A DNA stretch of 64,000 nt from an uncultured Desulfovibrionaceae bacterium. GTDB taxonomy: Bacteria; Desulfobacterota; Desulfovibrionia; Desulfovibrionales; Desulfovibrionaceae. The notes beneath the pieces are model-generated. The model ran no database searches. It saw nothing but the letters and a program-made list of their open reading frames with translations, and was not told the origin of the DNA. Location of the stretch: contig CALUZP010000149.1 of the NCBI GenBank assembly GCA_944325325.1, positions 1-64,000 of the forward strand, in the 5' to 3' direction. The translations under genes were made by a program, and so were the position numbers. This document shows, one piece after another, positions 1-64,000 of this stretch (its first letter is position 1; each line of letters opens with the position of its first letter).

Positions 1-185
1 AGCCTGCAGCAGGCGTGGCAGCCTCCTGTGCTGCCGCTTGCCCGCCTCCAAACATCCTGCAAGCAACGGCCCAGATGACCGTCCGGCCGCCACTCCAAAA
101 CGCGGCCATTGTCTGCGCAGCGTTTGACCGCACCTGCCGCTGCATGCCCGCCGGGCCTGCAGAAAGACCTGTACGAAACAGACAG

Positions 186-207
186 AAAAAGGGCAGCGTA
201 CTGCCCT
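186..207 (-). terminator. Intrinsic terminator of the serine ammonia-lyase gene
   Basis: Read on the minus strand, a 7-bp stem (AGGGCAG/CTGCCCT) with a TACG loop is followed by TTTTCTGTC. It lies about 110 nt past the stop codon of the serine ammonia-lyase gene. I see no gene in the rest of positions 1-316. Confidence 0.6.
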
Positions 208-316
208 GCATACAAGGCAGATCCAGTGGCGTTTCCCTCATCCAGAGCCGCTGCCTCTTGTGCCGGCGGACGCGCCAGGGAACTCCACAGCCTGACCCGC
301 AGGAAGCCTCAGACGT

Positions 317-1690
317 TCAGCATTCCACCATACTGACTGCCAGTCCGCCCAGCGACGTTTCCTTGAATTTGCAGCTCATTTCCCGCCCGGTCTCCGCCAT
401 GGCCGCAATGGCTGCATCCAGGGAAACCCGGTGTGAATACGGATCCGTGCCTGTGGCAATGATCGAGGCATTATACGCCTTGACCGCTCCCATGGCGTTG
501 CGCTCGATGCAGGGAATCTGCACATACCCCTGCACAGGATCACAGGTAATGCCCAGATGATGCTCCAGGGCGACTTCCGCTGCGTTTTCGGTATAGCGGA
601 AGCGGTTGCCGCGCGCGTCGGTCAGCATGGCAGCTGCCATGGCCGAAGCGACACCAATCTCTCCCTGGCAGCCTACTTCAGCGCCGGCAATGCTGGCGTT
701 GTTCTTGGCAATGAATCCTACGGCGGCCGCAGCCAGGAACCCTTCGCGGATAGCCCGGTCGCCGATGCGCAGATCATAGCGCATGGCGTGGATGATTGCC
801 GGGATCACGCCCGCTGCTCCGCATGTCGGGGCCGTGACGATGACCCCGCCCGCCGCATTTTCTTCCGCCGCAGCAAACGCACAGGCGTTGAGCCTGGCCA
901 GCAGCCGTTCGGGATCCGTAAAGGAAAGCTCTTCAGCCCGCTGCCAGAGCATGCGCGCCTTGCGCTGGACCTTCAGCGTGCCGGGCAGGACTCCCTCGCT
1001 GTCAAGTCCTCGCCGGACGCTGCCCAGCATGCGCTCGATCAGCTCATTGAGCTGATGGATGATGGCCGAACGTGGAGCGCCCGTAATGGCCGTTTCGTTA
1101 TCCAGCATGATTTCATAGATGTTGAGCCCGTGCTCGCGGACAAGGGCGTGCAGCTCGTTCATGTTGGAATAGGCGTGAGCCGGGGCTCCGACTGCTTCCG
1201 GCACAGCTCCCTTCCAGGTCACAAAGCCGCCGCCCACCGAATAATATTCGCGGCTGAACAGCGTCTTGCCCGCAGGATCAAGGAGCGAGGCAACCAGCGT
1301 ATTGCTGTAGGGAAATTTATGGATGACTGCATCGTGCCGGATATCGTCAAGGCTGACACCAAGGCGCTTGCCACCCAAATCAAGCTCATATTTTTCGTGC
1401 GGAACCCTGGCCAGCCTGAGGAGATATTCCGGAGGGCAGTCCTCCGGAGCCGTTCCCAGAAGCCCTGCCAGCACAGCCGCATCCGTGCCGTGACCGACGC
1501 CTGTGGCGCTCAGGGAGCCAAACAGCTGAACACGCATGGATGCTGCCTGGCGCAGAACATCCTCCGGGAGCCCGCGGCAGGCGTTGAAGAACAAAAAACC
1601 TGCCCGCATGGGGCCGATGGTGTGAGAGCTGGACGGCCCCGGCCCCACCTTGAACAACGAAAACAACGACGTGGTGATGGGCTGTTTCAT
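317..1690 (-). CDS. sdaA: L-serine ammonia-lyase, single-chain iron-sulfur type
   Basis: This enzyme deaminates L-serine to pyruvate and ammonia in the cytoplasm and belongs to the oxygen-sensitive [4Fe-4S] family. The N-terminal half carries the family signature GPSSSHTIGPM. The C-terminal half has the cysteine-bearing blocks PTCGAAG, GCQGEIG and ITCDPVQGYVQIPCIERNA, which in characterised members bind the cluster. At 457 residues it matches the fused alpha-beta form of Gram-negative bacteria. An in-frame start 81 nt upstream is possible, but I chose the internal ATG because MKQPITTSLFSLFKVGPG is the usual N-terminus and a weak AGGAAC precedes it. It is read in the same direction as the amino acid ABC transporter genes upstream, but 165 nt separate them, so shared transcription is only possible. 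Confidence 0.93.
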   Translation of the reverse strand: MKQPITTSLFSLFKVGPGPSSSHTIGPMRAGFLFFNACRGLPEDVLRQAASMRVQLFGSLSATGVGHGTDAAVLAGLLGTAPEDCPPEYLLRLARVPHEKYELDLGGKRLGVSLDDIRHDAVIHKFPYSNTLVASLLDPAGKTLFSREYYSVGGGFVTWKGAVPEAVGAPAHAYSNMNELHALVREHGLNIYEIMLDNETAITGAPRSAIIHQLNELIERMLGSVRRGLDSEGVLPGTLKVQRKARMLWQRAEELSFTDPERLLARLNACAFAAAEENAAGGVIVTAPTCGAAGVIPAIIHAMRYDLRIGDRAIREGFLAAAAVGFIAKNNASIAGAEVGCQGEIGVASAMAAAMLTDARGNRFRYTENAAEVALEHHLGITCDPVQGYVQIPCIERNAMGAVKAYNASIIATGTDPYSHRVSLDAAIAAMAETGREMSCKFKETSLGGLAVSMVEC

Positions 1691-1855
1691 AACTGCGTTC
1701 CTGAAGCAGGGGACTCTGGGAAGGCTGCCGCGGTAAAAGGCACGCTGCCCGCACGGTCTGGCCGGCAGCACACGGCTGAAGGGGAAAGGCAGACCAGTCC
1801 CAAAGTGGCTGTTGCTGAAAAGACCACTTTTCCCAGTCGCCCGGCAGACAGGCGA

Positions 1856-2602
1856 TTAAAGGATCTGTTTGAGGAATTGCTGAAGCCGGGGATGCTTGGC
1901 CGTGCTGAACAGCGTTTCCGGCGGCGCAACTTCAAGGATTTCACCGTGATCCATGAAGACAACACGATCTGAAACCTCGCGGGCAAAGCTCATCTCGTGG
2001 GTGACCACCACCATGGTCATGCCTTCTTTGGCCAGCGTCACCATGACGTCGAGCACTTCACCAATCATTTCAGGGTCAAGAGCTGATGTCGGCTCATCGA
2101 ACAGCATGATTTTGGGCTGCATGGCAAGCGCTCTGGCGATGGCCACACGCTGCTGCTGTCCGCCTGAAAGCATGGCCGGGTATGCCCCCGTCTTGCTGGA
2201 AAGCCCCACCTTGGCCAGCAGGCCCCGTGCCCTGTCTTCGGCCTCCGCCTTTGACAGGCCGCGCAGCTTGATGGGCGCCAGAGTGAGGTTTTCAAGCACC
2301 GTCTTGTGCGGGAAGAGATTGAACGACTGGAACACCATGCCCAGTTCCTGCCGGATCACGTTGATGTTGTTTGCGGGATCGTGCAGATCCTTGCCGTCAA
2401 CAACAATCCGGCCTCTGTCGATGGTTTCCAGGCTGTTAATGGAGCGCAGCATCGTCGATTTGCCGGATCCCGAAGGCCCGATGATAACGACGCGCTCGCC
2501 CTGCTGGATGTCCAGGTTGATGTCACGCAGGGCGGTCAGGGAACCGAAAAACTTCCAGACACCCGCAATGCTGATGATGGGGCTACTTGCTTGGGCGTTC
2601 AT
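1856..2602 (-). CDS. Polar amino acid ABC transporter, ATP-binding subunit
   Basis: This is the ATPase that drives a polar amino acid importer of the GlnQ/HisP class. At 248 residues it has the normal family length. It shows Walker A (GPSGSGKST, about residues 43-51), the Q-loop region ([10 protein letters not shown]), the ABC signature LSGGQQQR, Walker B ([13 protein letters not shown]) and the switch histidine in VVVTHEM. The start overlaps the end of the permease gene by 20 nt, which points to translational coupling. The substrate cannot be read from the ATPase. The binding protein upstream belongs to the polar amino acid family. Confidence 0.93.
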
Positions 2603-3383
2603 AGTAGTGCAGCTTTCCTTCCATGATGCTCACGCCCTTTGACAGCAGCAGCGTGATGATGAGGTAAACCAGAGCAACAACCGTATAGGTTTCGAAATAG
2701 TCAAAGGTCTGCGAGGCAAACTCGCGGCCCCGCCGGAGCAAATCGGCCACGGCGATAATGGAGACAAGCGACGTATCCTTGAGCATGGCGATAAATTCGT
2801 TGCCCACAGGCGGCAGGATGGTTCTCAACGCCTGCGGCAGCACCACATAGCGCATCGTCTGTGCGCCGGTAAATCCCAGGGAGCGCGCCGCTTCCGTTTG
2901 TCCCACAGGCACCGCAAGAATCCCCGCCCGGACGACTTCGCCCATGTACGCACCATAGCAGAAGCTGATGGCGATGACGGCCGAAAGGGTCGGAGGCATC
3001 TGGATGAAGGTGCCCAGCGCGAAATAGATATAGAAGAGCTGCACCAGCAGAGGAATACCGCGGATGACTTCCACATAGGTGGAACAGAGCAGATTGATGA
3101 AACGATTGCGCGAGATACGTCCCAGGCCGGCCAGCAGCCCGATGGGGATGGTGCACAGCATGCACAGGATGGTGATCTCAAACGTAACCAGCAGGCCGTC
3201 CGGAAGGAATTTAAGAATTTCCAGGTACGGATCCGGGCGAAAGACGCACAGGGCAATCAGAATGGCCACCGCGCCGGTGAACGAAATGGACCACGCGTTG
3301 ATCAGGCTCTTATCCTTGGGATCTGGGATGGAGACCCCGTCGGCAACGTCAATGCGGATGTTGGGCTGCGTAGTAGGCTTCAT
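2583..3383 (-). CDS. Polar amino acid ABC transporter, permease subunit
   Basis: This inner-membrane permease belongs to the HisM/GlnP family. Hydrophobic segments begin near residue 30, and the cytoplasmic EAA loop that docks with the ATPase is visible as [12 protein letters not shown] followed by [13 protein letters not shown]. At 266 residues it is somewhat longer than the typical 220-230, the excess being a polar N-terminal extension of about 30 residues. Only one permease gene is present, so a homodimeric channel is inferred. The start has only a weak purine stretch upstream (AAGAACGAGA). A stem-loop lies between this gene and the preceding binding-protein gene. Confidence 0.92.
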
Positions 3384-3510
3384 GAGTTCTCGTTCTTGAG
3401 GAGGTCCGCAGCACGCCGCCCGCGGCAGACGTTCCGGAAGACATCATGCCCGGAAAGTCCGCTTTGCGCGCCATGACGCGGTGCCGTCAGTTACAGGCGT
3501 TATGTAAAGA

Positions 3511-3540
3511 GCCGGCCGGAAGCTGGCGCTTCCGACCGGC
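3511..3540 (-). terminator. Intercistronic stem-loop after the binding-protein gene
   Basis: A 12-bp inverted repeat with one mismatch (GCCGGCCGGAAG / CTTCCGACCGGC) and a 6-nt loop lies 15 nt past the binding-protein stop codon, with no T-run after it. In many ABC operons such a loop protects the upstream mRNA segment or partly stops transcription, which raises binding protein over membrane subunits. That role is inferred here. Confidence 0.55.
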
Positions 3541-3555
3541 GGAACGGTTCCACAC

Positions 3556-4299
3556 TTATTCGCCGAGCCACTTCAGGGCAAGTTCCTTGTCAATGCCCTT
3601 TTCCTGTACGCTCTTGAGCCCCTTGTTGAGTGCGTCAAGCAGCGCCTTGTCCTCCTTGCGCACAGCAAAGCCGTAGTATTCCGGAGGTTCCGTCACGAAG
3701 GCCACGCGCAGCAGATTGGAGTATTCCTGCTTTTTGTGGACGTAATACTTGGCAATGGGATCGTCGCAGATGACCGCGTCGATGTTCCCCTTGACCAGGT
3801 CTTCAATCGCCAGGGCCACTTCATCGTATGTCTTGACTTCAGCCTTGGACTTGTTCTTGGGCAGTGTTTCAATGAGACCCGTTGTGCCAATCTGGCCGCC
3901 GATCTTCTTGCCATCGAGCTCGGCCAGCGTCTTGACGTCAACATTGATGGGCACAATCACGGCCTGGCGCACGGCATAGAAAGGTTCGGTCAGTCCAAGG
4001 GCCTTCTTGCGCTTGTCGGTGATGGTCACCGAAGAGGCGATGATGTCCGCCTGCCTGGTCCCAAGCGAAGCAAAGATGCCGTCCCACGCGATGTTGCGGA
4101 TTTCAACATTGATGCCGGCCTCTTTGGCAACAGCCCTGATGAAATCGCATTCAAAGCCTACGACTTCCTTGTCGGCGTTGACCATCTGCATAGGCGGCCA
4201 TGTCGCGTCCGTGGCCACGATGTAGGTCTTGTCCGCAGCCAGAGCCGCAGCACTCAGAAAGCAGACCATGAGGACTGCCAGTCCCAATTTACGCACCAT
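3556..4299 (-). CDS. Polar amino acid ABC transporter, periplasmic binding protein
   Basis: This is the soluble receptor of the importer, family 3 of bacterial solute-binding proteins. A signal peptide is clear: MVRKLGLAVLMVCFLSAAALAADK, with likely cleavage after ALA. The mature part opens with the family pattern YIVATDATWPPMQ and contains VGFECDFIRAVAKE and IIASSVTIT. It is 247 residues long, which is normal. The start was placed at the second in-frame methionine because AGGAGGA lies 6-7 nt before it and the signal peptide starts there. A TTGACA promoter candidate lies upstream. The ligand (glutamine, arginine, cystine or similar) cannot be decided from sequence alone. Confidence 0.93.
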   Translation of the reverse strand: MVRKLGLAVLMVCFLSAAALAADKTYIVATDATWPPMQMVNADKEVVGFECDFIRAVAKEAGINVEIRNIAWDGIFASLGTRQADIIASSVTITDKRKKALGLTEPFYAVRQAVIVPINVDVKTLAELDGKKIGGQIGTTGLIETLPKNKSKAEVKTYDEVALAIEDLVKGNIDAVICDDPIAKYYVHKKQEYSNLLRVAFVTEPPEYYGFAVRKEDKALLDALNKGLKSVQEKGIDKELALKWLGE

Positions 4300-4359
4300 G
4301 ACGTTCCTCCTGAAAAAATACGGGGGTTGAGGACGTGCCTGCCGTCCCATGAACTTCCT

Positions 4360-4387
4360 ATCTTGAATATTTAGCAGTTCTTGTCAA
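4360..4387 (-). promoter_or_regulatory. Candidate sigma70-type promoter of the amino acid ABC operon
   Basis: The minus strand shows a perfect -35 box TTGACA (4387-4382), a 16-nt spacer and CAAGAT as a weak -10 (4365-4360), about 60 nt before the binding-protein start. The -35 is convincing; the -10 is not. Confidence 0.4.
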
Positions 4388-4524
4388 GGAAGGATGGCCG
4401 CAACCAGTGACTGCTGCGTCCGTGCCCACGCGGATCCGGCCTTGCACTGCTTCGCGCAGTCCTCTGGCACAGAAAAAGGCTGCGCGTCAACGGCCTGCCG
4501 GTCTCTGCCCCTTCCGGATACGAT

Positions 4525-5895
4525 TCAGTCCTTCTTCACCCGCTTCTGAGGCAGAACCGTCTGGCGGCCCCTTGCCACAGCCAGCATGCCGTCTGGCACG
4601 TTGCGCGTGATGACGGAGCCCGCCCCGACCAGGGCGCCGGATCCCACCGTAACGGGCGCCACCAGCGCGGTGTTGCTGCCAATAAACGCCCTTTCGCCAA
4701 TGGTGGTGCGGTGCTTTTGTGCACCGTCATAATTGCAGGTGATGGTTCCCGCGCCGATGTTGGAGCCTGCGCCCACATCGGCATCGCCGAGGTAGGTGAG
4801 ATGGTTGGCCTTGGCCCCCCGGCCCAACCGGGCTTTTTTCATTTCCACGAAATTGCCTACATGGGCTTCCGCTTCCAGCACCGCGCCAGGACGCAGACGG
4901 GCATAAGGCCCCACGAGGCAGCCTTCCCCGACGGACGCTTCCTGAATATGCGAATAAGCGTGAATCACAGCGCCAGCGGCAATATCCGCATCGATCAGCG
5001 TACAAAAGGCATCCACACTCGCGCCGGATGCAAGGCGGCTGCGGCCCAGCACGCGGCAGGGCCCGCGCAGCACCGCCCCGGGCTCAATCCGCACACGGGG
5101 GCCGATGCACACGCCATCCGGCTGATGGATCATCACGCCGGCGCGCAGATGCTGCTCGACAATGCGCCGCCTGAGCAGCTCCTCTGCAGCCGAAAGTTCC
5201 GCAGGTGTATTGACGCCAAGCAGGGCAGTCTCGCTGCCACAGGGTACGGCTGTGACCTCAAGCCCGGCGTCCATGGCCAGCCCGGCCAGATCCGTGATGT
5301 AATACTCCCCGCTGGCGTTGGCATTGCCAAGCCTGGCAAGCAGCGGCTCCACGGCGTCCAGATCAAGCAGATATACGCCGGCGTTCACTTCCCCGCTCGG
5401 AACGCCGTGCACCTTTTCCCGGTAATCCTTCGCTTCCACGATGCCGGCAAACACGCCGTCATGGCGAACAATTCTCCCATAGGCCCCCGGATCCGGCAGG
5501 GTAATCGACGCCACTGCCACACTGGCCGTGCCGGCCTTTTCCATGAATTGCCGCAGGGTGTCTGTACTGACAAGAGGCATGTCCCCGTTGACCACGAGCA
5601 CACGGCAGATTCCCGCAGCACGCAGCGCCGGCAGAGCGATCTTAAGCGCATGGCCGGTACCAAGCTGCTGCCGCTGCTCCACAAACAGAGGCACCGGCCC
5701 CATGGCCGCACGCACAGCCTCCGCACCATGGCCGATGACCGTCAGGATCCGATCGCCAAAAAGAGGCCGCAAGGCAGCCCGCACATACGCCAGCATGGGT
5801 TCTTCCAGCAGGGGCTGCAACACCTTGGGCAAGGCAGAGTGCATCCGGGTTCCTTTGCCAGCGGCCAGAATGAGCGCGCCACAGGGTGCAAACAT
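4525..5895 (-). CDS. glmU: Bifunctional GlcNAc-1-phosphate uridylyltransferase / GlcN-1-phosphate acetyltransferase
   Basis: GlmU makes UDP-GlcNAc, the precursor of peptidoglycan and lipid A, in two cytoplasmic steps. The N-terminal nucleotidyltransferase half opens with LILAAGKGTRM. The C-terminal left-handed beta-helix shows hexapeptide repeats and the conserved stretch around GAGSNIGAGTITCNYDG. At 456 residues it is full length. The reading frame runs 84 codons further upstream, but I chose the ATG at 5895 because CGGAGGATTCGCC places a strong ribosome site before it and family homology begins there. It is divergent from hflK and appears to be a single-gene unit. Confidence 0.95.
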   Translation of the reverse strand: MFAPCGALILAAGKGTRMHSALPKVLQPLLEEPMLAYVRAALRPLFGDRILTVIGHGAEAVRAAMGPVPLFVEQRQQLGTGHALKIALPALRAAGICRVLVVNGDMPLVSTDTLRQFMEKAGTASVAVASITLPDPGAYGRIVRHDGVFAGIVEAKDYREKVHGVPSGEVNAGVYLLDLDAVEPLLARLGNANASGEYYITDLAGLAMDAGLEVTAVPCGSETALLGVNTPAELSAAEELLRRRIVEQHLRAGVMIHQPDGVCIGPRVRIEPGAVLRGPCRVLGRSRLASGASVDAFCTLIDADIAAGAVIHAYSHIQEASVGEGCLVGPYARLRPGAVLEAEAHVGNFVEMKKARLGRGAKANHLTYLGDADVGAGSNIGAGTITCNYDGAQKHRTTIGERAFIGSNTALVAPVTVGSGALVGAGSVITRNVPDGMLAVARGRQTVLPQKRVKKD

Positions 5896-6290
5896 GGCGA
5901 ATCCTCCGTAACATAGCAGAATGCCTTCTGTGTACCAGAGACCTGCACTGAATAAAAGAGCAAACCACGTCTGCCGCCCCCCCGCAGGAAGAAACAGGAT
6001 GCGGGCCGCTGGCCCCGAAGGAACCCGGCGGCCATGCCGGGCCGAATGCTGGACAGACAAAAACGCACCACGGGATTGCTGCTGCATGCCATGACGGCTG
6101 CCACAGCAGCCTGAAAGGACTCCTGCTGAGCGACACCGCACCATCATTCAGCTGAAGGCCGGCAGTCAGCCTGACCTCCGTCCCGGGCCGGGCGCCCCGG
6201 CAGCACGGCAGTCACGGGAACATATTGGCTGCGTTAAGATTTTCCCTTTTATCTTGACCGGAAGAGGCGTGTAAGCTAAGCTCATGCATT
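5896..6290. other. Divergent intergenic region glmU / hflK
   Basis: I see no convincing gene in these 395 bases. A weak promoter candidate for hflK reads TTGACC (6254-6259), 17 nt, TAAGCT (6277-6282), which would leave a very short leader before the ATG at 6291. Long frames here are extensions of glmU. Confidence 0.4.
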
Positions 6291-7394
6291 ATGAACTGGG
6301 ACTGGGATAAACTTCAGGAAAAACGGCAGAGGCAACAGTGGGGGCAGGGTAACAACCGCCCGGATCGACATGAGCCCGATCCGGACAACAATTCCCCCAA
6401 CGGCAAATCGCCTTTCGGCAATGTGCAGCTGCCCAAGATAGCGGTACCTGGCGGCGGGATCAAATGGATCGTGCTCATCGCCGTGGTGGCGTGGCTGCTT
6501 TCCGGCATCTATATCGTCAATCCTGACGAACAGGGTGTCGTGCTCCGCTTCGGCCAGTATAACAGGACGGTGGATCCCGGGCCGCACTATGCGCTGCCTT
6601 TCCCCATAGAAACCGTGGACAAGCCCAAGGTCACGCAAGTTCAGCGTGTTGAGGTCGGCTTCCGCTCGGCGGATCAAAGCCGTGTCTTCCGGCAGGGCCA
6701 GTACCGCGCCAATCCTGAGGAAGCACTGACCCTGACAGGCGACGAAAACATCGTCAACGTGCAGTTCAGCGTCCAGTACCAGATCAAGGACGCCGTGGAA
6801 TATCTGTACAATGTGACCGATCAGGCGGCAGTGGTCAAAAACGCCGCCGAAGCCGCCATGCGCGAAGTGATCGGCAACAGTCTCATCGATTCCGTGCTCA
6901 CTGACGGCAAACTGGAAATCCAGCGGGAAGCGACACAGCTTCTGCAGGAAATCCTTGACCGCTACAAGGTAGGGGTCAAGGTGCTTGCCGTCCAGCTGCA
7001 GGACGTACACCCCCCCAAGGAAGTCAGCGACGCCTTCAAGGACGTGGCCAGCGCCCGTGAAGACAAAAGCCGTATCATCAACGAGGCCGAAGCCTACCGC
7101 AACGAACTGCTGCCCAAGGCCCGCGGCCAGGCGGCGGAAATCGAAAACAAGGCGCTTGCGTATAAGGAAACCCGCATTCGCAACGCCGAAGGCGAAGCAC
7201 AGCGTTTCCTGTCACTGCTTGCCGCCTATGAAAAAGCAGAGGACGTGACCAGCCGGCGCATGTACCTGGAAGCCATGGAAGCCATTCTGAGCAAGCCCGG
7301 CATGGAAAAGATTATCCTGCCCGGCAAGACAGCCGAACGTATCCTGCCGCTGCTGCAGCTGCCGTCAGCACAGGCGCCCGCAGAAGGGAAGTAA
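6291..7394 (+). CDS. hflK: HflK, SPFH-domain modulator of FtsH
   Basis: HflK forms with HflC a large membrane complex that surrounds and modulates the FtsH protease. The protein has a glycine- and asparagine-rich cytoplasmic N-terminus of about 57 residues, one membrane segment (about residues 58-75, WIVLIAVVAWLLSGIYIV), the SPFH/band-7 domain starting with NPDEQGVVLRFGQ, and a long helical C-terminal region rich in Ala, Glu and Arg. Its 367 residues are a little fewer than in E. coli HflK. No strong Shine-Dalgarno site precedes the ATG. hflC follows after 12 nt. Confidence 0.94.
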   Translation: MNWDWDKLQEKRQRQQWGQGNNRPDRHEPDPDNNSPNGKSPFGNVQLPKIAVPGGGIKWIVLIAVVAWLLSGIYIVNPDEQGVVLRFGQYNRTVDPGPHYALPFPIETVDKPKVTQVQRVEVGFRSADQSRVFRQGQYRANPEEALTLTGDENIVNVQFSVQYQIKDAVEYLYNVTDQAAVVKNAAEAAMREVIGNSLIDSVLTDGKLEIQREATQLLQEILDRYKVGVKVLAVQLQDVHPPKEVSDAFKDVASAREDKSRIINEAEAYRNELLPKARGQAAEIENKALAYKETRIRNAEGEAQRFLSLLAAYEKAEDVTSRRMYLEAMEAILSKPGMEKIILPGKTAERILPLLQLPSAQAPAEGK

Positions 7395-7406
7395 GGGGAA
7401 CACACA

Positions 7407-8261
7407 ATGAAAAAAAGTTTTCTGCTGCTTCCTTTAATCCTGCTTGTCGCCCTGGGATCACAGTCGATCTTCACTGTACACGAAACGCAGAAAGCCATGC
7501 TCATCCAGCTTGGCGATCCTGTTGACAAGGTGCTTGGCCCGGGCCTGCATTTCAAGATCCCCTTCATCCAGAGGGTGGAATATTTTGACGCGCGCATCCT
7601 TGACTACGATGCGCGCTCGGCCGAAGCCCTGACCAGCGATAAAAAGACCATTGTGCTTGACAACTACGCGCGCTGGATCATCAGTGATCCTCTGCAGTTC
7701 TATCGGAGCGTGCGCACCATTCCCAGGGCCCAGGCTCGGCTGGATGACGTGGTCTATTCACAGCTGCGCGCACAGGTAGGCCGCCACACTCTCACAGAGG
7801 TTGTTTCAAGCAAGCGCGGCAGCATCATGGAAGATGTGACCAAGCGGACTTCTGACATCATGAAGCAATACGGCATTACCGTCGTGGACGTGCGCGTCAA
7901 GCGCACGGATCTGCCGACAGAAAACCAGAGGGCCATTTTCGGCCGCATGCGCGCCGAGCGTGAACGGCAGGCCAAGCAGTATCGTTCAGAAGGCACTGAA
8001 GAAGCGCTCAAACTGCGCTCCGAGGCCGATCGCGAACAGGCCGTCATCCTGGCTGAAGCCAATCGCCGCGCTTCTGTCATCCGCGGTGAGGGAGACGCCA
8101 CCGCGGCTAACATTTTTGCCGAAGCCTTTGAGCGCTCACCCGAGTTCTACGCGTTCCAGCGCGGCCTTGAAGCGCTGCGCAAAGGCCTCAGCGAAAATAC
8201 CCGCATCGTGCTGACCCCTGAGATGCCATTTCTGGATCCCATGCTTAAGGGCAGCAAGTAG
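7407..8261 (+). CDS. hflC: HflC, SPFH-domain modulator of FtsH
   Basis: This is the HflK partner. It has an N-terminal signal anchor (MKKSFLLLPLILLVALGSQSIF), the SPFH opening VHETQKAMLIQLGDPV, a conserved central block (VDVRVKRTDLP, then RMRAERERQAKQYRSEG) and a C-terminal helical arm. At 284 residues it is close to the usual length. A GGGGA site lies before the ATG and the gap to hflK is 12 nt, so the two are one operon. The DUF2065 gene that sits beside hflC in E. coli (yjeT) is present about 5 kb away, at 13588-13785. Confidence 0.94.
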   Translation: MKKSFLLLPLILLVALGSQSIFTVHETQKAMLIQLGDPVDKVLGPGLHFKIPFIQRVEYFDARILDYDARSAEALTSDKKTIVLDNYARWIISDPLQFYRSVRTIPRAQARLDDVVYSQLRAQVGRHTLTEVVSSKRGSIMEDVTKRTSDIMKQYGITVVDVRVKRTDLPTENQRAIFGRMRAERERQAKQYRSEGTEEALKLRSEADREQAVILAEANRRASVIRGEGDATAANIFAEAFERSPEFYAFQRGLEALRKGLSENTRIVLTPEMPFLDPMLKGSK

Positions 8262-8295
8262 CGGCATTTGAGAGGCATTACACCTCGGAGACCCA

Positions 8296-9012
8296 ATGTT
8301 GAGTTTTCAGGAAACGTACGAACGCATCTGCGAGACAACAGGCGCTCGTACACAGGTAGAGCTTGCGAACCTGCTGGGCATCCGCCAGTCGAGCATTTCC
8401 GACGCCAAGCGACGGAACTCTATCCCTGCCGACTGGTATATGAAGCTTTTTGAACAGTTTGGAATCAATCCCAACTGGTTGAAATACGGTACAGGGCCTT
8501 GCCGTCTGAACTTCCAGCCGGAGGCTGCTGCTGCAGCTGCCGGCGACGTCGTGCATGGAGCGGGAGCCTCATTTGGCAGCCGGCAGCCCCTGAGCATCGA
8601 CACAACTGTGTATGGCATGTCCTGCCCGGCAGGGAGCTGTGCAGATCCGTCCAGTCTGCCTGCAGAAGGGCGCATCCCGCTGCTGCCCAGCTACACGGGC
8701 AAAAATATCCTGGTGCTCCATGTCGATTCCGAAGCCTTTGCGCCTACCGTATTCAAAGGGGCCTATGTCGGCATTGACACAACACGGCGCCATCCCGTCT
8801 CTGGAGGGTTGTATGCCGTGCATATGCCCTTTGGAGGCGTGGCCCTCAAACGCCTTTTTCTGAACATCGAAAAAGGCGGCTTCACCCTGCGCGTCGACTC
8901 CCAGAATGCTCCTGAAACCTTTTTGCCGGCAGCACAATGCCGTGAACTCCTGTTGGGCAAAGTTGTCTGGGTGATGCATCATTTCCCGGACTCCGGGACC
9001 GACGCCGGATAG
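8296..9012 (+). CDS. CI-like HTH regulator with S24/LexA-type C-terminal domain
   Basis: The first 65 residues resemble the N-terminal domain of phage CI repressors, with a helix-turn-helix at TQVELANLLGIRQSSISDAK. An Ala/Gly-rich linker follows, then a C-terminal S24-like beta domain. In the C-terminal part the nucleophile region reads LHVDSEAFAPTVFKG, where active family members have GDSM-x-PT. The serine is present, but two extra residues precede the Pro-Thr. The general-base lysine may be the one in GVALKRLF. It may therefore sense a signal without efficient self-cleavage. It starts 34 nt after hflC, with CGGAG upstream, and may be cotranscribed. No phage genes surround it. Its targets are unknown. 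Confidence 0.8.
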   Translation: MLSFQETYERICETTGARTQVELANLLGIRQSSISDAKRRNSIPADWYMKLFEQFGINPNWLKYGTGPCRLNFQPEAAAAAAGDVVHGAGASFGSRQPLSIDTTVYGMSCPAGSCADPSSLPAEGRIPLLPSYTGKNILVLHVDSEAFAPTVFKGAYVGIDTTRRHPVSGGLYAVHMPFGGVALKRLFLNIEKGGFTLRVDSQNAPETFLPAAQCRELLLGKVVWVMHHFPDSGTDAG

Positions 9013-9338
9013 CCGCACACATGCCCCTTCGGCAGCCCTGGCGCGCTGCCGGATCAGCTCGACGCGTGCAGGCCAAGACGGCTGAAAACCGCGTTCATCA
9101 ACGTGAATCTTCCGCCCCGGAGCCGGCGCTGCCCAGCACCGGGAAGCAGCATGCCTGACTGACGTGCACGCAGGAAACGCAGCTGACAAAACGACCGTTC
9201 CTGCCGTGACGCCTGCCTGCCGGAACGAACTTCTTCAGCGCCACGGCTTCGTTTGAGACCACGCAAACGGCAAAGGCCGTGCGAGTGGAAAGGGCTGTCC
9301 GCGGCCCATGCGCAACCCCCCGATCGGGAAATGAAAGT
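9013..9338. other. Intergenic region, no gene recognised
   Basis: A 7-bp inverted repeat (CGGCAGC/GCTGCCG, 9030-9051) lies just after the regulator gene and could end its transcript, although no T-run follows. I see nothing else that is supported. Confidence 0.35.
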
Positions 9339-10277
9339 ATGGCCAGAAAAAGCACGGCTGAGGAGCCACAGCTCTCACAACAGGAAGCCAGACAGGCTTT
9401 CATCCCTGCCCTTGCACCAGCGTTGGAACGAACCCGCACAACACTGCAACGGTTGGCGGACAATCCCCCGCAGGTTCTTGTTCTTGAGGGCGGCCATGCC
9501 GGGGAGCGCCTGGCCATGGCCAAATGGTACGCGGCCCGGCTCAACTGCCCGCACGCCACACCGGAAGGACCGTGCCTTGACTGCCCCGTCTGCCTGCAGA
9601 TCGGTGCCGGTGTTTTTCAGGACTGCACGCTGCTTGGCGTGCAGGAGCCGGTAACCATCGATGCCGTCCGCGAAGTGCGCGTCCGTGCGGCCGAAGCGCC
9701 GCACGGCGGAGGCTGGCGGGTGATCGTGCTGGCTGAAGCCCAGTTCCTGCGTGCTGAAGCGGCCAACGCGCTGCTCAAAGTCATGGAAGAGCCGAGGCAG
9801 AATCTCTGTTTTCTGCTGCTTGCGCCGCAAAGGGGACGGCTTCTGCCCACGCTTGTCTCGCGCGGCTGGGTTGTCACCCTGCCCTGGCCCCTGCCAGATC
9901 TGGCTGACGCGACCCTGCCCGACGATCTGAAAAACTGGGTTGAAGCCCTGGATACGTTTCTGGGAACCGGACGGGGCTGGTTTGAAAAAACATCGGTCAA
10001 GAACTCGGTCGACGCCGACCTGGCGCGCCGTCTGGTTCTGACTGCACAAAAAGGCCTTGCGGCGGCACTGGCCCGCAGATCCTCCTCAGAATGCCGTCTT
10101 GGCGCACGCTTTGCCAGTCTGCCTGACAGCGGCTGCGCCTATGTGGACGACGTGCTGGCCCAATGCCAGCGGTCGCTCGATCTGCCAACGCCGGTCAATC
10201 CGGCGCTGGTGCTGGACTGGATGGCCGTCCGGCTATACCTGGCTGTACGGAGAAGCCTTAAGGGAGGCCGTCCATGA
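9339..10277 (+). CDS. holB: DNA polymerase III delta prime subunit (clamp loader)
   Basis: Delta prime is the stator subunit of the sliding-clamp loader. The protein shows the zinc-module cysteines C..PCLDCPVC (about residues 70-85) typical of the gamma/delta-prime family, the sensor region EAANALLKVMEEP, and SRGW where related loaders have the SRC motif. A complete Walker A lysine motif is absent, as expected for delta prime. I used the ATG at 9339 because CGGGAA precedes it by 8 nt; a longer in-frame start at 9279 lacks a site. The C-terminal part is diverged. The stop codon overlaps the next gene by ATGA. Confidence 0.85.
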   Translation: MARKSTAEEPQLSQQEARQAFIPALAPALERTRTTLQRLADNPPQVLVLEGGHAGERLAMAKWYAARLNCPHATPEGPCLDCPVCLQIGAGVFQDCTLLGVQEPVTIDAVREVRVRAAEAPHGGGWRVIVLAEAQFLRAEAANALLKVMEEPRQNLCFLLLAPQRGRLLPTLVSRGWVVTLPWPLPDLADATLPDDLKNWVEALDTFLGTGRGWFEKTSVKNSVDADLARRLVLTAQKGLAAALARRSSSECRLGARFASLPDSGCAYVDDVLAQCQRSLDLPTPVNPALVLDWMAVRLYLAVRRSLKGGRP

Positions 10278-11662
10278 CCGTGCGCCGGATCGTGATTTCC
10301 GGAGCTTCCGGTGGCAGCGGCAAGACCGTGCTTTCGCTGGGGCTGTGCAGGGCCCTGCTGCGCCAGGGGCTGCGTGTGGCCGCCTTCAAAAAAGGACCGG
10401 ATTATATTGACGCCGCATGGCTTTCCCGCGCCTGCGGCCGGTGCTGCACCAATCTGGATCCGTTCTTCCTGCCAGGGCCCCGCCTGATCTCGCTGTTTGC
10501 CAGCGCGGCGCAAGGCTGCGACATGGCCGTCATTGAAGGAAACAGGGGGCTGTATGACGGCCGTGACGAACAGGGCTCCTGCTCCACGGCAGGTCTGGCA
10601 CGTCTGCTTGACGCCCCTGTGCTGCTCTCGCTCAACTGCACCAAAATGACACGCACGGCCGCAGCCCTGATTGACGGGCTCATGCGGTTCGAACCGCTCC
10701 GGTTTGCCGGTGTGGTGCTCGCACAGGTCAGCCCAGGATCACGGCACGAAAGCGTCATCCGCAGAAGTATCGAAACCCATACCAGCGCGCGTGTTCTTGG
10801 TACGCTGCCCCGCCTGCGCCCCGTACCCATTCCGGAGCGGCACATGGGCCTTGTGGCTGCTGACGGCGACGAAGCCGACGCCTGCCTGGACAAACTTGCA
10901 GACGTCATTACGGCCAATGTGGATCTGCACGGTGTGCTGGAGGCAGCGGCCGCCGGCGATCTCAGCGCCGCGCCCTTCTGGCCGGACATTCCGCCCACTG
11001 CGGGAAGACGGCCGCGCATTGGCTATGTCCAGGATGACGTGCTCTGGTTCTATTACAAAGAAAATCTTACGGCGCTGCAGCACGCCGGCGCGGATCTGGT
11101 GAGACTGCGCCTGCTGGATGACGCCCCCTGGCCAGAACTTGACGGCCTCTATCTGGGCGGAGGCTTCCCGGAACTGTTCGCCGAACGCCTGGCGGCAGCG
11201 CCCCGCCTGGCCGAAATTGCCCGCCTTGCGCGTTCCGGGCTCCCCATCTATGCGGAATGTGGCGGCTTCATGGTGCTGTGCCGCAGTCTTGTTGTGGATG
11301 GCATCAGCTGGCCCATGGCCGGTGTTGTGCCCGCTGATGTCGAATTTTGCCCAACGCCGCAAGGCCTGGGCTATGTCGAGGCAACAGCAGTCAAACCCAA
11401 CCCGTTCCATCCGCTGGGAGTATCCTGGCGCGGACACGAGTTTCACTATTCCCGCTGCCGGACAGCTGAAACCGGCGCGCTGACGCTGGAGCTCTCCTCA
11501 GGCACCGGCATGGGCCGTACAGGCCGCACCGGACGTGACGGCTTCCTGTGCGGCAACACCTTTGCCGCATACACACACCTGTTTGCGCCAGCCGTGCCAC
11601 ACTGGGCACCCCGCTTCGTCAGCCTGTGCGCAGCCAGGCCCCTGCCGGCACAACCGGCATAG
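10274..11662 (+). CDS. cbiA: Cobyrinic acid a,c-diamide synthase
   Basis: This enzyme uses ATP and glutamine to amidate the a and c side chains of (hydrogeno)cobyrinic acid in cobalamin synthesis. The N-terminal P-loop is ISGASGGSGKT, followed by KKGPDYID. The C-terminal class I amidotransferase-like domain shows GLYLGGGFPELF, the nucleophile motif AECGG and the late histidine in WRGHEFHYS. At 462 residues it has the normal CobB/CbiA length. It overlaps holB by 4 nt, an odd pairing that suggests translational coupling but no shared function. No other cob/cbi gene is in the window. It is relevant to the B12 riboswitch near 27.6 kb. Confidence 0.94.
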   Translation: MTVRRIVISGASGGSGKTVLSLGLCRALLRQGLRVAAFKKGPDYIDAAWLSRACGRCCTNLDPFFLPGPRLISLFASAAQGCDMAVIEGNRGLYDGRDEQGSCSTAGLARLLDAPVLLSLNCTKMTRTAAALIDGLMRFEPLRFAGVVLAQVSPGSRHESVIRRSIETHTSARVLGTLPRLRPVPIPERHMGLVAADGDEADACLDKLADVITANVDLHGVLEAAAAGDLSAAPFWPDIPPTAGRRPRIGYVQDDVLWFYYKENLTALQHAGADLVRLRLLDDAPWPELDGLYLGGGFPELFAERLAAAPRLAEIARLARSGLPIYAECGGFMVLCRSLVVDGISWPMAGVVPADVEFCPTPQGLGYVEATAVKPNPFHPLGVSWRGHEFHYSRCRTAETGALTLELSSGTGMGRTGRTGRDGFLCGNTFAAYTHLFAPAVPHWAPRFVSLCAARPLPAQPA

Positions 11663-11714
11663 TCTCAGAGCCCCTTCTTTTGTCAGGCCTTCTTCATCCT
11701 GCCTCCGGCCTTCT

Positions 11715-11862
11715 TAAAGCCTTTTTCGTTTGAAACCCTTTGCGTTTCAAACCATACGGCCTGCCGCTTTGCAGGAAAACCGCGTTGTTCCCGCTCGCTT
11801 CTGGCCGGGCGGCGCTGTGCCGCCGCCTCGCGTTCTGCCTTTTTCAATGGCAAAAAGCGCTA
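11715..11862 (+). repeat. Dispersed structured repeat, copy 1
   Basis: This is a 148-bp element present three times in the window. The ends are related inverted sequences (TAAAGCCTTTTT at the left; TTAGCGCTTTTTG read inward from the right). Internal hairpins are GTTTGAAAC/GTTTCAAAC, GGAAAAC/GTTGTTCC (imperfect), GGCGGC/GCCGCC and TGCC/GGCA. It lies 53 nt past the cobyrinate synthase stop, between convergent genes. Most of the remaining sequence to 12344 holds nothing I recognise. Confidence 0.85.
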
Positions 11863-12344
11863 AGCCCTCCTCGGGAAATCCGGCAGTTGCGGCGCGTTCC
11901 TCAGGCAGCAAGGTCAGCGTCGCCGCCCGAACGCTGCCGCTTGTGTTCTTCGGCTGTGCTGCAGCAGCCCTGTCAAAAGACGCTGCCAGCCGGCCCTTCT
12001 GCCAAAACCTCCCGCACGCTCTCTGCTCTGTGCCGGGTATCCAGCACAGGCAACTCTCCGGGCCGTCCTCTGACCGGCCTGCAACCACCTCTCCAGAACG
12101 CTCCCGCACCTGGCCCTCTGAATCACGGGAAACCGGCTTTGGACAGATATACACGCCATGGCACTGCCCCGCATGTGACAAGCACGTTTATGCGAAGCGC
12201 AGCACCCGTGCGGCTGACGCACTGAAGACGGCGTCAAAAGCCCGCGTACTGCCCGCCCGAGCGGCATCAGCCGACGCCCCACGGCCTGACACCCGTTTAA
12301 CGAGCCATGCACAGCAGCTGCCGGATCTGTCCGGACGTCCGGTC

Positions 12345-12992
12345 TCACTTGATGAGGTAGTTGTTGCGGAAAACCACTTCGCCCTTGACGAGCACCTCCA
12401 GAATCACTGAAGCATTGTGCATGTCAGTCACAGCCGGGGGCAGCGTGGCAAACAGATCAAACTTGCGGAACCGGATGATGTCAAACCGGGTATCTTCATG
12501 CACGAGCGGCAGGACACGTTCATCAGCCGTCCGCAGGCTGAACATGATCCGGCCGGTCAGCGGCCGGGGCGGCCTGGCGTTGTACATGTCGAGCACAATA
12601 TGCAGGGTGCGCCGGTCAACCTGGACGAATGAGGGCTCCCGGATGCTGACGACCTGCCGGTTGATGGTCGTATGGTAGATGGCGTCTTCATCGGCCGGCT
12701 CTGCCTCAGCCTTCTGTTTTGCAATCTCTTCAAGCTGCGCAAGGCGGACAGCCAGCCGCTCAAGCACCACGCGATCCTGATTCAGCAGGGTCAGCAGCTC
12801 CTCGCGTTCCGCCTGCCAGGCCCGACGCTCCTCCCCCCAGACCAGGCAGGCCCAGACACCGGCAGCGCCAGCCAGAATGAGCAGGCAGACCAGAAGCAAC
12901 AAAAAGGCGGGAACAGCCCGTCCGAAACGAAACCGGTGGACTTTCCCGCCATCATGCATCAAAAGCAGGGTGAACTTGCCGCGGGGCCTCAT
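12345..12992 (-). CDS. Conserved-looking single-pass membrane protein of unknown function
   Basis: I do not recognise a family. The 215-residue protein has a short basic N-terminus, one membrane segment at about residues 29-51 (AFLLLLVCLLILAGAAGVWACLVW), a heptad-like helical stretch at about 53-95 that is probably a short coiled coil, and a soluble C-terminal domain of about 110 residues with alternating hydrophobic residues that suggest beta structure. The topology suggests an anchored periplasmic domain. Its start overlaps the pyrE stop by 4 nt, so it is cotranslated with pyrE. Its sequence quality (no rare stops, clear domain pattern) supports a real gene. No function is proposed. Confidence 0.75.
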   Translation of the reverse strand: MRPRGKFTLLLMHDGGKVHRFRFGRAVPAFLLLLVCLLILAGAAGVWACLVWGEERRAWQAEREELLTLLNQDRVVLERLAVRLAQLEEIAKQKAEAEPADEDAIYHTTINRQVVSIREPSFVQVDRRTLHIVLDMYNARPPRPLTGRIMFSLRTADERVLPLVHEDTRFDIIRFRKFDLFATLPPAVTDMHNASVILEVLVKGEVVFRNNYLIK

Positions 12993-13555
12993 TGACGGTT
13001 CAGTCCCAGGCGCACCAGTTCGTGCCGTGTGAACAGCGAACGCAGCTCATAGCCGGCGGCGGCAATGGCTTCACGGCCGCCTTCTTCGCGATCGAGCACC
13101 GAGGCCACGGCCACAATATCAAGTCCGGCATCACGGACACGTTCGCAGGCCTTAAGAAGCGACCCGCCCGTCGTCACGACGTCCTCAAGCATGGCGACCT
13201 TGTCACCCGGCTTGAAGTTGGCAAGCCCCTCCACATACTGGCCGGTACCATGCCCTTTGGCTTCCTTGCGGACAATAAGCCCAGCCAGAGGCCGCCCCTG
13301 CTCATGGGAAATGACCGTCACCGCCGTGATGAGCGGATCCGCCCCCAGCGTCATGCCACCGACGCCCACAATAGGCAGATCGGCCAGCAGCCTGTTGAAC
13401 AGTGTGCCGATGAGCCACGAGCCTTCGGGATGCAGCGCCGTGATACGGCAATCGAAATAGTAGTCGCTCTTGCGACCGGAAGCCAGGGTAAAGTCGCCTT
13501 CCTTATAGGAGCGTTCACAGAGGATGCGGGCCAGACGGGCCTTGAGATCAGACAT
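12989..13555 (-). CDS. pyrE: Orotate phosphoribosyltransferase
   Basis: PyrE joins orotate to PRPP to give OMP in pyrimidine synthesis. The 188-residue protein starts MSDLKARLARILCERSYKEGDFTLASGRKS, has the substrate loop with VRKEAKGHGTG, and carries the PRPP-binding motif MLEDVVTTGGS. Length and motif order match the family. The DUF2065 gene lies 32 nt upstream and the membrane protein gene overlaps downstream, so all three probably form one transcript. Confidence 0.95.
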   Translation of the reverse strand: MSDLKARLARILCERSYKEGDFTLASGRKSDYYFDCRITALHPEGSWLIGTLFNRLLADLPIVGVGGMTLGADPLITAVTVISHEQGRPLAGLIVRKEAKGHGTGQYVEGLANFKPGDKVAMLEDVVTTGGSLLKACERVRDAGLDIVAVASVLDREEGGREAIAAAGYELRSLFTRHELVRLGLNRQ

Positions 13556-13587
13556 GGAGTCTCCAGAAAAAGTGCGGTAACCGCAGG

Positions 13588-13785
13588 TTATGCACGTACA
13601 ATAAAGAGCAGCAGCAGTCCCACGCCCAGTGCCATAAGGCCATAGCGCCGCAGCGCCTCAGGCTTGCTGCGGGCAATTTCCGCAAGCATTCGCTGCATCT
13701 TCGCAGGCATGAGGACGTACGCCATGGCTTCAAAAATGATAGCCAGCGCGACGGCACTGAACAGAAGCGACCAATCGACATTCAT
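13588..13785 (-). CDS. Small membrane protein, DUF2065 (YjeT-like)
   Basis: This 65-residue protein, beginning MNVDWSLLFSAVALAIIFE, is easily missed because a longer spurious frame covers it. It has two hydrophobic segments (about residues 6-25 and 48-63) with a basic loop around KMQRMLAEIARSKPEALRRYG, and the family-typical EAMAYVLMP. The pattern matches DUF2065. CGGAA precedes the ATG by 4 nt. In E. coli the homologue sits beside hflC; here it precedes pyrE. Function is unknown. Confidence 0.85.
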   Translation of the reverse strand: MNVDWSLLFSAVALAIIFEAMAYVLMPAKMQRMLAEIARSKPEALRRYGLMALGVGLLLLFIVRA

Positions 13786-13863
13786 GTTTCCGTGTATGGC
13801 ACGAAAACTCCAGATCGTAAAGTCCTTGCCTTGACTGCAGGTTGCATGTAGAAAAAACAAGTC

Positions 13864-14907
13864 ATGCCGATTCGGGGCATGTTCTATGAACCTCCACCTT
13901 CTACCCTGTCTGCCAGCATGGTCGTACCTTTTGCCACGCTGCTCCTCAGAGAGCAGCCCCGTATCGCAAGGGCGGTGGAAAGCCTGACTGCGGCTTTGCC
14001 GTCCTATGTCCGCCCCGCTGCCGAGTATGCCCTCAATGGAGGCGGCAAGCGGCTTCGTCCCCTCCTGACCGTTCTTGTCAGCCACGCCCTCGGCGGCAAA
14101 GACAAGGATCAAGATGACGGCGTCTACAAAATCGGCGCCGCGATCGAAATGTTCCATGTTGCGTCGCTGCTCCATGACGACATTCTGGATAACGCGCCTC
14201 TGAGGCGCGGCCGGGAAGGCACGCATATCCGCTACGGTGTGCCGCGCACGCTCCTGACAGCTGACGCCATGGTCTCCCGCGCGTTCCAGACGCTGGCCGA
14301 GACGGGCGACCCGCGCTATATGGTCTGCGCAACCCGCGCGGTCATCGGCACCGCCGACGGTGAAATTATGGAAATAGCCCATCAGGGCAGCACCGAAGGC
14401 GGCCTTGATGGCTATTTCACCATCATTGCCGGCAAGACAGCCTGTCTGTTGCGCGCCTCGTGCGAGCTGGGCGCGCTCTGGGCCGGAGCCGATGAAGCCA
14501 CACTCGGTCTGGTTGCCGAGTACGGCCATAATCTTGGCATGGCCTTCCAGATGGCTGACGACGCCCTCGACTTCGCCCCCAGTTCAGAAACGGGCAAACC
14601 TGAGGGCGGGGACATCCGCGAAGGCAAGCTGACGCCGCCCATCAACTATCATATGGAGTCGCTCGATGCACCGGCCAGGGCCGAATTTGCCCGCCGGTTT
14701 GCTGCCCGCGACTTCTCTGACGCCGAGATCGCCGAACTTGTCCGTGCTGTCCGCGCCGGCGGCTTTCAGGAACGCACGCTCAAACTGGCTGACAGCTTCC
14801 TTGACAAGGCCGCTGCCGCCCTTGAGGGCTTCCCCGCCGGAAATGATGCACAGGCCAAGGCTGCTCTGGCCAAGGCCATCGAATTTGTACGCAACCGTAC
14901 GGCCTGA
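13864..14907 (+). CDS. ispB: Polyprenyl diphosphate synthase (octaprenyl type)
   Basis: This trans-prenyltransferase would make the isoprenoid tail of menaquinone. It shows the first aspartate-rich motif LLHDDILD followed by RRGREGTHIRYG, and the second motif MADDALDF. GGGKRLRP, the IPP-binding region, is also present. At up to 347 residues it has the long-chain synthase size. Two starts are possible: the ATG at 13864, used here, and the ATG at 13918 (MVVPFATLLL). Neither has a good ribosome site. Chain length and therefore the symbol are inferred from family similarity only. Confidence 0.85.
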   Translation: MPIRGMFYEPPPSTLSASMVVPFATLLLREQPRIARAVESLTAALPSYVRPAAEYALNGGGKRLRPLLTVLVSHALGGKDKDQDDGVYKIGAAIEMFHVASLLHDDILDNAPLRRGREGTHIRYGVPRTLLTADAMVSRAFQTLAETGDPRYMVCATRAVIGTADGEIMEIAHQGSTEGGLDGYFTIIAGKTACLLRASCELGALWAGADEATLGLVAEYGHNLGMAFQMADDALDFAPSSETGKPEGGDIREGKLTPPINYHMESLDAPARAEFARRFAARDFSDAEIAELVRAVRAGGFQERTLKLADSFLDKAAAALEGFPAGNDAQAKAALAKAIEFVRNRTA

Positions 14908-15062
14908 CAGGCTGCACGGCTTCACCAATTCCAGTGCTGCCCGGCCATGGATGGCGCTCTTGTGCGCGGCACATCGCCGGGAGCACGCTGATTCTGCCTT
15001 CAGCGGAGTGGCGGGAGCCCGTTTCCCGTTGCCCAACTTTTGTCCGAACAGGAGAAGCCCAT

Positions 15063-18000
15063 ATGCTCCATCGACTGGAAGCCGGCGTTTTTGCCCATAT
15101 TGACGACACCCCTGGCCGCAAGACGGCCGTGCGCATCCGGGAGGCACTCGGCCTTGCCGTCAGGGCTGTCCGCCAGGTCAAGGTGTTTACCCTGAGCGGT
15201 TTCACGACGGAGCAGGCGCAGCGCCTTCTTGAACGTGACGCGCTCCACGATCCTGTCCTGCAGGAGGCGTCGCTTGCTCCGCTGCCCTGCACCGCAGACT
15301 GGATCATTGAAGTGGGGTTCCGGCCCGGTGTCACCGACAACGAAGGCCGCACTGCCAGAGACACGGCTGCCCTGGTGCTGGGTATCAAGGACAGCGCGGC
15401 GCGCGAAAAGCTGGCGGTCTATACCTCTGTGCAGTACCGCCTGGAAGCGCCTGATCTGACCCGACAGGATGTGGAGCGCATTGCCGGGGGGCTCCTGGCC
15501 AACGAACTCATCCAGCGGTTTGAAATCCGCTCCGGTGAAGAGCTGGCCGCGCATCCGTTTGAAGCCCGCGCCGCAAAAGTGACTGGCACGGCCAACGACG
15601 TTGTGGACGTCATCCCGCTTTCCGGCATGGATGACGCCGCCCTCACAGCGCTCAGCCGTGAACGTACCCTGGCGCTCAGCCTGGCCGAAATGCGGGCTAT
15701 CCAGCGTCATTTTGCCGATCCTGCCGTACGCGAAGCGCGGGCCGCTTTGCATCTGCCCGCTGATCCGCTCGACGCCGAACTGGAAATGCTGGCCCAGACC
15801 TGGTCCGAACACTGCAAGCACAAAATTTTTGCTTCCAAAGTCCACTATGAGGACAAGGAAAACGGGCGCAGTGAAGACATCGACAACCTGTACAAGACGT
15901 ACATCATGGGGCCGACTCGCGCCATTCGCGAACGCCGCGGGGAAGCGGACTTCTGCCGCTCCGTGTTCACCGACAACGCCGGGGTCATTGCCTTTACCGA
16001 CACACACGATGCCTGCATCAAGGTCGAAACGCACAACAGCCCTTCCGCGCTTGACCCGTATGGCGGCGCGCTGACCGGCATCGTCGGTGTGAACCGAGAC
16101 CCGCTGGGCACCGGACTCGGGGCGGAACTGGTCTGCAATACGGACGTGTTCTGCTTTGCCTCCCCCTTCTATGACGAACCTCTGCCGCCGCGCCTGCTGC
16201 ATCCGCGCCGCGTGTTTGAAGGCGTGCGCGAAGGGGTGGAACACGGCGGCAACAAGTCCGGCGTGCCCACTGTCAACGGCTCCGTCGTGTTCGACGAGCG
16301 CTTCCTGGGCAAGCCCCTCGTATACTGCGGCACCGTGGGCCTGCTGCCCCATGAGGTCCCCGGCCTTGGCGGAAAGGGCACGCCTCGCCCGGGCTACGCC
16401 AAAGCCGCCCGCCCCGGTGACGCCATTGTCATGATCGGCGGCAGGATCGGCGCTGACGGCATCCACGGGGCCACCTTCTCTTCTGAAGAACTGCACGAGG
16501 GCTCGCCCGCCACAGCCGTGCAGATAGGCGACCCCATCACCCAGCGCAAGGTTGTGGACTTTGTCATCCGCGCCAGGGATCGGGGTCTCTACAGTGCCAT
16601 CACCGACAACGGCGCAGGAGGCCTGGCGTCCTCCGTAGGTGAAATGGCCGAAGACACCAACGGCTGCGAAATGGATCTGTCACGCGCGCCGCTCAAATAT
16701 GACGGCCTGCGCCCCTGGGAAATCCTGCTGTCCGAAGCACAGGAGCGCATGACCCTGGCCGTGCCGCAGGAACAGCTCAATGAATTCCTGGCCCTGGCCG
16801 CCAGAATGGATGTCGAAGCCACCGTCCTCGGCAAGTATACCGATTCCGGATTCTTCCATGTGACCCACGGTGACACTGTGGTGACGCACCTTGACATGAC
16901 CTTCCTGCACAAGGGACTGCCACGCATGGAGCTGAACGCCGTATGGCAGGCCCCCAGCCATGACGACGCCCGCATCGAAATCCCGGACGCTGACCAGCGG
17001 ACGCTGCTGCTGCGGATGCTTGGCCGCCTGAACATCTGCAGCAAGGAATACATCGTCCGCCAGTATGACCACGAAGTCCGCGGCGGCAGCGTGGTCAAAC
17101 CCATGGTCGGCGTCAGGGCTGACGCGCCTTCCGACGCGGGTGTGATCCGGCCTGTGCTGGAATCCGAATCCGGACTGGTGCTCAGCCACGGCATCTGTCC
17201 CAAGTTCAGCGACTACGACACCTACTGGATGACAGCCAACGCCATTGACGAAGCTGTGCGCAACGCTGTGGCTGTAGGCGGCGATCCGGACTTTATGGCC
17301 GGGGTGGACAATTTCTGCTGGTGTGACCCGGTGGAATCAGAAAAGACCCCGGACGGCGCGTACAAGATGGCGCAGCTGGTCCGCTCGTGCAAGGCGCTCT
17401 CAGACTTCTGTCAGGCCTATGGTGTACCGTGCATCTCCGGCAAGGACTCCATGAAGAATGACTACACCGGCGGCGGCGTCAAAATTTCCATCCCGCCGAC
17501 GCTGCTGTTCTCGGTCATGGGCGTCATCCGTGACGTCAACCACGCGGTAACAAGCGACTTCAAGGCTACCGGCAACAGAATCTACCTTCTCGGAGCCACG
17601 CGGCGCGAGCTGGCCGGCTCCGAACTGGCCGATCAGCTTGGCGTCCGCTGCGGACGCGTGCCACAGGTCGACGCCGCTGTGGCTCTGGCAGGCTATCGTG
17701 CCGCCCACAAGGCGCTGACTCAGGGCCTTGTGGCAGCCTGCCATGACCTGTCTGACGGCGGCCTGGCCGTAGCCCTGGCGGAAATGTGCCTGGGCGGCCG
17801 GCTCGGGGCTGACGTGCAACTCGCTGACGTGCCCCTGGGTGCTGATGAAACCCTGTCAACCACCGAAGTGCTGTATGCCGAATCGGCAAGCCGCCTGCTG
17901 TTTGAAGTGGCTGAAACCGACGCCGCAGCGTTCGAAGCTCTGTTTGAAGGCTGCCCGGCAGCCCTGGCCTGCATTGGCCGCGTTGGTGAAGCAGACGGGG

Positions 18001-18077
18001 CTCTGCGCATTGACGGCGTGCTCGACGTGAGCGTGGAAGATCTGGCCGCTGCCTTCAAGCGCACCCTGAACTGGTAA
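15063..18077 (+). CDS. purL: Phosphoribosylformylglycinamidine synthase, PurL without glutaminase domain
   Basis: This is the FGAM synthase of purine synthesis. The protein has 1004 residues. An N-terminal region of about 200 residues resembles the PurS-like domain of the large PurL, then comes the synthetase with TWSEHCKHKIF (about residue 246), VETHNSPSA, GVGREGIHG-type loops and GKDSMKN. The C-terminal glutaminase of the 1290-residue proteobacterial enzyme is missing, so a separate PurQ must supply ammonia. The ATG at 15063 follows AGGAGAAGCCCAT; the frame extends 43 codons further without a site. A strong hairpin terminator follows. Confidence 0.92.
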   Translation: MLHRLEAGVFAHIDDTPGRKTAVRIREALGLAVRAVRQVKVFTLSGFTTEQAQRLLERDALHDPVLQEASLAPLPCTADWIIEVGFRPGVTDNEGRTARDTAALVLGIKDSAAREKLAVYTSVQYRLEAPDLTRQDVERIAGGLLANELIQRFEIRSGEELAAHPFEARAAKVTGTANDVVDVIPLSGMDDAALTALSRERTLALSLAEMRAIQRHFADPAVREARAALHLPADPLDAELEMLAQTWSEHCKHKIFASKVHYEDKENGRSEDIDNLYKTYIMGPTRAIRERRGEADFCRSVFTDNAGVIAFTDTHDACIKVETHNSPSALDPYGGALTGIVGVNRDPLGTGLGAELVCNTDVFCFASPFYDEPLPPRLLHPRRVFEGVREGVEHGGNKSGVPTVNGSVVFDERFLGKPLVYCGTVGLLPHEVPGLGGKGTPRPGYAKAARPGDAIVMIGGRIGADGIHGATFSSEELHEGSPATAVQIGDPITQRKVVDFVIRARDRGLYSAITDNGAGGLASSVGEMAEDTNGCEMDLSRAPLKYDGLRPWEILLSEAQERMTLAVPQEQLNEFLALAARMDVEATVLGKYTDSGFFHVTHGDTVVTHLDMTFLHKGLPRMELNAVWQAPSHDDARIEIPDADQRTLLLRMLGRLNICSKEYIVRQYDHEVRGGSVVKPMVGVRADAPSDAGVIRPVLESESGLVLSHGICPKFSDYDTYWMTANAIDEAVRNAVAVGGDPDFMAGVDNFCWCDPVESEKTPDGAYKMAQLVRSCKALSDFCQAYGVPCISGKDSMKNDYTGGGVKISIPPTLLFSVMGVIRDVNHAVTSDFKATGNRIYLLGATRRELAGSELADQLGVRCGRVPQVDAAVALAGYRAAHKALTQGLVAACHDLSDGGLAVALAEMCLGGRLGADVQLADVPLGADETLSTTEVLYAESASRLLFEVAETDAAAFEALFEGCPAALACIGRVGEADGALRIDGVLDVSVEDLAAAFKRTLNW

Positions 18078-18100
18078 CGGCCTTCGTTGCCTGATAATAC

Positions 18101-18163
18101 AGGAGGGGGAAAGAGGAACACCCGTTCAAACCGGGTCTTCTTCCTTCCCCCTCCTTCATTTTT
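18101..18163 (+). terminator. Terminator after purL
   Basis: A long imperfect stem (AGGAGGGGGAA... / ...TTCCCCCTCCT, with CCCG/CGGG near the loop) is followed by TCATTTTT, 24 nt after the purL stop. Confidence 0.75.
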
Positions 18164-18182
18164 CCCAACATGTCTGCCCGGC

Positions 18183-18328
18183 TAGAGCATTTTCAGTTTG
18201 AAACACAACGTGTTGCAAACCATACGGCTTGTCGTTTCGCGGGAAAAACGCGGTGTTTCCGCTCAATTTGGGCCGGGGCGCGCTGCTGCCGCCTCGCGTT
18301 TTGCCTTTTTCAATGGCAAAACGCTCTA
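18183..18328 (+). repeat. Dispersed structured repeat, copy 2
   Basis: This 146-bp copy has the clearest terminal inverted repeats (TAGAGCATTTT and, read inward from the other end, TAGAGCGTTTTG). The first hairpin differs from the other copies but stays paired (AACAC/GTGTT), and the last is TTTTGCC/GGCAAAA. It sits behind the purL terminator, between convergent genes. Bases 18329-18539 hold nothing else I recognise. Confidence 0.88.
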
Positions 18329-18539
18329 GATGGCCAAGCCCCTCAGGTCAGGGAGCTGAGAGCGCGAATACTCACCAGGGTTCCCCAGTGCGTATTCGGC
18401 TGGATACCAAAAAACACGGCCAGGCACTCCACGAACACTACCAAACGCAAAACACCCGAGACAGGAAAATGGGAAGGCACAGGCAAAAGGGAGCCTCTGC
18501 GCAGGTGAGGGGGCATGGTGGGCAGTCAGGCCGTGTCAA

Positions 18540-19877
18540 TCATTCCATGATATAGCGCAAAGGCGTTACAAGTACGTCGTCACGTCGATCCGTGGCCCAC
18601 TGCTCCAGTGCTTCCAGCGTTTCAGGGCGAATCTGGGCCACGGCGATAGCCTGCCCCAGACGACGGGCATGACGTTCCGCCTCATCGAGTTCGTCCAGGA
18701 CCTGCCGTGTGGTTGCGTTGTTTTCATCCAGCACAAAATTGACGCGCCAGGCCTCAAGGCCAATGCCCCGGGCCGCGGAATGCAGCACTGACGACACGCC
18801 TGCCCGGCTGTCCAGGACAAAAAGTCCGTTGGCGGCAGCCTCCTCGCAGAGCGCAAGGCACGCGCTCCGTGAGCTGGTCAGCGCCGTCCCCCTGAAGTTG
18901 ATCACGCCCGAGGCCTCAGGCAGGCCTTCAAGATTGCGGCGCAGCGTCGCCTTCTGCTCCTCATCGGACATGGACTGCCGGATGGTGCCGGGAGTAACCG
19001 GCTCGCCAGCCTGCTCCAAGGGCTGGTGCAGCAGCAACTCATGCCCTGTGGACACGGCAACAGCCGCCATGCTGCGCCCGTTGGGCGCGCCTGGCAGAAG
19101 GGCAAACGCCACAGGCAAATCCAGTGCCACAGCCCGTTTGTCAAGTTCCGGATCCACGCCAAAGCCCGTCAGGACAAGCGCCATGAGCGGGCGCTCTGCC
19201 GGAGGTGGCGGCGTGAACACGTCGCCTGAAGGCAGCAGGAACAACTCGTGGGTGCGCACACCGTCAATGGTGACATCAAGCACAGTTCTGCCGCAGGCCG
19301 TGCGCGTTGTGAGCGTCCCGCCCAGGACGTTGTTGACAATCAATCCCTCTGCCGTTCCGGCATAAGCAGCCATCAGGGCATCAGGAAGGCGTACCTGCAT
19401 ACGCTGGAACAGCACTGTTTCAATCCGGTTTTGCACATGCTGGCGCTGTGCCGTAAGCTGCAGCGGCTCGATGCGCGTCGTACTCAGACCAAGACGGCGC
19501 AGCGCCTGGACCAGTGCGTCATCCGCACGGCTGACATTGCCGGCCAGTGTCCCGGCGCTGGTATCGGAATAGGGCAGTGTCAAAGATTGGATCGGACTGC
19601 GCAGATCACTGGGCTCACGCGGCGCCGCCACCTGCCCTGCAGTGTCAGAAGCGCCGCCCGCCTGTTCGGCTGTGGCCACAATAGTTTGCCCGAGTGACGA
19701 AGCCTCCTGCGCAAGATACTCCCCGCCATTCCACAGCGCCCCGACAAAAAGACTCAGCAGCCAGAACAACAGGGAAGCCCAAAACGCCCCTGCAAGCACG
19801 CGCAAGGGACGCGGCGGCAGATGCGGAGCAAGGTGCCGTTTCAGCGAGATGCGCAGGACGGGAAACCATTCGGGCAA
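18540..19877 (-). CDS. Divergent polysaccharide deacetylase family membrane protein (YibQ-like)
   Basis: The C-terminal 230 residues resemble the divergent polysaccharide deacetylase family (DUF610, YibQ): LMALVLTGFGVDPELDKRA, LPVAFALLPGAPNG, GHELLLHQPLEQ, then NFRGTALTSSRSAC and FVLDSRAGVSSVL. An N-terminal membrane segment (about residues 28-48) anchors it, with a variable linker between. The start is a TTG with AGGAG exactly 7 nt upstream; there is no better ATG. It lies 81 nt downstream of ctpA, the same order as in many proteobacteria where this protein, CtpA and an M23 peptidase are linked. Activity is unproven in the family. A role in cell wall or division is inferred from context. Confidence 0.85.
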   Translation of the reverse strand: MPEWFPVLRISLKRHLAPHLPPRPLRVLAGAFWASLLFWLLSLFVGALWNGGEYLAQEASSLGQTIVATAEQAGGASDTAGQVAAPREPSDLRSPIQSLTLPYSDTSAGTLAGNVSRADDALVQALRRLGLSTTRIEPLQLTAQRQHVQNRIETVLFQRMQVRLPDALMAAYAGTAEGLIVNNVLGGTLTTRTACGRTVLDVTIDGVRTHELFLLPSGDVFTPPPPAERPLMALVLTGFGVDPELDKRAVALDLPVAFALLPGAPNGRSMAAVAVSTGHELLLHQPLEQAGEPVTPGTIRQSMSDEEQKATLRRNLEGLPEASGVINFRGTALTSSRSACLALCEEAAANGLFVLDSRAGVSSVLHSAARGIGLEAWRVNFVLDENNATTRQVLDELDEAERHARRLGQAIAVAQIRPETLEALEQWATDRRDDVLVTPLRYIME

Positions 19878-19958
19878 GAAAGCGCTCCTGATGGGTGAAG
19901 GTGTCTGAACAAGGTGCAGCCCGCCGGCCGGACTTGCAGACCGCCGGGCCAGTCCCTC

Positions 19959-21269
19959 TTATTGAATTTGCCGCATTCTGGGCAGAGCCTTGACGATCTG
20001 CAAGCCCATACGCAGCTGGTTATCGTTGGCAAGCAAGGTCTGAACGTCGTCTTCCGTCGAGTCGTCACGCCGGCTTTCCGGCTTCTTTTTTGCGCTGCTG
20101 TCTGCATTTTCAAGGTGTCTGTTCAAATCTTTTTCACGCAACAGCAGCATGTCGAGCGGATCCTCAGTTTCTTTTGCCGGTTCAAAGGGAACCAGCAGAT
20201 CCGGCGTAATGCCTTCAGCCTGAATGGAACGTCCGGACGGCGTATAATAAAGGGCGATGGTCAGTTTAAGACCCGTGCCGTCAGAAAGCGGCATGATGTT
20301 CTGCACCGACCCCTTGCCAAAGGTCGGATCGCCCACCAGCATGGCCCGGTTGTGGTCACTGAGCGCGCCGGCCACGATTTCGGAAGCGGACGCCGTGCCG
20401 CCGTTGACCAGCACGACCAGTGGCGCGTCCACATCCGTCCCCTGGGCACTGGCCTTGAACTCACGGGAACCGGTGCTGCCCCGGCCGCGCATGGAGACGA
20501 TAGTCCCCTGTGAAAGAAACACATCCGACACGCTTACAGCCTGATCAAGCAGTCCACCCGGGTTGTAGCGCAGGTCAAGCACAATGCCCTTGATGGCGTC
20601 CTTGCTTTCCTTGCGCGCACTGGAGAGCGCGTCCAGCAGTTCCTGCGTTGTCCGCTCGCTGAACCGCGTCAGGCGGATCCAGTAGTAGCCGGGCTCAAGA
20701 CAGCGTGACTTGACGCTGACAAGCGGAATGGCGGCGCGCTTGAGCCGGACTGCCAGTGGCGCCTTGGCGTTCTTATGCAGGATGGACAGCTTGACTTCCG
20801 TGTTCTTGGGGCCCCGGATGCGGGTCACCGCGTCCTGCAAGGACATGCCCACCGTGGACTCGTCGTTGATGCCCAGAATGATGTCACCCGGCTTGAGTCC
20901 GGCCTTGTACGCCGGCGTGCCTTCAATGGGTGTGACAACCGTCAGCTGGTTGTTAAGCTGGGTGATCTCAATGCCAATTCCAAAAAACTCCCCGGACGTG
21001 GTTTCCTGCATGGACTTGAATTCTTCCTTGTCCAGCATGGTGGAGTGCGGATCCAGGCTTTGCAGCATGCCTTTCAGAGCACCATCGACCAGTTCCTCAG
21101 TCGGCACTTCACGCACATAATAACGCCCTACGGCATCAAGAACCTGGCTGAACCGCTTGAGTGCATTCAGCTTGCCGGTATCGTCAATGGCAGCCGTGCA
21201 GGGCCCCGCAGCCCCGCAAAGCAGCATTCCTGTCAAAAGAAAAACCAGTGTCCGAGTGTTACGCATCAT
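19959..21269 (-). CDS. ctpA: Carboxy-terminal processing protease (S41, PDZ)
   Basis: This is an exported serine protease that trims periplasmic proteins, often cell wall hydrolases. A signal peptide is visible (MMRNTRTLVFLLTGMLLCGAAGPCTAA). Then come an N-terminal helical region with the SLDPHSTML motif, a PDZ domain (TVVTPIEGTPAYKAGLKPGD), and the S41 core with LDLRYNPGGLL, nucleophile region GGTASASEIVAGAL and the lysine in FGKGSVQ. A polar tail of about 60 residues, rich in charged amino acids, ends the protein. The ATG at 21269 has GGAGG 6 nt upstream; the frame extends about 100 codons beyond without support. It is the first gene of a two-gene unit. Confidence 0.94.
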   Translation of the reverse strand: MMRNTRTLVFLLTGMLLCGAAGPCTAAIDDTGKLNALKRFSQVLDAVGRYYVREVPTEELVDGALKGMLQSLDPHSTMLDKEEFKSMQETTSGEFFGIGIEITQLNNQLTVVTPIEGTPAYKAGLKPGDIILGINDESTVGMSLQDAVTRIRGPKNTEVKLSILHKNAKAPLAVRLKRAAIPLVSVKSRCLEPGYYWIRLTRFSERTTQELLDALSSARKESKDAIKGIVLDLRYNPGGLLDQAVSVSDVFLSQGTIVSMRGRGSTGSREFKASAQGTDVDAPLVVLVNGGTASASEIVAGALSDHNRAMLVGDPTFGKGSVQNIMPLSDGTGLKLTIALYYTPSGRSIQAEGITPDLLVPFEPAKETEDPLDMLLLREKDLNRHLENADSSAKKKPESRRDDSTEDDVQTLLANDNQLRMGLQIVKALPRMRQIQ

Positions 21270-21680
21270 GCCCTGCCTCCGCAAAAGGCGGAATTTCTCC
21301 TGTACCGGCCAGACCCATCCGGCACTGCCGGCTGCACTCTGTCGGATCAGGTAGGCATACCGGGATCTTTGAAAAAACGCAATGCCACTGCTGCCACTCC
21401 TCGCGGTCATCCCCGCGGGGAAGAATTCCCTCAAGTCCGGGCACTGAATCTTGGAATCTGCTGCCAACGCCCTGCCGGCAGGGCAGCTATGCCTGCCCGA
21501 TCCCCAGGATTGCACAGGCAGCGCCCGTCCATCCTCCGATTTTTCGTTGACATTCACAGGGATAACGAACAAGCATACCCGGATGTGCCTGAAGATGGAG
21601 AGAGGACACGGCCCATGACGCGGCCTGGTCTCTAAAAACCAGGAAAACGCCAGGATGAAGCGTCCGGCGGGGAGGATACT
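21270..21680. other. Divergent intergenic region, no gene recognised
   Basis: These 411 bases separate ctpA from the sodium symporter. I see only the ribosome sites of the two genes (GGAGG at 21671-21675 for the symporter). No reliable promoter stands out. Confidence 0.4.
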
Positions 21681-23099
21681 GTGGAAGGAAAGCGTGGCAC
21701 CTGGAACAGCAATTTCGGATTTATCATGGCTGCTGTCGGCTCAGCCGTGGGGCTCGGCAACATCTGGGGCTTCCCCTATAAAATGGGATCATCCGGAGGC
21801 TTTGCCTTCCTGCTGATTTATCTGATCCTGGCTGTGCTGATCGGCTTTGTTGTCATGATGGGTGAACTGGTCATGGGCCGCCGGAGCGGCAGGGGCGCCG
21901 TAGGCGCCTATGCCAAGCTGGCATCGCGCAAATTCCGGTGGGTCGGCTGGATGGGAGTGCTCTCCGCGTTCCTCATCATGAGCTTCTATTCCGTCCTGGG
22001 CGGATACTGCCTGAAATACATGGTCGTGAACCTTGGCGACATGCTCGGCATGAGCTTTGGCTCAAACGGGCTCAATGGCGGCGATATGTTCACGCTGCTG
22101 CTCAAAAACCAGGTTGAATGTGTGGTATACACACTCATCATCATGGTGATCGGCGCGGCCATTGTCATGGGCGGCATTTCAGGCGGCATCGAACGCTTCT
22201 CCAAATACGCCATGCCAGCCCTGTTCATTCTGCTGATCGTGGTCATCATCCGCAGCGTGACGCTCGACGGCGCCATGAAAGGCCTTGAGTTCATGTTTGC
22301 ACCCAACTTTGAGCCGTTTGAAAAGGACTTTATCTCCGTGCTTTCCCTGGCTGGCGGCCAGATGTTCTTCTCGCTCTCGCTCGGCATGGGCATCATGATC
22401 ACCTACGGCTCCTACCTGCCCCGAAGAGAAAATATCCAGCGCAACGCGCTGGTAGTGATCTTCGCCGACACGGTGGCCTCTATTCTGTCCGGCATGGCCG
22501 TCATTCCGGCGGCTTTCGCCCTGGGCGGCGACGGGGCGGCCATGGCAGGCCCAAAACTTCTGTACGTCACGCTGCACAACGTCTTCAACTCCATGGGCGA
22601 CATCGGACCGTTCATCGGCATGCTGTTCTATTTGCTGGTGGTCATCGCCACCGTGACATCGGTCATTTCCCTTATCGAAGTCATCACCACATTCTTCATG
22701 GACCATGCCGAAAACCACGGCAAAACCGGCAACCGCCGGCTGATCACCCTGTTTGTGTCTCTTGCCATCATGGCCCTGGCCACCCTGGTCGCGGCAGACG
22801 GCCTGGGCACCAACGGCGTATGGATGCCCTTCCAGGCTTTTGGCGTCAGCGGATGGAACGACTGCTGGCTCAGCTTCATGGACATGCTGTCCGAGGGCGT
22901 AATGATGCCCCTGGGAGCGCTGCTCATGTGCCTGTTCATTTCCTATGAATGGGGTGTGGACAGAGTGGTGACCGAAGTGGAACGGTGTGGTGACCGTTTT
23001 GTAGGCCGCCAGTTCTTCAGCCTCTGCTTCAAAGTCATTGCTCCCTTGGGCATGGTGTTCATCCTGTGGGGACAGCTCAAAGGGTTCGGCTTAGTCTAA
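21681..23099 (+). CDS. Neurotransmitter:sodium symporter family transporter
   Basis: This is a sodium-coupled amino acid or amine transporter of the LeuT-like NSS family. The N-terminus carries the family signature GSAVGLGNIWGFPY at about residues 20-33, which in LeuT forms part of the sodium and substrate sites. The 472 residues contain about eleven or twelve hydrophobic segments, including an unwound-helix-like SLSLGMGIMITYGSY in the middle. The start is a GTG, supported by GGAGG 5-6 nt upstream. It stands alone with a hairpin after it. The substrate is not predictable here; tryptophan, tyrosine, leucine and others occur in bacterial members. Confidence 0.9.
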   Translation: MEGKRGTWNSNFGFIMAAVGSAVGLGNIWGFPYKMGSSGGFAFLLIYLILAVLIGFVVMMGELVMGRRSGRGAVGAYAKLASRKFRWVGWMGVLSAFLIMSFYSVLGGYCLKYMVVNLGDMLGMSFGSNGLNGGDMFTLLLKNQVECVVYTLIIMVIGAAIVMGGISGGIERFSKYAMPALFILLIVVIIRSVTLDGAMKGLEFMFAPNFEPFEKDFISVLSLAGGQMFFSLSLGMGIMITYGSYLPRRENIQRNALVVIFADTVASILSGMAVIPAAFALGGDGAAMAGPKLLYVTLHNVFNSMGDIGPFIGMLFYLLVVIATVTSVISLIEVITTFFMDHAENHGKTGNRRLITLFVSLAIMALATLVAADGLGTNGVWMPFQAFGVSGWNDCWLSFMDMLSEGVMMPLGALLMCLFISYEWGVDRVVTEVERCGDRFVGRQFFSLCFKVIAPLGMVFILWGQLKGFGLV

Positions 23100-23124
23100 C
23101 CGCAGCCAGCCATTGCCGCTGCAC

Positions 23125-23156
23125 CGGGGAAGGAGGCTGACGCTCCTCCTTCCCCG
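23125..23156 (+). terminator. Hairpin after the sodium symporter gene
   Basis: A perfect 12-bp inverted repeat (CGGGGAAGGAGG / CCTCCTTCCCCG) with an 8-nt loop begins 26 nt past the stop. There is no T-run. A nearly identical stem occurs at 42949-42974. Confidence 0.65.
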
Positions 23157-23371
23157 TATCCGGCCTTCTCTTTCTCCAGAGCCTCCGGCAGCCTCAGCGA
23201 ACAGCGCCCCACGCAGGTCGGGCCATAAACCGCAGCAACCTGCCCCCGCCAAGCTTCTCCGCGATCCTGCCGGTTGCGCCAGAGCCGCGCACACGGTATC
23301 ATCAAAACGATTTCTGATCATCAACCCTCAACGTTTTGTCCGCGCCTTAGGACATGGTGACAGGACCCTGC

Positions 23372-24196
23372 ATGAACAAACGCTATGAAAATCTCGGCGA
23401 CAAATGGTTTGCCCTCCTCGACAATCCGGAAAAAGACGCGTTCGCGCTCATGCCCCGCGTCGTCAAGGACGGAGGCACCCGTGACACCTGGTCCGTCAAA
23501 AATGAAGACAGCGAAACCGTGCTGATGGCCTGGCCGGCCGACACACCGCTGAGAGCCGGCCTGATTCTGCGCGGCAAGCCGGACGGACATCTTGATCCGG
23601 TTTCCATGCTGCCGCTTTTAGAGGGGCTCCCCCACGACATGACCGTGGAAGAAGTACACCCCTGGAGCAACGGCGTCGTCGCCTATGTGGGCGCCTGCCG
23701 CAACGAAGGCGCCATGCCGCTCTTTTTCTGCAATCCGCTGTACTTCAGGGACGCCCGCATGCTGGCCACGCCAGGCGTGCGGCACACCTTCCTGCTCGCA
23801 GGCATGGCCTACGGCGTGCGCCGCGCCCTGCTTGACGAGCTGACCATCACCGAGGGGCCCGACTATGAGGCCCACGCCAAGGCATGGCTGGAGGCGCACC
23901 CCGGCAGCTCCCGCACGGACGTCCCCCAGCTGAAAATTGACCTTCGCGGTAAGGCCGTGTTCATGCCTGGTGACATGCCCGGCAACTACCAGCTGCGCGC
24001 GCCTGTAGCCTCGGTTGAGGAGATCGAGTTTGACGGCCGCAAAGTCTACCTGCTGCGCGCGCTGCTCGGCCAGGAAACGCCCAATCCTATTGTCCTGCTG
24101 CTCTACGCCAGCGCTAAAATCTGCAAGAACTACGTACCAAAGGAAGGAGACGAGATCGACGCCCTGCTCTGGCTGCAGGGACGACTCCTCGATTAA
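23372..24196 (+). CDS. Hypothetical soluble protein
   Basis: I do not recognise a family. The protein has 274 residues from the ATG at 23372, chosen because CAGGACC precedes it; an in-frame start six codons earlier is possible. It lacks a signal peptide and membrane segments. Two acidic/hydrophobic regions flank a central part with FFCNPLYFRDARML and FLLAGMAYGVRRALLDELTI, and the C-terminus has paired hydrophobic stretches (VYLLRALLGQETPNPIVLLLYASAKIC) that suggest a compact beta domain. It stands alone, followed by a perfect 22-bp palindrome. Codon use fits its neighbours, so it is probably a resident gene. Confidence 0.75.
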   Translation: MNKRYENLGDKWFALLDNPEKDAFALMPRVVKDGGTRDTWSVKNEDSETVLMAWPADTPLRAGLILRGKPDGHLDPVSMLPLLEGLPHDMTVEEVHPWSNGVVAYVGACRNEGAMPLFFCNPLYFRDARMLATPGVRHTFLLAGMAYGVRRALLDELTITEGPDYEAHAKAWLEAHPGSSRTDVPQLKIDLRGKAVFMPGDMPGNYQLRAPVASVEEIEFDGRKVYLLRALLGQETPNPIVLLLYASAKICKNYVPKEGDEIDALLWLQGRLLD

Positions 24197-24220
24197 GGAC
24201 GCGCTTGCAGAAGGACACAT

Positions 24221-24242
24221 GGCACCCTGCCGGCAGGGTGCC
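24221..24242 (+). terminator. Perfect 22-bp palindrome after the hypothetical gene
   Basis: GGCACCCTGC-CGGCAGGGTGCC is its own reverse complement and starts 25 nt after the stop codon. It could form a hairpin in RNA or bind a protein as DNA; without a T-run the terminator role is uncertain. The rest of the gap to 24875 (about 630 bases) holds no gene I can support. Confidence 0.5.
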
Positions 24243-24875
24243 CGGCGAAAACCGCTGGCGTCAGGCGCAAGGGGATGCGCTCCGTTGCCAACCTCCACAG
24301 CAGACACGCCGGACAAATGGGGGACCGGCATGCACCGCTCAGGCGCGTGGAAACTTGTCTGCCGTCCCAGTGCCGGCCTGTCCTGACGCCGCCGGAAAAG
24401 AACAGCAGTGCAACGGTGTAGCCGTCTGTCCTCATGGCCAGGCGGCCGTACTGTTCGCGCCGTCACCGGACGCACTGTTTTCTCAGGCATGGCTGGCTGA
24501 GTCCGCCCCGGCTTTCCGAAGGGCCTGCATTTCTCTGGTAGTGCGCCTGCCGGCAGCCAGAGGCCGCTGCTCTGTGCCGCAAACAGCAGAAGGCTTTTCG
24601 CCGGTGCCGTCACGGCAAGGCTCAACACTGCTGCAAACGCTGTTACGGCCCAGGACACAAAATCGCCGGAGACAGACTGCCGGCTGCTCTTGTGCCTACG
24701 CACAGGAAGCAACACAATCCTGCCTGTGCGCCGCAAGCCGCCCGGATCCGCTTTTTGCCGAGGGCTTCCGGCATTCCCCGAGACCTCCAGGATTGTGACA
24801 CACGTCGGGCAGCCGCGGCCCATGCCCTGCGCCACGGCGCAGAGGCATGCCATACGCTCCTGCAACAGAACAACG

Positions 24876-25685
24876 ATGAGCAGAGAATCACTTTCTTACG
24901 CACAACAGGCCTGCATCAAGACCACAGGCCAGGTCATGCACCAGACAGGCATGCTCTATCCCGGCGCACGCCTTGGCGTTGCCGTATCCGGAGGCGTGGA
25001 CAGCTGGACGCTGCTTGAAGTGCTGCGCCGGCGCCAGCGCATTGTGCCGTTCCGGTTTGACATCATGGCCCTGCATGTGAATCCGGGGTTTGACCCCGCC
25101 AACCATGCCCCGCTGATCGACTATCTGCGCCATCATGGCATTCCAGGGCATGTGGAAGTCACCGACCACGGGCCGCGCGCCCATTCACCGGAAAACCGCA
25201 AGTCCTCGGCCTGCTTTTACTGCGCGATGCTGCGCCGGACCCGGTTGTTCGAGCTGTGCCACGAATACAGACTGACGCACCTGGCCTTTGGCCACAATGC
25301 CGATGACCTGGTTACCACCTTTTTCATGAACATGATCCAAAATGGACGGGTGGAAGGGCTTGCCATCAAGGACAGCTTCTTTCGGGGAGAACTGACGGTC
25401 ATCCGGCCCATGCTCACGATAGACAAGGCGACCATCGTGCGCGCAGCCCAGCGCTGGAATCTGCCCGTCTGGCAAAACCCCTGCCCGTCAGCAGGCAAAA
25501 CCCGCCGCGCCGACTATGCCGAAAAAGTCCGCGCTCTGTACGGCCAGGACAAGATGCTGCGCAAAAACCTCTACCGGGCGCTGGAGCGCTGGCAGCTTGC
25601 CAGAACACTCCCTTCCGGAGACGCGGACAGCCAGAAGGTCCCCTGCACCCACGCTGAGAAACACTCTTCAGAAGGCTGCCGCTGA
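24876..25685 (+). CDS. TtcA-like PP-loop ATPase (tRNA 2-thiolation family)
   Basis: The protein belongs to the PP-loop superfamily of tRNA-modifying enzymes. The ATP pyrophosphatase loop is VSGGVDSWTLL, and a CFYC pair at about residue 113 plus NPC at about residue 202 could supply three cysteines for a [4Fe-4S] cluster, as in TtcA, which makes 2-thiocytidine at tRNA position 32. FGHNADDLVTTFFMN, typical of the TtcA/TilS fold, is present. At 269 residues it is close to the family length. The ribosome site is poor (AACAGAACAACG); the frame runs further upstream but lacks homology. A tRNA lysidine synthase role is less likely because of the CxxC. Confidence 0.82.
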   Translation: MSRESLSYAQQACIKTTGQVMHQTGMLYPGARLGVAVSGGVDSWTLLEVLRRRQRIVPFRFDIMALHVNPGFDPANHAPLIDYLRHHGIPGHVEVTDHGPRAHSPENRKSSACFYCAMLRRTRLFELCHEYRLTHLAFGHNADDLVTTFFMNMIQNGRVEGLAIKDSFFRGELTVIRPMLTIDKATIVRAAQRWNLPVWQNPCPSAGKTRRADYAEKVRALYGQDKMLRKNLYRALERWQLARTLPSGDADSQKVPCTHAEKHSSEGCR

Positions 25686-25931
25686 ACGGCCGGAGTGTCT
25701 GGTACTGGACATTCTCTCTGTCTGCACCCGTCAGGAAAACAGGCAGCGCGAGGAACAGCCCCCAAGAATCACCCGTCGGCCCTGCAAGAGAGTGAATCTG
25801 TGACACGGCCACGCGCACCGGACACGCGCCCTCTGCCCGGAAGGGCCAGCCCTTCCACCCCGCAGCCCCTGGCAACGAGAGAACGCTTGCAGCCTGATAC
25901 GCCTGCGGCCCCTGCCGGGCGGCCGCCGATC

Positions 25932-26079
25932 TAAAGCATGTTTGGTTTGAAACGCTCTGCGTTTCAAACCATACGGCTTGTCGTTTCGATGGAAAAGTGC
26001 AGTTTTTCCGCTCAGTTCTGGCCGTGCGGCACTGTACTGCCGCCTCGCGTTTTGCCTTTTTCAATGACAAAACGCTCTA
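25932..26079 (+). repeat. Dispersed structured repeat, copy 3
   Basis: This 148-bp copy has a perfect GTTTGAAAC/GTTTCAAAC hairpin, GGAAAA/TTTTCC, GCGGCA/TGCCGC and a last hairpin with one change from copy 2. Its ends are TAAAGCATG and, inverted, TAGAGCGTTTTG. It lies between the convergent ttcA-like gene and birA. Nothing else is recognised in 25686-25931. Confidence 0.88.
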
Positions 26080-26148
26080 TGCAGACTGCGGCAATACAAC
26101 ATCCTTCGGCAATGTCAGACACCCTCCCCCCAAAGCCCCCCGGGAGAA

Positions 26149-26172
26149 AGGCGTCACGCGCCGTGGACGCCT
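26149..26172 (-). terminator. Candidate terminator of birA
   Basis: On the minus strand AGGCGTC/GACGCCT closes a 10-nt loop and is followed by TTCTCC, only 3 nt past the birA stop. Confidence 0.45.
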
Positions 26173-26175
26173 GCT

Positions 26176-26919
26176 TCAACAGGCCTCCACATCATCAGCC
26201 CAGACTTCACGCACGACACCTCCAACTTCCAGCAGCAGCTGCCCCTGCGGGCCGAGGCCATGGGTCCTGCCGTCCGTCTTGCTCCCGTCCAGCGTGACCC
26301 GAACCATACTGTCGCGGTGATCACAACGTGCATACCAGGCCTCAAGCAGCTTCTGCCGTCCGCCCGCGCGCCACTGCCGGACACGATCAAGCAGCGCCTC
26401 CCGAAGCGGCGCCGACAGGTCCTCTGGCGCAGGCGGCGAGGGCAGCAGCTCCGACAAGGCTACAGGCGGCATGGGCGCGCCGGGGCAGTTGGCCGCCGCC
26501 GGCGCTCCAAAGACGTTAAGGCCAATACCGACAATGGCCCCCTGCACAACGCTGCCCCTGCCGGCAAGGCACTCAGTGAGGATGCCGGCAAGCTTGCGGC
26601 CGTTCACCCGCACGTCGTTGGGCCACTTGCAGCCAGCCCTGACGCCAAGCCCGTCCAGCATATCCAGCACAGCCAGCCCGGGGATCAGCGAAAACCCCGC
26701 CACCTCAGCCGGAGGCAGGGCCAGCTCAGTCCAGCAGGACCACAGCAGATTGGCGCCAGCCCTGCTGTGCCAGGCGCGCCCAAGGCGGCCCTTGCCCGCG
26801 GTCTGGCAGCTGGCTGTCACTACAAAGCCATCTGGCAGTTCCCGTGCAGCAAGCTGACGGCGCACTTCCGTGTTGGTGGAATCCGTGCAGTCAAGATGCA
26901 AATGCCATGCTGTTTCCAT
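26176..26919 (-). CDS. birA: Biotin--[acetyl-CoA-carboxylase] ligase, without DNA-binding domain
   Basis: The enzyme activates biotin with ATP and attaches it to carrier proteins. The protein opens directly with the catalytic domain: DSTNTEVRR, then the biotinyl-AMP loop TAGKGRLGRAWHS, KWPNDVRVNGRKLAGIL and VVQGAIVGIGLNV. The N-terminal winged helix of E. coli BirA is absent, so it is a monofunctional (group I) ligase that should not act as a repressor. The ATG at 26919 was chosen because AAGGGAG lies 8 nt upstream; a GTG nine bases earlier is too close to that site. It has 247 residues and appears monocistronic. Confidence 0.9.
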   Translation of the reverse strand: METAWHLHLDCTDSTNTEVRRQLAARELPDGFVVTASCQTAGKGRLGRAWHSRAGANLLWSCWTELALPPAEVAGFSLIPGLAVLDMLDGLGVRAGCKWPNDVRVNGRKLAGILTECLAGRGSVVQGAIVGIGLNVFGAPAAANCPGAPMPPVALSELLPSPPAPEDLSAPLREALLDRVRQWRAGGRQKLLEAWYARCDHRDSMVRVTLDGSKTDGRTHGLGPQGQLLLEVGGVVREVWADDVEAC

Positions 26920-26928
26920 CAATGCCAC

Positions 26929-27590
26929 TCCCTTGCGCCCGTTTTGTCCCGGAACGGCCCTTCTGAATCAAGGCAGTTCCTCCCTTGAAATGGCGCTATT
27001 TCAAGCATGGCACTGCCCGCACACAAGGAAACAGCGATGCATTCCCGGCGCCACGTTGCGGGCTCTATGCCCTGAAGAGCGCCGGTAAGCACACACGCCC
27101 TTCAGGACATGACGACTATCCGTAATGCCTTGGCAATACACCCTGTTGCAGAGCTTGTGAAGAACCCTTGCATTCCCTTTTCCGGCTGGAGCGCTCCAGC
27201 CCTGCCCGGCGGGATTGGTCGACAGCTAAGCCGGCTGAGCCCGCAGGCACACGGATCATCCTCCATAACGGTCCGAACCGGACTTCCTGATCCACACCCT
27301 CCCCGCCGTCCTTTTTCCAACTGCGTGCACCGGCTCATTGTCAGCCGCCCCCTCCTCCGTATGCCGGGTGCGGCACTTCCCCATGGACAGGCTGTGCGAA
27401 AAAAATTTTTCCTTCTCCGGGTACGCTGAACTTTTTTCGGGACAGGACGCCTATACAGGCATGGAAAACAGGCGATTGCGGGCGATACACCTGCCGTATC
27501 CTGATCTTGAAAGGACCTTGGTGCATATATTTTTTATATTATATTTCAATATGTTAAAAAAAATACATAATCATTCCGGCGCATAAAATC
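26929..27590. other. Upstream region of the riboswitch, no gene recognised
   Basis: About 660 bases without a supportable gene. The last 70 bases (27528-27590) are markedly AT-rich and probably belong to the promoter region of the nrdD transcript. Short frames here lack ribosome sites or recognisable domains. Confidence 0.4.
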
Positions 27591-27593
27591 AGC

Positions 27594-27623
27594 TTGACTC
27601 GATCCCGCCTGCAACGGTAGTCT
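27594..27623 (+). promoter_or_regulatory. Candidate promoter of the riboswitch-nrdD transcript
   Basis: TTGACT (27594-27599), an 18-nt spacer and TAGTCT (27618-27623) would start RNA just before the conserved riboswitch core. The -10 match is weak. Confidence 0.35.
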
Positions 27624-27624
27624 C

Positions 27625-27785
27625 TCGACGTCGCGGTTTCAGGGAATCCGGTGCGGCTGGCTGCCGCCAAAACCGGAGCTGTCCCCGCAACTGTAAGCGG
27701 CGAGCGCCTTGCATTTCTGCCACTGGGTTTTCCTGGGAAGGCCGCAGGCGCGTTTGAGCCACGAGCCAGGATAACTGGGCCACGA
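27625..27785 (+). ncRNA. Cobalamin (B12) riboswitch
   Basis: The conserved blocks of the adenosylcobalamin riboswitch appear in order: GGGAATCCGGTGCGG (27642-27656), the B12 box core GAGCTGTCCCCGCAACTGTAAG (27676-27697), GCCACTG (27719-27725), TGGGAAGG (27734-27741) and AGCCAGGATAACTGGGCC (27764-27781). Downstream, GCCCGC/GCGGGC (27845-27867) followed by GATTTCATTTCTTT could be the regulated terminator. The element lies on the same strand as nrdD, about 210 nt before its start, with no gene between. It therefore most likely represses nrdD when cobalamin is abundant. The direction of control is inferred from known members. Confidence 0.92.
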
Positions 27786-27844
27786 TCGCACAGCGGACTT
27801 CCCGGGCGGGGAACCCGGAGGAACACGATTCGCATTGCCGGCTT

Positions 27845-27880
27845 GCCCGCGTCCTTCTGAAGCGGGCGATTTCATTTCTT
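27845..27880 (+). terminator. Possible expression-platform terminator of the B12 riboswitch
   Basis: GCCCGC and GCGGGC are separated by 11 nt and followed by a T-rich stretch (GATTTCATTTCTTT), 60 nt past the riboswitch core and about 120 nt before the nrdD start. An alternative pairing partner was not worked out. Confidence 0.45.
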
Positions 27881-27997
27881 TCCCCAGTGTGCTGGCGGCA
27901 TGCCTGCCGTTGCTCCGAAAACCTTGTCCCCTGCCATCATTTAACCCGCTCCTGCCGGAATCTTCCATTCTGTCCGGAGCATGATGAAGATAGCGCC

Positions 27998-30289
27998 ATG
28001 ATGACCTCCATCCGTAAAAGAGATTCCCGTATCGTTCCCTTTGACGTGTCCAAAATTGCGGACGCCATTTTTAAGGCGGCCAAGACACAGGGCGGGACCG
28101 ATCCGGAACTGGCCATGCAGCTGGCCAGACAGGTGGAGGAACAGCTTGTCGCGCGCTATGGCGACGGCGTGCCTGATGTTGAGGAAGTTCAGGATCTTGT
28201 TGAAAAAACACTGATCGAGACCGGCCATGCCCGCACGGCCAAGGCCTATATCCTCTATCGCAACGAGCGGACGCGCATCCGGGTCATGAAAACCCGGCTC
28301 ATGAGCATCCTGAAGGATCTGTCCTTCAAGGAAGCCCGCGACAACGATCTCAAGCGCGAAAACGCCAATATCGACGGCGATACGGCCATGGGCACCATGC
28401 TCAAGTTCGGCAGCGAAGCGGCCAAGCAGTTCTATGAGTGCTTCCTGCTCAAGCCGGAGCACAGTCAGGCGCACAGCGAAGGCGACATCCATATCCACGA
28501 TCTCGATTTTCTGTCGCTGACGACAACCTGCTGCCAGATCGACATCAAAAAACTGTTCAAGGGCGGGTTTAACACCGGCCATGGTTTCCTGCGCGAACCC
28601 AACAGCATCCAGAGCACCAGCGCACTGGCCTGCATCGCCATCCAGTCAAACCAGAACGACCAGCATGGCGGCCAGAGCATCCCGAACTTTGAGTACGGCA
28701 TGGCCCCCGGTGTGGCTAAAAGCTACATCAAGAACCTGGATCTTGCCCTGGACATGCGCGACGCCGATCCTGAATTCAGAGCCCAGGTCTCACAGACCCT
28801 GCGCAGCTATCTGACCAGGCAGGAGCAGGCCGACAGCACCTCCCTGCTGCTTGACGAAGCCGGCCAGGCCGTGGTGCTGGAAACGTTGTGCACGAAGCTT
28901 TCTGAAGCCGAGGCCCGGCATCTGATGGACAAGGCCCTTGCCCGGACCGACAAGGACACCTATCAGGCCATGGAAGGCCTTGTGCATAACCTCAACACCA
29001 TGCACAGCCGTGCCGGTGCACAGATCCCGTTCAGCTCGATCAACTACGGGACCGACACGTCGCCTGAAGGCCGGATGGTCATCCGCAATATCCTGCTGGC
29101 CACGGAAGCCGGTCTGGGCAACGGCGAGACGCCTATCTTCCCCATTCACATCTTCAAGGTGAAGGAAGGCGTCAACTTCAACCCGGGTGACCCGAACTAT
29201 GATCTGTTCAAGCTGGCCTGCCGGGTGTCGGCCAAGCGTCTGTTCCCCAATTTTTCATTCCTGGATGCGCCGTTCAATAAAGCCTACTACCGTGCAGGCC
29301 GTCCGGAAACCGAAATTGCCTATATGGGCTGCCGGACCAGAGTCATCGGCAACATCCATGATCCTTCGCGTGAAATCGTCAACGGCCGTGGCAACCTGAG
29401 CTTCACCTCCCTGAACCTTCCCCGTCTGGGTCTGAAGCACCGGGGCGATATTGACGGCTTTTTCCGCGATCTCGAGGCGCTTGAAAATCTGGTCTTCGAC
29501 CAACTCCTTGAACGCCTGGAAATCCAGAGCGCCAAGAAGGTCAAAAACTATCCGTTCCTCATGGGTCAGGGAATCTGGATCGACTCCGACAAGCTCGGTC
29601 CTGAGGACGAAGTGCGCGAAGTACTCAAGCACGGGACGCTGACCATCGGCTTCATCGGCCTGGCGGAATGCCTGACCGCGCTTATCGGCATGCACCATGG
29701 CCAGTCCGAACAGGCCCAGGAGCTGGGATTGCGCATCATCAGACACATCCGTGAACACGCCGATGCCAGGGGACGCGAAACCGGACTCAACTTTTCGGTC
29801 ATCGCCACGCCTGCCGAAGGCCTGGCCGGACGGTTCGTCCGCCTGGATCGGGCGATTTTCGGCAGTATCCCGAACATCACCGATCGCGACTACTACACCA
29901 ACTCGTTTCATATCCCGGTGCACTTCCCGATCAGCGCCTATGAAAAAATCCGGCTCGAAGCACCGTACCATGCGCTGACCAACGGCGGGCACATCACCTA
30001 TGTGGAAGTGGACGGCGACCCCAGCAGGAACCTCGAAGCGTTCGAGGATATTGTGCGGGCCATGGAGCGGATGGGCATCGGCTATGGCTCCATCAACCAT
30101 CCTGTGGATCGGGATCCGGTCTGTGGCTATACGGGCATCATCGGCGATGTCTGTCCCCGCTGCGGCCGTCACGACGGCGAGGGGATCCCCCTGGAGACCC
30201 TCCGCAAAATCAAAGGTTACATCAAAGATCCCCGCACACCCGACGAAGTGCGGGAATCTGGACATAAAATTCCCAACTGTACCTTGTAA
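27998..30289 (+). CDS. nrdD: Anaerobic (class III) ribonucleoside-triphosphate reductase, large protein
   Basis: NrdD makes deoxynucleotides in anaerobes by a glycyl radical mechanism. From the ATG pair at 27998 the protein has 763 residues: an ATP-cone (about 1-95, RKRDSRIVPFDVSKI at its start), then the ten-stranded barrel with HIHDLDF, NFEYGMAPG and INYGTDTSPEGRM. The C-terminus holds a zinc-type region (VCGYTG then CPRCGRHD) with three of the usual four cysteines. The glycyl radical loop is degenerate: LRKIKGYIK replaces the expected RR-x-x-GYL and the usual end is lost. The canonical loop is on the next gene. The upstream riboswitch indicates control by B12. The ribosome site is weak. 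Confidence 0.92.
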   Translation: MMTSIRKRDSRIVPFDVSKIADAIFKAAKTQGGTDPELAMQLARQVEEQLVARYGDGVPDVEEVQDLVEKTLIETGHARTAKAYILYRNERTRIRVMKTRLMSILKDLSFKEARDNDLKRENANIDGDTAMGTMLKFGSEAAKQFYECFLLKPEHSQAHSEGDIHIHDLDFLSLTTTCCQIDIKKLFKGGFNTGHGFLREPNSIQSTSALACIAIQSNQNDQHGGQSIPNFEYGMAPGVAKSYIKNLDLALDMRDADPEFRAQVSQTLRSYLTRQEQADSTSLLLDEAGQAVVLETLCTKLSEAEARHLMDKALARTDKDTYQAMEGLVHNLNTMHSRAGAQIPFSSINYGTDTSPEGRMVIRNILLATEAGLGNGETPIFPIHIFKVKEGVNFNPGDPNYDLFKLACRVSAKRLFPNFSFLDAPFNKAYYRAGRPETEIAYMGCRTRVIGNIHDPSREIVNGRGNLSFTSLNLPRLGLKHRGDIDGFFRDLEALENLVFDQLLERLEIQSAKKVKNYPFLMGQGIWIDSDKLGPEDEVREVLKHGTLTIGFIGLAECLTALIGMHHGQSEQAQELGLRIIRHIREHADARGRETGLNFSVIATPAEGLAGRFVRLDRAIFGSIPNITDRDYYTNSFHIPVHFPISAYEKIRLEAPYHALTNGGHITYVEVDGDPSRNLEAFEDIVRAMERMGIGYGSINHPVDRDPVCGYTGIIGDVCPRCGRHDGEGIPLETLRKIKGYIKDPRTPDEVRESGHKIPNCTL

Positions 30290-30300
30290 GGAGAACTCTC

Positions 30301-30489
30301 GTGATTCATTGCAAAACCGAACTGATGACTGAAGCTGCCAGCGCGACTCTTGTGGGCGAAGGTGTCCGTTTTGAACGGATCCGGCGTATCACCGGGTACC
30401 TTGTCGGTACGCTCGACCGGTTTAACAATGCCAAGCGGGCTGAAGAACACGATCGCGTGAAGCACTGCACACTGGAAAAGTGGAACTGA
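30301..30489 (+). CDS. Detached NrdD-type glycyl radical domain protein
   Basis: This 62-residue protein consists almost wholly of the C-terminal glycyl radical segment of class III ribonucleotide reductases: ERIRRITGYLVG, then DRFNNAKRAEEHDRVKH. From memory, E. coli NrdD ends with the comparable RRVCGYLG ... FNAGKQEEVKRRVKH. The radical glycine would be the one in ITGYL. It begins with GTG, has AAGGAG 7 nt upstream and lies 11 nt after nrdD, so the two are cotranslated. It may complement the large subunit, whose own loop is degenerate, or act as a spare domain as YfiD/GrcA does for pyruvate formate-lyase. A 23-bp terminator follows. Confidence 0.85.
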   Translation: MIHCKTELMTEAASATLVGEGVRFERIRRITGYLVGTLDRFNNAKRAEEHDRVKHCTLEKWN

Positions 30490-30514
30490 TCGCCTTGCGC
30501 TGCTGACAGAACTA

Positions 30515-30567
30515 CCACAACGAACAAAAAGGCTCCCAGAAAAAGGGAGCCTTTTTGTTCGTTGTGG
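30515..30567 (+). terminator. Strong terminator of the nrdD operon
   Basis: A perfect 23-bp stem (CCACAACGAACAAAAAGGCTCCC and its complement) closes a 7-nt loop. The run of T (30552-30556) lies inside the distal arm, following GGGAGCC. It lies 26 nt past the small glycyl radical gene. Confidence 0.85.
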
Positions 30568-30645
30568 CTACGCGTAACCCACGAGTCGCGCACACTGTCA
30601 GACCGTACACACCCTCTGCTAACATATGCCAGGACACCGCTGCCG

Positions 30646-30680
30646 GGAGCTGCCGGCAAGACCTCTTTGCCGGCAGCTCC
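30646..30680. terminator. Hairpin between the nrdD and TRAP operons
   Basis: A perfect 14-bp stem (GGAGCTGCCGGCAA / TTGCCGGCAGCTCC) with a 7-nt loop lies 200 nt past the dctM stop. It has no T-run on either strand. Nothing else is recognised between 30568 and 30882. Confidence 0.5.
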
Positions 30681-30882
30681 ACCGCCACTTAACGGCATGC
30701 AGTCAGGCGACGTCCCGGTGACTTTCCGGGTGGCGCTCCCTCACGCCGATCCCGGCTGGACATCCTGCAGGCTCTGTTTTCTGAAACGGCTTTTCAGTGG
30801 ATTTTCAGTTACAGTGCCATTTCATACGAAAGCCCCCTGCACCGGATACGCGGCAAACACCGCGTCCTCTCCGCTGTGTATG

Positions 30883-32154
30883 CTACAAGAGCAGCAGCGA
30901 AATCTGCGGTACGGCCACAAGGACGCCAAGAGCTATGAGCATGGTCACCAGATACGGGATCACGCCGATGCTCAGCTTTTCGATGGACATTTTGCTGATA
31001 CCGCAGCCCACGAACAGATTGACGCCCACAGGCGGCGTCAGGAAGCCCATGGCGGCTGAAACAATCATGATGATGCCAAAGTGAATCGGGTCCACCCCGA
31101 CCGCCTTGATCATGGGGAACATCAGCGGTGCCAGGATGATGATGTTTGCGAGTGCTTCCATGAAGGTCCCTGCAATCAGCATGACCAGAATGATGACCGC
31201 AATCAGGGCGTATTTGTTGTGTGCTACGCATTCCAGCATGCTGGCGACAGCGTCTGAGACGTTGTAGATAAGCAGCAGTTGCCCCAGTGCACACGCGCAG
31301 CACATGATGATGAAAATGGTTGCGTTGGTGATTGTAGCGCCCTTGAGCACTTCATACAGCTTGCGCCAGCTCAGCGAGCGCATCAGCAGGCCTTCGGCAA
31401 GCAGGGCATAGGCCACCGTCATGGCGCCGGCTTCCGTAGGCGTGAAAATCCCCCCATAGATGCCGCCCAGCACGATCAGCGGCACCATCAGGGCATGCTT
31501 GGCATCCCACAGGGCGCGCAGCGTTTCCCGCATGGTGGCCCTGGGAAACACAATCTGAATTCCCCGCCTGCGGACAATGAAATACGAGGTGATCATGAGG
31601 CAGACGCCCACAAACACCCCCGGAAGGATGCCGGCAATAAACAAGTCACTGACCGAAACCCCGACCGAAGCACCATAAATGATCAGGGGGACACTCGGGG
31701 GGATCATCACGCCAAGGCAGCCTGCGGACACATTGACCGCGGTAGAAAAGTCCTTGGGGTAGCCATCCTTTTCCATGGCGGGGATCATGATACCCCCCAC
31801 CGCTGCCACTGTTGCCGGGCTTGAACCGCTCAACGCGCCGTAAAACATGCAGGTCAGAATGCTGACGTGCGCCATGCCTCCCGGGATATGTCCCACCAGA
31901 CAGCGCGAAACACGCAACAGGGCGTCGGCCATGGTGCCTTTCTGCATGATTTCACCGGCAAGGATGAAAAAGGGGACGGCCAGCAGCGGGAAACTGTCCA
32001 GCGACGTCACCATTTTTTCAATGACGAACGTGACAGGCAAATCGCCGGCAAGGCAGCCCACAATGACGCTCAAACCTATGGCAACGGCAATCGGAGCGCT
32101 CAAGACCAGCAACACAACCATCGTGACAAGGGTCAACACAACAGGAAGTTCCAT
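30883..32154 (-). CDS. TRAP transporter large permease (DctM family)
   Basis: This is the ion-coupled transport subunit of a tripartite ATP-independent periplasmic importer. Its 423 residues form about twelve hydrophobic segments. Family features include the early PFFILAGEIM, the GALSGSSPATVAAVGGIMIPAM stretch, the central VMIPPSVPLIIYG, and the late MGFLTPPVGVNLFVG. The start follows GGCGGAGGAG. It is the last gene of the set SDR-DctP-DctQ-DctM, all on the minus strand. The substrate is unknown; the binding protein suggests a carboxylate-like anion. Confidence 0.93.
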   Translation of the reverse strand: MELPVVLTLVTMVVLLVLSAPIAVAIGLSVIVGCLAGDLPVTFVIEKMVTSLDSFPLLAVPFFILAGEIMQKGTMADALLRVSRCLVGHIPGGMAHVSILTCMFYGALSGSSPATVAAVGGIMIPAMEKDGYPKDFSTAVNVSAGCLGVMIPPSVPLIIYGASVGVSVSDLFIAGILPGVFVGVCLMITSYFIVRRRGIQIVFPRATMRETLRALWDAKHALMVPLIVLGGIYGGIFTPTEAGAMTVAYALLAEGLLMRSLSWRKLYEVLKGATITNATIFIIMCCACALGQLLLIYNVSDAVASMLECVAHNKYALIAVIILVMLIAGTFMEALANIIILAPLMFPMIKAVGVDPIHFGIIMIVSAAMGFLTPPVGVNLFVGCGISKMSIEKLSIGVIPYLVTMLIALGVLVAVPQISLLLL

Positions 32155-32188
32155 ATACTCCTCCGCCGTTCACCACACAGCAACACAA

Positions 32189-32710
32189 TTACCACGATTT
32201 GACATCAGCATAAGCGTCCTCTAATCCATCAGACGAGTCCTGTTCATGCCGATGTGAACGCAGCGTCTTGATGGTAAACATGACTGTCCGCACGGCCATG
32301 CACGCCATGGAAATGGGCACCACCAGATACAACAGCCACATTTCCATATCGATGGAAGCGGCAACCTGGCCGGATTCCTTGATAAACCCGACGACCTCCA
32401 CGCCCCACCACATCATGAGAAGACAAAAAAGCACGGTGGCCGCCGAAGAAATCACGGTGATGATCGCCCTGCCCTTCGGGCCGAACAGCATCCTTATTGC
32501 CGTGATCTCAAGATGGCGCCCCTCTTCCGCAGCGAGACTGGCCCCAAGAAACACCGCACAAATAAAGGTATACCGGGCCACTTCTTCGGGCCACTCCAAG
32601 GCGCTTGAAAGGCAGTAGCGGAAAAAAACCTGCAATACGATACACAGGCAGATCACCACCATCATGGCGATGCTGGCGTACCGTTCAAAATGTTTCACGA
32701 AGGTCAGCAT
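32189..32710 (-). CDS. TRAP transporter small permease (DctQ family)
   Basis: This is the four-helix partner of the large permease. The 173-residue protein has four hydrophobic segments, and the conserved EWPEEVARYTFICAVFLGAS with nearby charged residues GRHLEI. The start is the ATG preceded by TAGGAGG at 9 nt; an in-frame TTG three codons earlier is less likely. It lies 34 nt before dctM. Confidence 0.92.
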   Translation of the reverse strand: MLTFVKHFERYASIAMMVVICLCIVLQVFFRYCLSSALEWPEEVARYTFICAVFLGASLAAEEGRHLEITAIRMLFGPKGRAIITVISSAATVLFCLLMMWWGVEVVGFIKESGQVAASIDMEMWLLYLVVPISMACMAVRTVMFTIKTLRSHRHEQDSSDGLEDAYADVKSW

Positions 32711-32797
32711 GCAATTCAACCTCCTACCTGGAAACGCTGAGCGGGATCACGCGGGCGGCCCTCCAGCCGTTCCGCCCGCGTCCGGTCTTCTCTTCTT

Positions 32798-33799
32798 TCA
32801 CTTGAGCAGGCCGGCATCCCTGAATGTGGCCAGCACCTGTTCAATCAACGCCGGAGGGATCATGTCCTTGAATTCCGCCGGGACGTCCTTGCTGGAACGG
32901 ATCCAGCGCTCCCGTTCCTGCTCGGTAAGATCAAGTACCGTCATCCCGCACTCCTTCTGCATTCTTTCCAGAAATTCCACTTCGTTCTGCCGCGAAAGCT
33001 GCCGCTGCTCCTTGATGCACTGGGTCATGATGTCGCTGATCATCTTCTGATCCTCAGCATTCAACGAGCTCCAGAACCGCTTGGAGACAAGCACCATGTG
33101 CGGAGTATAGAAATGACGGCTCAGGGTCATGTACTTCGTCACTTCATAGAACCGCCAGAACCAGCCAAGGTTGATGTCCACATCAATGGCGTCCACGGTC
33201 CTCTGCTGCAGGCCGGTAAACACTTCCCCCCAGGCCATGGGCGTAGGATTCATGCCCAGCGAACGCAAAATGGCAATGTGCGCCTTGGAAGGCGTGGCGC
33301 GAACCTTCAGCCCCTTGGCGTCTTCCAGAGACTTCACAGGCTTGCTGCTAAAAAGCTGCCTGAAACCAAGTTCCATGTAGCCCATATTGATGCAGCCGTT
33401 CTTTTCCAGCGACTTGCTCAGCTCCTTGCCCACGTCGCCGTCCAGGATAAGATCGGCCGCTTCATAGCTGGGGAACAGATAAGGCATATCAAACAGCATC
33501 AGGCGCTGGTCGAATACCGAAAAGTTGGAGGTTGATTCTGCACCGATCTGCAGCACGCCCATTTGCAGGCCTTTGACAATGGAGTCCGGATTGCCATACT
33601 TGCCGGAGTCGATCAGGTCGACCTTAAACCTGCCGTTGGACTGTGCCTCAAGCCGTTCCTTGAACTTGGCAAAGGCGACGCCCTGCGGATGCTCGGGAAT
33701 GTTGGTGTAGGCAATCTTGATGGTCTTGGCGGCCTGAGCCCCCGGGACACCGCACAGCGCAAGCGTGAAGACGCACAGTACGGCCAGAAGACGCTTCAT
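32798..33799 (-). CDS. TRAP transporter periplasmic binding protein (DctP family)
   Basis: The signal peptide MKRLLAVLCVFTLALCGVPGAQAAK is clear. The 333-residue protein shows the DctP pattern: HPQGVAFAKFKERLEAQSNGRFKVDLID, DMPYLFPSYEAADLIL, the GLKVRATPSKAH segment with the arginine that in family members pairs with the ligand carboxylate, and PMAWGEVFTGLQQRTVDAIDVD. An Arg at that site suggests an organic acid or another small anion, possibly a sulfonate. The start was placed at the ATG with GGAG upstream, 14 codons inside the longest frame. It lies about 90 nt downstream of the SDR gene. Confidence 0.93.
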   Translation of the reverse strand: MKRLLAVLCVFTLALCGVPGAQAAKTIKIAYTNIPEHPQGVAFAKFKERLEAQSNGRFKVDLIDSGKYGNPDSIVKGLQMGVLQIGAESTSNFSVFDQRLMLFDMPYLFPSYEAADLILDGDVGKELSKSLEKNGCINMGYMELGFRQLFSSKPVKSLEDAKGLKVRATPSKAHIAILRSLGMNPTPMAWGEVFTGLQQRTVDAIDVDINLGWFWRFYEVTKYMTLSRHFYTPHMVLVSKRFWSSLNAEDQKMISDIMTQCIKEQRQLSRQNEVEFLERMQKECGMTVLDLTEQERERWIRSSKDVPAEFKDMIPPALIEQVLATFRDAGLLK

Positions 33800-33886
33800 A
33801 TCTTTCTCCTCTGCTTGAAATGTTAATCCTTCTACAAACAAGACCTCTGCCCGTTACAGCCGCAATCGCAGCGGCGTTGCGGGATG

Positions 33887-34699
33887 TCACAGCTCGACGA
33901 GCTGCCCCCCGCAGACATTGAACGTCTGCCCGGTGAGATATGACGCCCCGTCAGAAATCAGAAATGCGACCAGCAGGCCCACATCCTGGATGGTGCCGAT
34001 CCGCTCAAGCGGGATGCTTTTTCTGGCCTGCTCAAGGCGCTCGCCATATGGAATGGCCATCTGCCGCGCCTCCGAGGCATAGCGGCTGGACTGCAGATCC
34101 GTCATGATCTGCCCGGGGCACACCGCGTTGGCGCGGATGCCCCGGGAGCCGTACTCCACCGCATAGCATTTGGTCAGCATGATCACCCCGGCCTTGCTGA
34201 CCGAATAGGGGCTGTAGCCCGCCGCCGGGCGCTTCCCTGCCCTGGAGGCCATATTGATGATGACCGATCCCCGAGAAAGCAGCGGCGTGAACGTCCGCAT
34301 CATGCGGAACACCCCGTTCAGGTTGACGTCCATCGTTTTCTGCCAGTCTGTCAGCGGCGTTTCCGCAATGCTGGCGGCGGAAAGCATGATGCCGGCGTTG
34401 TTGATCAGAGCATGGAGGGGCTCACCTGCTGTCAGCCGCTTCATGAAGGCTGCTGCGTCTTCAACAGAGTCCTGGCATGTCACGTCCAGCGGCAACCCGT
34501 GCACCTCAGCGCCAAACTGCTCCCTCAACGCACGGCAGCAGTCGTCCATTGAAGCAGAAGGCGCACAGCTGGCCGGAATGTCCGCAAGAACAATCCGCAT
34601 GCCACAACGGGCAAGAACGCTGGCAATGCCAAAACCAATGCCTGTTTTCTTCCCGGCGCCGCTGATCAGAACGGTCTTTCCCCTCAGCTCTTCATACAT
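33887..34699 (-). CDS. Short-chain dehydrogenase/reductase of the sigma54 cluster
   Basis: This is a classical SDR of 270 residues. The cofactor motif is ISGAGKKTGIGFGIA, LINNAGIML follows, and the active site reads IINMASRAGKRPAAGYSPYSVSKAG with the catalytic Ser, Tyr and Lys. NAVCPGQIMTDL and the end YLTGQTFNVCGGQ are typical. The acidic residue after the second strand (VLADIP) suggests NAD over NADP. GGAGG lies 8 nt before the ATG. It is the first gene of the TRAP operon, behind a -24/-12 promoter. It would oxidise or reduce a hydroxyl/carbonyl of the imported compound. The substrate is unknown. Confidence 0.9.
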   Translation of the reverse strand: MYEELRGKTVLISGAGKKTGIGFGIASVLARCGMRIVLADIPASCAPSASMDDCCRALREQFGAEVHGLPLDVTCQDSVEDAAAFMKRLTAGEPLHALINNAGIMLSAASIAETPLTDWQKTMDVNLNGVFRMMRTFTPLLSRGSVIINMASRAGKRPAAGYSPYSVSKAGVIMLTKCYAVEYGSRGIRANAVCPGQIMTDLQSSRYASEARQMAIPYGERLEQARKSIPLERIGTIQDVGLLVAFLISDGASYLTGQTFNVCGGQLVEL

Positions 34700-34753
34700 G
34701 TGGTATCCTCCAGGCTCGATAAGGCAGGAAAGGCTTCCTGCTGTTCTTTTAGT

Positions 34754-34769
34754 TACAAGAAGGATACCA
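34754..34769 (-). promoter_or_regulatory. Candidate sigma54 promoter of the SDR-TRAP operon
   Basis: On the minus strand TGGTATCCTTCTTGTA has GG and GT exactly 10 nt apart, against TGG-N9-TTGC consensus, about 55 nt before the SDR start. The usual GC at -12 is GT. It aligns well with the better site at 36492-36507. An AT-rich stretch upstream (34770-34900) could hold activator sites. Confidence 0.55.
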
Positions 34770-34934
34770 TTTGTTATTTTTTTATATCTTATTGAATTTA
34801 TATCTATTTATATAACAACTCAGCATTTTGTCTGAAGAATCTGTTAATTTTATTTTACATATCGTTAAAAATTCTTTACATATGTGCAGGCCTACGTTCC
34901 TTTTTTGGCATACCAGCTTTGATGTGAGACAATT

Positions 34935-36338
34935 ATGACGGCAACAGGCAGCACGCTCGTAGAGCTGTACCAGAAAATCATTGACGCCCTGCCTATGGGT
35001 ATTCTCTTTGTCGACACCAATCTGCATGTCCGGGTCATCAACAACTGCTATGCAACACAGCTTGGCGGGGATGTGCAGTCCATCCTTGGCAAATACCTGC
35101 CCGATCTGAATCCCGGCACCTATGCGCGCCGCGTCATGGAACGCAATCAACCTGAAATGGGAGACATGTGCACGCTTCCATCGACTGGAAACACGTTGAA
35201 ATTCATTGTAAACCGCATTCCGCTCTCTACAGAGTCCGGGCAGGTCATGGGCATGGTGTCGCATATCATGTTTACCGACCCCAACCAGCTCAAAAGCTTG
35301 AACGACAAAATCAACGAACTGCTTAATCGTGTTGATTTCTATAAAAAAAGTATCAATTCCATTCTGCGGCAGCAGTACAGCATCGAACGCATCATCGGTG
35401 AAGGGGAGGCCATCCGGACGGTCAAGCAGCACATCCTGCGCTATGCTTCCTCCACATTTCCCGTCCTGATTCGTGGTGCTACAGGCACCGGCAAGGAACT
35501 GACCGCCCATGCCATCCACACCGAAAGCCCCCAGCGGGAAGGCCCCTTCATCAGCATCAACTGTGCAGCCATCCCCAAGGATCTGTTTGAAACCGAGCTG
35601 TTCGGCTATGCATCCGGCGCGTTCTCGGGCGCAAACCGGGATGGCAAGCCCGGACAGATCGAGCTTGCCGACAACGGAACGCTGTTTCTGGATGAAATTG
35701 GCGACATGCCTCTGAATGCACAGACAAAGCTGCTGCGGGTTCTGGAAGACAAACGCGTCACCCGGGTGGGCAGTGTAAAGTCCCATAAAGTCAACTTTCG
35801 CCTTATTTCAGCCACGAACCGGAATCTTGAGGAAATGGTCAGACAGGGAACCTTCCGTGAAGACCTCTACTACCGCATTTGCGCCCTGACCATTCATCTG
35901 CCCCCCCTTGCCGAACGCAAGGAAGACATCCTGCCCATCGCCAACCATATTCTGAGTCAGATTGGCTATGGCCATGTCGGATTCACGCCACGGGCCATGC
36001 AGGCCATGAAACGATACAGCTGGCCTGGCAACGTCCGGCAGCTGTTCAATGTCCTGGTCCATGCTTCATTGCACTGCCAGGCAAACCTTATCGATGTTCA
36101 GGATCTCCCTGGTGAACTGGTTCAGGCGCCGGCCAGCCTTTCCACTGACGATGATCTGCCCCTTGCCGACTATCTTGCGCGTCAGGAAGAGCGTTTTTTA
36201 CGCAAGGCGCTCCAGCGCCATGGCGGCAACGTCTCTGCCATGGCCCGTCAGCTCGGCATTTCCAGAGTCACGCTGTATAACAAATTTAAAAAGTACCATC
36301 TGAACCCGACGGCCGAACACGAAGATTCCACCTGCTGA
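34935..36338 (+). CDS. Sigma54-dependent transcriptional activator with PAS domain
   Basis: This enhancer-binding protein of 467 residues has an N-terminal PAS domain (about 8-120, starting LYQKIIDALPMGILFVDTN), an AAA+ domain with Walker A GATGTGKE, Walker B LFLDEIGDMP, and a Fis-type C-terminal helix-turn-helix (NVSAMARQLGISRVTLYNKFKKY). The sigma54-contact loop reads GAFSGA instead of GAFTGA, a conservative change. The PAS domain would sense the inducer directly, as no histidine kinase is nearby. It lies between the SDR-TRAP operon and the ThDP enzyme gene, both with -24/-12 promoters. These are its probable targets. Confidence 0.92.
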   Translation: MTATGSTLVELYQKIIDALPMGILFVDTNLHVRVINNCYATQLGGDVQSILGKYLPDLNPGTYARRVMERNQPEMGDMCTLPSTGNTLKFIVNRIPLSTESGQVMGMVSHIMFTDPNQLKSLNDKINELLNRVDFYKKSINSILRQQYSIERIIGEGEAIRTVKQHILRYASSTFPVLIRGATGTGKELTAHAIHTESPQREGPFISINCAAIPKDLFETELFGYASGAFSGANRDGKPGQIELADNGTLFLDEIGDMPLNAQTKLLRVLEDKRVTRVGSVKSHKVNFRLISATNRNLEEMVRQGTFREDLYYRICALTIHLPPLAERKEDILPIANHILSQIGYGHVGFTPRAMQAMKRYSWPGNVRQLFNVLVHASLHCQANLIDVQDLPGELVQAPASLSTDDDLPLADYLARQEERFLRKALQRHGGNVSAMARQLGISRVTLYNKFKKYHLNPTAEHEDSTC

Positions 36339-36491
36339 ATGCGCTGGTTCGAACAATCCTCCGGGCTGGATGGCGAACATCCGCCTCAAGGCAGACAGGT
36401 GTAAACCGACATTAACGCTTTATCTCTCCATGATTGTGAAGACAACGTGTACATCCATATAACATATTTAAATTATATAAGTTTATGCAGA

Positions 36492-36507
36492 TGGAATACT
36501 CCTTGCT
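36492..36507 (+). promoter_or_regulatory. Sigma54 promoter of the ThDP enzyme gene
   Basis: TGGAATACTCCTTGCT has the invariant GG and GC spaced by 10 nt, 67 nt before the ATG. The AT-rich sequence just upstream (36460-36485) is a plausible activator or IHF region. Confidence 0.75.
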
Positions 36508-36573
36508 TACTTTAGGGGCATCATCAACATCTGCGCGTCCCGGACGCATTTTTCACCCCCTAGGAGGTATTCC

Positions 36574-38280
36574 ATGTTGCTGCATTGTGCAAACGGTGGC
36601 GACGCCGCCGCAAAAGTCCTGATTGATTTGGGCGTCGAAGTCGTCTTCACGCTGACAGGCGGCCACCTGAACCATATTCACCGGACCCTGCAAAACAGCC
36701 CTGTCCGCCTTGTGGACGTCCGCCACGAACAGGCGGCAACGTTCATGGCCGACGCGTATGCCCGCATGACCGGGAAGCCCGGCGTGGCCATGCTGACGGC
36801 CGGCCCCGGCTTCACCAACTGCATCTCCCCGCTGCAGCAGGCCGCCACAAACTGCACCCCGCTTTTGATCATCGCCGGAGCGTCTGATACCGTCTACCGG
36901 GACAAGATCGACCTCCAGGACGCCCCGCAACAGGCCATCGCCGCACCGATCTGCAAGGCAACCTTTGTCTGCACGGAAACCTCACGCGTGGCCGAATATG
37001 TGGAAATGGCCTACAGGACAACCATCACCGGCCGGCCGGGTCCCGTTTTCCTTGAACTCCCCTGCAACGTGCTGGGCAACGCCATGCCCAACGGCTCCTG
37101 CGTCTATTACAAGACGATTGTCGATTCCCATCCCGCCGATCTGCAAGGTGTGGCCAAGACCATCGACCTGCTGCAGCAGGCTTCGCGCCCCATCGTCGTC
37201 GTGGGCAGCGGCGGCGGCTACGCCAAAGCCGGAGACGCCCTGCGCAACTTTGTGGAAAAAAGCGGTATCCCCGCCTTTACTGCCAACATGGGGCGCGGCC
37301 TCATCTCTGATCTCCACCCGCTCGGTTTCGGCCTTGCCGCGGCAAATCGCCCTGTTACAGCCAAAAAGGCCTACGCGGAAGCAGACGTCATCCTGATCCT
37401 CGGCCACCGCATCACCCTGCATGACTTCTTTGGCGGCGCTTACAACCCCAAGGGCAAAATCATCCAGGTGGACATCTGCGGTGAAGAGCTGGGCCGCAAC
37501 AGGCGTGTGGATCTCCCCATCGTCAGCGACGTCCGCGGCTTCCTTGAAGCCGCCTGCGACAGGCTGGACGCCATGGGCCTTTCGGGCTCCATCGGCTCGC
37601 GCTATCAGGCCTGGGTCGAAGAGCTCCGCGCCGAAAAACAGCGCTGCCGTGAAGAACTCATGCCAGCCATGACAAGCGCCGACATTCCCATCCATCCCCA
37701 GCGGCTCATTTATGAAGTTGATCAGTTCATGAACCGGGATGACGACGTTGTCGTCGGCGACGGCGGCGACACCCTGACCTGGCTGCTCATGGGCCGCACG
37801 GTCCGCAAGCCCTACCGCATCATGGATCACGGGCTGTTCTGGTGCATCGGCGGCGGCATTGCGGACGTCATTTCCGCACGTCTCGTCTACCCTGACAGCC
37901 GTGTCATGCTGGTCACTGGCGACGGCTCGTTTGGCTTCAACTTCATGGAAGTCACCACAGCCCTGCGCAAGGGCCTTGCCTTTGTCATCGTGGTAGCCAA
38001 CGACTCTTCCTGGGGCATGATCCGCCACAGCCAGAAACTGCGCTTTGGCGAAACAATAGACTCCGTCACCCTGCTCGGCGCCACACCGTACCACAAGATG
38101 GTGGAAGCCGCCGGCGGCAAGGGCTTCTATGTGGAACGCCCCGAAGACATCCGTCCCGCTCTTGAAGCAGCCTTTGCCTCCGGCACGGTGGCCTGCGTCA
38201 ATGTTCAGATCAACCCCGAAATCATCAGCCCCGGCAGCATCGCCCTTGGTCAGCTCGGAGCGTATAAGATTACGGAATAA
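36574..38280 (+). CDS. Thiamine diphosphate-dependent enzyme, benzaldehyde-lyase-like
   Basis: This 568-residue protein has the three-domain acetolactate synthase fold: pyrimidine-binding domain (about 1-170), central domain (about 190-330) and diphosphate-binding domain with VTGDGSFGF and VVANDSSWG. Glu52 in RHEQAATFMADAYAR is the cofactor-activating glutamate, so it is not glyoxylate carboligase. Compared from memory with benzaldehyde lyase, GGH places His31 at the position of that enzyme's catalytic His29, and NVQINPEIISPG matches its end. It should cleave or form a carbon-carbon bond next to a carbonyl. Oxalyl-CoA decarboxylase or a 2-hydroxyacyl-CoA lyase are alternatives. AGGAGG precedes the start, and a sigma54 promoter drives it. 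Confidence 0.85.
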   Translation: MLLHCANGGDAAAKVLIDLGVEVVFTLTGGHLNHIHRTLQNSPVRLVDVRHEQAATFMADAYARMTGKPGVAMLTAGPGFTNCISPLQQAATNCTPLLIIAGASDTVYRDKIDLQDAPQQAIAAPICKATFVCTETSRVAEYVEMAYRTTITGRPGPVFLELPCNVLGNAMPNGSCVYYKTIVDSHPADLQGVAKTIDLLQQASRPIVVVGSGGGYAKAGDALRNFVEKSGIPAFTANMGRGLISDLHPLGFGLAAANRPVTAKKAYAEADVILILGHRITLHDFFGGAYNPKGKIIQVDICGEELGRNRRVDLPIVSDVRGFLEAACDRLDAMGLSGSIGSRYQAWVEELRAEKQRCREELMPAMTSADIPIHPQRLIYEVDQFMNRDDDVVVGDGGDTLTWLLMGRTVRKPYRIMDHGLFWCIGGGIADVISARLVYPDSRVMLVTGDGSFGFNFMEVTTALRKGLAFVIVVANDSSWGMIRHSQKLRFGETIDSVTLLGATPYHKMVEAAGGKGFYVERPEDIRPALEAAFASGTVACVNVQINPEIISPGSIALGQLGAYKITE

Positions 38281-39035
38281 CAAGACGGACCTGTTCAGTC
38301 AGGACTCGTTCTGCTCCTGGGCATGCGCACCCGAAATCAGCGCATCCCAGAGGGAAGCCGGCAACAGCCAGTGGCCTGCTCAAAACGGCAGGCCGCTGTA
38401 TATGCCTATCCGGGCAACGGTACAGCCATGCTCTCTACGGATTCCCCGGGACGAAACAACACCGCATTCTCCGTCCTGACCCCGAAGTAAAACCTCCACC
38501 CCTGGCCTGCCCCGCAGGCCCTCCTCCACGCTGCATGGCCCCTGACAGGGACCATGCAGCCTCACATCTGTCCAGTAAGGCGCATACGCAGATTGGGTTC
38601 TCTTGTCCAGCTCAGTCCGTTCTTGCCTGCGTCACTGCGTTCACCACACGAGACGACATGCAGGCACAGGCATCCGCGTTCAACAACAACGCTTCTTCAC
38701 AACACGGGCAACCATGCTCTGCGCCTGTCTGCAGCGCTCTGTCTCTCCGAGGCCACAGACTCCGGCAGCACGGCGCCTCTGTGCCCTCGCGGACTCGGCA
38801 TGACCGTAAAACAACGTGACGGCCCTGGACGCGCAAACACGGCTCAACCGGACGCTCAACGGCACACGGCACGCCCGAACCGGTTTCAGATGCAACAACA
38901 CGCCTGGCCCCCGGAGATTCAGCAGACAACAATCCTTCCCCGCCACCAGCCGCATGTTCTCCTCTCCTGCATGAACACCGGCCTGCTGCCTCTCCGGGGC
39001 TTGCCTTTCCATGCCGGAAAGGCCATACCCATTGC
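38281..39035. other. Gene-free region with three hairpins
   Basis: No supportable gene lies in these 755 bases. Hairpins occur at 38369-38398 (11 bp, CAGTGGCCTGC/GCAGGCCGCTG), at GGCCTGC/GCAGGCC (38503-38519), and at 38530-38560 (14 bp with a 3-nt loop, GCTGCATGGCCCCT/AGGGACCATGCAGC). The first may end the ThDP enzyme transcript. The others are unexplained. Confidence 0.5.
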
Positions 39036-39566
39036 ATGGCACAACAAACACTGCATGACATCACCCTGCGCATCGCCGGGCGCATCGGCGAATCCATCGT
39101 GGACGGCCCCGGGCTGCGCTACGTTCTGTTCACACAAGGCTGCCCGCATCACTGTCCCGGCTGCCACAACCCGGAAACCCACGACCCTGAAGGCGGCACC
39201 CTTGTGCCTCTGGACGAGATCCTGGACAACATCCTGGCCAATCCGTTGATCCACCGGGTCACATTCAGTGGCGGAGAACCGTTTACCCAGGCCGCCCAAC
39301 TGCTGCCACTGGCACAGGAGCTCAAGTCACGCGGGTTTCACCTCATGGCGTATACGGGCTTTACTTACAAAGCACTGCTCGGACAGCCGGACAGCCTGGC
39401 CCTGCTGAAGATGCTCGACATGCTGGTCGATGGTCCCTTTATCCTGGCCCAGCGCTCGCTTGAGCTGCCGTTCAGAGGATCGGCCAACCAGCGCGTGCTG
39501 GATGTCCCGTCCTCGCTCAAGGCCGGCCATCCGGTTCTGCATCCCGCGCACCATTCCGGATCCTGA
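39036..39566 (+). CDS. nrdG: Anaerobic ribonucleotide reductase activating enzyme
   Basis: NrdG is the radical SAM protein that puts the radical on the glycine of NrdD. The 176-residue protein has DGPGLRYVLFTQGCPHHCPGCHNPETHD with the CxxxCxxC cluster motif, then FSGGEPFTQA, which binds SAM, and DMLVDGPFI. Its length fits the family. The ribosome site is distant (GGAAAGG). It lies 8.7 kb from nrdD rather than beside it. It must act on whichever protein bears the functional glycine, either the large NrdD or the 62-residue partner. Confidence 0.93.
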   Translation: MAQQTLHDITLRIAGRIGESIVDGPGLRYVLFTQGCPHHCPGCHNPETHDPEGGTLVPLDEILDNILANPLIHRVTFSGGEPFTQAAQLLPLAQELKSRGFHLMAYTGFTYKALLGQPDSLALLKMLDMLVDGPFILAQRSLELPFRGSANQRVLDVPSSLKAGHPVLHPAHHSGS

Positions 39567-39604
39567 CCCTCTCCCCTTTTGCTTCTGCCGTACAGGAGCC
39601 GTTG

Positions 39605-40921
39605 ATGCCCAAACCATCCCCAGCCCGCCTGACAGCGTTGCGCGCGCTTGAAACTGCCGGCCGCAGCCATCGCCCCATACAGAGCATTCTCGACGAACAC
39701 CTGCGGCGCACGCCGCTGTCTGCTGCAGATCGCGCCCTGTGCACCGAGCTGGCCTATGGCGTCCTGCGCCTTGAGCGCCGCCTGAACTGGATTCTTGATC
39801 GCTTTCTGCGCCAGCCGGGCAAAACGTCACCCCTGCTGCGCCTGCTGCTGATCATGAGCGCGTATGAAGGCCTCTGCCTGACCCGCATTCCGGCCCACGC
39901 CACCGTCAGCGCAGCCACGGATCTGGCCCGCCATGTCCTGGGTGCGCCCATATCCCGCGTGGTCAACGGCGTGCTGCGGGCTCTGCTGCGTGAACCGCCG
40001 GACACGTTCGCGCCAGAAGCCATCGAACGCGGCTGCTCAAACCTGATGGAGCGCCTCGGCATAGCCTGGAGTCTTCCTGACTGGCTCGCAGAGCTGTGGC
40101 TCAGGTCCTACGGCGAACAGACAGCCCTCCAGCTGGCCCGGGCTTCTGCCTGCACTCCCTGGACGGCCCTGCGCGTCAATGCAGCCCGGCCGGACGCCCA
40201 TACCCTATACGAAACTCTGGCCCAAAGCCTTCCCGGGCACACCGTCAGCCGGACAGGCGATTTTGCCCTCAGCTTTGCGCCCGGCGCGCATCCGCCGGAT
40301 CTGGATGGGTTGATTGCTGCCGGCAGAGTGTCACGGCAGGGCTCCAGCAGCCAGCGCATGCTTGAAATCCTGGGCGCAACAGACGTGCAGGGCCCCCTGT
40401 GGGACGCCTGTGCGGGACACGGCGGCAAAACCTGCGCCCTGCTTGAACGCCATGTCCCTGTAACACTGGCCAGCGACACCTCACTGAAACGGCTGCACGG
40501 CCTGCGCCGCGAGCTCTGCCGGCTGGATCTGCCCGGGCCTGCCGTGATTGCAGCCTCGGCAGCGTGCCCTCCGCTTGCGCCACACAGCCGCTTTGACGCC
40601 GTGCTGCTTGACGTGCCCTGCAGCGGTTTCGGCACGCTGGCCCGCCATCCGGACCTGCGCCGCCTGCGCACGCCGGCCGATCTGCCAGGGCTGATCGCAC
40701 TTCAGGCGCGCATTCTGGACGCCGCCTGGGAGCATCTTGCTCCGGGAGGGCTGCTGTTCTATGTCACCTGCACGCTGAACCCCGCCGAAAACGAACGGCA
40801 GATCGACGCCTTTCTTGCCCGCCACACAGACGCCGAACAGACATGCCGCCATCAGGACGCCCCCGGAACACAGGGTGCGGACATGCTGTTTGGCGCACGG
40901 CTGCAAAAGCGTCCGGCGTAG
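39605..40921 (+). CDS. rsmB: 16S rRNA (cytosine-C5)-methyltransferase, RsmB/Sun family
   Basis: RsmB methylates C967 of 16S rRNA using SAM. The N-terminal 130 residues resemble the NusB-like RNA-binding domain (LTALRALETAGRSHRPIQSILDE, ADRALCTELAYGVLR). The catalytic part has DACAGHGGKT for SAM, LLDVPCSGFGTLARHPDLR with a proline-cysteine motif, and FYVTCTLNPAENE with the second cysteine. At 438 residues it is full length. AGGAG lies 6 nt before the ATG; a TTG directly upstream is in frame. It follows nrdG by 38 nt and may be cotranscribed. Confidence 0.92.
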   Translation: MPKPSPARLTALRALETAGRSHRPIQSILDEHLRRTPLSAADRALCTELAYGVLRLERRLNWILDRFLRQPGKTSPLLRLLLIMSAYEGLCLTRIPAHATVSAATDLARHVLGAPISRVVNGVLRALLREPPDTFAPEAIERGCSNLMERLGIAWSLPDWLAELWLRSYGEQTALQLARASACTPWTALRVNAARPDAHTLYETLAQSLPGHTVSRTGDFALSFAPGAHPPDLDGLIAAGRVSRQGSSSQRMLEILGATDVQGPLWDACAGHGGKTCALLERHVPVTLASDTSLKRLHGLRRELCRLDLPGPAVIAASAACPPLAPHSRFDAVLLDVPCSGFGTLARHPDLRRLRTPADLPGLIALQARILDAAWEHLAPGGLLFYVTCTLNPAENERQIDAFLARHTDAEQTCRHQDAPGTQGADMLFGARLQKRPA

Positions 40922-41032
40922 TAACCTGCCTGTCCGGAAGGAGCAGGCAGCCTCCCCGGCTCCCTGCTCCGGCGCTCTTGCCTTTACGGAATGTTCCAGC
41001 TTCTGCAGGGGCCTACGGCGCGAAGACGGCAT

Positions 41033-41067
41033 AAAAAAGCCATGGAACACAACAGGGGTCCATGGCT
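41033..41067 (-). terminator. Terminator of the CBS-domain membrane protein gene
   Basis: On the minus strand a 9-bp perfect stem (AGCCATGGA / TCCATGGCT) with a 12-nt loop runs into TTTTTT. It lies about 205 nt past the stop at 41272. A weak 7-bp inverted repeat (40926-40950) just after rsmB is the only other structure in 40922-41271. Confidence 0.75.
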
Positions 41068-41271
41068 CTGCATTCCAGGCGCGCAACTCCGGTGCCCGTA
41101 CGGTCAGTCAGGTACTGTTGCTCCGCAGCTGGGCCTGCATCTATGCAGGCTGTCAAGGCGAATCGCAACAGTCCGCATCCGGGACGTGCGGGCGCCATTC
41201 ATGCCACAGGCGGCGTCCGGTAAAACCGCATCCTTCCGGCAAGGCAAAGCATCCAGGGAACAGCCGGCCTG

Positions 41272-42552
41272 TCAGGCTTCCCGGCTGACAAGCACCTTGT
41301 CAATCCGGTTGCCGTCCATATCCACGATCTCAAATCGCCAGCCTTCCCACTCCACATGCTCCCCTTCGCGGGGGACACGGCCCATCAGGTACATCAGCAT
41401 CCCGCTCAGCAGACTGTAATGGCCTTTCTTTTCCTCAGGCACTGCCTTGAGGCCAAGTTGATCCTTGAGCTCAGGCACAGGGATGCTGCCGTCAACAAGC
41501 CATGAACCGTCCTCCCGGCGGATAGCCCAGTCCGTTTCCTGAGAGGCATTCAGCTGGCCGGTCAGGATCTTCAACAGATCATGCACGGTCACGACACCCT
41601 GTACGTCACCGTATTCGTCAACGATGAAGGCAACCTGCATGCCCTTGCTTCTAAACTGCACCAAAAGTTCCAGACTGGTCAGCGTTTCCGGTACAAAGAC
41701 CGCCGGCTCTAAAAATTCGTTCAGCTTTGCAATACCGTCTTCAATAAACAGGAACAGCGCCGTCTTGACGTTGATCGCCCCCAGAGGGTTTTCAAGGCCT
41801 CCGTTACAGACGGGAAACCAGGTATAGTCGGTTTCGCGCAGTCGCTTCAGGTTCTCCTGAGGAGTAAACTGCACATCAAGATAGACGATCTCGCTGCGCG
41901 GCTGCATGATGGAACTGACCGGCCTGTCCTCAAGACGGAAAATGTTCTTCAGCATGGCCTGCTGGCTGTCCTCAAGTAGGCCAGACTGCGACCCTTCGTC
42001 AATAACAGCCTGGATTTCCTCCATGGTGACAGTTTCCTTTTCATCAGGGTTCAGGCCTAAAAGGCGCATAACCCCCCGTGTGGAACAAGACAGCAGCCAC
42101 ACAAACGGCCGGCTAATCAAGGATAGCAGTTGCATGGGACGGGCAACCAGACAGGCCATCCGTTCCGCATGAATCTGCCCCAGGCGCTTGGGCACCAGCT
42201 CGCCAACAACGATAGAAAGATAGGTAATGGCTACGACAACACCGACGGTAGCAATGAATTGCGCGGTGGAGGGGTAAATGGCTGTGTACCGCTGAATCCA
42301 TTGAGAAAGGGGGCCGACCAGTGCCGATTCTCCCACAATACCGCTCAGAAGGCCGATGGAGGTAATGCCAATCTGGACGGTGGAAAGGAATCTTGTGGGA
42401 TCATCGCCCAACATGATGGCCGCTTGAGCAGCTTTGTCCCCCGAGGAGGCCCGGACAGACAATCTTGATTTGCGCGCCGTTACAAGGGCTATTTCAGACA
42501 TGGCAAAAATGCCGTTCAACAGGATCAAGACAATAAGTATGGCAATTTCCAT
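41272..42552 (-). CDS. Hemolysin-like/CorC-family membrane protein with CBS domains
   Basis: The protein belongs to the CNNM/CorC family of membrane proteins linked to magnesium or other metal transport. The N-terminal DUF21 part (about 1-180) has three to four hydrophobic segments and begins MEIAILIVLILLNGIFAMSEIALV. Two CBS motifs follow (about 195-320, with MQPRSEIVYLD and VVTVHDLL), then a CorC_HlyC C-terminal domain (WLVDGSIPVPELKDQLGL ... EFEIVDMDGNRIDKV-like end). I chose the internal ATG that gives the family-typical N-terminus. A start nine codons upstream is equally open, as neither has a clear site. It is about 427 residues long, and transport is not proven. Confidence 0.88.
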   Translation of the reverse strand: MEIAILIVLILLNGIFAMSEIALVTARKSRLSVRASSGDKAAQAAIMLGDDPTRFLSTVQIGITSIGLLSGIVGESALVGPLSQWIQRYTAIYPSTAQFIATVGVVVAITYLSIVVGELVPKRLGQIHAERMACLVARPMQLLSLISRPFVWLLSCSTRGVMRLLGLNPDEKETVTMEEIQAVIDEGSQSGLLEDSQQAMLKNIFRLEDRPVSSIMQPRSEIVYLDVQFTPQENLKRLRETDYTWFPVCNGGLENPLGAINVKTALFLFIEDGIAKLNEFLEPAVFVPETLTSLELLVQFRSKGMQVAFIVDEYGDVQGVVTVHDLLKILTGQLNASQETDWAIRREDGSWLVDGSIPVPELKDQLGLKAVPEEKKGHYSLLSGMLMYLMGRVPREGEHVEWEGWRFEIVDMDGNRIDKVLVSREA

Positions 42553-42948
42553 AAAATCTGGCTCTGTCTCGCTTGTCATCCATGTATAGGTTACTGTACG
42601 GGATACCGCGCCGGAACGAATCCCCTGGCCGCCTGGCGGCCGCCATCATCTGCCGGACCAAAGCTGAAGCACCCTTCGGCGCGTGCGGTTCGCCCCCTCC
42701 CGAACCACAGCCTTTGTTCGCCTTGCGGCATGCTCCAGACCAGCGTTGCTTCAGTACCGGCCTTTGTTGTTTGACGTGCCGCTCCCCCCTTTTTCTATGA
42801 CGACTACGCCGGATTACCACCTTGTCTGCCGCGCTGCCTTTTTCTCTGCAAGCAAAAACAACTGATGCCTTGAGCCTGGATACGCTCAAAAAGGGACTTC
42901 GTCTCTCGCCCCGCTCCCAACACTCGTCTGTGCAACGAGGACGGCACC

Positions 42949-42974
42949 GGGGAAGGAGGCTTTCCTCCTTCCCC
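42949..42974. terminator. Hairpin after the glcF-type gene
   Basis: A perfect 11-bp stem (GGGGAAGGAGG / CCTCCTTCCCC) with a CTTT loop lies 51 nt past the stop of the minus-strand dehydrogenase operon. No T-run follows on the minus strand. The rest of 42553-43024 holds no gene I can support. Confidence 0.6.
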
Positions 42975-43024
42975 TCAATCGCTAAGCAAAGCAAACGACA
43001 TATCGTTCCCAGCGGCAGGTTGCC

Positions 43025-44332
43025 CTAACGGCGCTCAAGCGCTTCCGCATAGATTTCGATAGCATGTCGCACGGTCACCTTCGATCCGCGCCGGGCCAAC
43101 ATATCCGAAATCTGCATCATGCAGGCCGGGCATCCCGTGGCAACCACCTCCGCCTGTGAGGTCAGGATGTTGCGTACCTTGCGCTCACCGATACGGGCCG
43201 ACAGCTCAGGTTCGTTCAGGGTGAACGTCCCGCCGCATCCGCAACAGCGCCCGGCCTCTTCCATTTCAACAAGCCGGTACTGCGGATTCATGCGGATAAG
43301 CTCCCTGGGCTGGGAAGTGATTCCGAGCGAAAGCCGCAGATGACACGGATCGTGGAACGTCGCCTTGATGATCTTCCGGCCCCGGTTGCCTCCCTGGGGC
43401 TTGCGCACGCCAAGCACGTCAATCAAAAAGGCGTTGATGTCGATGGCCTTGGCGGACAGCTCGTTGATGGCGTCGCGGTAGGCAAAGGGCATTGCCGAGG
43501 CACGCTGCACCCACACGTCGCGGATGGTTATGGTGCACGACGGGCACGGCGTGACAATGTAGTCAAACGTGCCGGTCTTGAACACATCCACGTTGTGCAT
43601 GACGGACTTGCGGAACCCGTCGATTTCGCCGGAAGTCAGCGCCGGCAGCCCACAGCAGACAAAGTCCTGCGGGAAGAAGACCCCGACTTCGTGATAGTCG
43701 AAAACCTTCAAACAGGCCCGTGCCATGTCTGTATACACCATGTTTCCCATGCAGCCCGGGAAAAAGGCCACTTTGAGTCGGCTTTTGCCGGCTGGCGAAT
43801 TGATGGCCCCGGTCGTTGCCGACAGTGTCTTGCCCGGTATGGACGGCAGGTGCCTGTTGCCGGCGATTTTTTTCAGCAACGGCACCTGGGTGGTGTCCTG
43901 CGCGTTGTGCTCCTCGTGCATGACCAGTTTCCGGAACGGCAGACCGGCTGTCAGCAGCAGGTTAAGCAGCCGGGCGTTGGGCAGCAGAGTGCGGAACAGG
44001 GCCTTCTTGACGGGAGAAAGCCCAAGATACCCATAGATGATCTCACGCGCGGCAAGAAACAGTTCGAACGTGTTGACCCCTGCAGGACAGACGTCATGGC
44101 ACGCGCCGCACAGCAGGCAGCGCCCGAGCCTGTCGCGGACAGCCTCGGGATCGGCAAGCATTTCATGGGACAGATTGTTCACCAGAGCGAGCTTGCCGCG
44201 AGCGACGTCACCTTCCAGCAGCGTCTCGCCATACACAGGGCACACGCTCTGGCAAAGACCGCAGCGATTGCAGTTTGACAGCTTGTCATCCAGCGTCCTG
44301 AGCGCCCTGGCAAGAAGGGTGATGTCGTCCAT
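43025..44332 (-). CDS. Iron-sulfur subunit of a lactate/glycolate-type dehydrogenase
   Basis: This cytoplasmic electron-transfer subunit pairs with the FAD subunit encoded just upstream. Two ferredoxin motifs (CNRCGLCQSVCP and CLLCGACHDVCP) lie in the first 95 residues. Two cysteine-rich CCG domains follow, with VCCGLPAL and GRCCGCGG, as in GlcF, LldE and heterodisulfide reductase D. It is 435 residues long. It would pass electrons from a 2-hydroxy acid to the quinone pool or another carrier. Lactate is the likely substrate in a Desulfovibrio-like organism, but the sequence does not decide between lactate and glycolate. Confidence 0.9.
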   Translation of the reverse strand: MDDITLLARALRTLDDKLSNCNRCGLCQSVCPVYGETLLEGDVARGKLALVNNLSHEMLADPEAVRDRLGRCLLCGACHDVCPAGVNTFELFLAAREIIYGYLGLSPVKKALFRTLLPNARLLNLLLTAGLPFRKLVMHEEHNAQDTTQVPLLKKIAGNRHLPSIPGKTLSATTGAINSPAGKSRLKVAFFPGCMGNMVYTDMARACLKVFDYHEVGVFFPQDFVCCGLPALTSGEIDGFRKSVMHNVDVFKTGTFDYIVTPCPSCTITIRDVWVQRASAMPFAYRDAINELSAKAIDINAFLIDVLGVRKPQGGNRGRKIIKATFHDPCHLRLSLGITSQPRELIRMNPQYRLVEMEEAGRCCGCGGTFTLNEPELSARIGERKVRNILTSQAEVVATGCPACMMQISDMLARRGSKVTVRHAIEIYAEALERR

Positions 44333-44335
44333 GAC

Positions 44336-45718
44336 CTACACTCCAATGATTTTCGAGGAGTTGAACAAGCCCTTGGGGTCAAACGCCCGCCGCATCTTGC
44401 GGCAGAAGGCCAGCGTGGCTTCACCCACTTCAAGCTCAAGCCAGCGGGACTTGGTGATGCCGGTTCCGTGCTCGCCGGAGAGCGTGCCGCCAAGGGCGAT
44501 GGTCTGCTCAAACAGTTCGGCAATGGCGCTTTCCACCCGCTCCATTTCATCCTTGTCCCGTTTGTCGCACATGAAGGTAGGATGCATGTTGCCGTCGCCG
44601 GCGTGGCCGAACACCCCAAGTTCCAGCCGGTATCTGGAGGCAATGCCGTCAATGGCCGTCATCAATGCCGGCAGCTTGGAGCGCGGCACGGTGGCGTCCT
44701 CAAGGATGCAGGTGGGCCGCATGCGGGCCAGCGAGGGCAGCGCAAGACGCCTGGCTTCCCAGACGGCGTCACGCTCCTTCGCATCCCCGGCCATCTGCAC
44801 GTCGCCGCCGCACTGACGCAAGACCTCGCACACAGCCTCGGCCTCTTCCTTGACCTGCGCGGGATGCCCGTCCACTTCAACAAGCAGCATGGCCGCAGCG
44901 TCGCGCGGCAGACCGATGCCCTTGAAGTCCTCAATGCGGTTCAGCGTCACGTTGTCCAAAAATTCCAGCGTGCAGGGCACGATGTGCGCGGCGATGATGC
45001 CGGCCACGGCTTCGGCGGCGGCAACGGTGCTGGCAAACGTGGCCTTCATGGCCTGGGCAGCCTTGGGTGGCGGAACAAGCCGCATGATGAGCCGGCTCAT
45101 CACCCCGATGGTACCCTCAGATCCCGTAAGCAGCCCGGCCAGATTGTAGCCTGTGGCACACTTTACGGTACGCGAACCGGTTTTGATGAGCTGGCCCTCG
45201 GCATCATAAAAATCAAGCCCCAGAAGATAGTCTTTGGTCACCCCGTACTTGAGGCCACGCAGGCCGCCGGCATTCTCCGCCACGTTGCCGCCCAGGGTGG
45301 ATACGGACATGGAGCTGGGATCCGGCGGATAAAACAAGCCTGCCTTGCGCACTTCCTCGGCGAACCTGGCCGTCACCACACCCGGCTCCACCACGGCGTA
45401 ACAGTCTTCGGTGTTGATTTCGAGAATCCGGTTCAGTGCGTTGGTCAGAATGACCACCGTCTCTCTGTTGTCCGGCACCACACCGCCGGACAGATTGGTG
45501 CCGGATCCCCGTACGACAATATGGAATCCAACGGAATAGCAGCGTTTGATCAGCGGACCGAGCTCTTCAACACGGGTCGGCCGCAGCACCAGTTCGGGCA
45601 CCACCGGCGCGTGCGGCGTCGCGTCGTACGAATAGCACTGGCGATCAGCCTCACTGGTCAGGACATTTTCTTTCCCGATCAGGCTTTCAAATTCTTTGAG
45701 CAGGGACGCGTTAGGCAT
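44336..45718 (-). CDS. FAD-linked 2-hydroxy acid dehydrogenase (D-lactate/glycolate type)
   Basis: This is the catalytic subunit of the GlcD/Dld type. The PCMH-type FAD domain holds PELVLRPTRVEELGPLIK, VVRGSGTNLSGGVVP, PPDPSSMSVSTLGGNVAENAGG and TGSEGTIGVMSRLIMRL. The C-terminal domain has FGHAGDGNMHPTF and the end GGTLSGEHGTGITKSRWLELE. It is 460 residues long from the ATG at 45718, which has GGAGG 7 nt upstream. The Fe-S subunit begins 3 nt after its stop. It probably oxidises D-lactate to pyruvate. The promoter region carries an unusual hairpin at the predicted start of RNA. Confidence 0.91.
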   Translation of the reverse strand: MPNASLLKEFESLIGKENVLTSEADRQCYSYDATPHAPVVPELVLRPTRVEELGPLIKRCYSVGFHIVVRGSGTNLSGGVVPDNRETVVILTNALNRILEINTEDCYAVVEPGVVTARFAEEVRKAGLFYPPDPSSMSVSTLGGNVAENAGGLRGLKYGVTKDYLLGLDFYDAEGQLIKTGSRTVKCATGYNLAGLLTGSEGTIGVMSRLIMRLVPPPKAAQAMKATFASTVAAAEAVAGIIAAHIVPCTLEFLDNVTLNRIEDFKGIGLPRDAAAMLLVEVDGHPAQVKEEAEAVCEVLRQCGGDVQMAGDAKERDAVWEARRLALPSLARMRPTCILEDATVPRSKLPALMTAIDGIASRYRLELGVFGHAGDGNMHPTFMCDKRDKDEMERVESAIAELFEQTIALGGTLSGEHGTGITKSRWLELEVGEATLAFCRKMRRAFDPKGLFNSSKIIGV

Positions 45719-45749
45719 GAAAACCTCCACGGCGTGAGGGGTGTGCAAT

Positions 45750-45772
45750 AAAAAAAGACAGGTACTCCTGTC
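45750..45772 (-). promoter_or_regulatory. Palindrome plus T-run at the glcD-type transcription start
   Basis: On the minus strand GACAGG-AGTA-CCTGTC is followed directly by seven T. It begins about where the promoter at 45777-45805 should start RNA, 32 nt before the gene. It may be an operator at +1, an intrinsic terminator, or a 5-prime stabilising hairpin. Confidence 0.6.
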
Positions 45773-45776
45773 TCAA

Positions 45777-45805
45777 ACTCTAGTGCAAGCCTGTTTCAAG
45801 GTCAA
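45777..45805 (-). promoter_or_regulatory. Promoter of the dehydrogenase operon
   Basis: TTGACC (45805-45800), 17 nt and TAGAGT (45782-45777) on the minus strand. Upstream, TGACG...CGTCA arms and GCAATTTGTTGC lie close to the -35 and could be regulator sites. The remainder up to 46248 holds no gene I recognise. Confidence 0.55.
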
Positions 45806-46248
45806 CAAAATGACGCAATTTGTTGCATGCCGTCACAAAGATACGCCCCGCCATCCCCCGCTGTTCAAGAAAACGGCAGAGCTGCTTCCATGCTCTCTGC
45901 CGCATCTTGCAGGACGTCAGGGGCTGTTCCACGGTAATGGCACTGGAAACCGTGCCGCCAGCGCGCCATAGTCTCCCATGCCGCAACAGCGTCTGACGGC
46001 AGACGGTTCGGTGAAAATACACCGGACAGCAGAAAAACTGGCAAGCACGGCACAACGCCTGCAATTCCTTGCGGAACGCCTGAAGCCGATCCCCAGCTGT
46101 CCCCGTCCGGCAGAGCTTGCTGGCGTCTGGCCGGCAAGCGCCTTTTTTCCATTTTTACAGGCTGCCTCTGCATCGCACAGGCCGGATGCGCTCGACCGCG
46201 AAACGCTCCGCCGCCTGAGGGTGCAAACCAGACAAAAACACCTGCGGC

Positions 46249-46500
46249 TCACCCGCGCGGTGACACGTCCTCAACCATAAACGGCGTCTGAGTCCCGTCC
46301 TCAGCGAGCAGGCGCACTTCGTTACGGGCCCTGTCAACCTGTTCCCGGCACCGGCGGGCAAGCTCACACCCCTCCCGGTACAGCGCCATGCTTTCCTCCA
46401 GAGGGACATCCGGCGTTTCCAGACGTTCCACAATGGCTTGAAGCCTGGCCATGCGCTCCTCAAACGACGGTTCCCGATCCTTTTCCCTTTTTGCTGCCAT
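46249..46500 (-). CDS. xseB: Exodeoxyribonuclease VII small subunit
   Basis: XseB combines with XseA in a single-strand-specific exonuclease. The 83-residue protein has the family core [40 protein letters not shown], two predicted helices forming a hairpin. The size is normal. GGAGG lies close upstream of the ATG. It lies 260 nt downstream of the M23 peptidase gene on the same strand. xseA is not in the window. Confidence 0.93.
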
Positions 46501-46760
46501 CGCCGCCCTCCTTATAAGGCTGGGGGCTGCACCCCAAAAAATATCTCTCCGGCGTCCTGTGCCATATCTGTTATTGCCAGATCAGCTCTCCATCGACCGG
46601 CCTGCCGCCGGCAGGTGGTGGCTGCCCGAATCTGCGGCGTTGCCAGCACAGGGGGTCTGTGTGCCCGGGCCGCACAGCGCCGCTGACCGCACACGCAACC
46701 CGGCCATTTTTCCCGCCCCTCCGGCGATGGGCCTTTTCGTCCAGACTGAATGGCGCAGAC

Positions 46761-47738
46761 TTATCGCACTGCCGGCCTCCGGCTCCCGCCAGGCACGGAC
46801 TGAAGCGCCTTTGACGCGACAAACAGTGCCGCAGGATTGACCATCTGCCCGCGCAGGCGAACGCCAAAATGCAGATGGGGGCCGGTCACCCGTCCTGTAG
46901 CTCCCACAAGACCAAGCGTCTGCCCTGCCTGCACGCGCTCGCCGGGACGGACGTCAATCCGCGAAAGATGACAGTAGAGCGTCAGCAGGCCGTCTCCATG
47001 ATCCACATAGATCATGTTGCCGGAATAATACTGTTCCTCAGCCAGCAGAACACGCCCTGAAGCCACAGCCCTGACAGGCGTGCCTGTGGCCCCGCGCAAA
47101 TCCAGTCCCTGATGGCGTGACCGAAGCTCGCCGTTGAAGAAGCGTTTGCCCCCAAACACATTGGTTGTGGTCATGCGCTTGAGCGGCTGCACGAACGCCC
47201 CTTTCCACAACCGCTCTGACCAGGCTCTGGATAAAGCCTCTGCCGTCCGCTTGCGCTCGGCGGCAATGCGCCGGCTTACCGACTGCGGAGGGTTCACATA
47301 TTTGGGGGCGACCTTCAGTTTCTGCACAGGCCAGCGCACAGCCCGTACGGCCACCGCGCGCCGGACTTCCACGCCGCCCGCCTGCACCACAAGCGCCTGA
47401 GATCCCGATTTGGGACGCTTTGCCGGTGCAGGCAAAAACGTTTCCGCCTGACCGCCATCCAGTTTCAACACACAGGTCTTGCCCAGCCAGCGCACTGTCG
47501 CGCGCGCCTGTCCCGGAGCAACAACCCGGACAGGCAGGATCCCGCTCTCGTCCACGCTGGACGGTGCCCCCACCTGCAGCGGACGGCTGCCAGAAACCGA
47601 CCACGCACCCAATACCGGAGTCTGCGGATCGCCCGCCCGATCAGCCGGCCTGGCTGCGGCAAAAACCTCGGAACCGGCAACCACCACACACAGCCACACG
47701 ATCCCAAGCCATACTGCCAGCACACCTGTACGACGCAT
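46761..47738 (-). CDS. M23 (LytM) metallopeptidase, exported
   Basis: The 325-residue protein has a signal peptide (about residues 1-28, ending SEVFAAA), a variable basic beta domain, and a C-terminal M23 domain with RHQGLDLRG and GPHLHFGV, whose two histidines and aspartate form the zinc site. Catalytic members cleave peptidoglycan cross-links; some act only as activators of amidases. Here the zinc residues are intact. The ATG at 47738 has GGGAG 9 nt upstream; two GTG codons just before it are too close to that site. Neighbouring frames on the other strand are not real. Confidence 0.9.
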   Translation of the reverse strand: MRRTGVLAVWLGIVWLCVVVAGSEVFAAARPADRAGDPQTPVLGAWSVSGSRPLQVGAPSSVDESGILPVRVVAPGQARATVRWLGKTCVLKLDGGQAETFLPAPAKRPKSGSQALVVQAGGVEVRRAVAVRAVRWPVQKLKVAPKYVNPPQSVSRRIAAERKRTAEALSRAWSERLWKGAFVQPLKRMTTTNVFGGKRFFNGELRSRHQGLDLRGATGTPVRAVASGRVLLAEEQYYSGNMIYVDHGDGLLTLYCHLSRIDVRPGERVQAGQTLGLVGATGRVTGPHLHFGVRLRGQMVNPAALFVASKALQSVPGGSRRPAVR

Positions 47739-48437
47739 CACCACCAGCTCCCGCTTATGATTGCCATTTCAGAACCGCCGGTCAGACTCCCTGCCTCTTC
47801 TGCCAGACACCCTGTTTAGGTCTCCGACCGGCCGCGGCGTACTGTGTACCGGCCAACCACAGCCCGCACGCTCCATCTGGCTTTGCTGCACTGCATCCTC
47901 TCCGGCAACAGACCAGGCCTTCCGGAGAAAACTGAACGCCGGCCATCTCCTTCTGCCGTTTCATGACCGCCCTCGCCGCTTGTCTGCCATGAAGCGGCAG
48001 AGGTGTCCATACGCCACAGGCCGACTCCTTTCCTGCAATCTCTTTCAACGCGCTGCCTGCTGCATCCGGGCAGACAGGCATGCTGCGCCCGTTGCGCCGA
48101 TGAAGTCATTGCCGCCTGTCAAACGGTAAACTTCATTCTGTCCACCGGCACACTCCACCAGCCCCTCCGCCGGTGACAGGCATGCGGCATGTCAAACACC
48201 GCACCGGCATCCTCCATGCTGATCTTCTGACCGGAATCAGAGTCTGAGCAGTCGCCGGCCAACATCTTTCCCCTTACGGCTCTACAACGGACGAGCGCCG
48301 CCTGCCGGGGCCTGCCTGTGAAAATATCCCTGCCCATGATGCCGCAGCGCACTTGAAACAACACTCCCGGCACTGCGCCAATCCAGACGGCCAAGAAGGA
48401 TGTGCACTACAGACCTCAACCGGCATTGCCAGCTTTA
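47739..48437. other. Gene-free region
   Basis: About 700 bases with no supportable gene. Frames of 90-120 codons lack ribosome sites and domain patterns. Confidence 0.4.
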
Positions 48438-48485
48438 CCATGTTTGTCAATATCTCGTGACAAACATGGCATCATGTCATGTAAA
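48438..48485 (+). promoter_or_regulatory. 12-bp inverted repeat overlapping a promoter
   Basis: CCATGTTTGTCA (48438-48449) and TGACAAACATGG (48458-48469) form a perfect inverted repeat with an 8-nt spacer. The right arm contains most of a -35 box (GTGACA, 48457-48462), which is followed after 17 nt by TGTAAA (48480-48485). This is the layout of a repressor operator. The first gene downstream is the RRM gene, about 370 nt on. Confidence 0.55.
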
Positions 48486-48691
48486 AGAGTCTGCAGCAAC
48501 TGTAACACAGATCGTATGCGCCACATCAGCCCTGTATATGCAGCGCAGTACGGCACTATACAAACCTGCTTTCTCAAGAAGATGCAGAAAAGGTTTTATC
48601 CAGTTTTTTTATTTGAAAATTTATCCCTTTTACCGTGTCGTTTTCGAAAAAACAGCATCCCTATTCCGTCGCAAACGGCCTGAAACTAAAC

Positions 48692-48713
48692 AGCAAACAA
48701 TCTGTTGTTTGCT
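48692..48713 (+). promoter_or_regulatory. Leader hairpin before the RRM gene
   Basis: AGCAAACAA-TCTG-TTGTTTGCT is a perfect 9-bp stem with a tetraloop in the A/T-rich leader. It ends in TAATGTCTTTAATAA and could be a weak terminator for the transcript that starts near 48490. Confidence 0.5.
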
Positions 48714-48743
48714 TAATGTCTTTAATAACTACACGCTTTCCCA

Positions 48744-48772
48744 TTGACATTTTTTTTCACAACGGGCATGCT
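48744..48772 (+). promoter_or_regulatory. Candidate promoter of the RRM gene
   Basis: A perfect TTGACA (48744-48749) with a 17-nt, T-rich spacer and CATGCT as weak -10. It leaves a leader of about 80 nt before the ATG. Confidence 0.4.
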
Positions 48773-48856
48773 CCTTAGCAAGGAACCGCATCTATGGACA
48801 AACGTTTGTGCAGGGCAAGGTGCGGGAGTGAGGTTTTCTTTTCGAGAGGTTTTTTC

Positions 48857-49123
48857 ATGGCCAAGTCTATTTACGTCGGGAATCTTCCTTGGGCTGCCAC
48901 CGAGGAGCAAATCCAAAATCTGTTTGGCGAATACGGGCCTGTCGTGTCCGTCAAACTGGTGAGCGACCGTGAAACCGGTCGTGCTCGCGGCTTCGGTTTT
49001 GTGGAAATGGAAGAGCCGGGTGCGGCTGCTGCTATTGAAGCGCTTGATGGATCCAACTTCGGCGGACGCACGCTGCGCGTTAACGAAGCTAAACCCCGTG
49101 CTCCGCGTCCTCCCCGGTACTAA
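48857..49123 (+). CDS. Small RNA-binding protein with a single RRM domain
   Basis: This 88-residue protein is one RRM plus a short basic, proline-rich tail. RNP2 is SIYVGNLPWAA and RNP1 is ARGFGFVEM; the intervening EEQIQNLFGEYGPVVSVKLVSDRETG is typical. Similar glycine- or proline-tailed RRM proteins in cyanobacteria and deltaproteobacteria are often cold-induced. That role is inferred. GAGAGG lies just before the ATG. The long leader with a hairpin suggests regulation at the RNA level. A good terminator follows, so it is monocistronic. Confidence 0.93.
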   Translation: MAKSIYVGNLPWAATEEQIQNLFGEYGPVVSVKLVSDRETGRARGFGFVEMEEPGAAAAIEALDGSNFGGRTLRVNEAKPRAPRPPRY

Positions 49124-49147
49124 CCGACGAGTCCGCAGGAATTAACG

Positions 49148-49177
49148 AAAGGCCCTGGCAGCTGCCGGGGCCTTTTT
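49148..49177 (+). terminator. Terminator of the RRM gene
   Basis: AAAGGCCCTGGCAG / CTGCCGGGGCCTTT (one G-U pair) is followed by TT, 24 nt past the stop. Confidence 0.85.
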
Positions 49178-49842
49178 GGTTGCTGTTCCTGTCCGGCACT
49201 GCGTCTCCTTCACGCTTTATCCCCTCTGCATCACGTCCTCATGGACACGGCGTCTCTGCGTATTGCCTACGCATCACACGGCAGAACCTTTCCTTTTTCA
49301 GATCTCCTATAAGCGATGCCTTATCTCCCCAGCCCCTGACAGACAAAACCAATACACATTCCCTCGTCCAGACGTGTCAGGCAGGTGTCAACAGTACGGA
49401 CGCACAAAGCCGCAGTACCACCTGCCGGCACGCCCTCTTCCGCTGCCTCGGGAACCTGTGTGAAAAGCTCGCTCCCGTTGCTTACAATGCCTCCGGATTC
49501 AGTATAATAGTGAATTCTGACTACATATCATCAATAATTTAAACTAGATACTATACATTGCCTATCCCATCCGCATGACAGACGTCAATCAAACAACGTA
49601 GATATAAACCAAGCTGTTATGCCAGCAATACGTAATTTATCATCATGTTATATCCACTTGACAAATATTATCACGCCTTCAATTTCGATTTTATACGGTA
49701 TATTTTTACCTATTGATCAGATCTTGTGAGTAATAAAAAAAGCATCACCTGATTTTTATAGTGCTATTATATGTAATAATATATTCAATACATGGTTTTA
49801 TCTGTTATTATATCATGATATGCTTTGATGAATGGTTTTCTA

Positions 49843-49898
49843 ATATGGCAGCTTGCCGGAGTATGTCCCTGCGGCAACCTCTCTGCCGGCAGCCATAT
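49843..49898 (+). ncRNA. Candidate structured RNA element in the AT-rich island
   Basis: ATATGGC pairs with GCCATAT at the ends and TGCCGG with CCGGCA inside, giving 13 bp interrupted by a 4-nt bulge and closing a 26-nt loop. It stands out as a GC island. Transcription is not shown. Confidence 0.35.
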
Positions 49899-50142
49899 CA
49901 TCAAAGTATGCTCCGAAACATATCGAAACATTATGTTACATCTTTTCACTTCACTGAAACATAATTTTTATTTTTTAATGCCATATTAGATAGTTATATA
50001 TTTACTCCTGCTTTCATCAGATATCAGCACGGAAAAACTCCCTGGACTGGCAAAAAAGTTTATTTTCTATTTTATTATAGTATATCAATATATTATTAAA
50101 ATTATAAAGCCATTCTACCTCCAGGGTCAAACCGCTTGATCT

Positions 50143-50154
50143 ATTGTGCACAAT
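50143..50154. promoter_or_regulatory. Perfect palindrome upstream of the fumarase operon
   Basis: ATTGTGCACAAT is a 12-bp perfect palindrome about 85 nt before the fumarase start. It is a plausible operator for a CRP/FNR-, Rex- or other dimeric regulator, but it fits none of these consensus sequences exactly. Confidence 0.4.
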
Positions 50155-50239
50155 TTAAAAAAGTGTTTACCTTCCTGCTTGCGCTATGCCTCAAAGCAAG
50201 CGACAAGGGAAGGTGTGGATTACAGTCAAGGAGGTGCCC

Positions 50240-51085
50240 ATGCGCGAAATCCATGTGGATCAAATCAGGGATGCGGTAGCCGAGTTGTGCATCAAGGCCA
50301 ACTGCCTTCTACCGGAGGACTTTTTCAAGGTGCTGCGCTCCAGCGCAGAAAACGAGCCTTCCCCCGTGGGACGGGACGTGCTCTGCCAGCTGGTTGAGAA
50401 CGCCGAAATTGCGGCAGCCGACATGTCACCCATCTGTCAGGATACCGGCCTGGCCGTAGTATTTGCTGAAGTTGGTCAGGACGTGCACATTGTTGGCGGG
50501 GCCTTTGAAGAGGCTGTGGACGCCGGAGTGGCCAAGGGATACACGGACGGGTACCTGCGCAAATCCTCCGTGGCTGAACCGCTTTTTGAGCGCAAAAACA
50601 CCCGTGACAACACGCCTGCCGTGCTGCACACCCGGCTTGTGCCGGGCGACAGGCTGCGCATCAAGCTGGCGCCCAAGGGAGCAGGCAGCGAAAACAAGGG
50701 CGCGCTGGCCATGCTTGTGCCGGCCGACGGCCTCGAAGGCGTAAAACGCTTTGTCGTCGAAACGGTGCGTCATGCCGGCTCTTCGCCCTGTCCGCCCATG
50801 GTGGTTGGTGTCGGCATCGGCGGCAACATGGAAAAAGCCTGTCTGTGTGCCAAATGGGCCTGCGCCAGGGACATCAACAGCCGCAATCCGGATCCGCGCT
50901 ATGCCGCCCTGGAAGAAGAGCTGCTTGAACTGGTCAACAAGATCGGGACCGGGCCGCAGGGCCTTGGCGGCCGCACGACGGCCTTTAAAGTCAATGTGGA
51001 ATTCTGCGCCACGCACATCGCCAGCCTCCCTGTGGCTGTGAACATCAACTGCAACGCGGCGCGGCACGCTGAAGTCGAACTGTAG
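50240..51085 (+). CDS. Fumarate hydratase, class I, alpha subunit
   Basis: This is the catalytic, [4Fe-4S]-containing part of an oxygen-sensitive two-subunit fumarase. The 281-residue protein corresponds to the N-terminal half of single-chain class I fumarases. Cysteines in MSPICQDTG, KACLCAKWA and NVEFCATHIA are at the expected cluster positions, and GIGGNMEKA and GPQGLGGRTTA are family motifs. AAGGAGGT lies 6 nt before the ATG. The beta subunit begins 26 nt after the stop. With fumarate reductase downstream it forms a malate-to-succinate module. Confidence 0.94.
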   Translation: MREIHVDQIRDAVAELCIKANCLLPEDFFKVLRSSAENEPSPVGRDVLCQLVENAEIAAADMSPICQDTGLAVVFAEVGQDVHIVGGAFEEAVDAGVAKGYTDGYLRKSSVAEPLFERKNTRDNTPAVLHTRLVPGDRLRIKLAPKGAGSENKGALAMLVPADGLEGVKRFVVETVRHAGSSPCPPMVVGVGIGGNMEKACLCAKWACARDINSRNPDPRYAALEEELLELVNKIGTGPQGLGGRTTAFKVNVEFCATHIASLPVAVNINCNAARHAEVEL

Positions 51086-51111
51086 CCGACTGCCCGAAGG
51101 AGGCTTTTGCC

Positions 51112-51669
51112 ATGTCTGAACCCATCCGGCTCACCACCCCGCTGACAAAGGACAAGGTCAAGCAGCTGAAAATCGGTGATCGCGTGCTCATCACAGGCAC
51201 CATCTACGCTGCGCGCGACGCCGCCCACAAGCTCATGGTCGAGGCGCTGGACCGGGGCGAACCGCTCCCCATCGACATCAGGGATCAAATCATCTACTAC
51301 GTCGGCCCCGCGCCGGCAAAGCCCGGCCGTCCCATCGGCTCCGCCGGACCCACCACGGCCGGACGCATGGACGCCTATACGCCGCGCCTGCTCGATCTCG
51401 GTCTGACCGGCATGATTGCCAAGGGCAACAGGTCAAAAGCCGTGCTTGACTCCATGCAGAAGAACACTGCCGTCTATTTTGCGGCCACAGGCGGCGCAGG
51501 CGCGCTGCTGGCCCAGCGCATCAAGAGCTATGACGTGATCGCCTACGCCGATCTCGGCCCCGAAGCCCTTGCCGCCATGCGTGTTGAGGACTTCCCGGCA
51601 ACCGTGGTCGCTGACTGCCATGGCGGCGACCTGTATAAGGAAGGCATCAAGGCGTACGCCAGGGATTAA
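51112..51669 (+). CDS. Fumarate hydratase, class I, beta subunit
   Basis: This is the C-terminal half of class I fumarase, which completes the active site. The 185-residue protein shows LKIGDRVLITGTIYAARDAAH, YYVGPAPAKPGRPIGSAGPTTAGRMD and AKGNRSKAV. A strong AAGGAGG lies before the ATG. A related tartrate dehydratase function is possible for this family, but the fumarate reductase neighbours favour fumarase. Confidence 0.94.
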   Translation: MSEPIRLTTPLTKDKVKQLKIGDRVLITGTIYAARDAAHKLMVEALDRGEPLPIDIRDQIIYYVGPAPAKPGRPIGSAGPTTAGRMDAYTPRLLDLGLTGMIAKGNRSKAVLDSMQKNTAVYFAATGGAGALLAQRIKSYDVIAYADLGPEALAAMRVEDFPATVVADCHGGDLYKEGIKAYARD

Positions 51670-51684
51670 GGCGCATACCTCTCT

Positions 51685-51704
51685 CCGGGAGCCTCTGCTC
51701 CCGG
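51685..51704 (+). terminator. Intercistronic hairpin between fumarase and frdC
   Basis: CCGGGAGC-CTCT-GCTCCCGG is a perfect 8-bp stem with a tetraloop, 16 nt past the fumarase stop. No T-run follows, so it may mark partial termination or RNA processing within a fum-frd transcript. Confidence 0.5.
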
Positions 51705-51885
51705 GGACTTCCCCATCGCGATTCCTGTCCTCCAAAATGACAAGAATCGACGCCGGGGACAGGTTTTCCTCTTTTTACATCTTTTAGGCCTGGCGCAGGC
51801 GCCTGCAAAGCCGGCGCGGCCTGCCCTGAAGCGATGGCATCCCCTCTTCCCGAGGCCTCTCACGAACTTCAACAGGAGCCCACTC

Positions 51886-52539
51886 ATGACCTCTCCTTCC
51901 ATCCGAAAGCATACAGACAACGCCCCTGTCGTGGTGCCTTCCCGGCTGGACATCATCCAGGCCATCACAGGTGTGCTGCTGATCCTGTTCCTTTGGGCAC
52001 ATGTGTTCCTTGTGTCCAGCGTCATCATCAGCCCTGCGCTGATGAATGGGATCGCCGACTTCTTTGAACGGACCTACATGGCGCAAATCGGCGGCCCCCT
52101 TGTACTGCTGCTTATTGTCTACCACTTTCTGATTGCCGCCAGAAAAATGCCCTTCAGGGCCAGCGAGTTCATGACCTTCTGGCGCAACGCCAGATCGCTC
52201 AGACACAAGGACACCTGGCTGTGGGTTGTCCAGGTAGTCACGGCCATCGTAATCCTGGTCATGGCGAGCATTCACATCTATGTGGTGCTTTCAACGCTGC
52301 CCATCACTGCCGAACAGAGCGCGTCGCGGGTGCAGGGCGGCTGGCTGCCCTTCTTTCTGATTCTTCTGCCCATGGCCGAACTGCATCTGGGCATCGGCTT
52401 CTACCGTCTGGGCGTCAAGTACGGCTACATCACCCGCGCTTCCCGCCATGTCTGGCAGCGCAACGAGTATGTACTGACGGGAATTTTCATCCTCATCGGC
52501 CTGCTGACGCTGGTCCGCTTCATGCTTCTTACCAACTAG
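51886..52539 (+). CDS. frdC: Fumarate reductase cytochrome b subunit
   Basis: This is the membrane anchor of quinol:fumarate reductase, of the dihaem Wolinella/Desulfovibrio type. The 217-residue protein has five hydrophobic segments. Histidines in LFLWAHVFL, LIVYHFLIA, MASIHIYVV and MAELHLGIG are the candidate haem ligands. It takes electrons from menaquinol to FrdB. AACAGGAG precedes the ATG. The order frdC-frdA-frdB is that of Wolinella and Desulfovibrio. Confidence 0.93.
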   Translation: MTSPSIRKHTDNAPVVVPSRLDIIQAITGVLLILFLWAHVFLVSSVIISPALMNGIADFFERTYMAQIGGPLVLLLIVYHFLIAARKMPFRASEFMTFWRNARSLRHKDTWLWVVQVVTAIVILVMASIHIYVVLSTLPITAEQSASRVQGGWLPFFLILLPMAELHLGIGFYRLGVKYGYITRASRHVWQRNEYVLTGIFILIGLLTLVRFMLLTN

Positions 52540-52560
52540 ACGGCCCACGGGAGAATCACC

Positions 52561-54438
52561 ATGCAAATTTTTCAGTCTGACTTGTTGTGCATCGGAGCAG
52601 GACTTGCCGGGGAACGCGTGGCCGTGGCCGCCGCCGAAGCGGGTTTCAGCACCATCTGCCTGACGCTTGTCCCGCCGCGCCGCTCGCACTCCTCCGCCGC
52701 ACAGGGCGGCATGCAGGCCGCTCTCGGCAACTCCATCATGGGCGAAGGCGACTGCCCGGACATCCACTTTACGGATACCGTCAAGGGATCCGACTGGGGA
52801 TGCGACCAGGAAGTAGCCAGGCTGTTTGCCGAAAACGCGCCCATCGCCATGCGTGAAATGGCGTTCTACGGCTGCCCGTGGAGCCGCGTCGTCCCTGGAG
52901 AGCACACCTACTACAAGGGCGGAAAACCGTTCAAGGCCGTCGAAAAGGAAGAGAACTGGGGACTCATCCACTCCCGGGCCTTCGGCGGAACGGCCAAGTG
53001 GCGCACCTGCTATACCGCGGACGGCACCGGCCACGCCGTACTTTTTACCCTGGACAACCGTCTTGTTCAGCTTGGCGTGGACATGCACGACCGCGTGCAG
53101 GCCGAAGCGCTGATCCATGACGGCGACCGCTGCATGGGCTGCATTGCAAGAGATCTGCGCACCGGTGAACTGCGGGCCTATTTTGCCCGCGCCACGCTGA
53201 TTGCCACCGGCGGCTACGGGCGCATCTACAAGGCCACCACCAACGCCATCATCTGCGACGGCGGCGGCCAGATCTGCGCGCTTGAAACCGGCATGGTGCC
53301 CCTTGGCAACATGGAGGCCATCCAGTTCCATCCTACCGGCACGGTGCCCACTGACATTCTGGTGACCGAAGGCTGCCGCGGCGACGGCGGCACCCTGCTC
53401 GACGTCAATCTGTACCGCTTCATGCCCGACTATGAACCCGAAAAGGCCGAGCTGGCCTCTCGTGACGTGGTTTCACGCCGCATGACGGAACACATGCGCA
53501 AGGGACTGGGCGTCAAGTCACCCTATGGCGATCATCTCTGGCTCGACATCCGCCATCTCGGCGAAAAGCACATCACCACGAACCTGCGGGAAGTGTACGA
53601 CATCTGCAACAACTTCCTCGGGGTCAATCCCATTCATCAGCTCATCCCCGTGCGGCCTACGCAGCACTACAGCATGGGCGGCGTGCGCACCAACAAGGAT
53701 GGCGCAGCCTATGGACTCAAAGGCCTGTACGCCGCCGGCGAAGCCGCCTGCTGGGACATGCACGGCTTCAACCGCCTGGGTGGCAACTCGCTGGCCGAAA
53801 CCGTGGTGGCCGGGCGCATCGTGGGCGCCAAGGTCGTCGAATATCTGCAGGGCGACGACAACACCGTATTCTCAACTGCGGCCATGCGTGACGCCGCGGC
53901 CAGGGTGCAGGAACGCATCGACATTCTGGTCAGTGGCCGCAACGGCAGGGAAAACTGCTATGCCGTCCGCGACGCCATGCAGGAAGTCATGATGGAGCAT
54001 GTGGGGATCTTCCGCAACGGCAAGGATCTGCAGGCCGGCGTCGATAAGCTTCAAGCCCTGCTCGAACGCTCACAGCACATTGGACTGCAGGGCCGCAACA
54101 TGGGATTCTCGCCCGAGCTGTCCATGGCCCTGCGCGTGCCCGGCATGATCAAGCTGGCCCTGTGCAGCGCCTACGGCGCGCTCATGCGCACCGAAAGCCG
54201 TGGAGCTCATGCCCGTGAAGACTACCCCGAGCGCAACGACCGCGACTGGCTCAACCGTACGCTGGCCACATGGAGCGAAGGCGCCACACTCCCGACGCTG
54301 AGCTACGAAGACGCCTCCCCTTACTTTGAACTCCCGCCGGGAGACCGTGGCTACGGCGGCGGCAAGATCATCCCCGGCGACATCCCCGCCGACAAGATCA
54401 GACCCTTCGGCAAGGCCGAACAGCAGGAGGCCAAGTGA
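52561..54438 (+). CDS. frdA: Fumarate reductase flavoprotein subunit
   Basis: FrdA reduces fumarate to succinate at a covalently bound FAD. The 625-residue protein has the FAD motif GAGLAGERVAV, RSHSSAAQGGMQA with the histidine that usually carries the FAD, the substrate motifs QFHPTGTVP, GCRGDGG and RPTQHYSMGGV, and the end part LGGNSLAETVVAGRI. ATCACC and a GGGAGA lie before the start. Its stop overlaps the frdB start by one base. It could also run as succinate dehydrogenase; the dihaem anchor does not decide the direction. Confidence 0.95.
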   Translation: MQIFQSDLLCIGAGLAGERVAVAAAEAGFSTICLTLVPPRRSHSSAAQGGMQAALGNSIMGEGDCPDIHFTDTVKGSDWGCDQEVARLFAENAPIAMREMAFYGCPWSRVVPGEHTYYKGGKPFKAVEKEENWGLIHSRAFGGTAKWRTCYTADGTGHAVLFTLDNRLVQLGVDMHDRVQAEALIHDGDRCMGCIARDLRTGELRAYFARATLIATGGYGRIYKATTNAIICDGGGQICALETGMVPLGNMEAIQFHPTGTVPTDILVTEGCRGDGGTLLDVNLYRFMPDYEPEKAELASRDVVSRRMTEHMRKGLGVKSPYGDHLWLDIRHLGEKHITTNLREVYDICNNFLGVNPIHQLIPVRPTQHYSMGGVRTNKDGAAYGLKGLYAAGEAACWDMHGFNRLGGNSLAETVVAGRIVGAKVVEYLQGDDNTVFSTAAMRDAAARVQERIDILVSGRNGRENCYAVRDAMQEVMMEHVGIFRNGKDLQAGVDKLQALLERSQHIGLQGRNMGFSPELSMALRVPGMIKLALCSAYGALMRTESRGAHAREDYPERNDRDWLNRTLATWSEGATLPTLSYEDASPYFELPPGDRGYGGGKIIPGDIPADKIRPFGKAEQQEAK

Positions 54439-55235
54439 TGCGCAAGCTCAATATCGACGTGTTCCGCTACAATCCGCTGGATCCGGAATCCAAGCCGCAT
54501 ATGCAGACCTTCGTGCTGGATGAGACGCCCAGCATGACTCTGTTCATCGCATTGACCCAGATCCGCGAAACCATCGATCCGACACTCATGTTCGACTTCT
54601 GCTGCCGGGCGGGCATCTGCGGTTCCTGCGGCATGGTCATCAATGGCCGCCCCGGTCTGGCCTGCAGCACCCAGACCAAGGATCTGCCGGATCATATCGT
54701 GTTGCAGCCTCTGCCGTTCTTCAAGCTGTTGGGCGATCTTTCGGTGGATACAGGCACCTGGTTCCGTCAGGCCTGGGAGCGGATCGAGTCATGGATCCAT
54801 ACGGATAAGACGTTCGATCCCAACGAGGAAGAAGAACGCATGGACAACGAACTGGCCAATGAAATCTTTGAGCTCGACCGCTGCATCGAATGCGGCTGCT
54901 GTGTGGCCGCCTGCGGCACTGCACTGATGCGCAAGGATTTCCTGGGCGCAACGTCCATCAATCGCCTGGCCCGTTTTTACATCGACCCGCGCGATCACCG
55001 CACGGAGGAAGATTTCTACGAAATCATCGGCGACGACAACGGCGTGTTCGGCTGCATGGGCCTGCTGGCCTGTGAGGACGTCTGCCCCAAAAAAATCCCT
55101 CTGCAGGATCAGCTGGGCATTATGCGCCGCATGACTGCCCTGCAGTCCGTGCGCGGCATCGTCCCCAAATTCCTGCTCGATCGCCTGAGTCCACGCCGCT
55201 GCGGCTGCTCCTGCAGCGAACAGCATAACGACTAA
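54438..55235 (+). CDS. frdB: Fumarate reductase iron-sulfur subunit
   Basis: FrdB links the haem anchor to the flavin. It has a [2Fe-2S] domain (CCRAGICGSCGMV...LAC), a [4Fe-4S] motif (CIECGCCVAAC) and a third cysteine set (CMGLLACEDVCP) for the [3Fe-4S] cluster. The 265-residue protein ends in a cysteine-rich tail CGCSCSE, which is unusual. AGGAGG lies 7 nt before the ATG. A perfect terminator follows. Confidence 0.95.
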   Translation: MRKLNIDVFRYNPLDPESKPHMQTFVLDETPSMTLFIALTQIRETIDPTLMFDFCCRAGICGSCGMVINGRPGLACSTQTKDLPDHIVLQPLPFFKLLGDLSVDTGTWFRQAWERIESWIHTDKTFDPNEEEERMDNELANEIFELDRCIECGCCVAACGTALMRKDFLGATSINRLARFYIDPRDHRTEEDFYEIIGDDNGVFGCMGLLACEDVCPKKIPLQDQLGIMRRMTALQSVRGIVPKFLLDRLSPRRCGCSCSEQHND

Positions 55236-55256
55236 GACACAGACGGGCTCTTCATG

Positions 55257-55290
55257 CCTGGGAGAAGGTGGCTCCTTCTCCCAGGTTTTT
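55257..55290 (+). terminator. Terminator of the fumarate reductase operon
   Basis: A perfect 12-bp stem (CCTGGGAGAAGG / CCTTCTCCCAGG) with a 5-nt loop is followed by TTTTT. Nothing else is recognised up to 55690. Confidence 0.9.
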
Positions 55291-55717
55291 CTTGTTCATC
55301 CCGTACGCCTCCCAGCACCGCTGCATGGACAGGCCCTGAGCTTATGCCGGCGATTGAGGAGACGTTGCCGCCCTCTTCAGCCCGCCCCTCTTGCGGCGCT
55401 AACGCACCCATTCCGCCTGACGCTCTCTTGAAAGAACGCCCTTGTGACCTCTGGACGTAATCCAGTGCTAAAAAACAGGTAAAAATTTTGTCGCGCCGCC
55501 CCGGAAAGGTTTGACCCGCCTGCCGGGGCCTGCTACCCCTCTGCATACCGCTGCCGCCAGAGCCGGTGCTCCGGCTGCGCCCCTGTCCATGGGAAAATCC
55601 GTGCTGCTGCCGCCAGTCCCGCTTGCACAGCCGGGGCGCTGATGCTGAAAGCGGCACCCTGCCGGCCAGCATGGCAACGGGACATGCAACACCACACCGT
55701 TCAAGGAGGCAATGCCT

Positions 55718-56188
55718 ATGGGAGAAGTTCAAGGCATTCGGCGCATCGCGCTGGTCGCACACGACAACTGCAAGGCAGCCCTTGTCCAATGGGTCAAGCG
55801 GCACATGGATCGGCTGCACGATCGGGAGCTTGTCTGCACGGGCACCACAGGCCGCCTGGTTCGCAAGGCTCTTGAAGAAGAACTGGGCTCAGCTGCCACG
55901 GCCGTGAACATGGAAATTCTGAAGTCAGGCCCGCTTGGCGGGGATCAGCAGCTTGGCGCACGCATTGTTGAAGGCAAAATTGACATGCTGATCTTCTTCT
56001 GGGATCCCATGCAGGCCCAGCCCCATGACGTGGATGTCAAAGCGCTGCTGCGAATCTCCAGCCTGTATGACATCCCCGCTGCCTGCAACGCCATGACAGC
56101 TGACTTTCTGATTGCCTCACCGCTTTTTCTCAATCCTCCGCAGACCCCGCCCCACGACTTTTCAAGCTATACCGAGCGGCCCCTGTAG
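55718..56188 (+). CDS. mgsA: Methylglyoxal synthase
   Basis: The enzyme turns dihydroxyacetone phosphate into methylglyoxal, a bypass that frees phosphate. The 156-residue protein shows ALVAHDNCK, GTTGRLV, ILKSGPLGGDQQLGA, FFWDPMQAQPHDVDVKAL and CNAMTADFL, all family motifs with the catalytic aspartates. AAGGAGG stands 8 nt before the ATG used; an ATG two codons earlier is too close to it. It appears monocistronic. Confidence 0.95.
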   Translation: MGEVQGIRRIALVAHDNCKAALVQWVKRHMDRLHDRELVCTGTTGRLVRKALEEELGSAATAVNMEILKSGPLGGDQQLGARIVEGKIDMLIFFWDPMQAQPHDVDVKALLRISSLYDIPAACNAMTADFLIASPLFLNPPQTPPHDFSSYTERPL

Positions 56189-56778
56189 CCTTCCCTGCAC
56201 ACCATACTACCAGGCCCATACTGCGTTTTCCCTGTCAGCCGGTCAGGTGAACGCATTCATGACGCTCTCACAGAAATGCCTGTGGCAGGCATGGCTGTCC
56301 GGCGCCCTGTCCTTTCCTCCTTTTCTTGCCCGGAGCCCGGGGATTCCACGCCTGGATTGCCTGGTCTGCCGCAGCGTGGCGTGTCCTGGCGCTGTCCGGC
56401 CTGCGTCACCCAGCGGCGTTTTGAGGCGCCTCCTTCCGACAGATGGAAACGCCTGACGCACACCGGGCATTCGTGCGTTTTTCCAGTGGCAGCAGCCTGA
56501 CTCACGACGCCAGTATCCGTATCCTCCCAGACGTGGAGCTGCTCAAGGCGCCTCTGGCGGGCTTCCGGTAACAGCGCCGTCTGTACGCACAAGGCCAACG
56601 CAGGCCTGCTGCCTGTGCCAAGGGCATGTACGCCGCCCCGGATCTGCAATGGCTGCTGCCCGGCAGCACTCCGCGGCATACAGCAGAGACCACAGCCGCC
56701 GTGCATTGACGATGCGCCCCCCTTGTAGCATGATGTATGCAGCAATCGTCGTAAACGCCTTCAACCCGCGAGGGGCAT
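56189..56778. other. Gene-free region
   Basis: These 590 bases have no supportable gene. ACGCAC/GTGCGT (56456-56478) followed by TTTTCC is a weak terminator-like hairpin about 270 nt past mgsA. Confidence 0.4.
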
Positions 56779-58269
56779 ATGACCAGACAGGATACCCTTC
56801 TCCAGCAAATCATGCGGGCCAGAAACCGCGTCTATCAGCTCTGCGCGCCATCACTGCAGGAAAGCTATCCGCTGCCTGCCGGAGGCAGGCTCCTGCTCAA
56901 ACGCGAGGATCTTTCCCCCATTCACGCCTACAAATGGCGTGGGGCCTACAACATGATGGCTGCCCAGCCGGAAAACGTCCTGCACGACGGCGTCATCACC
57001 GCTTCGGCGGGCAACCATGCCCTGGGTGTGGCGCTTGCCGCCGCACGCCTTGGCTGCCATGCCGACATTTACATGCCGAAGACCGTGGCGCGTGTCCGTA
57101 CTGAAGAAGTCGAAAAAATGGGCAAGGGAAATGTGCGGGTCATCATTGCCGGCGACTCGTACGATCAGGCCGCCGACGCCGCACGCAAGGTCGCCGAGGA
57201 AGAAGGCCTGCTCTATGTACCGGCGCACGACGATCTGATGGTCATGGCCGGACAGGGCACTATCGGCGACGAAATCATGCAGGAATCGGTAACGCCTGAC
57301 GTCGTCTTCCTACAGATAGGCGGGGGCGGACTTGCCGCCGCGGTCTCGTGCGTCATCAAGTCATATTCGCCGGACATCCACATCATCGGCGTTGAAGGAG
57401 AAGATCAGGCCAGCATGGCCGCCGCCTTTGCAGCCGGTGAACCCGTCACCCTGCCGTATGTGGACGTTTTCTGCGACGGCACCGCTGTCCGGCGCGCCGG
57501 GGAACTGACCTTCCCGCTTTGTGTGGAAGGCCTTGACGAGCTGATGACTGTCAGCAACGACGACGTCTGCGCCGCTATCCAGCGCCTCTGGGACATGACC
57601 CGCAGCATGCCCGAACCGGCCGGAGCCATGGGCATGGCCGGCTTCATGAAACGTGAGGCCGAATTTGCCGGCAAGAATGTGGCCGTCATCGTCACCGGCT
57701 CCAACATGGATTTCCCGCGGCTGGCCTGGATCGCCCGCAGAGCGGGGGTGGGCGCAAGCCGGCGCTACTTTGAAATCGAACTGGCCGAACGGTCGGGCAC
57801 CATGCTCGAACTGCTGCGCGACATTGCCGATCTTGACCTCAATATCGAAGACTTCATCTACGGCAAAGTGCATGAAAGCCGCGCCTACCCGGTGTTCGGA
57901 TTCGCCGGCCGCAAAGAGCACCTTGCCGCGCTGGAAGCGCGCCTTACCGAAAAGGGCTACGGCTTCAAGGACGTTTCAGGCCGTGAAGACGTGACCTTCC
58001 GTATCGTGCGCTGCGATCCCAAACTGTGCAGCCGGCTGTATCTGGCCGTGCTCGATTTTCCGGAGCGCCCGGGCGCGCTGCTGGAATTCATGGCCGGTGC
58101 AGTCCAGTGGTGCAGCATCTGCTATTTCAACTATGTCAACCGGGGCGATCTGGTAGGCAGGGCGCTCATGGGCTTTGAGTTTGCCTCGGACAAGGCCAAA
58201 ACCTCATTCATGGAATACTTGAACGCCTGCGGATGCCACTATCAGCCTGTGGATCCCGCTATCCTGTAA
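56779..58269 (+). CDS. ilvA: Threonine ammonia-lyase, biosynthetic type
   Basis: This PLP enzyme converts threonine to 2-oxobutanoate, the first step to isoleucine. Lys52 in IHAYKWRGAYN is the expected PLP lysine, SAGNHALGV and GGGGLAAAV are the cofactor loops. From about residue 330 two ACT-like repeats follow (YFEIELAERSGTML and LYLAVLDFPERPGALL), as in the isoleucine-inhibited form. The 496 residues fit. GAGGGG lies just before the ATG. Feedback control by isoleucine is expected from the ACT-like domains. Confidence 0.93.
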   Translation: MTRQDTLLQQIMRARNRVYQLCAPSLQESYPLPAGGRLLLKREDLSPIHAYKWRGAYNMMAAQPENVLHDGVITASAGNHALGVALAAARLGCHADIYMPKTVARVRTEEVEKMGKGNVRVIIAGDSYDQAADAARKVAEEEGLLYVPAHDDLMVMAGQGTIGDEIMQESVTPDVVFLQIGGGGLAAAVSCVIKSYSPDIHIIGVEGEDQASMAAAFAAGEPVTLPYVDVFCDGTAVRRAGELTFPLCVEGLDELMTVSNDDVCAAIQRLWDMTRSMPEPAGAMGMAGFMKREAEFAGKNVAVIVTGSNMDFPRLAWIARRAGVGASRRYFEIELAERSGTMLELLRDIADLDLNIEDFIYGKVHESRAYPVFGFAGRKEHLAALEARLTEKGYGFKDVSGREDVTFRIVRCDPKLCSRLYLAVLDFPERPGALLEFMAGAVQWCSICYFNYVNRGDLVGRALMGFEFASDKAKTSFMEYLNACGCHYQPVDPAIL

Positions 58270-58342
58270 CCCGCGCTGCGGCGGGCCTCAGACGCCTGCC
58301 CAGCACGATTCTGCCTGTGAAATCCGGGTGGAGACCTCCATC

Positions 58343-59047
58343 ATGAACATGTCGCATTATTCCAGGGAACTGCCCTGGTTCAAACCTGTGCCCTGGCTAG
58401 ACATGGCCGACGGATCGGGCGATATGGGCACAGGCCGCATCCCTTCCGATGAGGCCTGTTTTGCCCTCCATGACCGCTACGGCACCATGGAACATATCCG
58501 GCAGCACTGCCTGCGCGTTGCCGATCTGGCCACAGCCATGGCGCAACGGGCCGTCGATCTGTACGGACTTGACGACGGACACCCCCGGCCCGACGGCATC
58601 CATCCCGCCTGCCCTGCACGTCTGGTGGCGACAACCCGCGCGGCCGGTCTGCTGCACGATCTGGCCAAGACCTACTGCATCAGGCACGGCGGCAGCCACG
58701 CCCAGCTGGGCGCGGCCTGGGTTCTTGAGGCCACGGGCAACTACCGCATCGCTCAGGCCATCTTCCTGCATGTCGAATGGCCGTGGGACTTTCCGGCCAA
58801 CGTCTGCTCACCGGCACTGTTTGTGACTTACGCAGACCGCCGGGTCAAACACGACACCTATGTCACCGTGCGTGAACGCTACCGGGATCTGCTGGAGCGT
58901 TATGCCAAGACCGACGCGTGCCGCCGTACGACGATCTCGTCTGCCTACGACCGCGTTCTGACCCTCGAACGCGCCCTCTCGGCGCAACTGGAGCTTCCTC
59001 TTCATGCGTGTACTGTTGATTGCGGGCGGCTGGTCCCCCGAACGTGA
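58343..59047 (+). CDS. HD-domain phosphohydrolase
   Basis: The protein has HD-superfamily metal ligands: HIRQHCLRV, AGLLHDLAKTYC and HVEWPW. No other domain is present, so it is a stand-alone hydrolase that may act on a phosphorylated nucleotide or cyclic dinucleotide. The ATG used has GGTGGAG 9 nt upstream; a GTG five codons earlier is in frame. Its last 44 nt overlap the ddl gene in another frame, which suggests translational coupling. The 234-residue length and order before ddl and waaA give no clear substrate. Confidence 0.8.
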   Translation: MNMSHYSRELPWFKPVPWLDMADGSGDMGTGRIPSDEACFALHDRYGTMEHIRQHCLRVADLATAMAQRAVDLYGLDDGHPRPDGIHPACPARLVATTRAAGLLHDLAKTYCIRHGGSHAQLGAAWVLEATGNYRIAQAIFLHVEWPWDFPANVCSPALFVTYADRRVKHDTYVTVRERYRDLLERYAKTDACRRTTISSAYDRVLTLERALSAQLELPLHACTVDCGRLVPRT

Positions 59048-59918
59048 CATATCCCTGCTGGGCGCCCAGTCGCTTCTGGAAACCCTCAAATCGCTGGGAC
59101 ACTCCGTCACCCTGTTCACCCTCAGTGAACGGCTCGACGAGCTGCTGGACGCCGCGTCCAAACACGACGTGGCCTTTATCAATCTGCACGGTTCACCGGG
59201 AGAGGACGGACTTGTCCAGGCCATGCTTGATCGTGTGGGCTGCCCCTACCAGGGTGCTGACGCGGCAGGCTCATTCCTGGCCCTGCACAAGGCCGCAGCC
59301 AAGGCTGTGCTCAAGCGGGCCGGCCTGCGCGTTCCTGAAGGACGGTTTCTGACTTCGCTGCCCGAACCCGGCTGGGATCCGCAACTTCCCTACCCTCTGT
59401 TCGTCAAATCCAACACCGGCGGTTCCAGCCTGAACATGGCCAGGGTCACCAGCCCCGAAGAGTTGCGGACAGCGCTGGAAAGCATCTTTGCCACCGGGTG
59501 CGAAGTGCTTGTGGAACCTTTCATCCCGGGAAAGGAACTCAGCTGCGGCGTCCTTGGCGACAGCGCACTGGAACCTGTGCTCATCGTGCCCAAGAGCGCC
59601 TATTTTGATTTCCATGACAAGTATGCGGGAGAAGAAGGCACGGAAATCTGCCCCTCTCCGCTGCCGCGCAATATTGTAGAACAAATCAGGCAGGCAGCTC
59701 TGACTGCACACCGCGCCCTCGGGCTGCGCTCCTACAGCCGGACGGATTTCATCCTGAAGGACAACGGAGAGCTGTACGCCCTGGAAGTCAACACTCTTCC
59801 CGGCATGACCAATGTCAGCCTGGTGCCCAAGGGCGCTGCGGCAATGGGCATTTCCTATGCGCAGCTTGTGCAGCAACTGCTCGAACTGGCGCTCAAGCGC
59901 GGGAATCATCACGCATGA
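59004..59918 (+). CDS. ddl: D-alanine--D-alanine ligase
   Basis: Ddl makes the D-Ala-D-Ala dipeptide of peptidoglycan. The 304-residue protein belongs to the ATP-grasp fold: N-terminal GGWSPERDISLL, INLHGSPGEDG, FVKSNTGGSS with the ATP loop, and EVNTLPGMT near the metal site. The start lies within the HD gene, with GGAG 10 nt upstream. The stop overlaps the waaA start by ATGA. Confidence 0.94.
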   Translation: MRVLLIAGGWSPERDISLLGAQSLLETLKSLGHSVTLFTLSERLDELLDAASKHDVAFINLHGSPGEDGLVQAMLDRVGCPYQGADAAGSFLALHKAAAKAVLKRAGLRVPEGRFLTSLPEPGWDPQLPYPLFVKSNTGGSSLNMARVTSPEELRTALESIFATGCEVLVEPFIPGKELSCGVLGDSALEPVLIVPKSAYFDFHDKYAGEEGTEICPSPLPRNIVEQIRQAALTAHRALGLRSYSRTDFILKDNGELYALEVNTLPGMTNVSLVPKGAAAMGISYAQLVQQLLELALKRGNHHA

Positions 59919-61279
59919 GCCTTGAATTCAGGCATGTTGTCCTCTCCCGGTTGTACGGTCTGGCCTGGCGTCTGGCCAGACCGGTCCTGCGCCGCAACAA
60001 GCGGCTGGCAGACGGCTGGAGCCGCCGCCTTGTCCCGACGGACTGGGCCAGGCCGGCGGACTTATGGATTCAGGCAGCCTCAGGCGGTGAAGCCTATCTG
60101 GCCAGCGAACTTGTCAGCGCACTGCCGGCGCTGCCCGACGGGGCCGTCCGCAGGATTCTGCTCACGACATGGACGCGGCAGGGCCTGGAAGTCCTGCAGG
60201 GCATGAAGGCCAGACTCAGGGAGAGCCGTCCGGATCTTGCCCTTGAGGTCACGCTGTTCCCTCTGGACAGCCCTGCCGGGATGTACCGGGCTGTATGCCA
60301 GGTCAACCCTTCGGCTGTCGTGCTTCTTGAAACGGAGCTCTGGCCTGGCCTGCTCTTTGCCTGTGTCCGCCGCCATGTACCGGTAGCCATCGTCAACGGC
60401 CGCATCACCTCCAAAAGCCTTGGCGGCTACCGCCTGCTTGACAGGCTGGCCCCCGGTTTCTGGCAGGCCGTGGCCCCGGCCCTGGTGACCGCCACCACAC
60501 CGGACGACACGGCCCGTTTTGCCAGATTGTTTGGCATGCCCGAAGACGATCCCAGACTGCACACCGTGCATAACATCAAGTTCGACCGCGCCGCGCGGGA
60601 TGCAGAAGCCGCCTGCGGCACGATTAACCCTCAGACCGTGCAGCTGGCGCACCTGTTGCCCGATGCAGCGGCCCATCCGGTCATTCTGCTGGCCTCCGTG
60701 CGTGAAGAGGAAGAAGCGATCCTTGGACCTGTTGTGCAAAAGCTTGCTCAGCAGAAACCCGAAGCCACCGTGGTGATTGCGCCACGGCACATGCACCGGG
60801 CAGGCAACTGGGTGCAGCGTCTTGAACAGGCCGGCCTGACTCCGGCGCGCCGCTCCTGCCTGAGCGAAAAGCAGCCAGCCGCCCCCGGGCAAATTATCGT
60901 CTGGGATACATTTGGCGAGCTGAACGCGCTGTATGCGCTGGCCGGACGTGTCTTTGTGGGCGGCAGCATGGCCCCCCTGGGCGGACAGAACATGCTCGAA
61001 CCGCTGGCGCACGGACGTGTGCCGCTTACAGGGCCCTATACTGACAATTTCAACTGGGCCATGGACGACACCGATCTGCCCGGGCTTGTCCAGGCAAAAC
61101 TGGCGTTGCGCTGTGGCGATGCAGCGCATCTGACACAGGCACTGCTCGACGATCCTGCAGGCGGGGTTGCCCCGGAAGACATCCGCCGGCAGTTTCTCGC
61201 CTGGCTTGAAGCCCGGCGCGGCGGCACAAAACGCTGCAGTGAACTCGTTGAAATACTTTTAACCAAGGAATTTCAATAG
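59915..61279 (+). CDS. waaA: 3-deoxy-D-manno-octulosonic acid (Kdo) transferase
   Basis: WaaA adds Kdo from CMP-Kdo to lipid A at the inner membrane. The 454-residue protein has the N-terminal GEAYLASELV region (typical GE motif), LETELWPGLLFACVRRHVPVAIVNGRIT, APRHMHRAGN and FVGGSMAPLGGQNMLEPLAHG, a hallmark of the family. It shows two Rossmann-like halves (GT-B). It overlaps ddl by 4 nt. Its presence indicates a lipopolysaccharide-bearing outer membrane. Confidence 0.94.
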   Translation: MSLEFRHVVLSRLYGLAWRLARPVLRRNKRLADGWSRRLVPTDWARPADLWIQAASGGEAYLASELVSALPALPDGAVRRILLTTWTRQGLEVLQGMKARLRESRPDLALEVTLFPLDSPAGMYRAVCQVNPSAVVLLETELWPGLLFACVRRHVPVAIVNGRITSKSLGGYRLLDRLAPGFWQAVAPALVTATTPDDTARFARLFGMPEDDPRLHTVHNIKFDRAARDAEAACGTINPQTVQLAHLLPDAAAHPVILLASVREEEEAILGPVVQKLAQQKPEATVVIAPRHMHRAGNWVQRLEQAGLTPARRSCLSEKQPAAPGQIIVWDTFGELNALYALAGRVFVGGSMAPLGGQNMLEPLAHGRVPLTGPYTDNFNWAMDDTDLPGLVQAKLALRCGDAAHLTQALLDDPAGGVAPEDIRRQFLAWLEARRGGTKRCSELVEILLTKEFQ

Positions 61280-61318
61280 ATTCTATATAAAAAGATATTT
61301 ATTTCACAATTTATACCC

Positions 61319-61347
61319 TTGTCTTGAACCGCAAAAAACACTATCTT
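61319..61347 (+). promoter_or_regulatory. Candidate promoter of the universal stress gene
   Basis: TTGTCT (61319-61324), 17 nt, TATCTT (61342-61347), about 75 nt before the ATG in an AT-rich gap. Confidence 0.4.
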
Positions 61348-61423
61348 GAAACTGTACGAGACTTCCAACACGTTGAGAAGTTTTCTGTACATCCGATACA
61401 CCCTGTAGCGATGGAGGCGTGTT

Positions 61424-61876
61424 ATGCCCGAATTCAAGAAGATTATCTGCGCACTGGATCTTTCCGATCAGAGCAAGCAGGTGGCCGAATATGCCGCCAT
61501 GGTAGCCAAGCTGTCCGGAGCGAGCATCATTGCCGTGTACGCTGCCCCCACGCTCACGCAGTATACAGGTTTCCATGTTCCGCCGAACACCATTGACAAT
61601 TTCGTGGGCGAAATCGTTTCCGGCGCTGAACAGTCCATGGCTGATTTCGTCGCCGAGAACTTCCAGGGTGTCAACGCGCGCGGCATGGTTGTCGTCGGCT
61701 ATGCAGCCGAGGAAATCCTCAAGCTGTCGGAAGTTGAAAAGGCTGACCTGATTGTGATGGGCACCCGCGGCCGCAAGGGCCTTGATCTGATTCTGTTCGG
61801 CTCCGTGGCTGAAAAGGTCGTCAAGAGTGCCAAGTGCCCTGTGCTGACCATCCGCCCGGACGATGCTGACCTCTAG
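61424..61876 (+). CDS. Universal stress protein (UspA family)
   Basis: This 150-residue single-domain protein has the alpha/beta Usp fold and the ATP-binding motif GTRGRKGLDLILFGSVAEKVV (G-2x-G-9x-G-S), so it is of the ATP-binding class. The N-terminus KKIICALDLSDQSK and the end CPVLTIRP are typical. GGAGG stands 6 nt before the ATG. It is monocistronic with its own promoter candidate and terminator. The stress to which it responds is not readable. Confidence 0.94.
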   Translation: MPEFKKIICALDLSDQSKQVAEYAAMVAKLSGASIIAVYAAPTLTQYTGFHVPPNTIDNFVGEIVSGAEQSMADFVAENFQGVNARGMVVVGYAAEEILKLSEVEKADLIVMGTRGRKGLDLILFGSVAEKVVKSAKCPVLTIRPDDADL

Positions 61877-61924
61877 TCTGCCGCAGCGGGCTGGAACTTG
61901 CCCGCCTGCATGACACAAACGCTG

Positions 61925-61961
61925 AAAACGCCCTTTCCCCGTAAGGAAAGGGCGTTTTTTT
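61925..61961 (+). terminator. Terminator of the universal stress gene
   Basis: AACGCCCTTTCC / GGAAAGGGCGTT with a CCGTAA loop and seven T, 49 nt past the stop. Confidence 0.92.
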
Positions 61962-62173
61962 GTGAAATGCAGAAATGCTGCAAAAGCCACCAGGCAGGAT
62001 GCGCCTGTCAGAACGTCCCGCGATACAATTCTGTCCGGCCGCACCTGCCCGTCAATGCAATTGGGATATGCCGGGATGTTGTTTTCCCGGGCAGATGACC
62101 TGGCTTTCGTGAAAAAACTGTGTCCTTCACAACGGTCACGCCGGTCAGCCGGGAAACCGGCCGCATTCCGCCA

Positions 62174-62205
62174 TAAAACAAGAACCGCCGCATACGCGAC
62201 GGTTC
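62174..62205 (-). terminator. Terminator of the fba-gap operon
   Basis: On the minus strand GAACCGTCGC / GCGGCGGTTC with a GTAT loop is followed by TTGTTTTAT, about 90 nt past the gap stop. Another short stem GGCCTG/CAGGCC lies between. Nothing else is recognised in 61962-62297. Confidence 0.75.
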
Positions 62206-62297
62206 GTTATGCCATCTGGCCTGCCAAAAGACAGGCCCGGCTGAATGAGGAAGGCCAGCCCATTTCAGGGGACAGGCCGTTCCCTCAGACGTCCGGC

Positions 62298-63302
62298 CTA
62301 CATGAAGCTGCCGACGTGGCGGATGAGCCGCAGCAACTGGTTGGTAAACCCGGCTTCGTTATCGTACCAGATAAGCATCTTGACCATGCTGCGATCCATG
62401 ACGGCGGTGCTCAGCGAGTCAACCACACCACCATGCGTGTCGCCGTTGTAGTCGACAGACACCAGAGGTTCGTCCGAATAGCCCAGGGTGTCCCGCAGAT
62501 AGGATTCAGAAGCACGGCGCATGGCGGCATTGACGGCCACGGCAGTGACTTCCTTCTCCATTTCGCAGGTCAGGTCAACCATGGACACGTTGGCGGTAGG
62601 CACACGCACGGAAATCCCGTCCATCCGGCCCTTGAGCTCGGGGATCACAAGGCCCACGGCCTGGGCCGCGCCGGTGGAGGTGGGGATGAGCGACAGGGCG
62701 GCGGCGCGGGCACGGCGGATGTCTTTCTGCGAGCCGTCAAGCAGACGCTGGCTCATCGTATAGGAGTGGATTGTCGTGATCAGACCGTGGTTGATCCCGA
62801 ACTCCTCGTTCAGCACCTTGGCCACGGGAGCAAGGCAGTTGGTCGTGCACGAAGCGGCCGAAATCACGTCATGCCTTTCCGGATCATACATGACCTGATT
62901 GACGCCCATGACGATGGTCACGTCACCATCCTTGATGGGAGCACTCATGATGACCTTCTTGGCGCCGGCTTCCATATGCAGGGCGAGGTCATCACGCTTT
63001 TTGAGAGAACCGGAGGTATCCACCACGATGTCTGCGCCAAAATCGGCCCATTTCCATTCTCCCTTACCATAGCGCGTCACCGGGACTTCACGATCATCGA
63101 TCATGATCCCCTTGTCAGTGGGATAGACTTCCCCGGGAAAACGCCCATGCACGGAGTCGTACTTCAGCAGATGGGCAAGGTCCTGGTTACTGGCGCGCGC
63201 ATTGACAGCGGCAATCTCAAATTCGGAGTTGTGCTGGGAAATCAAGCGAGTCAGGTAACGGCCGATACGGCCAAAACCGTTGATGCCCAAACGTACGCTC
63301 AT
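62298..63302 (-). CDS. gap: Glyceraldehyde-3-phosphate dehydrogenase
   Basis: The enzyme oxidises glyceraldehyde 3-phosphate with NAD and phosphate. The 334-residue protein has the Rossmann start RLGINGFGRIGR, the catalytic cysteine in ISAASCTTNCLAP, TTIHSYT, and the end WYDNEAGFTNQLLRL. The position after the second strand (VNARAS) lacks the usual acidic residue, so coenzyme choice is uncertain. GGAG precedes the start. It lies 84 nt after fba, on the same strand. Confidence 0.95.
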   Translation of the reverse strand: MSVRLGINGFGRIGRYLTRLISQHNSEFEIAAVNARASNQDLAHLLKYDSVHGRFPGEVYPTDKGIMIDDREVPVTRYGKGEWKWADFGADIVVDTSGSLKKRDDLALHMEAGAKKVIMSAPIKDGDVTIVMGVNQVMYDPERHDVISAASCTTNCLAPVAKVLNEEFGINHGLITTIHSYTMSQRLLDGSQKDIRRARAAALSLIPTSTGAAQAVGLVIPELKGRMDGISVRVPTANVSMVDLTCEMEKEVTAVAVNAAMRRASESYLRDTLGYSDEPLVSVDYNGDTHGGVVDSLSTAVMDRSMVKMLIWYDNEAGFTNQLLRLIRHVGSFM

Positions 63303-63386
63303 GTCGGAGACTCCTTGGAACTTTCCTGCAAAAAGTTGAAGAAAACGGGCCGCCGAAGTCCCTCCGCCGGCCCGGGGAACCCTGTG

Positions 63387-64000
63387 TTATGCCTTGCCGG
63401 AACAGCCCAGAACTGTGGCAATTTTCCTGCGGACCATGTCCCTGACCGCGTCCCTGGCCGGGGCCAGATAGCCGCGGGGGTCAAAATTTTCAGGATGTTC
63501 GACAAGATATTTGCGGATCGACGCCGTCATGGCCAGACGGATGTCCGTGTCGATATTAATCTTGCAGACGCCGGACGCAGCCGCCTTGCGCAGCAGCTCT
63601 TCCGGTACGCCCCGCGCTCCGGACACCTTGCCGCCGTAGGCGTTGGCCATCTCCACAAATTCCTGCGGGACGCTCGAAGCGCCGTGCAGCACCAGCGGAT
63701 ACCCGGGAAGCCGCTTGCTGATGACATCAAGCCGGTCAAAGTCCAGCCTGGGTTCGCCAGAGAACTTGTAGGCCCCGTGGCTTGTCCCGATGGCGATCGC
63801 CAGGGAGTCGCAGCCGGAGCGTTCGACAAATTCCACGGCCTGATCCGGATCCGTGTAGATGGAGTGCTCGGCATGCATATCCTCTTCCACGCCGGCCAGC
63901 TGCCCCAGTTCCGCTTCAACCCAGACACCGTGATCGTGGGCATATTCCACAACCTTTCTGGTGATGGCGATGTTGTCTTCAAACGGCAGATGGGAACCGT
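63387..64000 (-). CDS. fba: Class II fructose-bisphosphate aldolase, C-terminal part
   Basis: The gene runs off the right edge, so about 204 C-terminal residues are visible. They show GSHLPFEDNIAIT, EAELGQLAGVEED, DSLAIAIGTSHGAY, PLVLHGASSVP, and CKINIDTDIRLAM, which match the zinc-dependent aldolases of the FbaA/TIM-barrel class. The enzyme cleaves fructose 1,6-bisphosphate. With gap it forms the lower glycolysis/gluconeogenesis unit. The start and the first third are outside the window. Confidence 0.93.
   Translation of the reverse strand, partial: GSHLPFEDNIAITRKVVEYAHDHGVWVEAELGQLAGVEEDMHAEHSIYTDPDQAVEFVERSGCDSLAIAIGTSHGAYKFSGEPRLDFDRLDVISKRLPGYPLVLHGASSVPQEFVEMANAYGGKVSGARGVPEELLRKAAASGVCKINIDTDIRLAMTASIRKYLVEHPENFDPRGYLAPARDAVRDMVRRKIATVLGCSGKA

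Follow-up and report, generated by a model that had tools for sequence, protein, structure and literature searches.

A sigma54-linked TRAP, SDR and ThDP-enzyme gene cluster of a Desulfovibrionaceae bacterium as a candidate front end for organosulfonate respiration

The genome of an uncultured Desulfovibrionaceae bacterium contains a gene cluster that raises a simple question: which compound would be taken up, oxidised and cleaved by a TRAP transporter, an SDR dehydrogenase and a ThDP enzyme? The cluster lies in the window, i.e., the whole stretch of 64,000 nucleotides that was analysed. An earlier note on this DNA knew of no named pathway with such a gene set, and literature searches likewise turned up no description of an SDR-TRAP-activator-ThDP combination. 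The cluster comprises six ORFs, all open and each matching its family far above chance in profile searches. The following features can be differentiated:

30883..32154, minus strand: DctM, TRAP large permease (PF06808, 369 bits; TIGR00786, 401 bits, over cut-off)
32189..32719, minus strand: DctQ, TRAP small permease (PF04290, 113 bits)
32798..33799, minus strand: DctP, TRAP substrate-binding protein, start MKRLL (PF03480, 254 bits)
33887..34699, minus strand: SDR dehydrogenase (PF13561, 193 bits)
34755..34769, minus strand: weak candidate sigma54 promoter of the SDR-TRAP unit, TGGTATCCTTCTTGT (shuffle p 0.09)
34935..36338, plus strand: PAS - sigma54 AAA+ - Fis HTH activator (PF00158, 226 bits; PF02954; PAS matches)
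36492..36506, plus strand: sigma54 -24/-12 promoter of the ThDP gene, TGGAATACTCCTTGC (equivalents in L038-L043 and L101)
36574..38280, plus strand: ThDP enzyme, lyase/decarboxylase of the BAL/HACL/OXC group (three ThDP domains; PDB; alignment; tree)

As the ORF coordinates show, the activator lies between two divergent units: (i) DctM-DctQ-DctP-SDR on the minus strand; and (ii) the ThDP enzyme on the plus strand. The cluster is flanked by nrdD (27887-30289) and nrdG (39036-39566), both unrelated to it.

The sigma54 control assumed in the earlier note is supported by two features, namely a sigma54 AAA+ domain plus HTH in the activator and a GG-N10-GC promoter 5' of its target, the ThDP gene. 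Every activator-linked locus that was tested, eight in number, has this promoter: the window and seven orthologous loci (L038-L043 and L101), shuffle p <= 0.006 each. A pattern scan of the whole window, allowing two mismatches, found no excess of sites and, in consequence, the promoter claim is based on position and conservation.

Import of a small anion and an oxidation step by the SDR, both proposed before, fit this catabolic unit. The second-best PDB match of DctP is the isethionate-binding protein 8t9t, and the orthologues of DctP are 61-72% identical to it. According to a residue map, DctP retains the anion-binding Arg pair of IseP (R149, R169) together with S91, N94, W192 and H236; five of the eight residues of the IseP set (Arg156/177, Ser95, Asn98, Tyr153, Asn217, Asp77, His244) are kept and three, Tyr153, Asn217 and Asp77, are replaced. 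In an alignment, the SDR shows Ser152-Tyr165-Lys169 and an Asp40 after strand 2, of the NAD type. Its gene and that of the ThDP enzyme occur together in 15 loci with five types of transporter and, since the pair persists while the transporters swap, SDR and ThDP enzyme form the core of the system. In one relative (L101), all six genes are found in a single rearranged operon.

The ThDP enzyme (motif GGH...WGMIRHSQ) shares the fold of BAL/formolase (2ag0, 4qpz; TM 0.85-0.88; 30-31% identity). Alignment to benzaldehyde lyase places the catalytic histidine named in the earlier note (BAL His29) at His30 and the activating glutamate (Glu50) at Glu52; Gln113 and His415 correspond to Gln115 and His419, so that four active-site residues are retained in total. 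His30 is also present in the SDR-linked clade of Desulfobacterota. These residues support the BAL-like C-C cleavage chemistry suggested earlier; a retro-benzoin cleavage is predicted. BAL differs from the present enzyme in that Ala480, Leu482 and Phe484 are replaced by Met482, Arg484 and Ser486, which render the pocket polar, and in that relatives of the latter have loci linked to sulfonate genes. HACL and oxalyl-CoA decarboxylase are the top structural matches (TM 0.82-0.87) and have the three-domain type in common with it, but they are 27-29% identical, the cluster contains no CoA-transferase or CoA-ligase partner, and the curated models for these enzymes stay below their cut-offs (NF006721, 299 vs 557 bits; TIGR03254, 283 vs 739; NF058623, 304 vs 600). 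High identity to a characterised pathway was not found, the best solved relatives of the ThDP enzyme being about 28-31% identical.

The related loci point to organosulfonates. Modules of this type adjoin Xsc, SarD, acetate kinase (AckA) or a sulfonate-type glycyl radical enzyme. Xsc is next to the ThDP gene in L142 (751 bits), L144 (771), L151 (845), L154 (847) and L155 (744), over a cut-off of 676 bits, and L154 shows a co-directional run AckA-Xsc-SDR-ThDP-MFS-MDR. Among Desulfobacterota, Xsc occurs in 14 of 26 genomes with the ThDP enzyme and in 16 of the 369 others (Fisher p 4e-11), and it lies within 4 kb of the ThDP gene in seven cases. In the subclade of the window, 8 of 9 genomes, among them all that are well sampled, have Xsc (G032, G136, G145, G150, G151) or SarD (G000, G012, G149). 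The L037 operon combines a beta-hydroxyacid-type dehydrogenase, the ThDP enzyme and an Fe-ADH matching SarD at 585 bits (next family, 281). The label 'GES' of L144 in the tree is an artefact of an over-long start, not a motif. Plasmid matches H8 and H12 were rejected as members of the clade, as they are oxalyl-CoA decarboxylases. A D-2-hydroxyacid dehydrogenase by the DASS loci L158, L159 and L164 was not counted as SlcC: its best match is glyoxylate reductase and an AmmeMemoRadiSam gene adjoins it.

The bacterium itself is a taurine/isethionate respirer. Its genome contains (i) Ald-Tpa-SarD (L088); (ii) the isethionate lyase IslA (1471 bits to PDB 7kq3), with microcompartment shell genes (L093); and (iii) a separate IseP-type TRAP DctP (L096). 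Xsc was not found in it. Three glycyl radical enzymes encoded there receive the NCBIfam name 'HpsG', which was rejected for the microcompartment-associated one, IslA by PDB comparison; the remaining two are indistinguishable in that comparison and, like those of L144 and L147, are called sulfonate-type only.

With the sulfonate genes of the related loci and this genome, a sulfonate, which the earlier note had found conceivable, becomes the best-supported reading. From the gene set, its conservation, the promoter, the active-site residues and the genomic linkage to sulfoacetaldehyde-consuming enzymes, all of them observed, we infer substrate, reaction and direction of flux, and we consider it reasonably likely that the cluster serves organosulfonate respiration as an inducible front end, leading from a C3 sulfonate through sulfoacetaldehyde to isethionate and sulfite. 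The PAS activator and sigma54 would turn on both units. DctPQM would then bring in a small C3 sulfonate, 2,3-dihydroxypropane-1-sulfonate (DHPS) being likelier than 3-sulfolactate, and the SDR would oxidise a hydroxyl adjoining another oxygenated carbon, yielding sulfolactaldehyde or 3-hydroxy-2-oxopropanesulfonate (sulfopyruvate, if sulfolactate were the substrate). The ThDP enzyme would break the C-C bond joining the two oxygenated carbons, giving sulfoacetaldehyde and a C1 product (formaldehyde from DHPS, CO2 from sulfolactate). SarD, with NADH, would convert sulfoacetaldehyde into isethionate, from which IslA would free sulfite for respiration; relatives would instead use Xsc, producing acetyl phosphate and sulfite. 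As a tentative choice, DHPS may be broken down by SDR oxidation followed by a benzoin-type cleavage, by a dedicated BAL-like enzyme, to formaldehyde and sulfoacetaldehyde.

A close rival, a sub-case of the C3-sulfonate explanation that was scored separately and that we judge rather unlikely, is the import of 3-sulfolactate, its oxidation by the SDR to 3-sulfopyruvate, and decarboxylation of the latter by the ThDP enzyme, in place of ComDE, to CO2 and sulfoacetaldehyde. The TRAP, TTT and DASS transporters fit a dianion, CO2 is harmless, the known ComDE-Xsc route follows the same logic, and a ComA/XcbC/fumarase-like set next to the module in L038 suggests sulfolactate chemistry. However, we know of no sulfolactate dehydrogenases in the SDR superfamily, and the dehydrogenase partners that replace one another (SDR, MDR and beta-hydroxyacid types) come from the superfamilies to which HpsO, HpsP and sulfolactaldehyde reductase belong. 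Besides, Gln115 and Ile483 differ from the residues of aldehyde-releasing 2-oxoacid decarboxylases; at the site of Gln115, lyases have Gln, and aldehyde- or formyl-CoA-releasing decarboxylases have His, Leu or Glu (PMC13327070). Since Gln115 is atypical for aldehyde-releasing 2-oxoacid decarboxylases and four BAL residues are retained, we favour a putative lyase cleavage of oxidised DHPS.

Equally doubtful is a general cassette for diol-to-acyloin cleavage, acting here on a carboxylate or other hydroxy-carbonyl, with the sulfonate link as a specialisation of some branches only. About ten Desulfobacterota genomes outside the family have the ThDP enzyme and no Xsc, nor SarD or sulfonate-type glycyl radical enzymes over cut-off, so that cleavage of other hydroxy-carbonyls may occur in the family at large; on a Variovorax and a Rhodococcus plasmid, distant relatives that share the GGH motif adjoin an SDR, with no visible sulfonate genes; and a long branch separates the Desulfovibrionaceae subclade from the Xsc-linked one. 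The first two points also count against the C3-sulfonate reading, as do the absence of an adjoining SDR in the orthologous loci L039-L041 and L043, the replacement in DctP of three polar contacts of IseP (Tyr153, Asn217, Asp77), and the position of Xsc in the window's subclade, present in the genome yet not adjoining the module, with SarD inside the operon in L037 only; within the family the association is modest (p 8e-4) and the genomes are related to one another. Against a general cassette stand the sulfoacetaldehyde enzymes of that subclade, the SarD-like gene of L037 and a host genome dedicated to sulfonate respiration. Finally, isethionate import and oxidation to sulfoacetaldehyde by the TRAP-SDR unit, with an Xsc-like desulfonating ThDP enzyme, would suit the IseP-like DctP and the lack of Xsc in the genome, but is very improbable: the Xsc model TIGR03457 is absent among the best 25 NCBIfam families of the ThDP enzyme, which falls outside the Xsc clade and has Ile483 for Xsc Glu510, in each of L154 and L155 the two enzymes share a cluster, and the genome has its separate IseP-like DctP.

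The DHPS cleavage that we prefer can be compared with three known systems. The sulfolactate pathway (SlcCD/ComC, ComDE, Xsc), through sulfopyruvate, also obtains sulfoacetaldehyde by means of a dehydrogenase and a ThDP enzyme, but here the SDR and a single-chain BAL-like enzyme would replace SlcC/ComC and ComDE. ComDE has two domains (N+C), in one ThDP protein or divided between a pair of subunits, and lacks a central domain; the present enzyme is one chain with TPP_enzyme_M. HpsO/HpsP/HpsN oxidation likewise has an SDR (HpsO) as first DHPS dehydrogenase and an operon with a transporter; unlike it, the present cluster would use C-C cleavage and has no aldehyde dehydrogenase, and the Ser-x-Gln147 motif of HpsO, involved in stereo-recognition by this R-DHPS dehydrogenase (PMC11131964), is Ser152-Arg153-Ala154 here. 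The Bilophila route (Tpa-SarD-IslA), present in the same genome, would consume the product of the cluster, but begins at taurine or isethionate and has no ThDP enzyme.

Among the sources of intestinal hydrogen sulfide are C3 sulfonates supplied by sulfolipid and diet. For these compounds, the routes in gut anaerobes that we know of depend on glycyl radical enzymes or on sulfolactate lyases. The cluster is probably an undescribed front end from dietary sulfonates to hydrogen sulfide in a sulfite-respiring gut bacterium. If the tentative DHPS cleavage holds, a sulfonate C-C lyase module would be common to gut Desulfovibrionaceae and other Desulfobacterota, feeding Xsc or SarD-IslA. A soluble ThDP route by which C3 sulfonates reach the taurine/isethionate hub would extend the gut sulfur network by one branch, explain what a conserved but unnamed family of enzymes does, and supply marker genes for metagenomes (the GGH...RHSQ ThDP enzyme together with the SDR).

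All six genes described in the earlier note are real and lie where it had placed them, within 30883-38280:

DctM, minus strand
DctQ, minus strand
DctP, minus strand
SDR, minus strand
PAS-AAA-Fis activator, plus strand
ThDP enzyme, plus strand

The cluster sits as an insertion between nrdD (27887-30289) and nrdG (39036-39566). In other words, a whole catabolic cluster parts the two nrd genes, and nrdG likewise follows the ThDP gene in L042, the locus holding the nearest ThDP relative (96% identity). The host genome groups with Candidatus Avidesulfovibrio.

Orthologues of the ThDP enzyme (73-96% identity) occur in about nine sampled Desulfovibrionaceae. At L101, all six read in one direction as a single operon, though in another order (identities: ThDP enzyme 74, SDR 53, DctP 64, DctQ 52, DctM 76 and activator 58%) and, therefore, the set has been kept through rearrangement. 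Activator, ThDP enzyme and a TRAP transporter are found together in five further loci, the transporter being of the window's type in L041 and of a different type in L038, L039, L040 and L043. A sigma54 GG-N10-GC site lies 60-108 bases 5' of the ThDP start in 8/8 loci with a retained activator (p <= 0.006 for each); L037, with a LacI-type regulator in the activator's place, has no such site 5' of its ThDP gene.

The ThDP enzyme contains all three ThDP domains, and its AlphaFold model has a mean pLDDT of 85 and a pTM of 0.86. Among the 25 NCBIfam families shown, it passes no curated cut-off (bits vs cut-off: acetolactate synthase-like, the best, 352 vs 587; 2-hydroxyacyl-CoA lyase, HACL, 304 vs 600; oxalyl-CoA decarboxylase, OXC, 299 vs 557). 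The closest solved structures, about 28-31% identical to it, are HACL, OXC, benzaldehyde lyase (BAL) and formolase. In the alignment, His29, Glu50, Gln113 and His415 of BAL correspond to His30, Glu52, Gln115 and His419, whereas the BAL pocket residues Ala480, Leu482 and Phe484 are replaced by Met482, Arg484 and Ser486. The Gln113 position is occupied by Gln in lyases, His or Leu in aldehyde-releasing 2-oxoacid decarboxylases and Glu in OXC; but AHAS, POX and Gcl, which decarboxylate without aldehyde release, also have Gln (PMC13327070, table). Hence, this residue points moderately, not decisively, to a predicted lyase chemistry.

Relatives of the ThDP enzyme were found in 50/395 Desulfobacterota genomes at E <= 1e-140, 26 of them (ThDP+ genomes) at 800 bits or more. 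The cluster core is the SDR plus the ThDP enzyme, without the transporter, because the pair adjoins in 15 loci (window included) while the neighbouring transporters vary: TRAP, TTT, SBF/BASS, MFS or DASS. The SDR-linked clade is marked by the motif GGH...WGMI(R/M/A)HSQ and has support of 100/99, with sulfoacetaldehyde acetyltransferase (Xsc) outside it, in a tree whose root was placed for drawing only. At E <= 1e-60, the SDR model matched just 4/288 genomes of the family: (i) the window's genome and G136, whose SDR is part of this cluster; (ii) G542, through the L046/L160 pair; and (iii) G073, a weaker match without a ThDP partner. Elsewhere the SDR is swapped for other dehydrogenases (beta-hydroxyacid type in L037, MDR in L157). 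A sister branch has GES instead of GGH and an epimerase-type reductase as partner; this reductase is always present in L140, L141, L045, L047 and L150, mostly with a CRP-type regulator and an SBF or MFS transporter, the hosts being Desulfatibacillum, a Spirochaete MAG and others. Candidatus Desulfovibrio gallistercoris carries a second ThDP copy (L046:9001-10672; 57-62% identical) that spans two frames, through a frameshift or an assembly error, and adjoins SDR, MFS and TTT genes.

Xsc, over its cut-off, adjoins the ThDP gene in L142, L144, L151, L154 and L155; L154 reads AckA-Xsc-SDR-ThDP-MFS-MDR, and in L142 a TauE-like protein and AckA (432 vs 293 bits) accompany Xsc. Xsc is present in 14/26 ThDP+ vs 16/369 remaining genomes (395 in all; p 4e-11, with independence overstated in these related genomes), seven times within 4 kb. 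Since genome kinship inflates such tests, the adjacency across several families is the stronger evidence. In L037, a gene like that of sulfoacetaldehyde reductase (SarD) lies directly 3' of the ThDP gene (585 bits against a cut-off of 700; the next family scores 281). Within the window's subclade of nine genomes, the ninth being a partial assembly of 1.6 Mb, Xsc occurs in five, and SarD but no Xsc in three more (SarD above its cut-off in G000 and G012, at 585 bits in G149). Sulfoacetaldehyde is the substrate of both Xsc and SarD; the most economical reading is that the SDR and the ThDP enzyme produce it. The earlier proposal of import, oxidation and ThDP-dependent cleavage holds in outline, and can be confined to a metabolism of organosulfonates that would lead to sulfoacetaldehyde.

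Two C3 sulfonates fit the cluster, and 2,3-dihydroxypropane-1-sulfonate (DHPS) has the edge over sulfolactate. The SDR HpsO and the MDR HpsP have both been shown to oxidize DHPS to sulfolactaldehyde (PMC11131964). The partner dehydrogenases share superfamilies with HpsO, HpsP and sulfolactaldehyde reductase, and the BAL-like site, as read from the alignment, would be suited to splitting a hydroxyketone or a 2-hydroxy aldehyde. As for sulfolactate, transporters of the DASS and TTT types are appropriate for a dianion, and sulfolactate-type genes (ComA, XcbC-like and fumarase-like) lie upstream in L038. The window's DctP keeps 5/8 polar contacts of the isethionate-binding IseP, which do not decide the substrate. 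The L038 set (2249-6282) follows a TTT transporter, its fumarase-like genes being alpha and beta, and its ComA-like and XcbC-like members completing it. These enzymes could convert sulfolactate, sulfoacrylate, phosphosulfolactate and PEP plus sulfite into one another; this would possibly be coenzyme-M-type chemistry put to catabolic use.

The host genome encodes (i) Ald-Tpa-SarD at L088, Ald and Tpa being called from sequence and gene order, without a curated cut-off; (ii) isethionate lyase (IslA) beside microcompartment genes at L093 (1471 bits against the Bilophila enzyme, 7kq3); (iii) two further sulfonate-type glycyl radical enzymes; and (iv) an IseP-like DctP divided between two contig ends (L096:1-606 and L097:5621-7965). 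The split gene, together with a fused DctQM, suggests that these two contigs join. On the window's contig, 62 kb off, L087:7707-14361 holds a glycyl radical enzyme that falls in no named family (its score against hydroxyproline dehydratase is 513 bits, the cut-off being 1100), along with an activase, a further DctPQM and its own PAS-sigma54 activator. Because the host holds Tpa-SarD, IslA and the IseP-like DctP, sulfoacetaldehyde, as product, would be used at once, and SarD would spend the NADH made by the SDR.

A ThDP+ Desulfovibrio has a second, unnamed cluster (L105:7907-14993) with a PRK06112-type ThDP enzyme, an SDR, an Fe-ADH (best family SarD, 325 bits), a TTT transporter and an aldehyde ferredoxin oxidoreductase-like gene. 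The sulfonate markers are absent from about 10 ThDP+ genomes elsewhere in Desulfobacterota, and Variovorax and Rhodococcus plasmids carry GGH-motif relatives adjoining an SDR. Perhaps the family is a cassette for hydroxy-carbonyl cleavage in general, the sulfonate module being a single branch of it.
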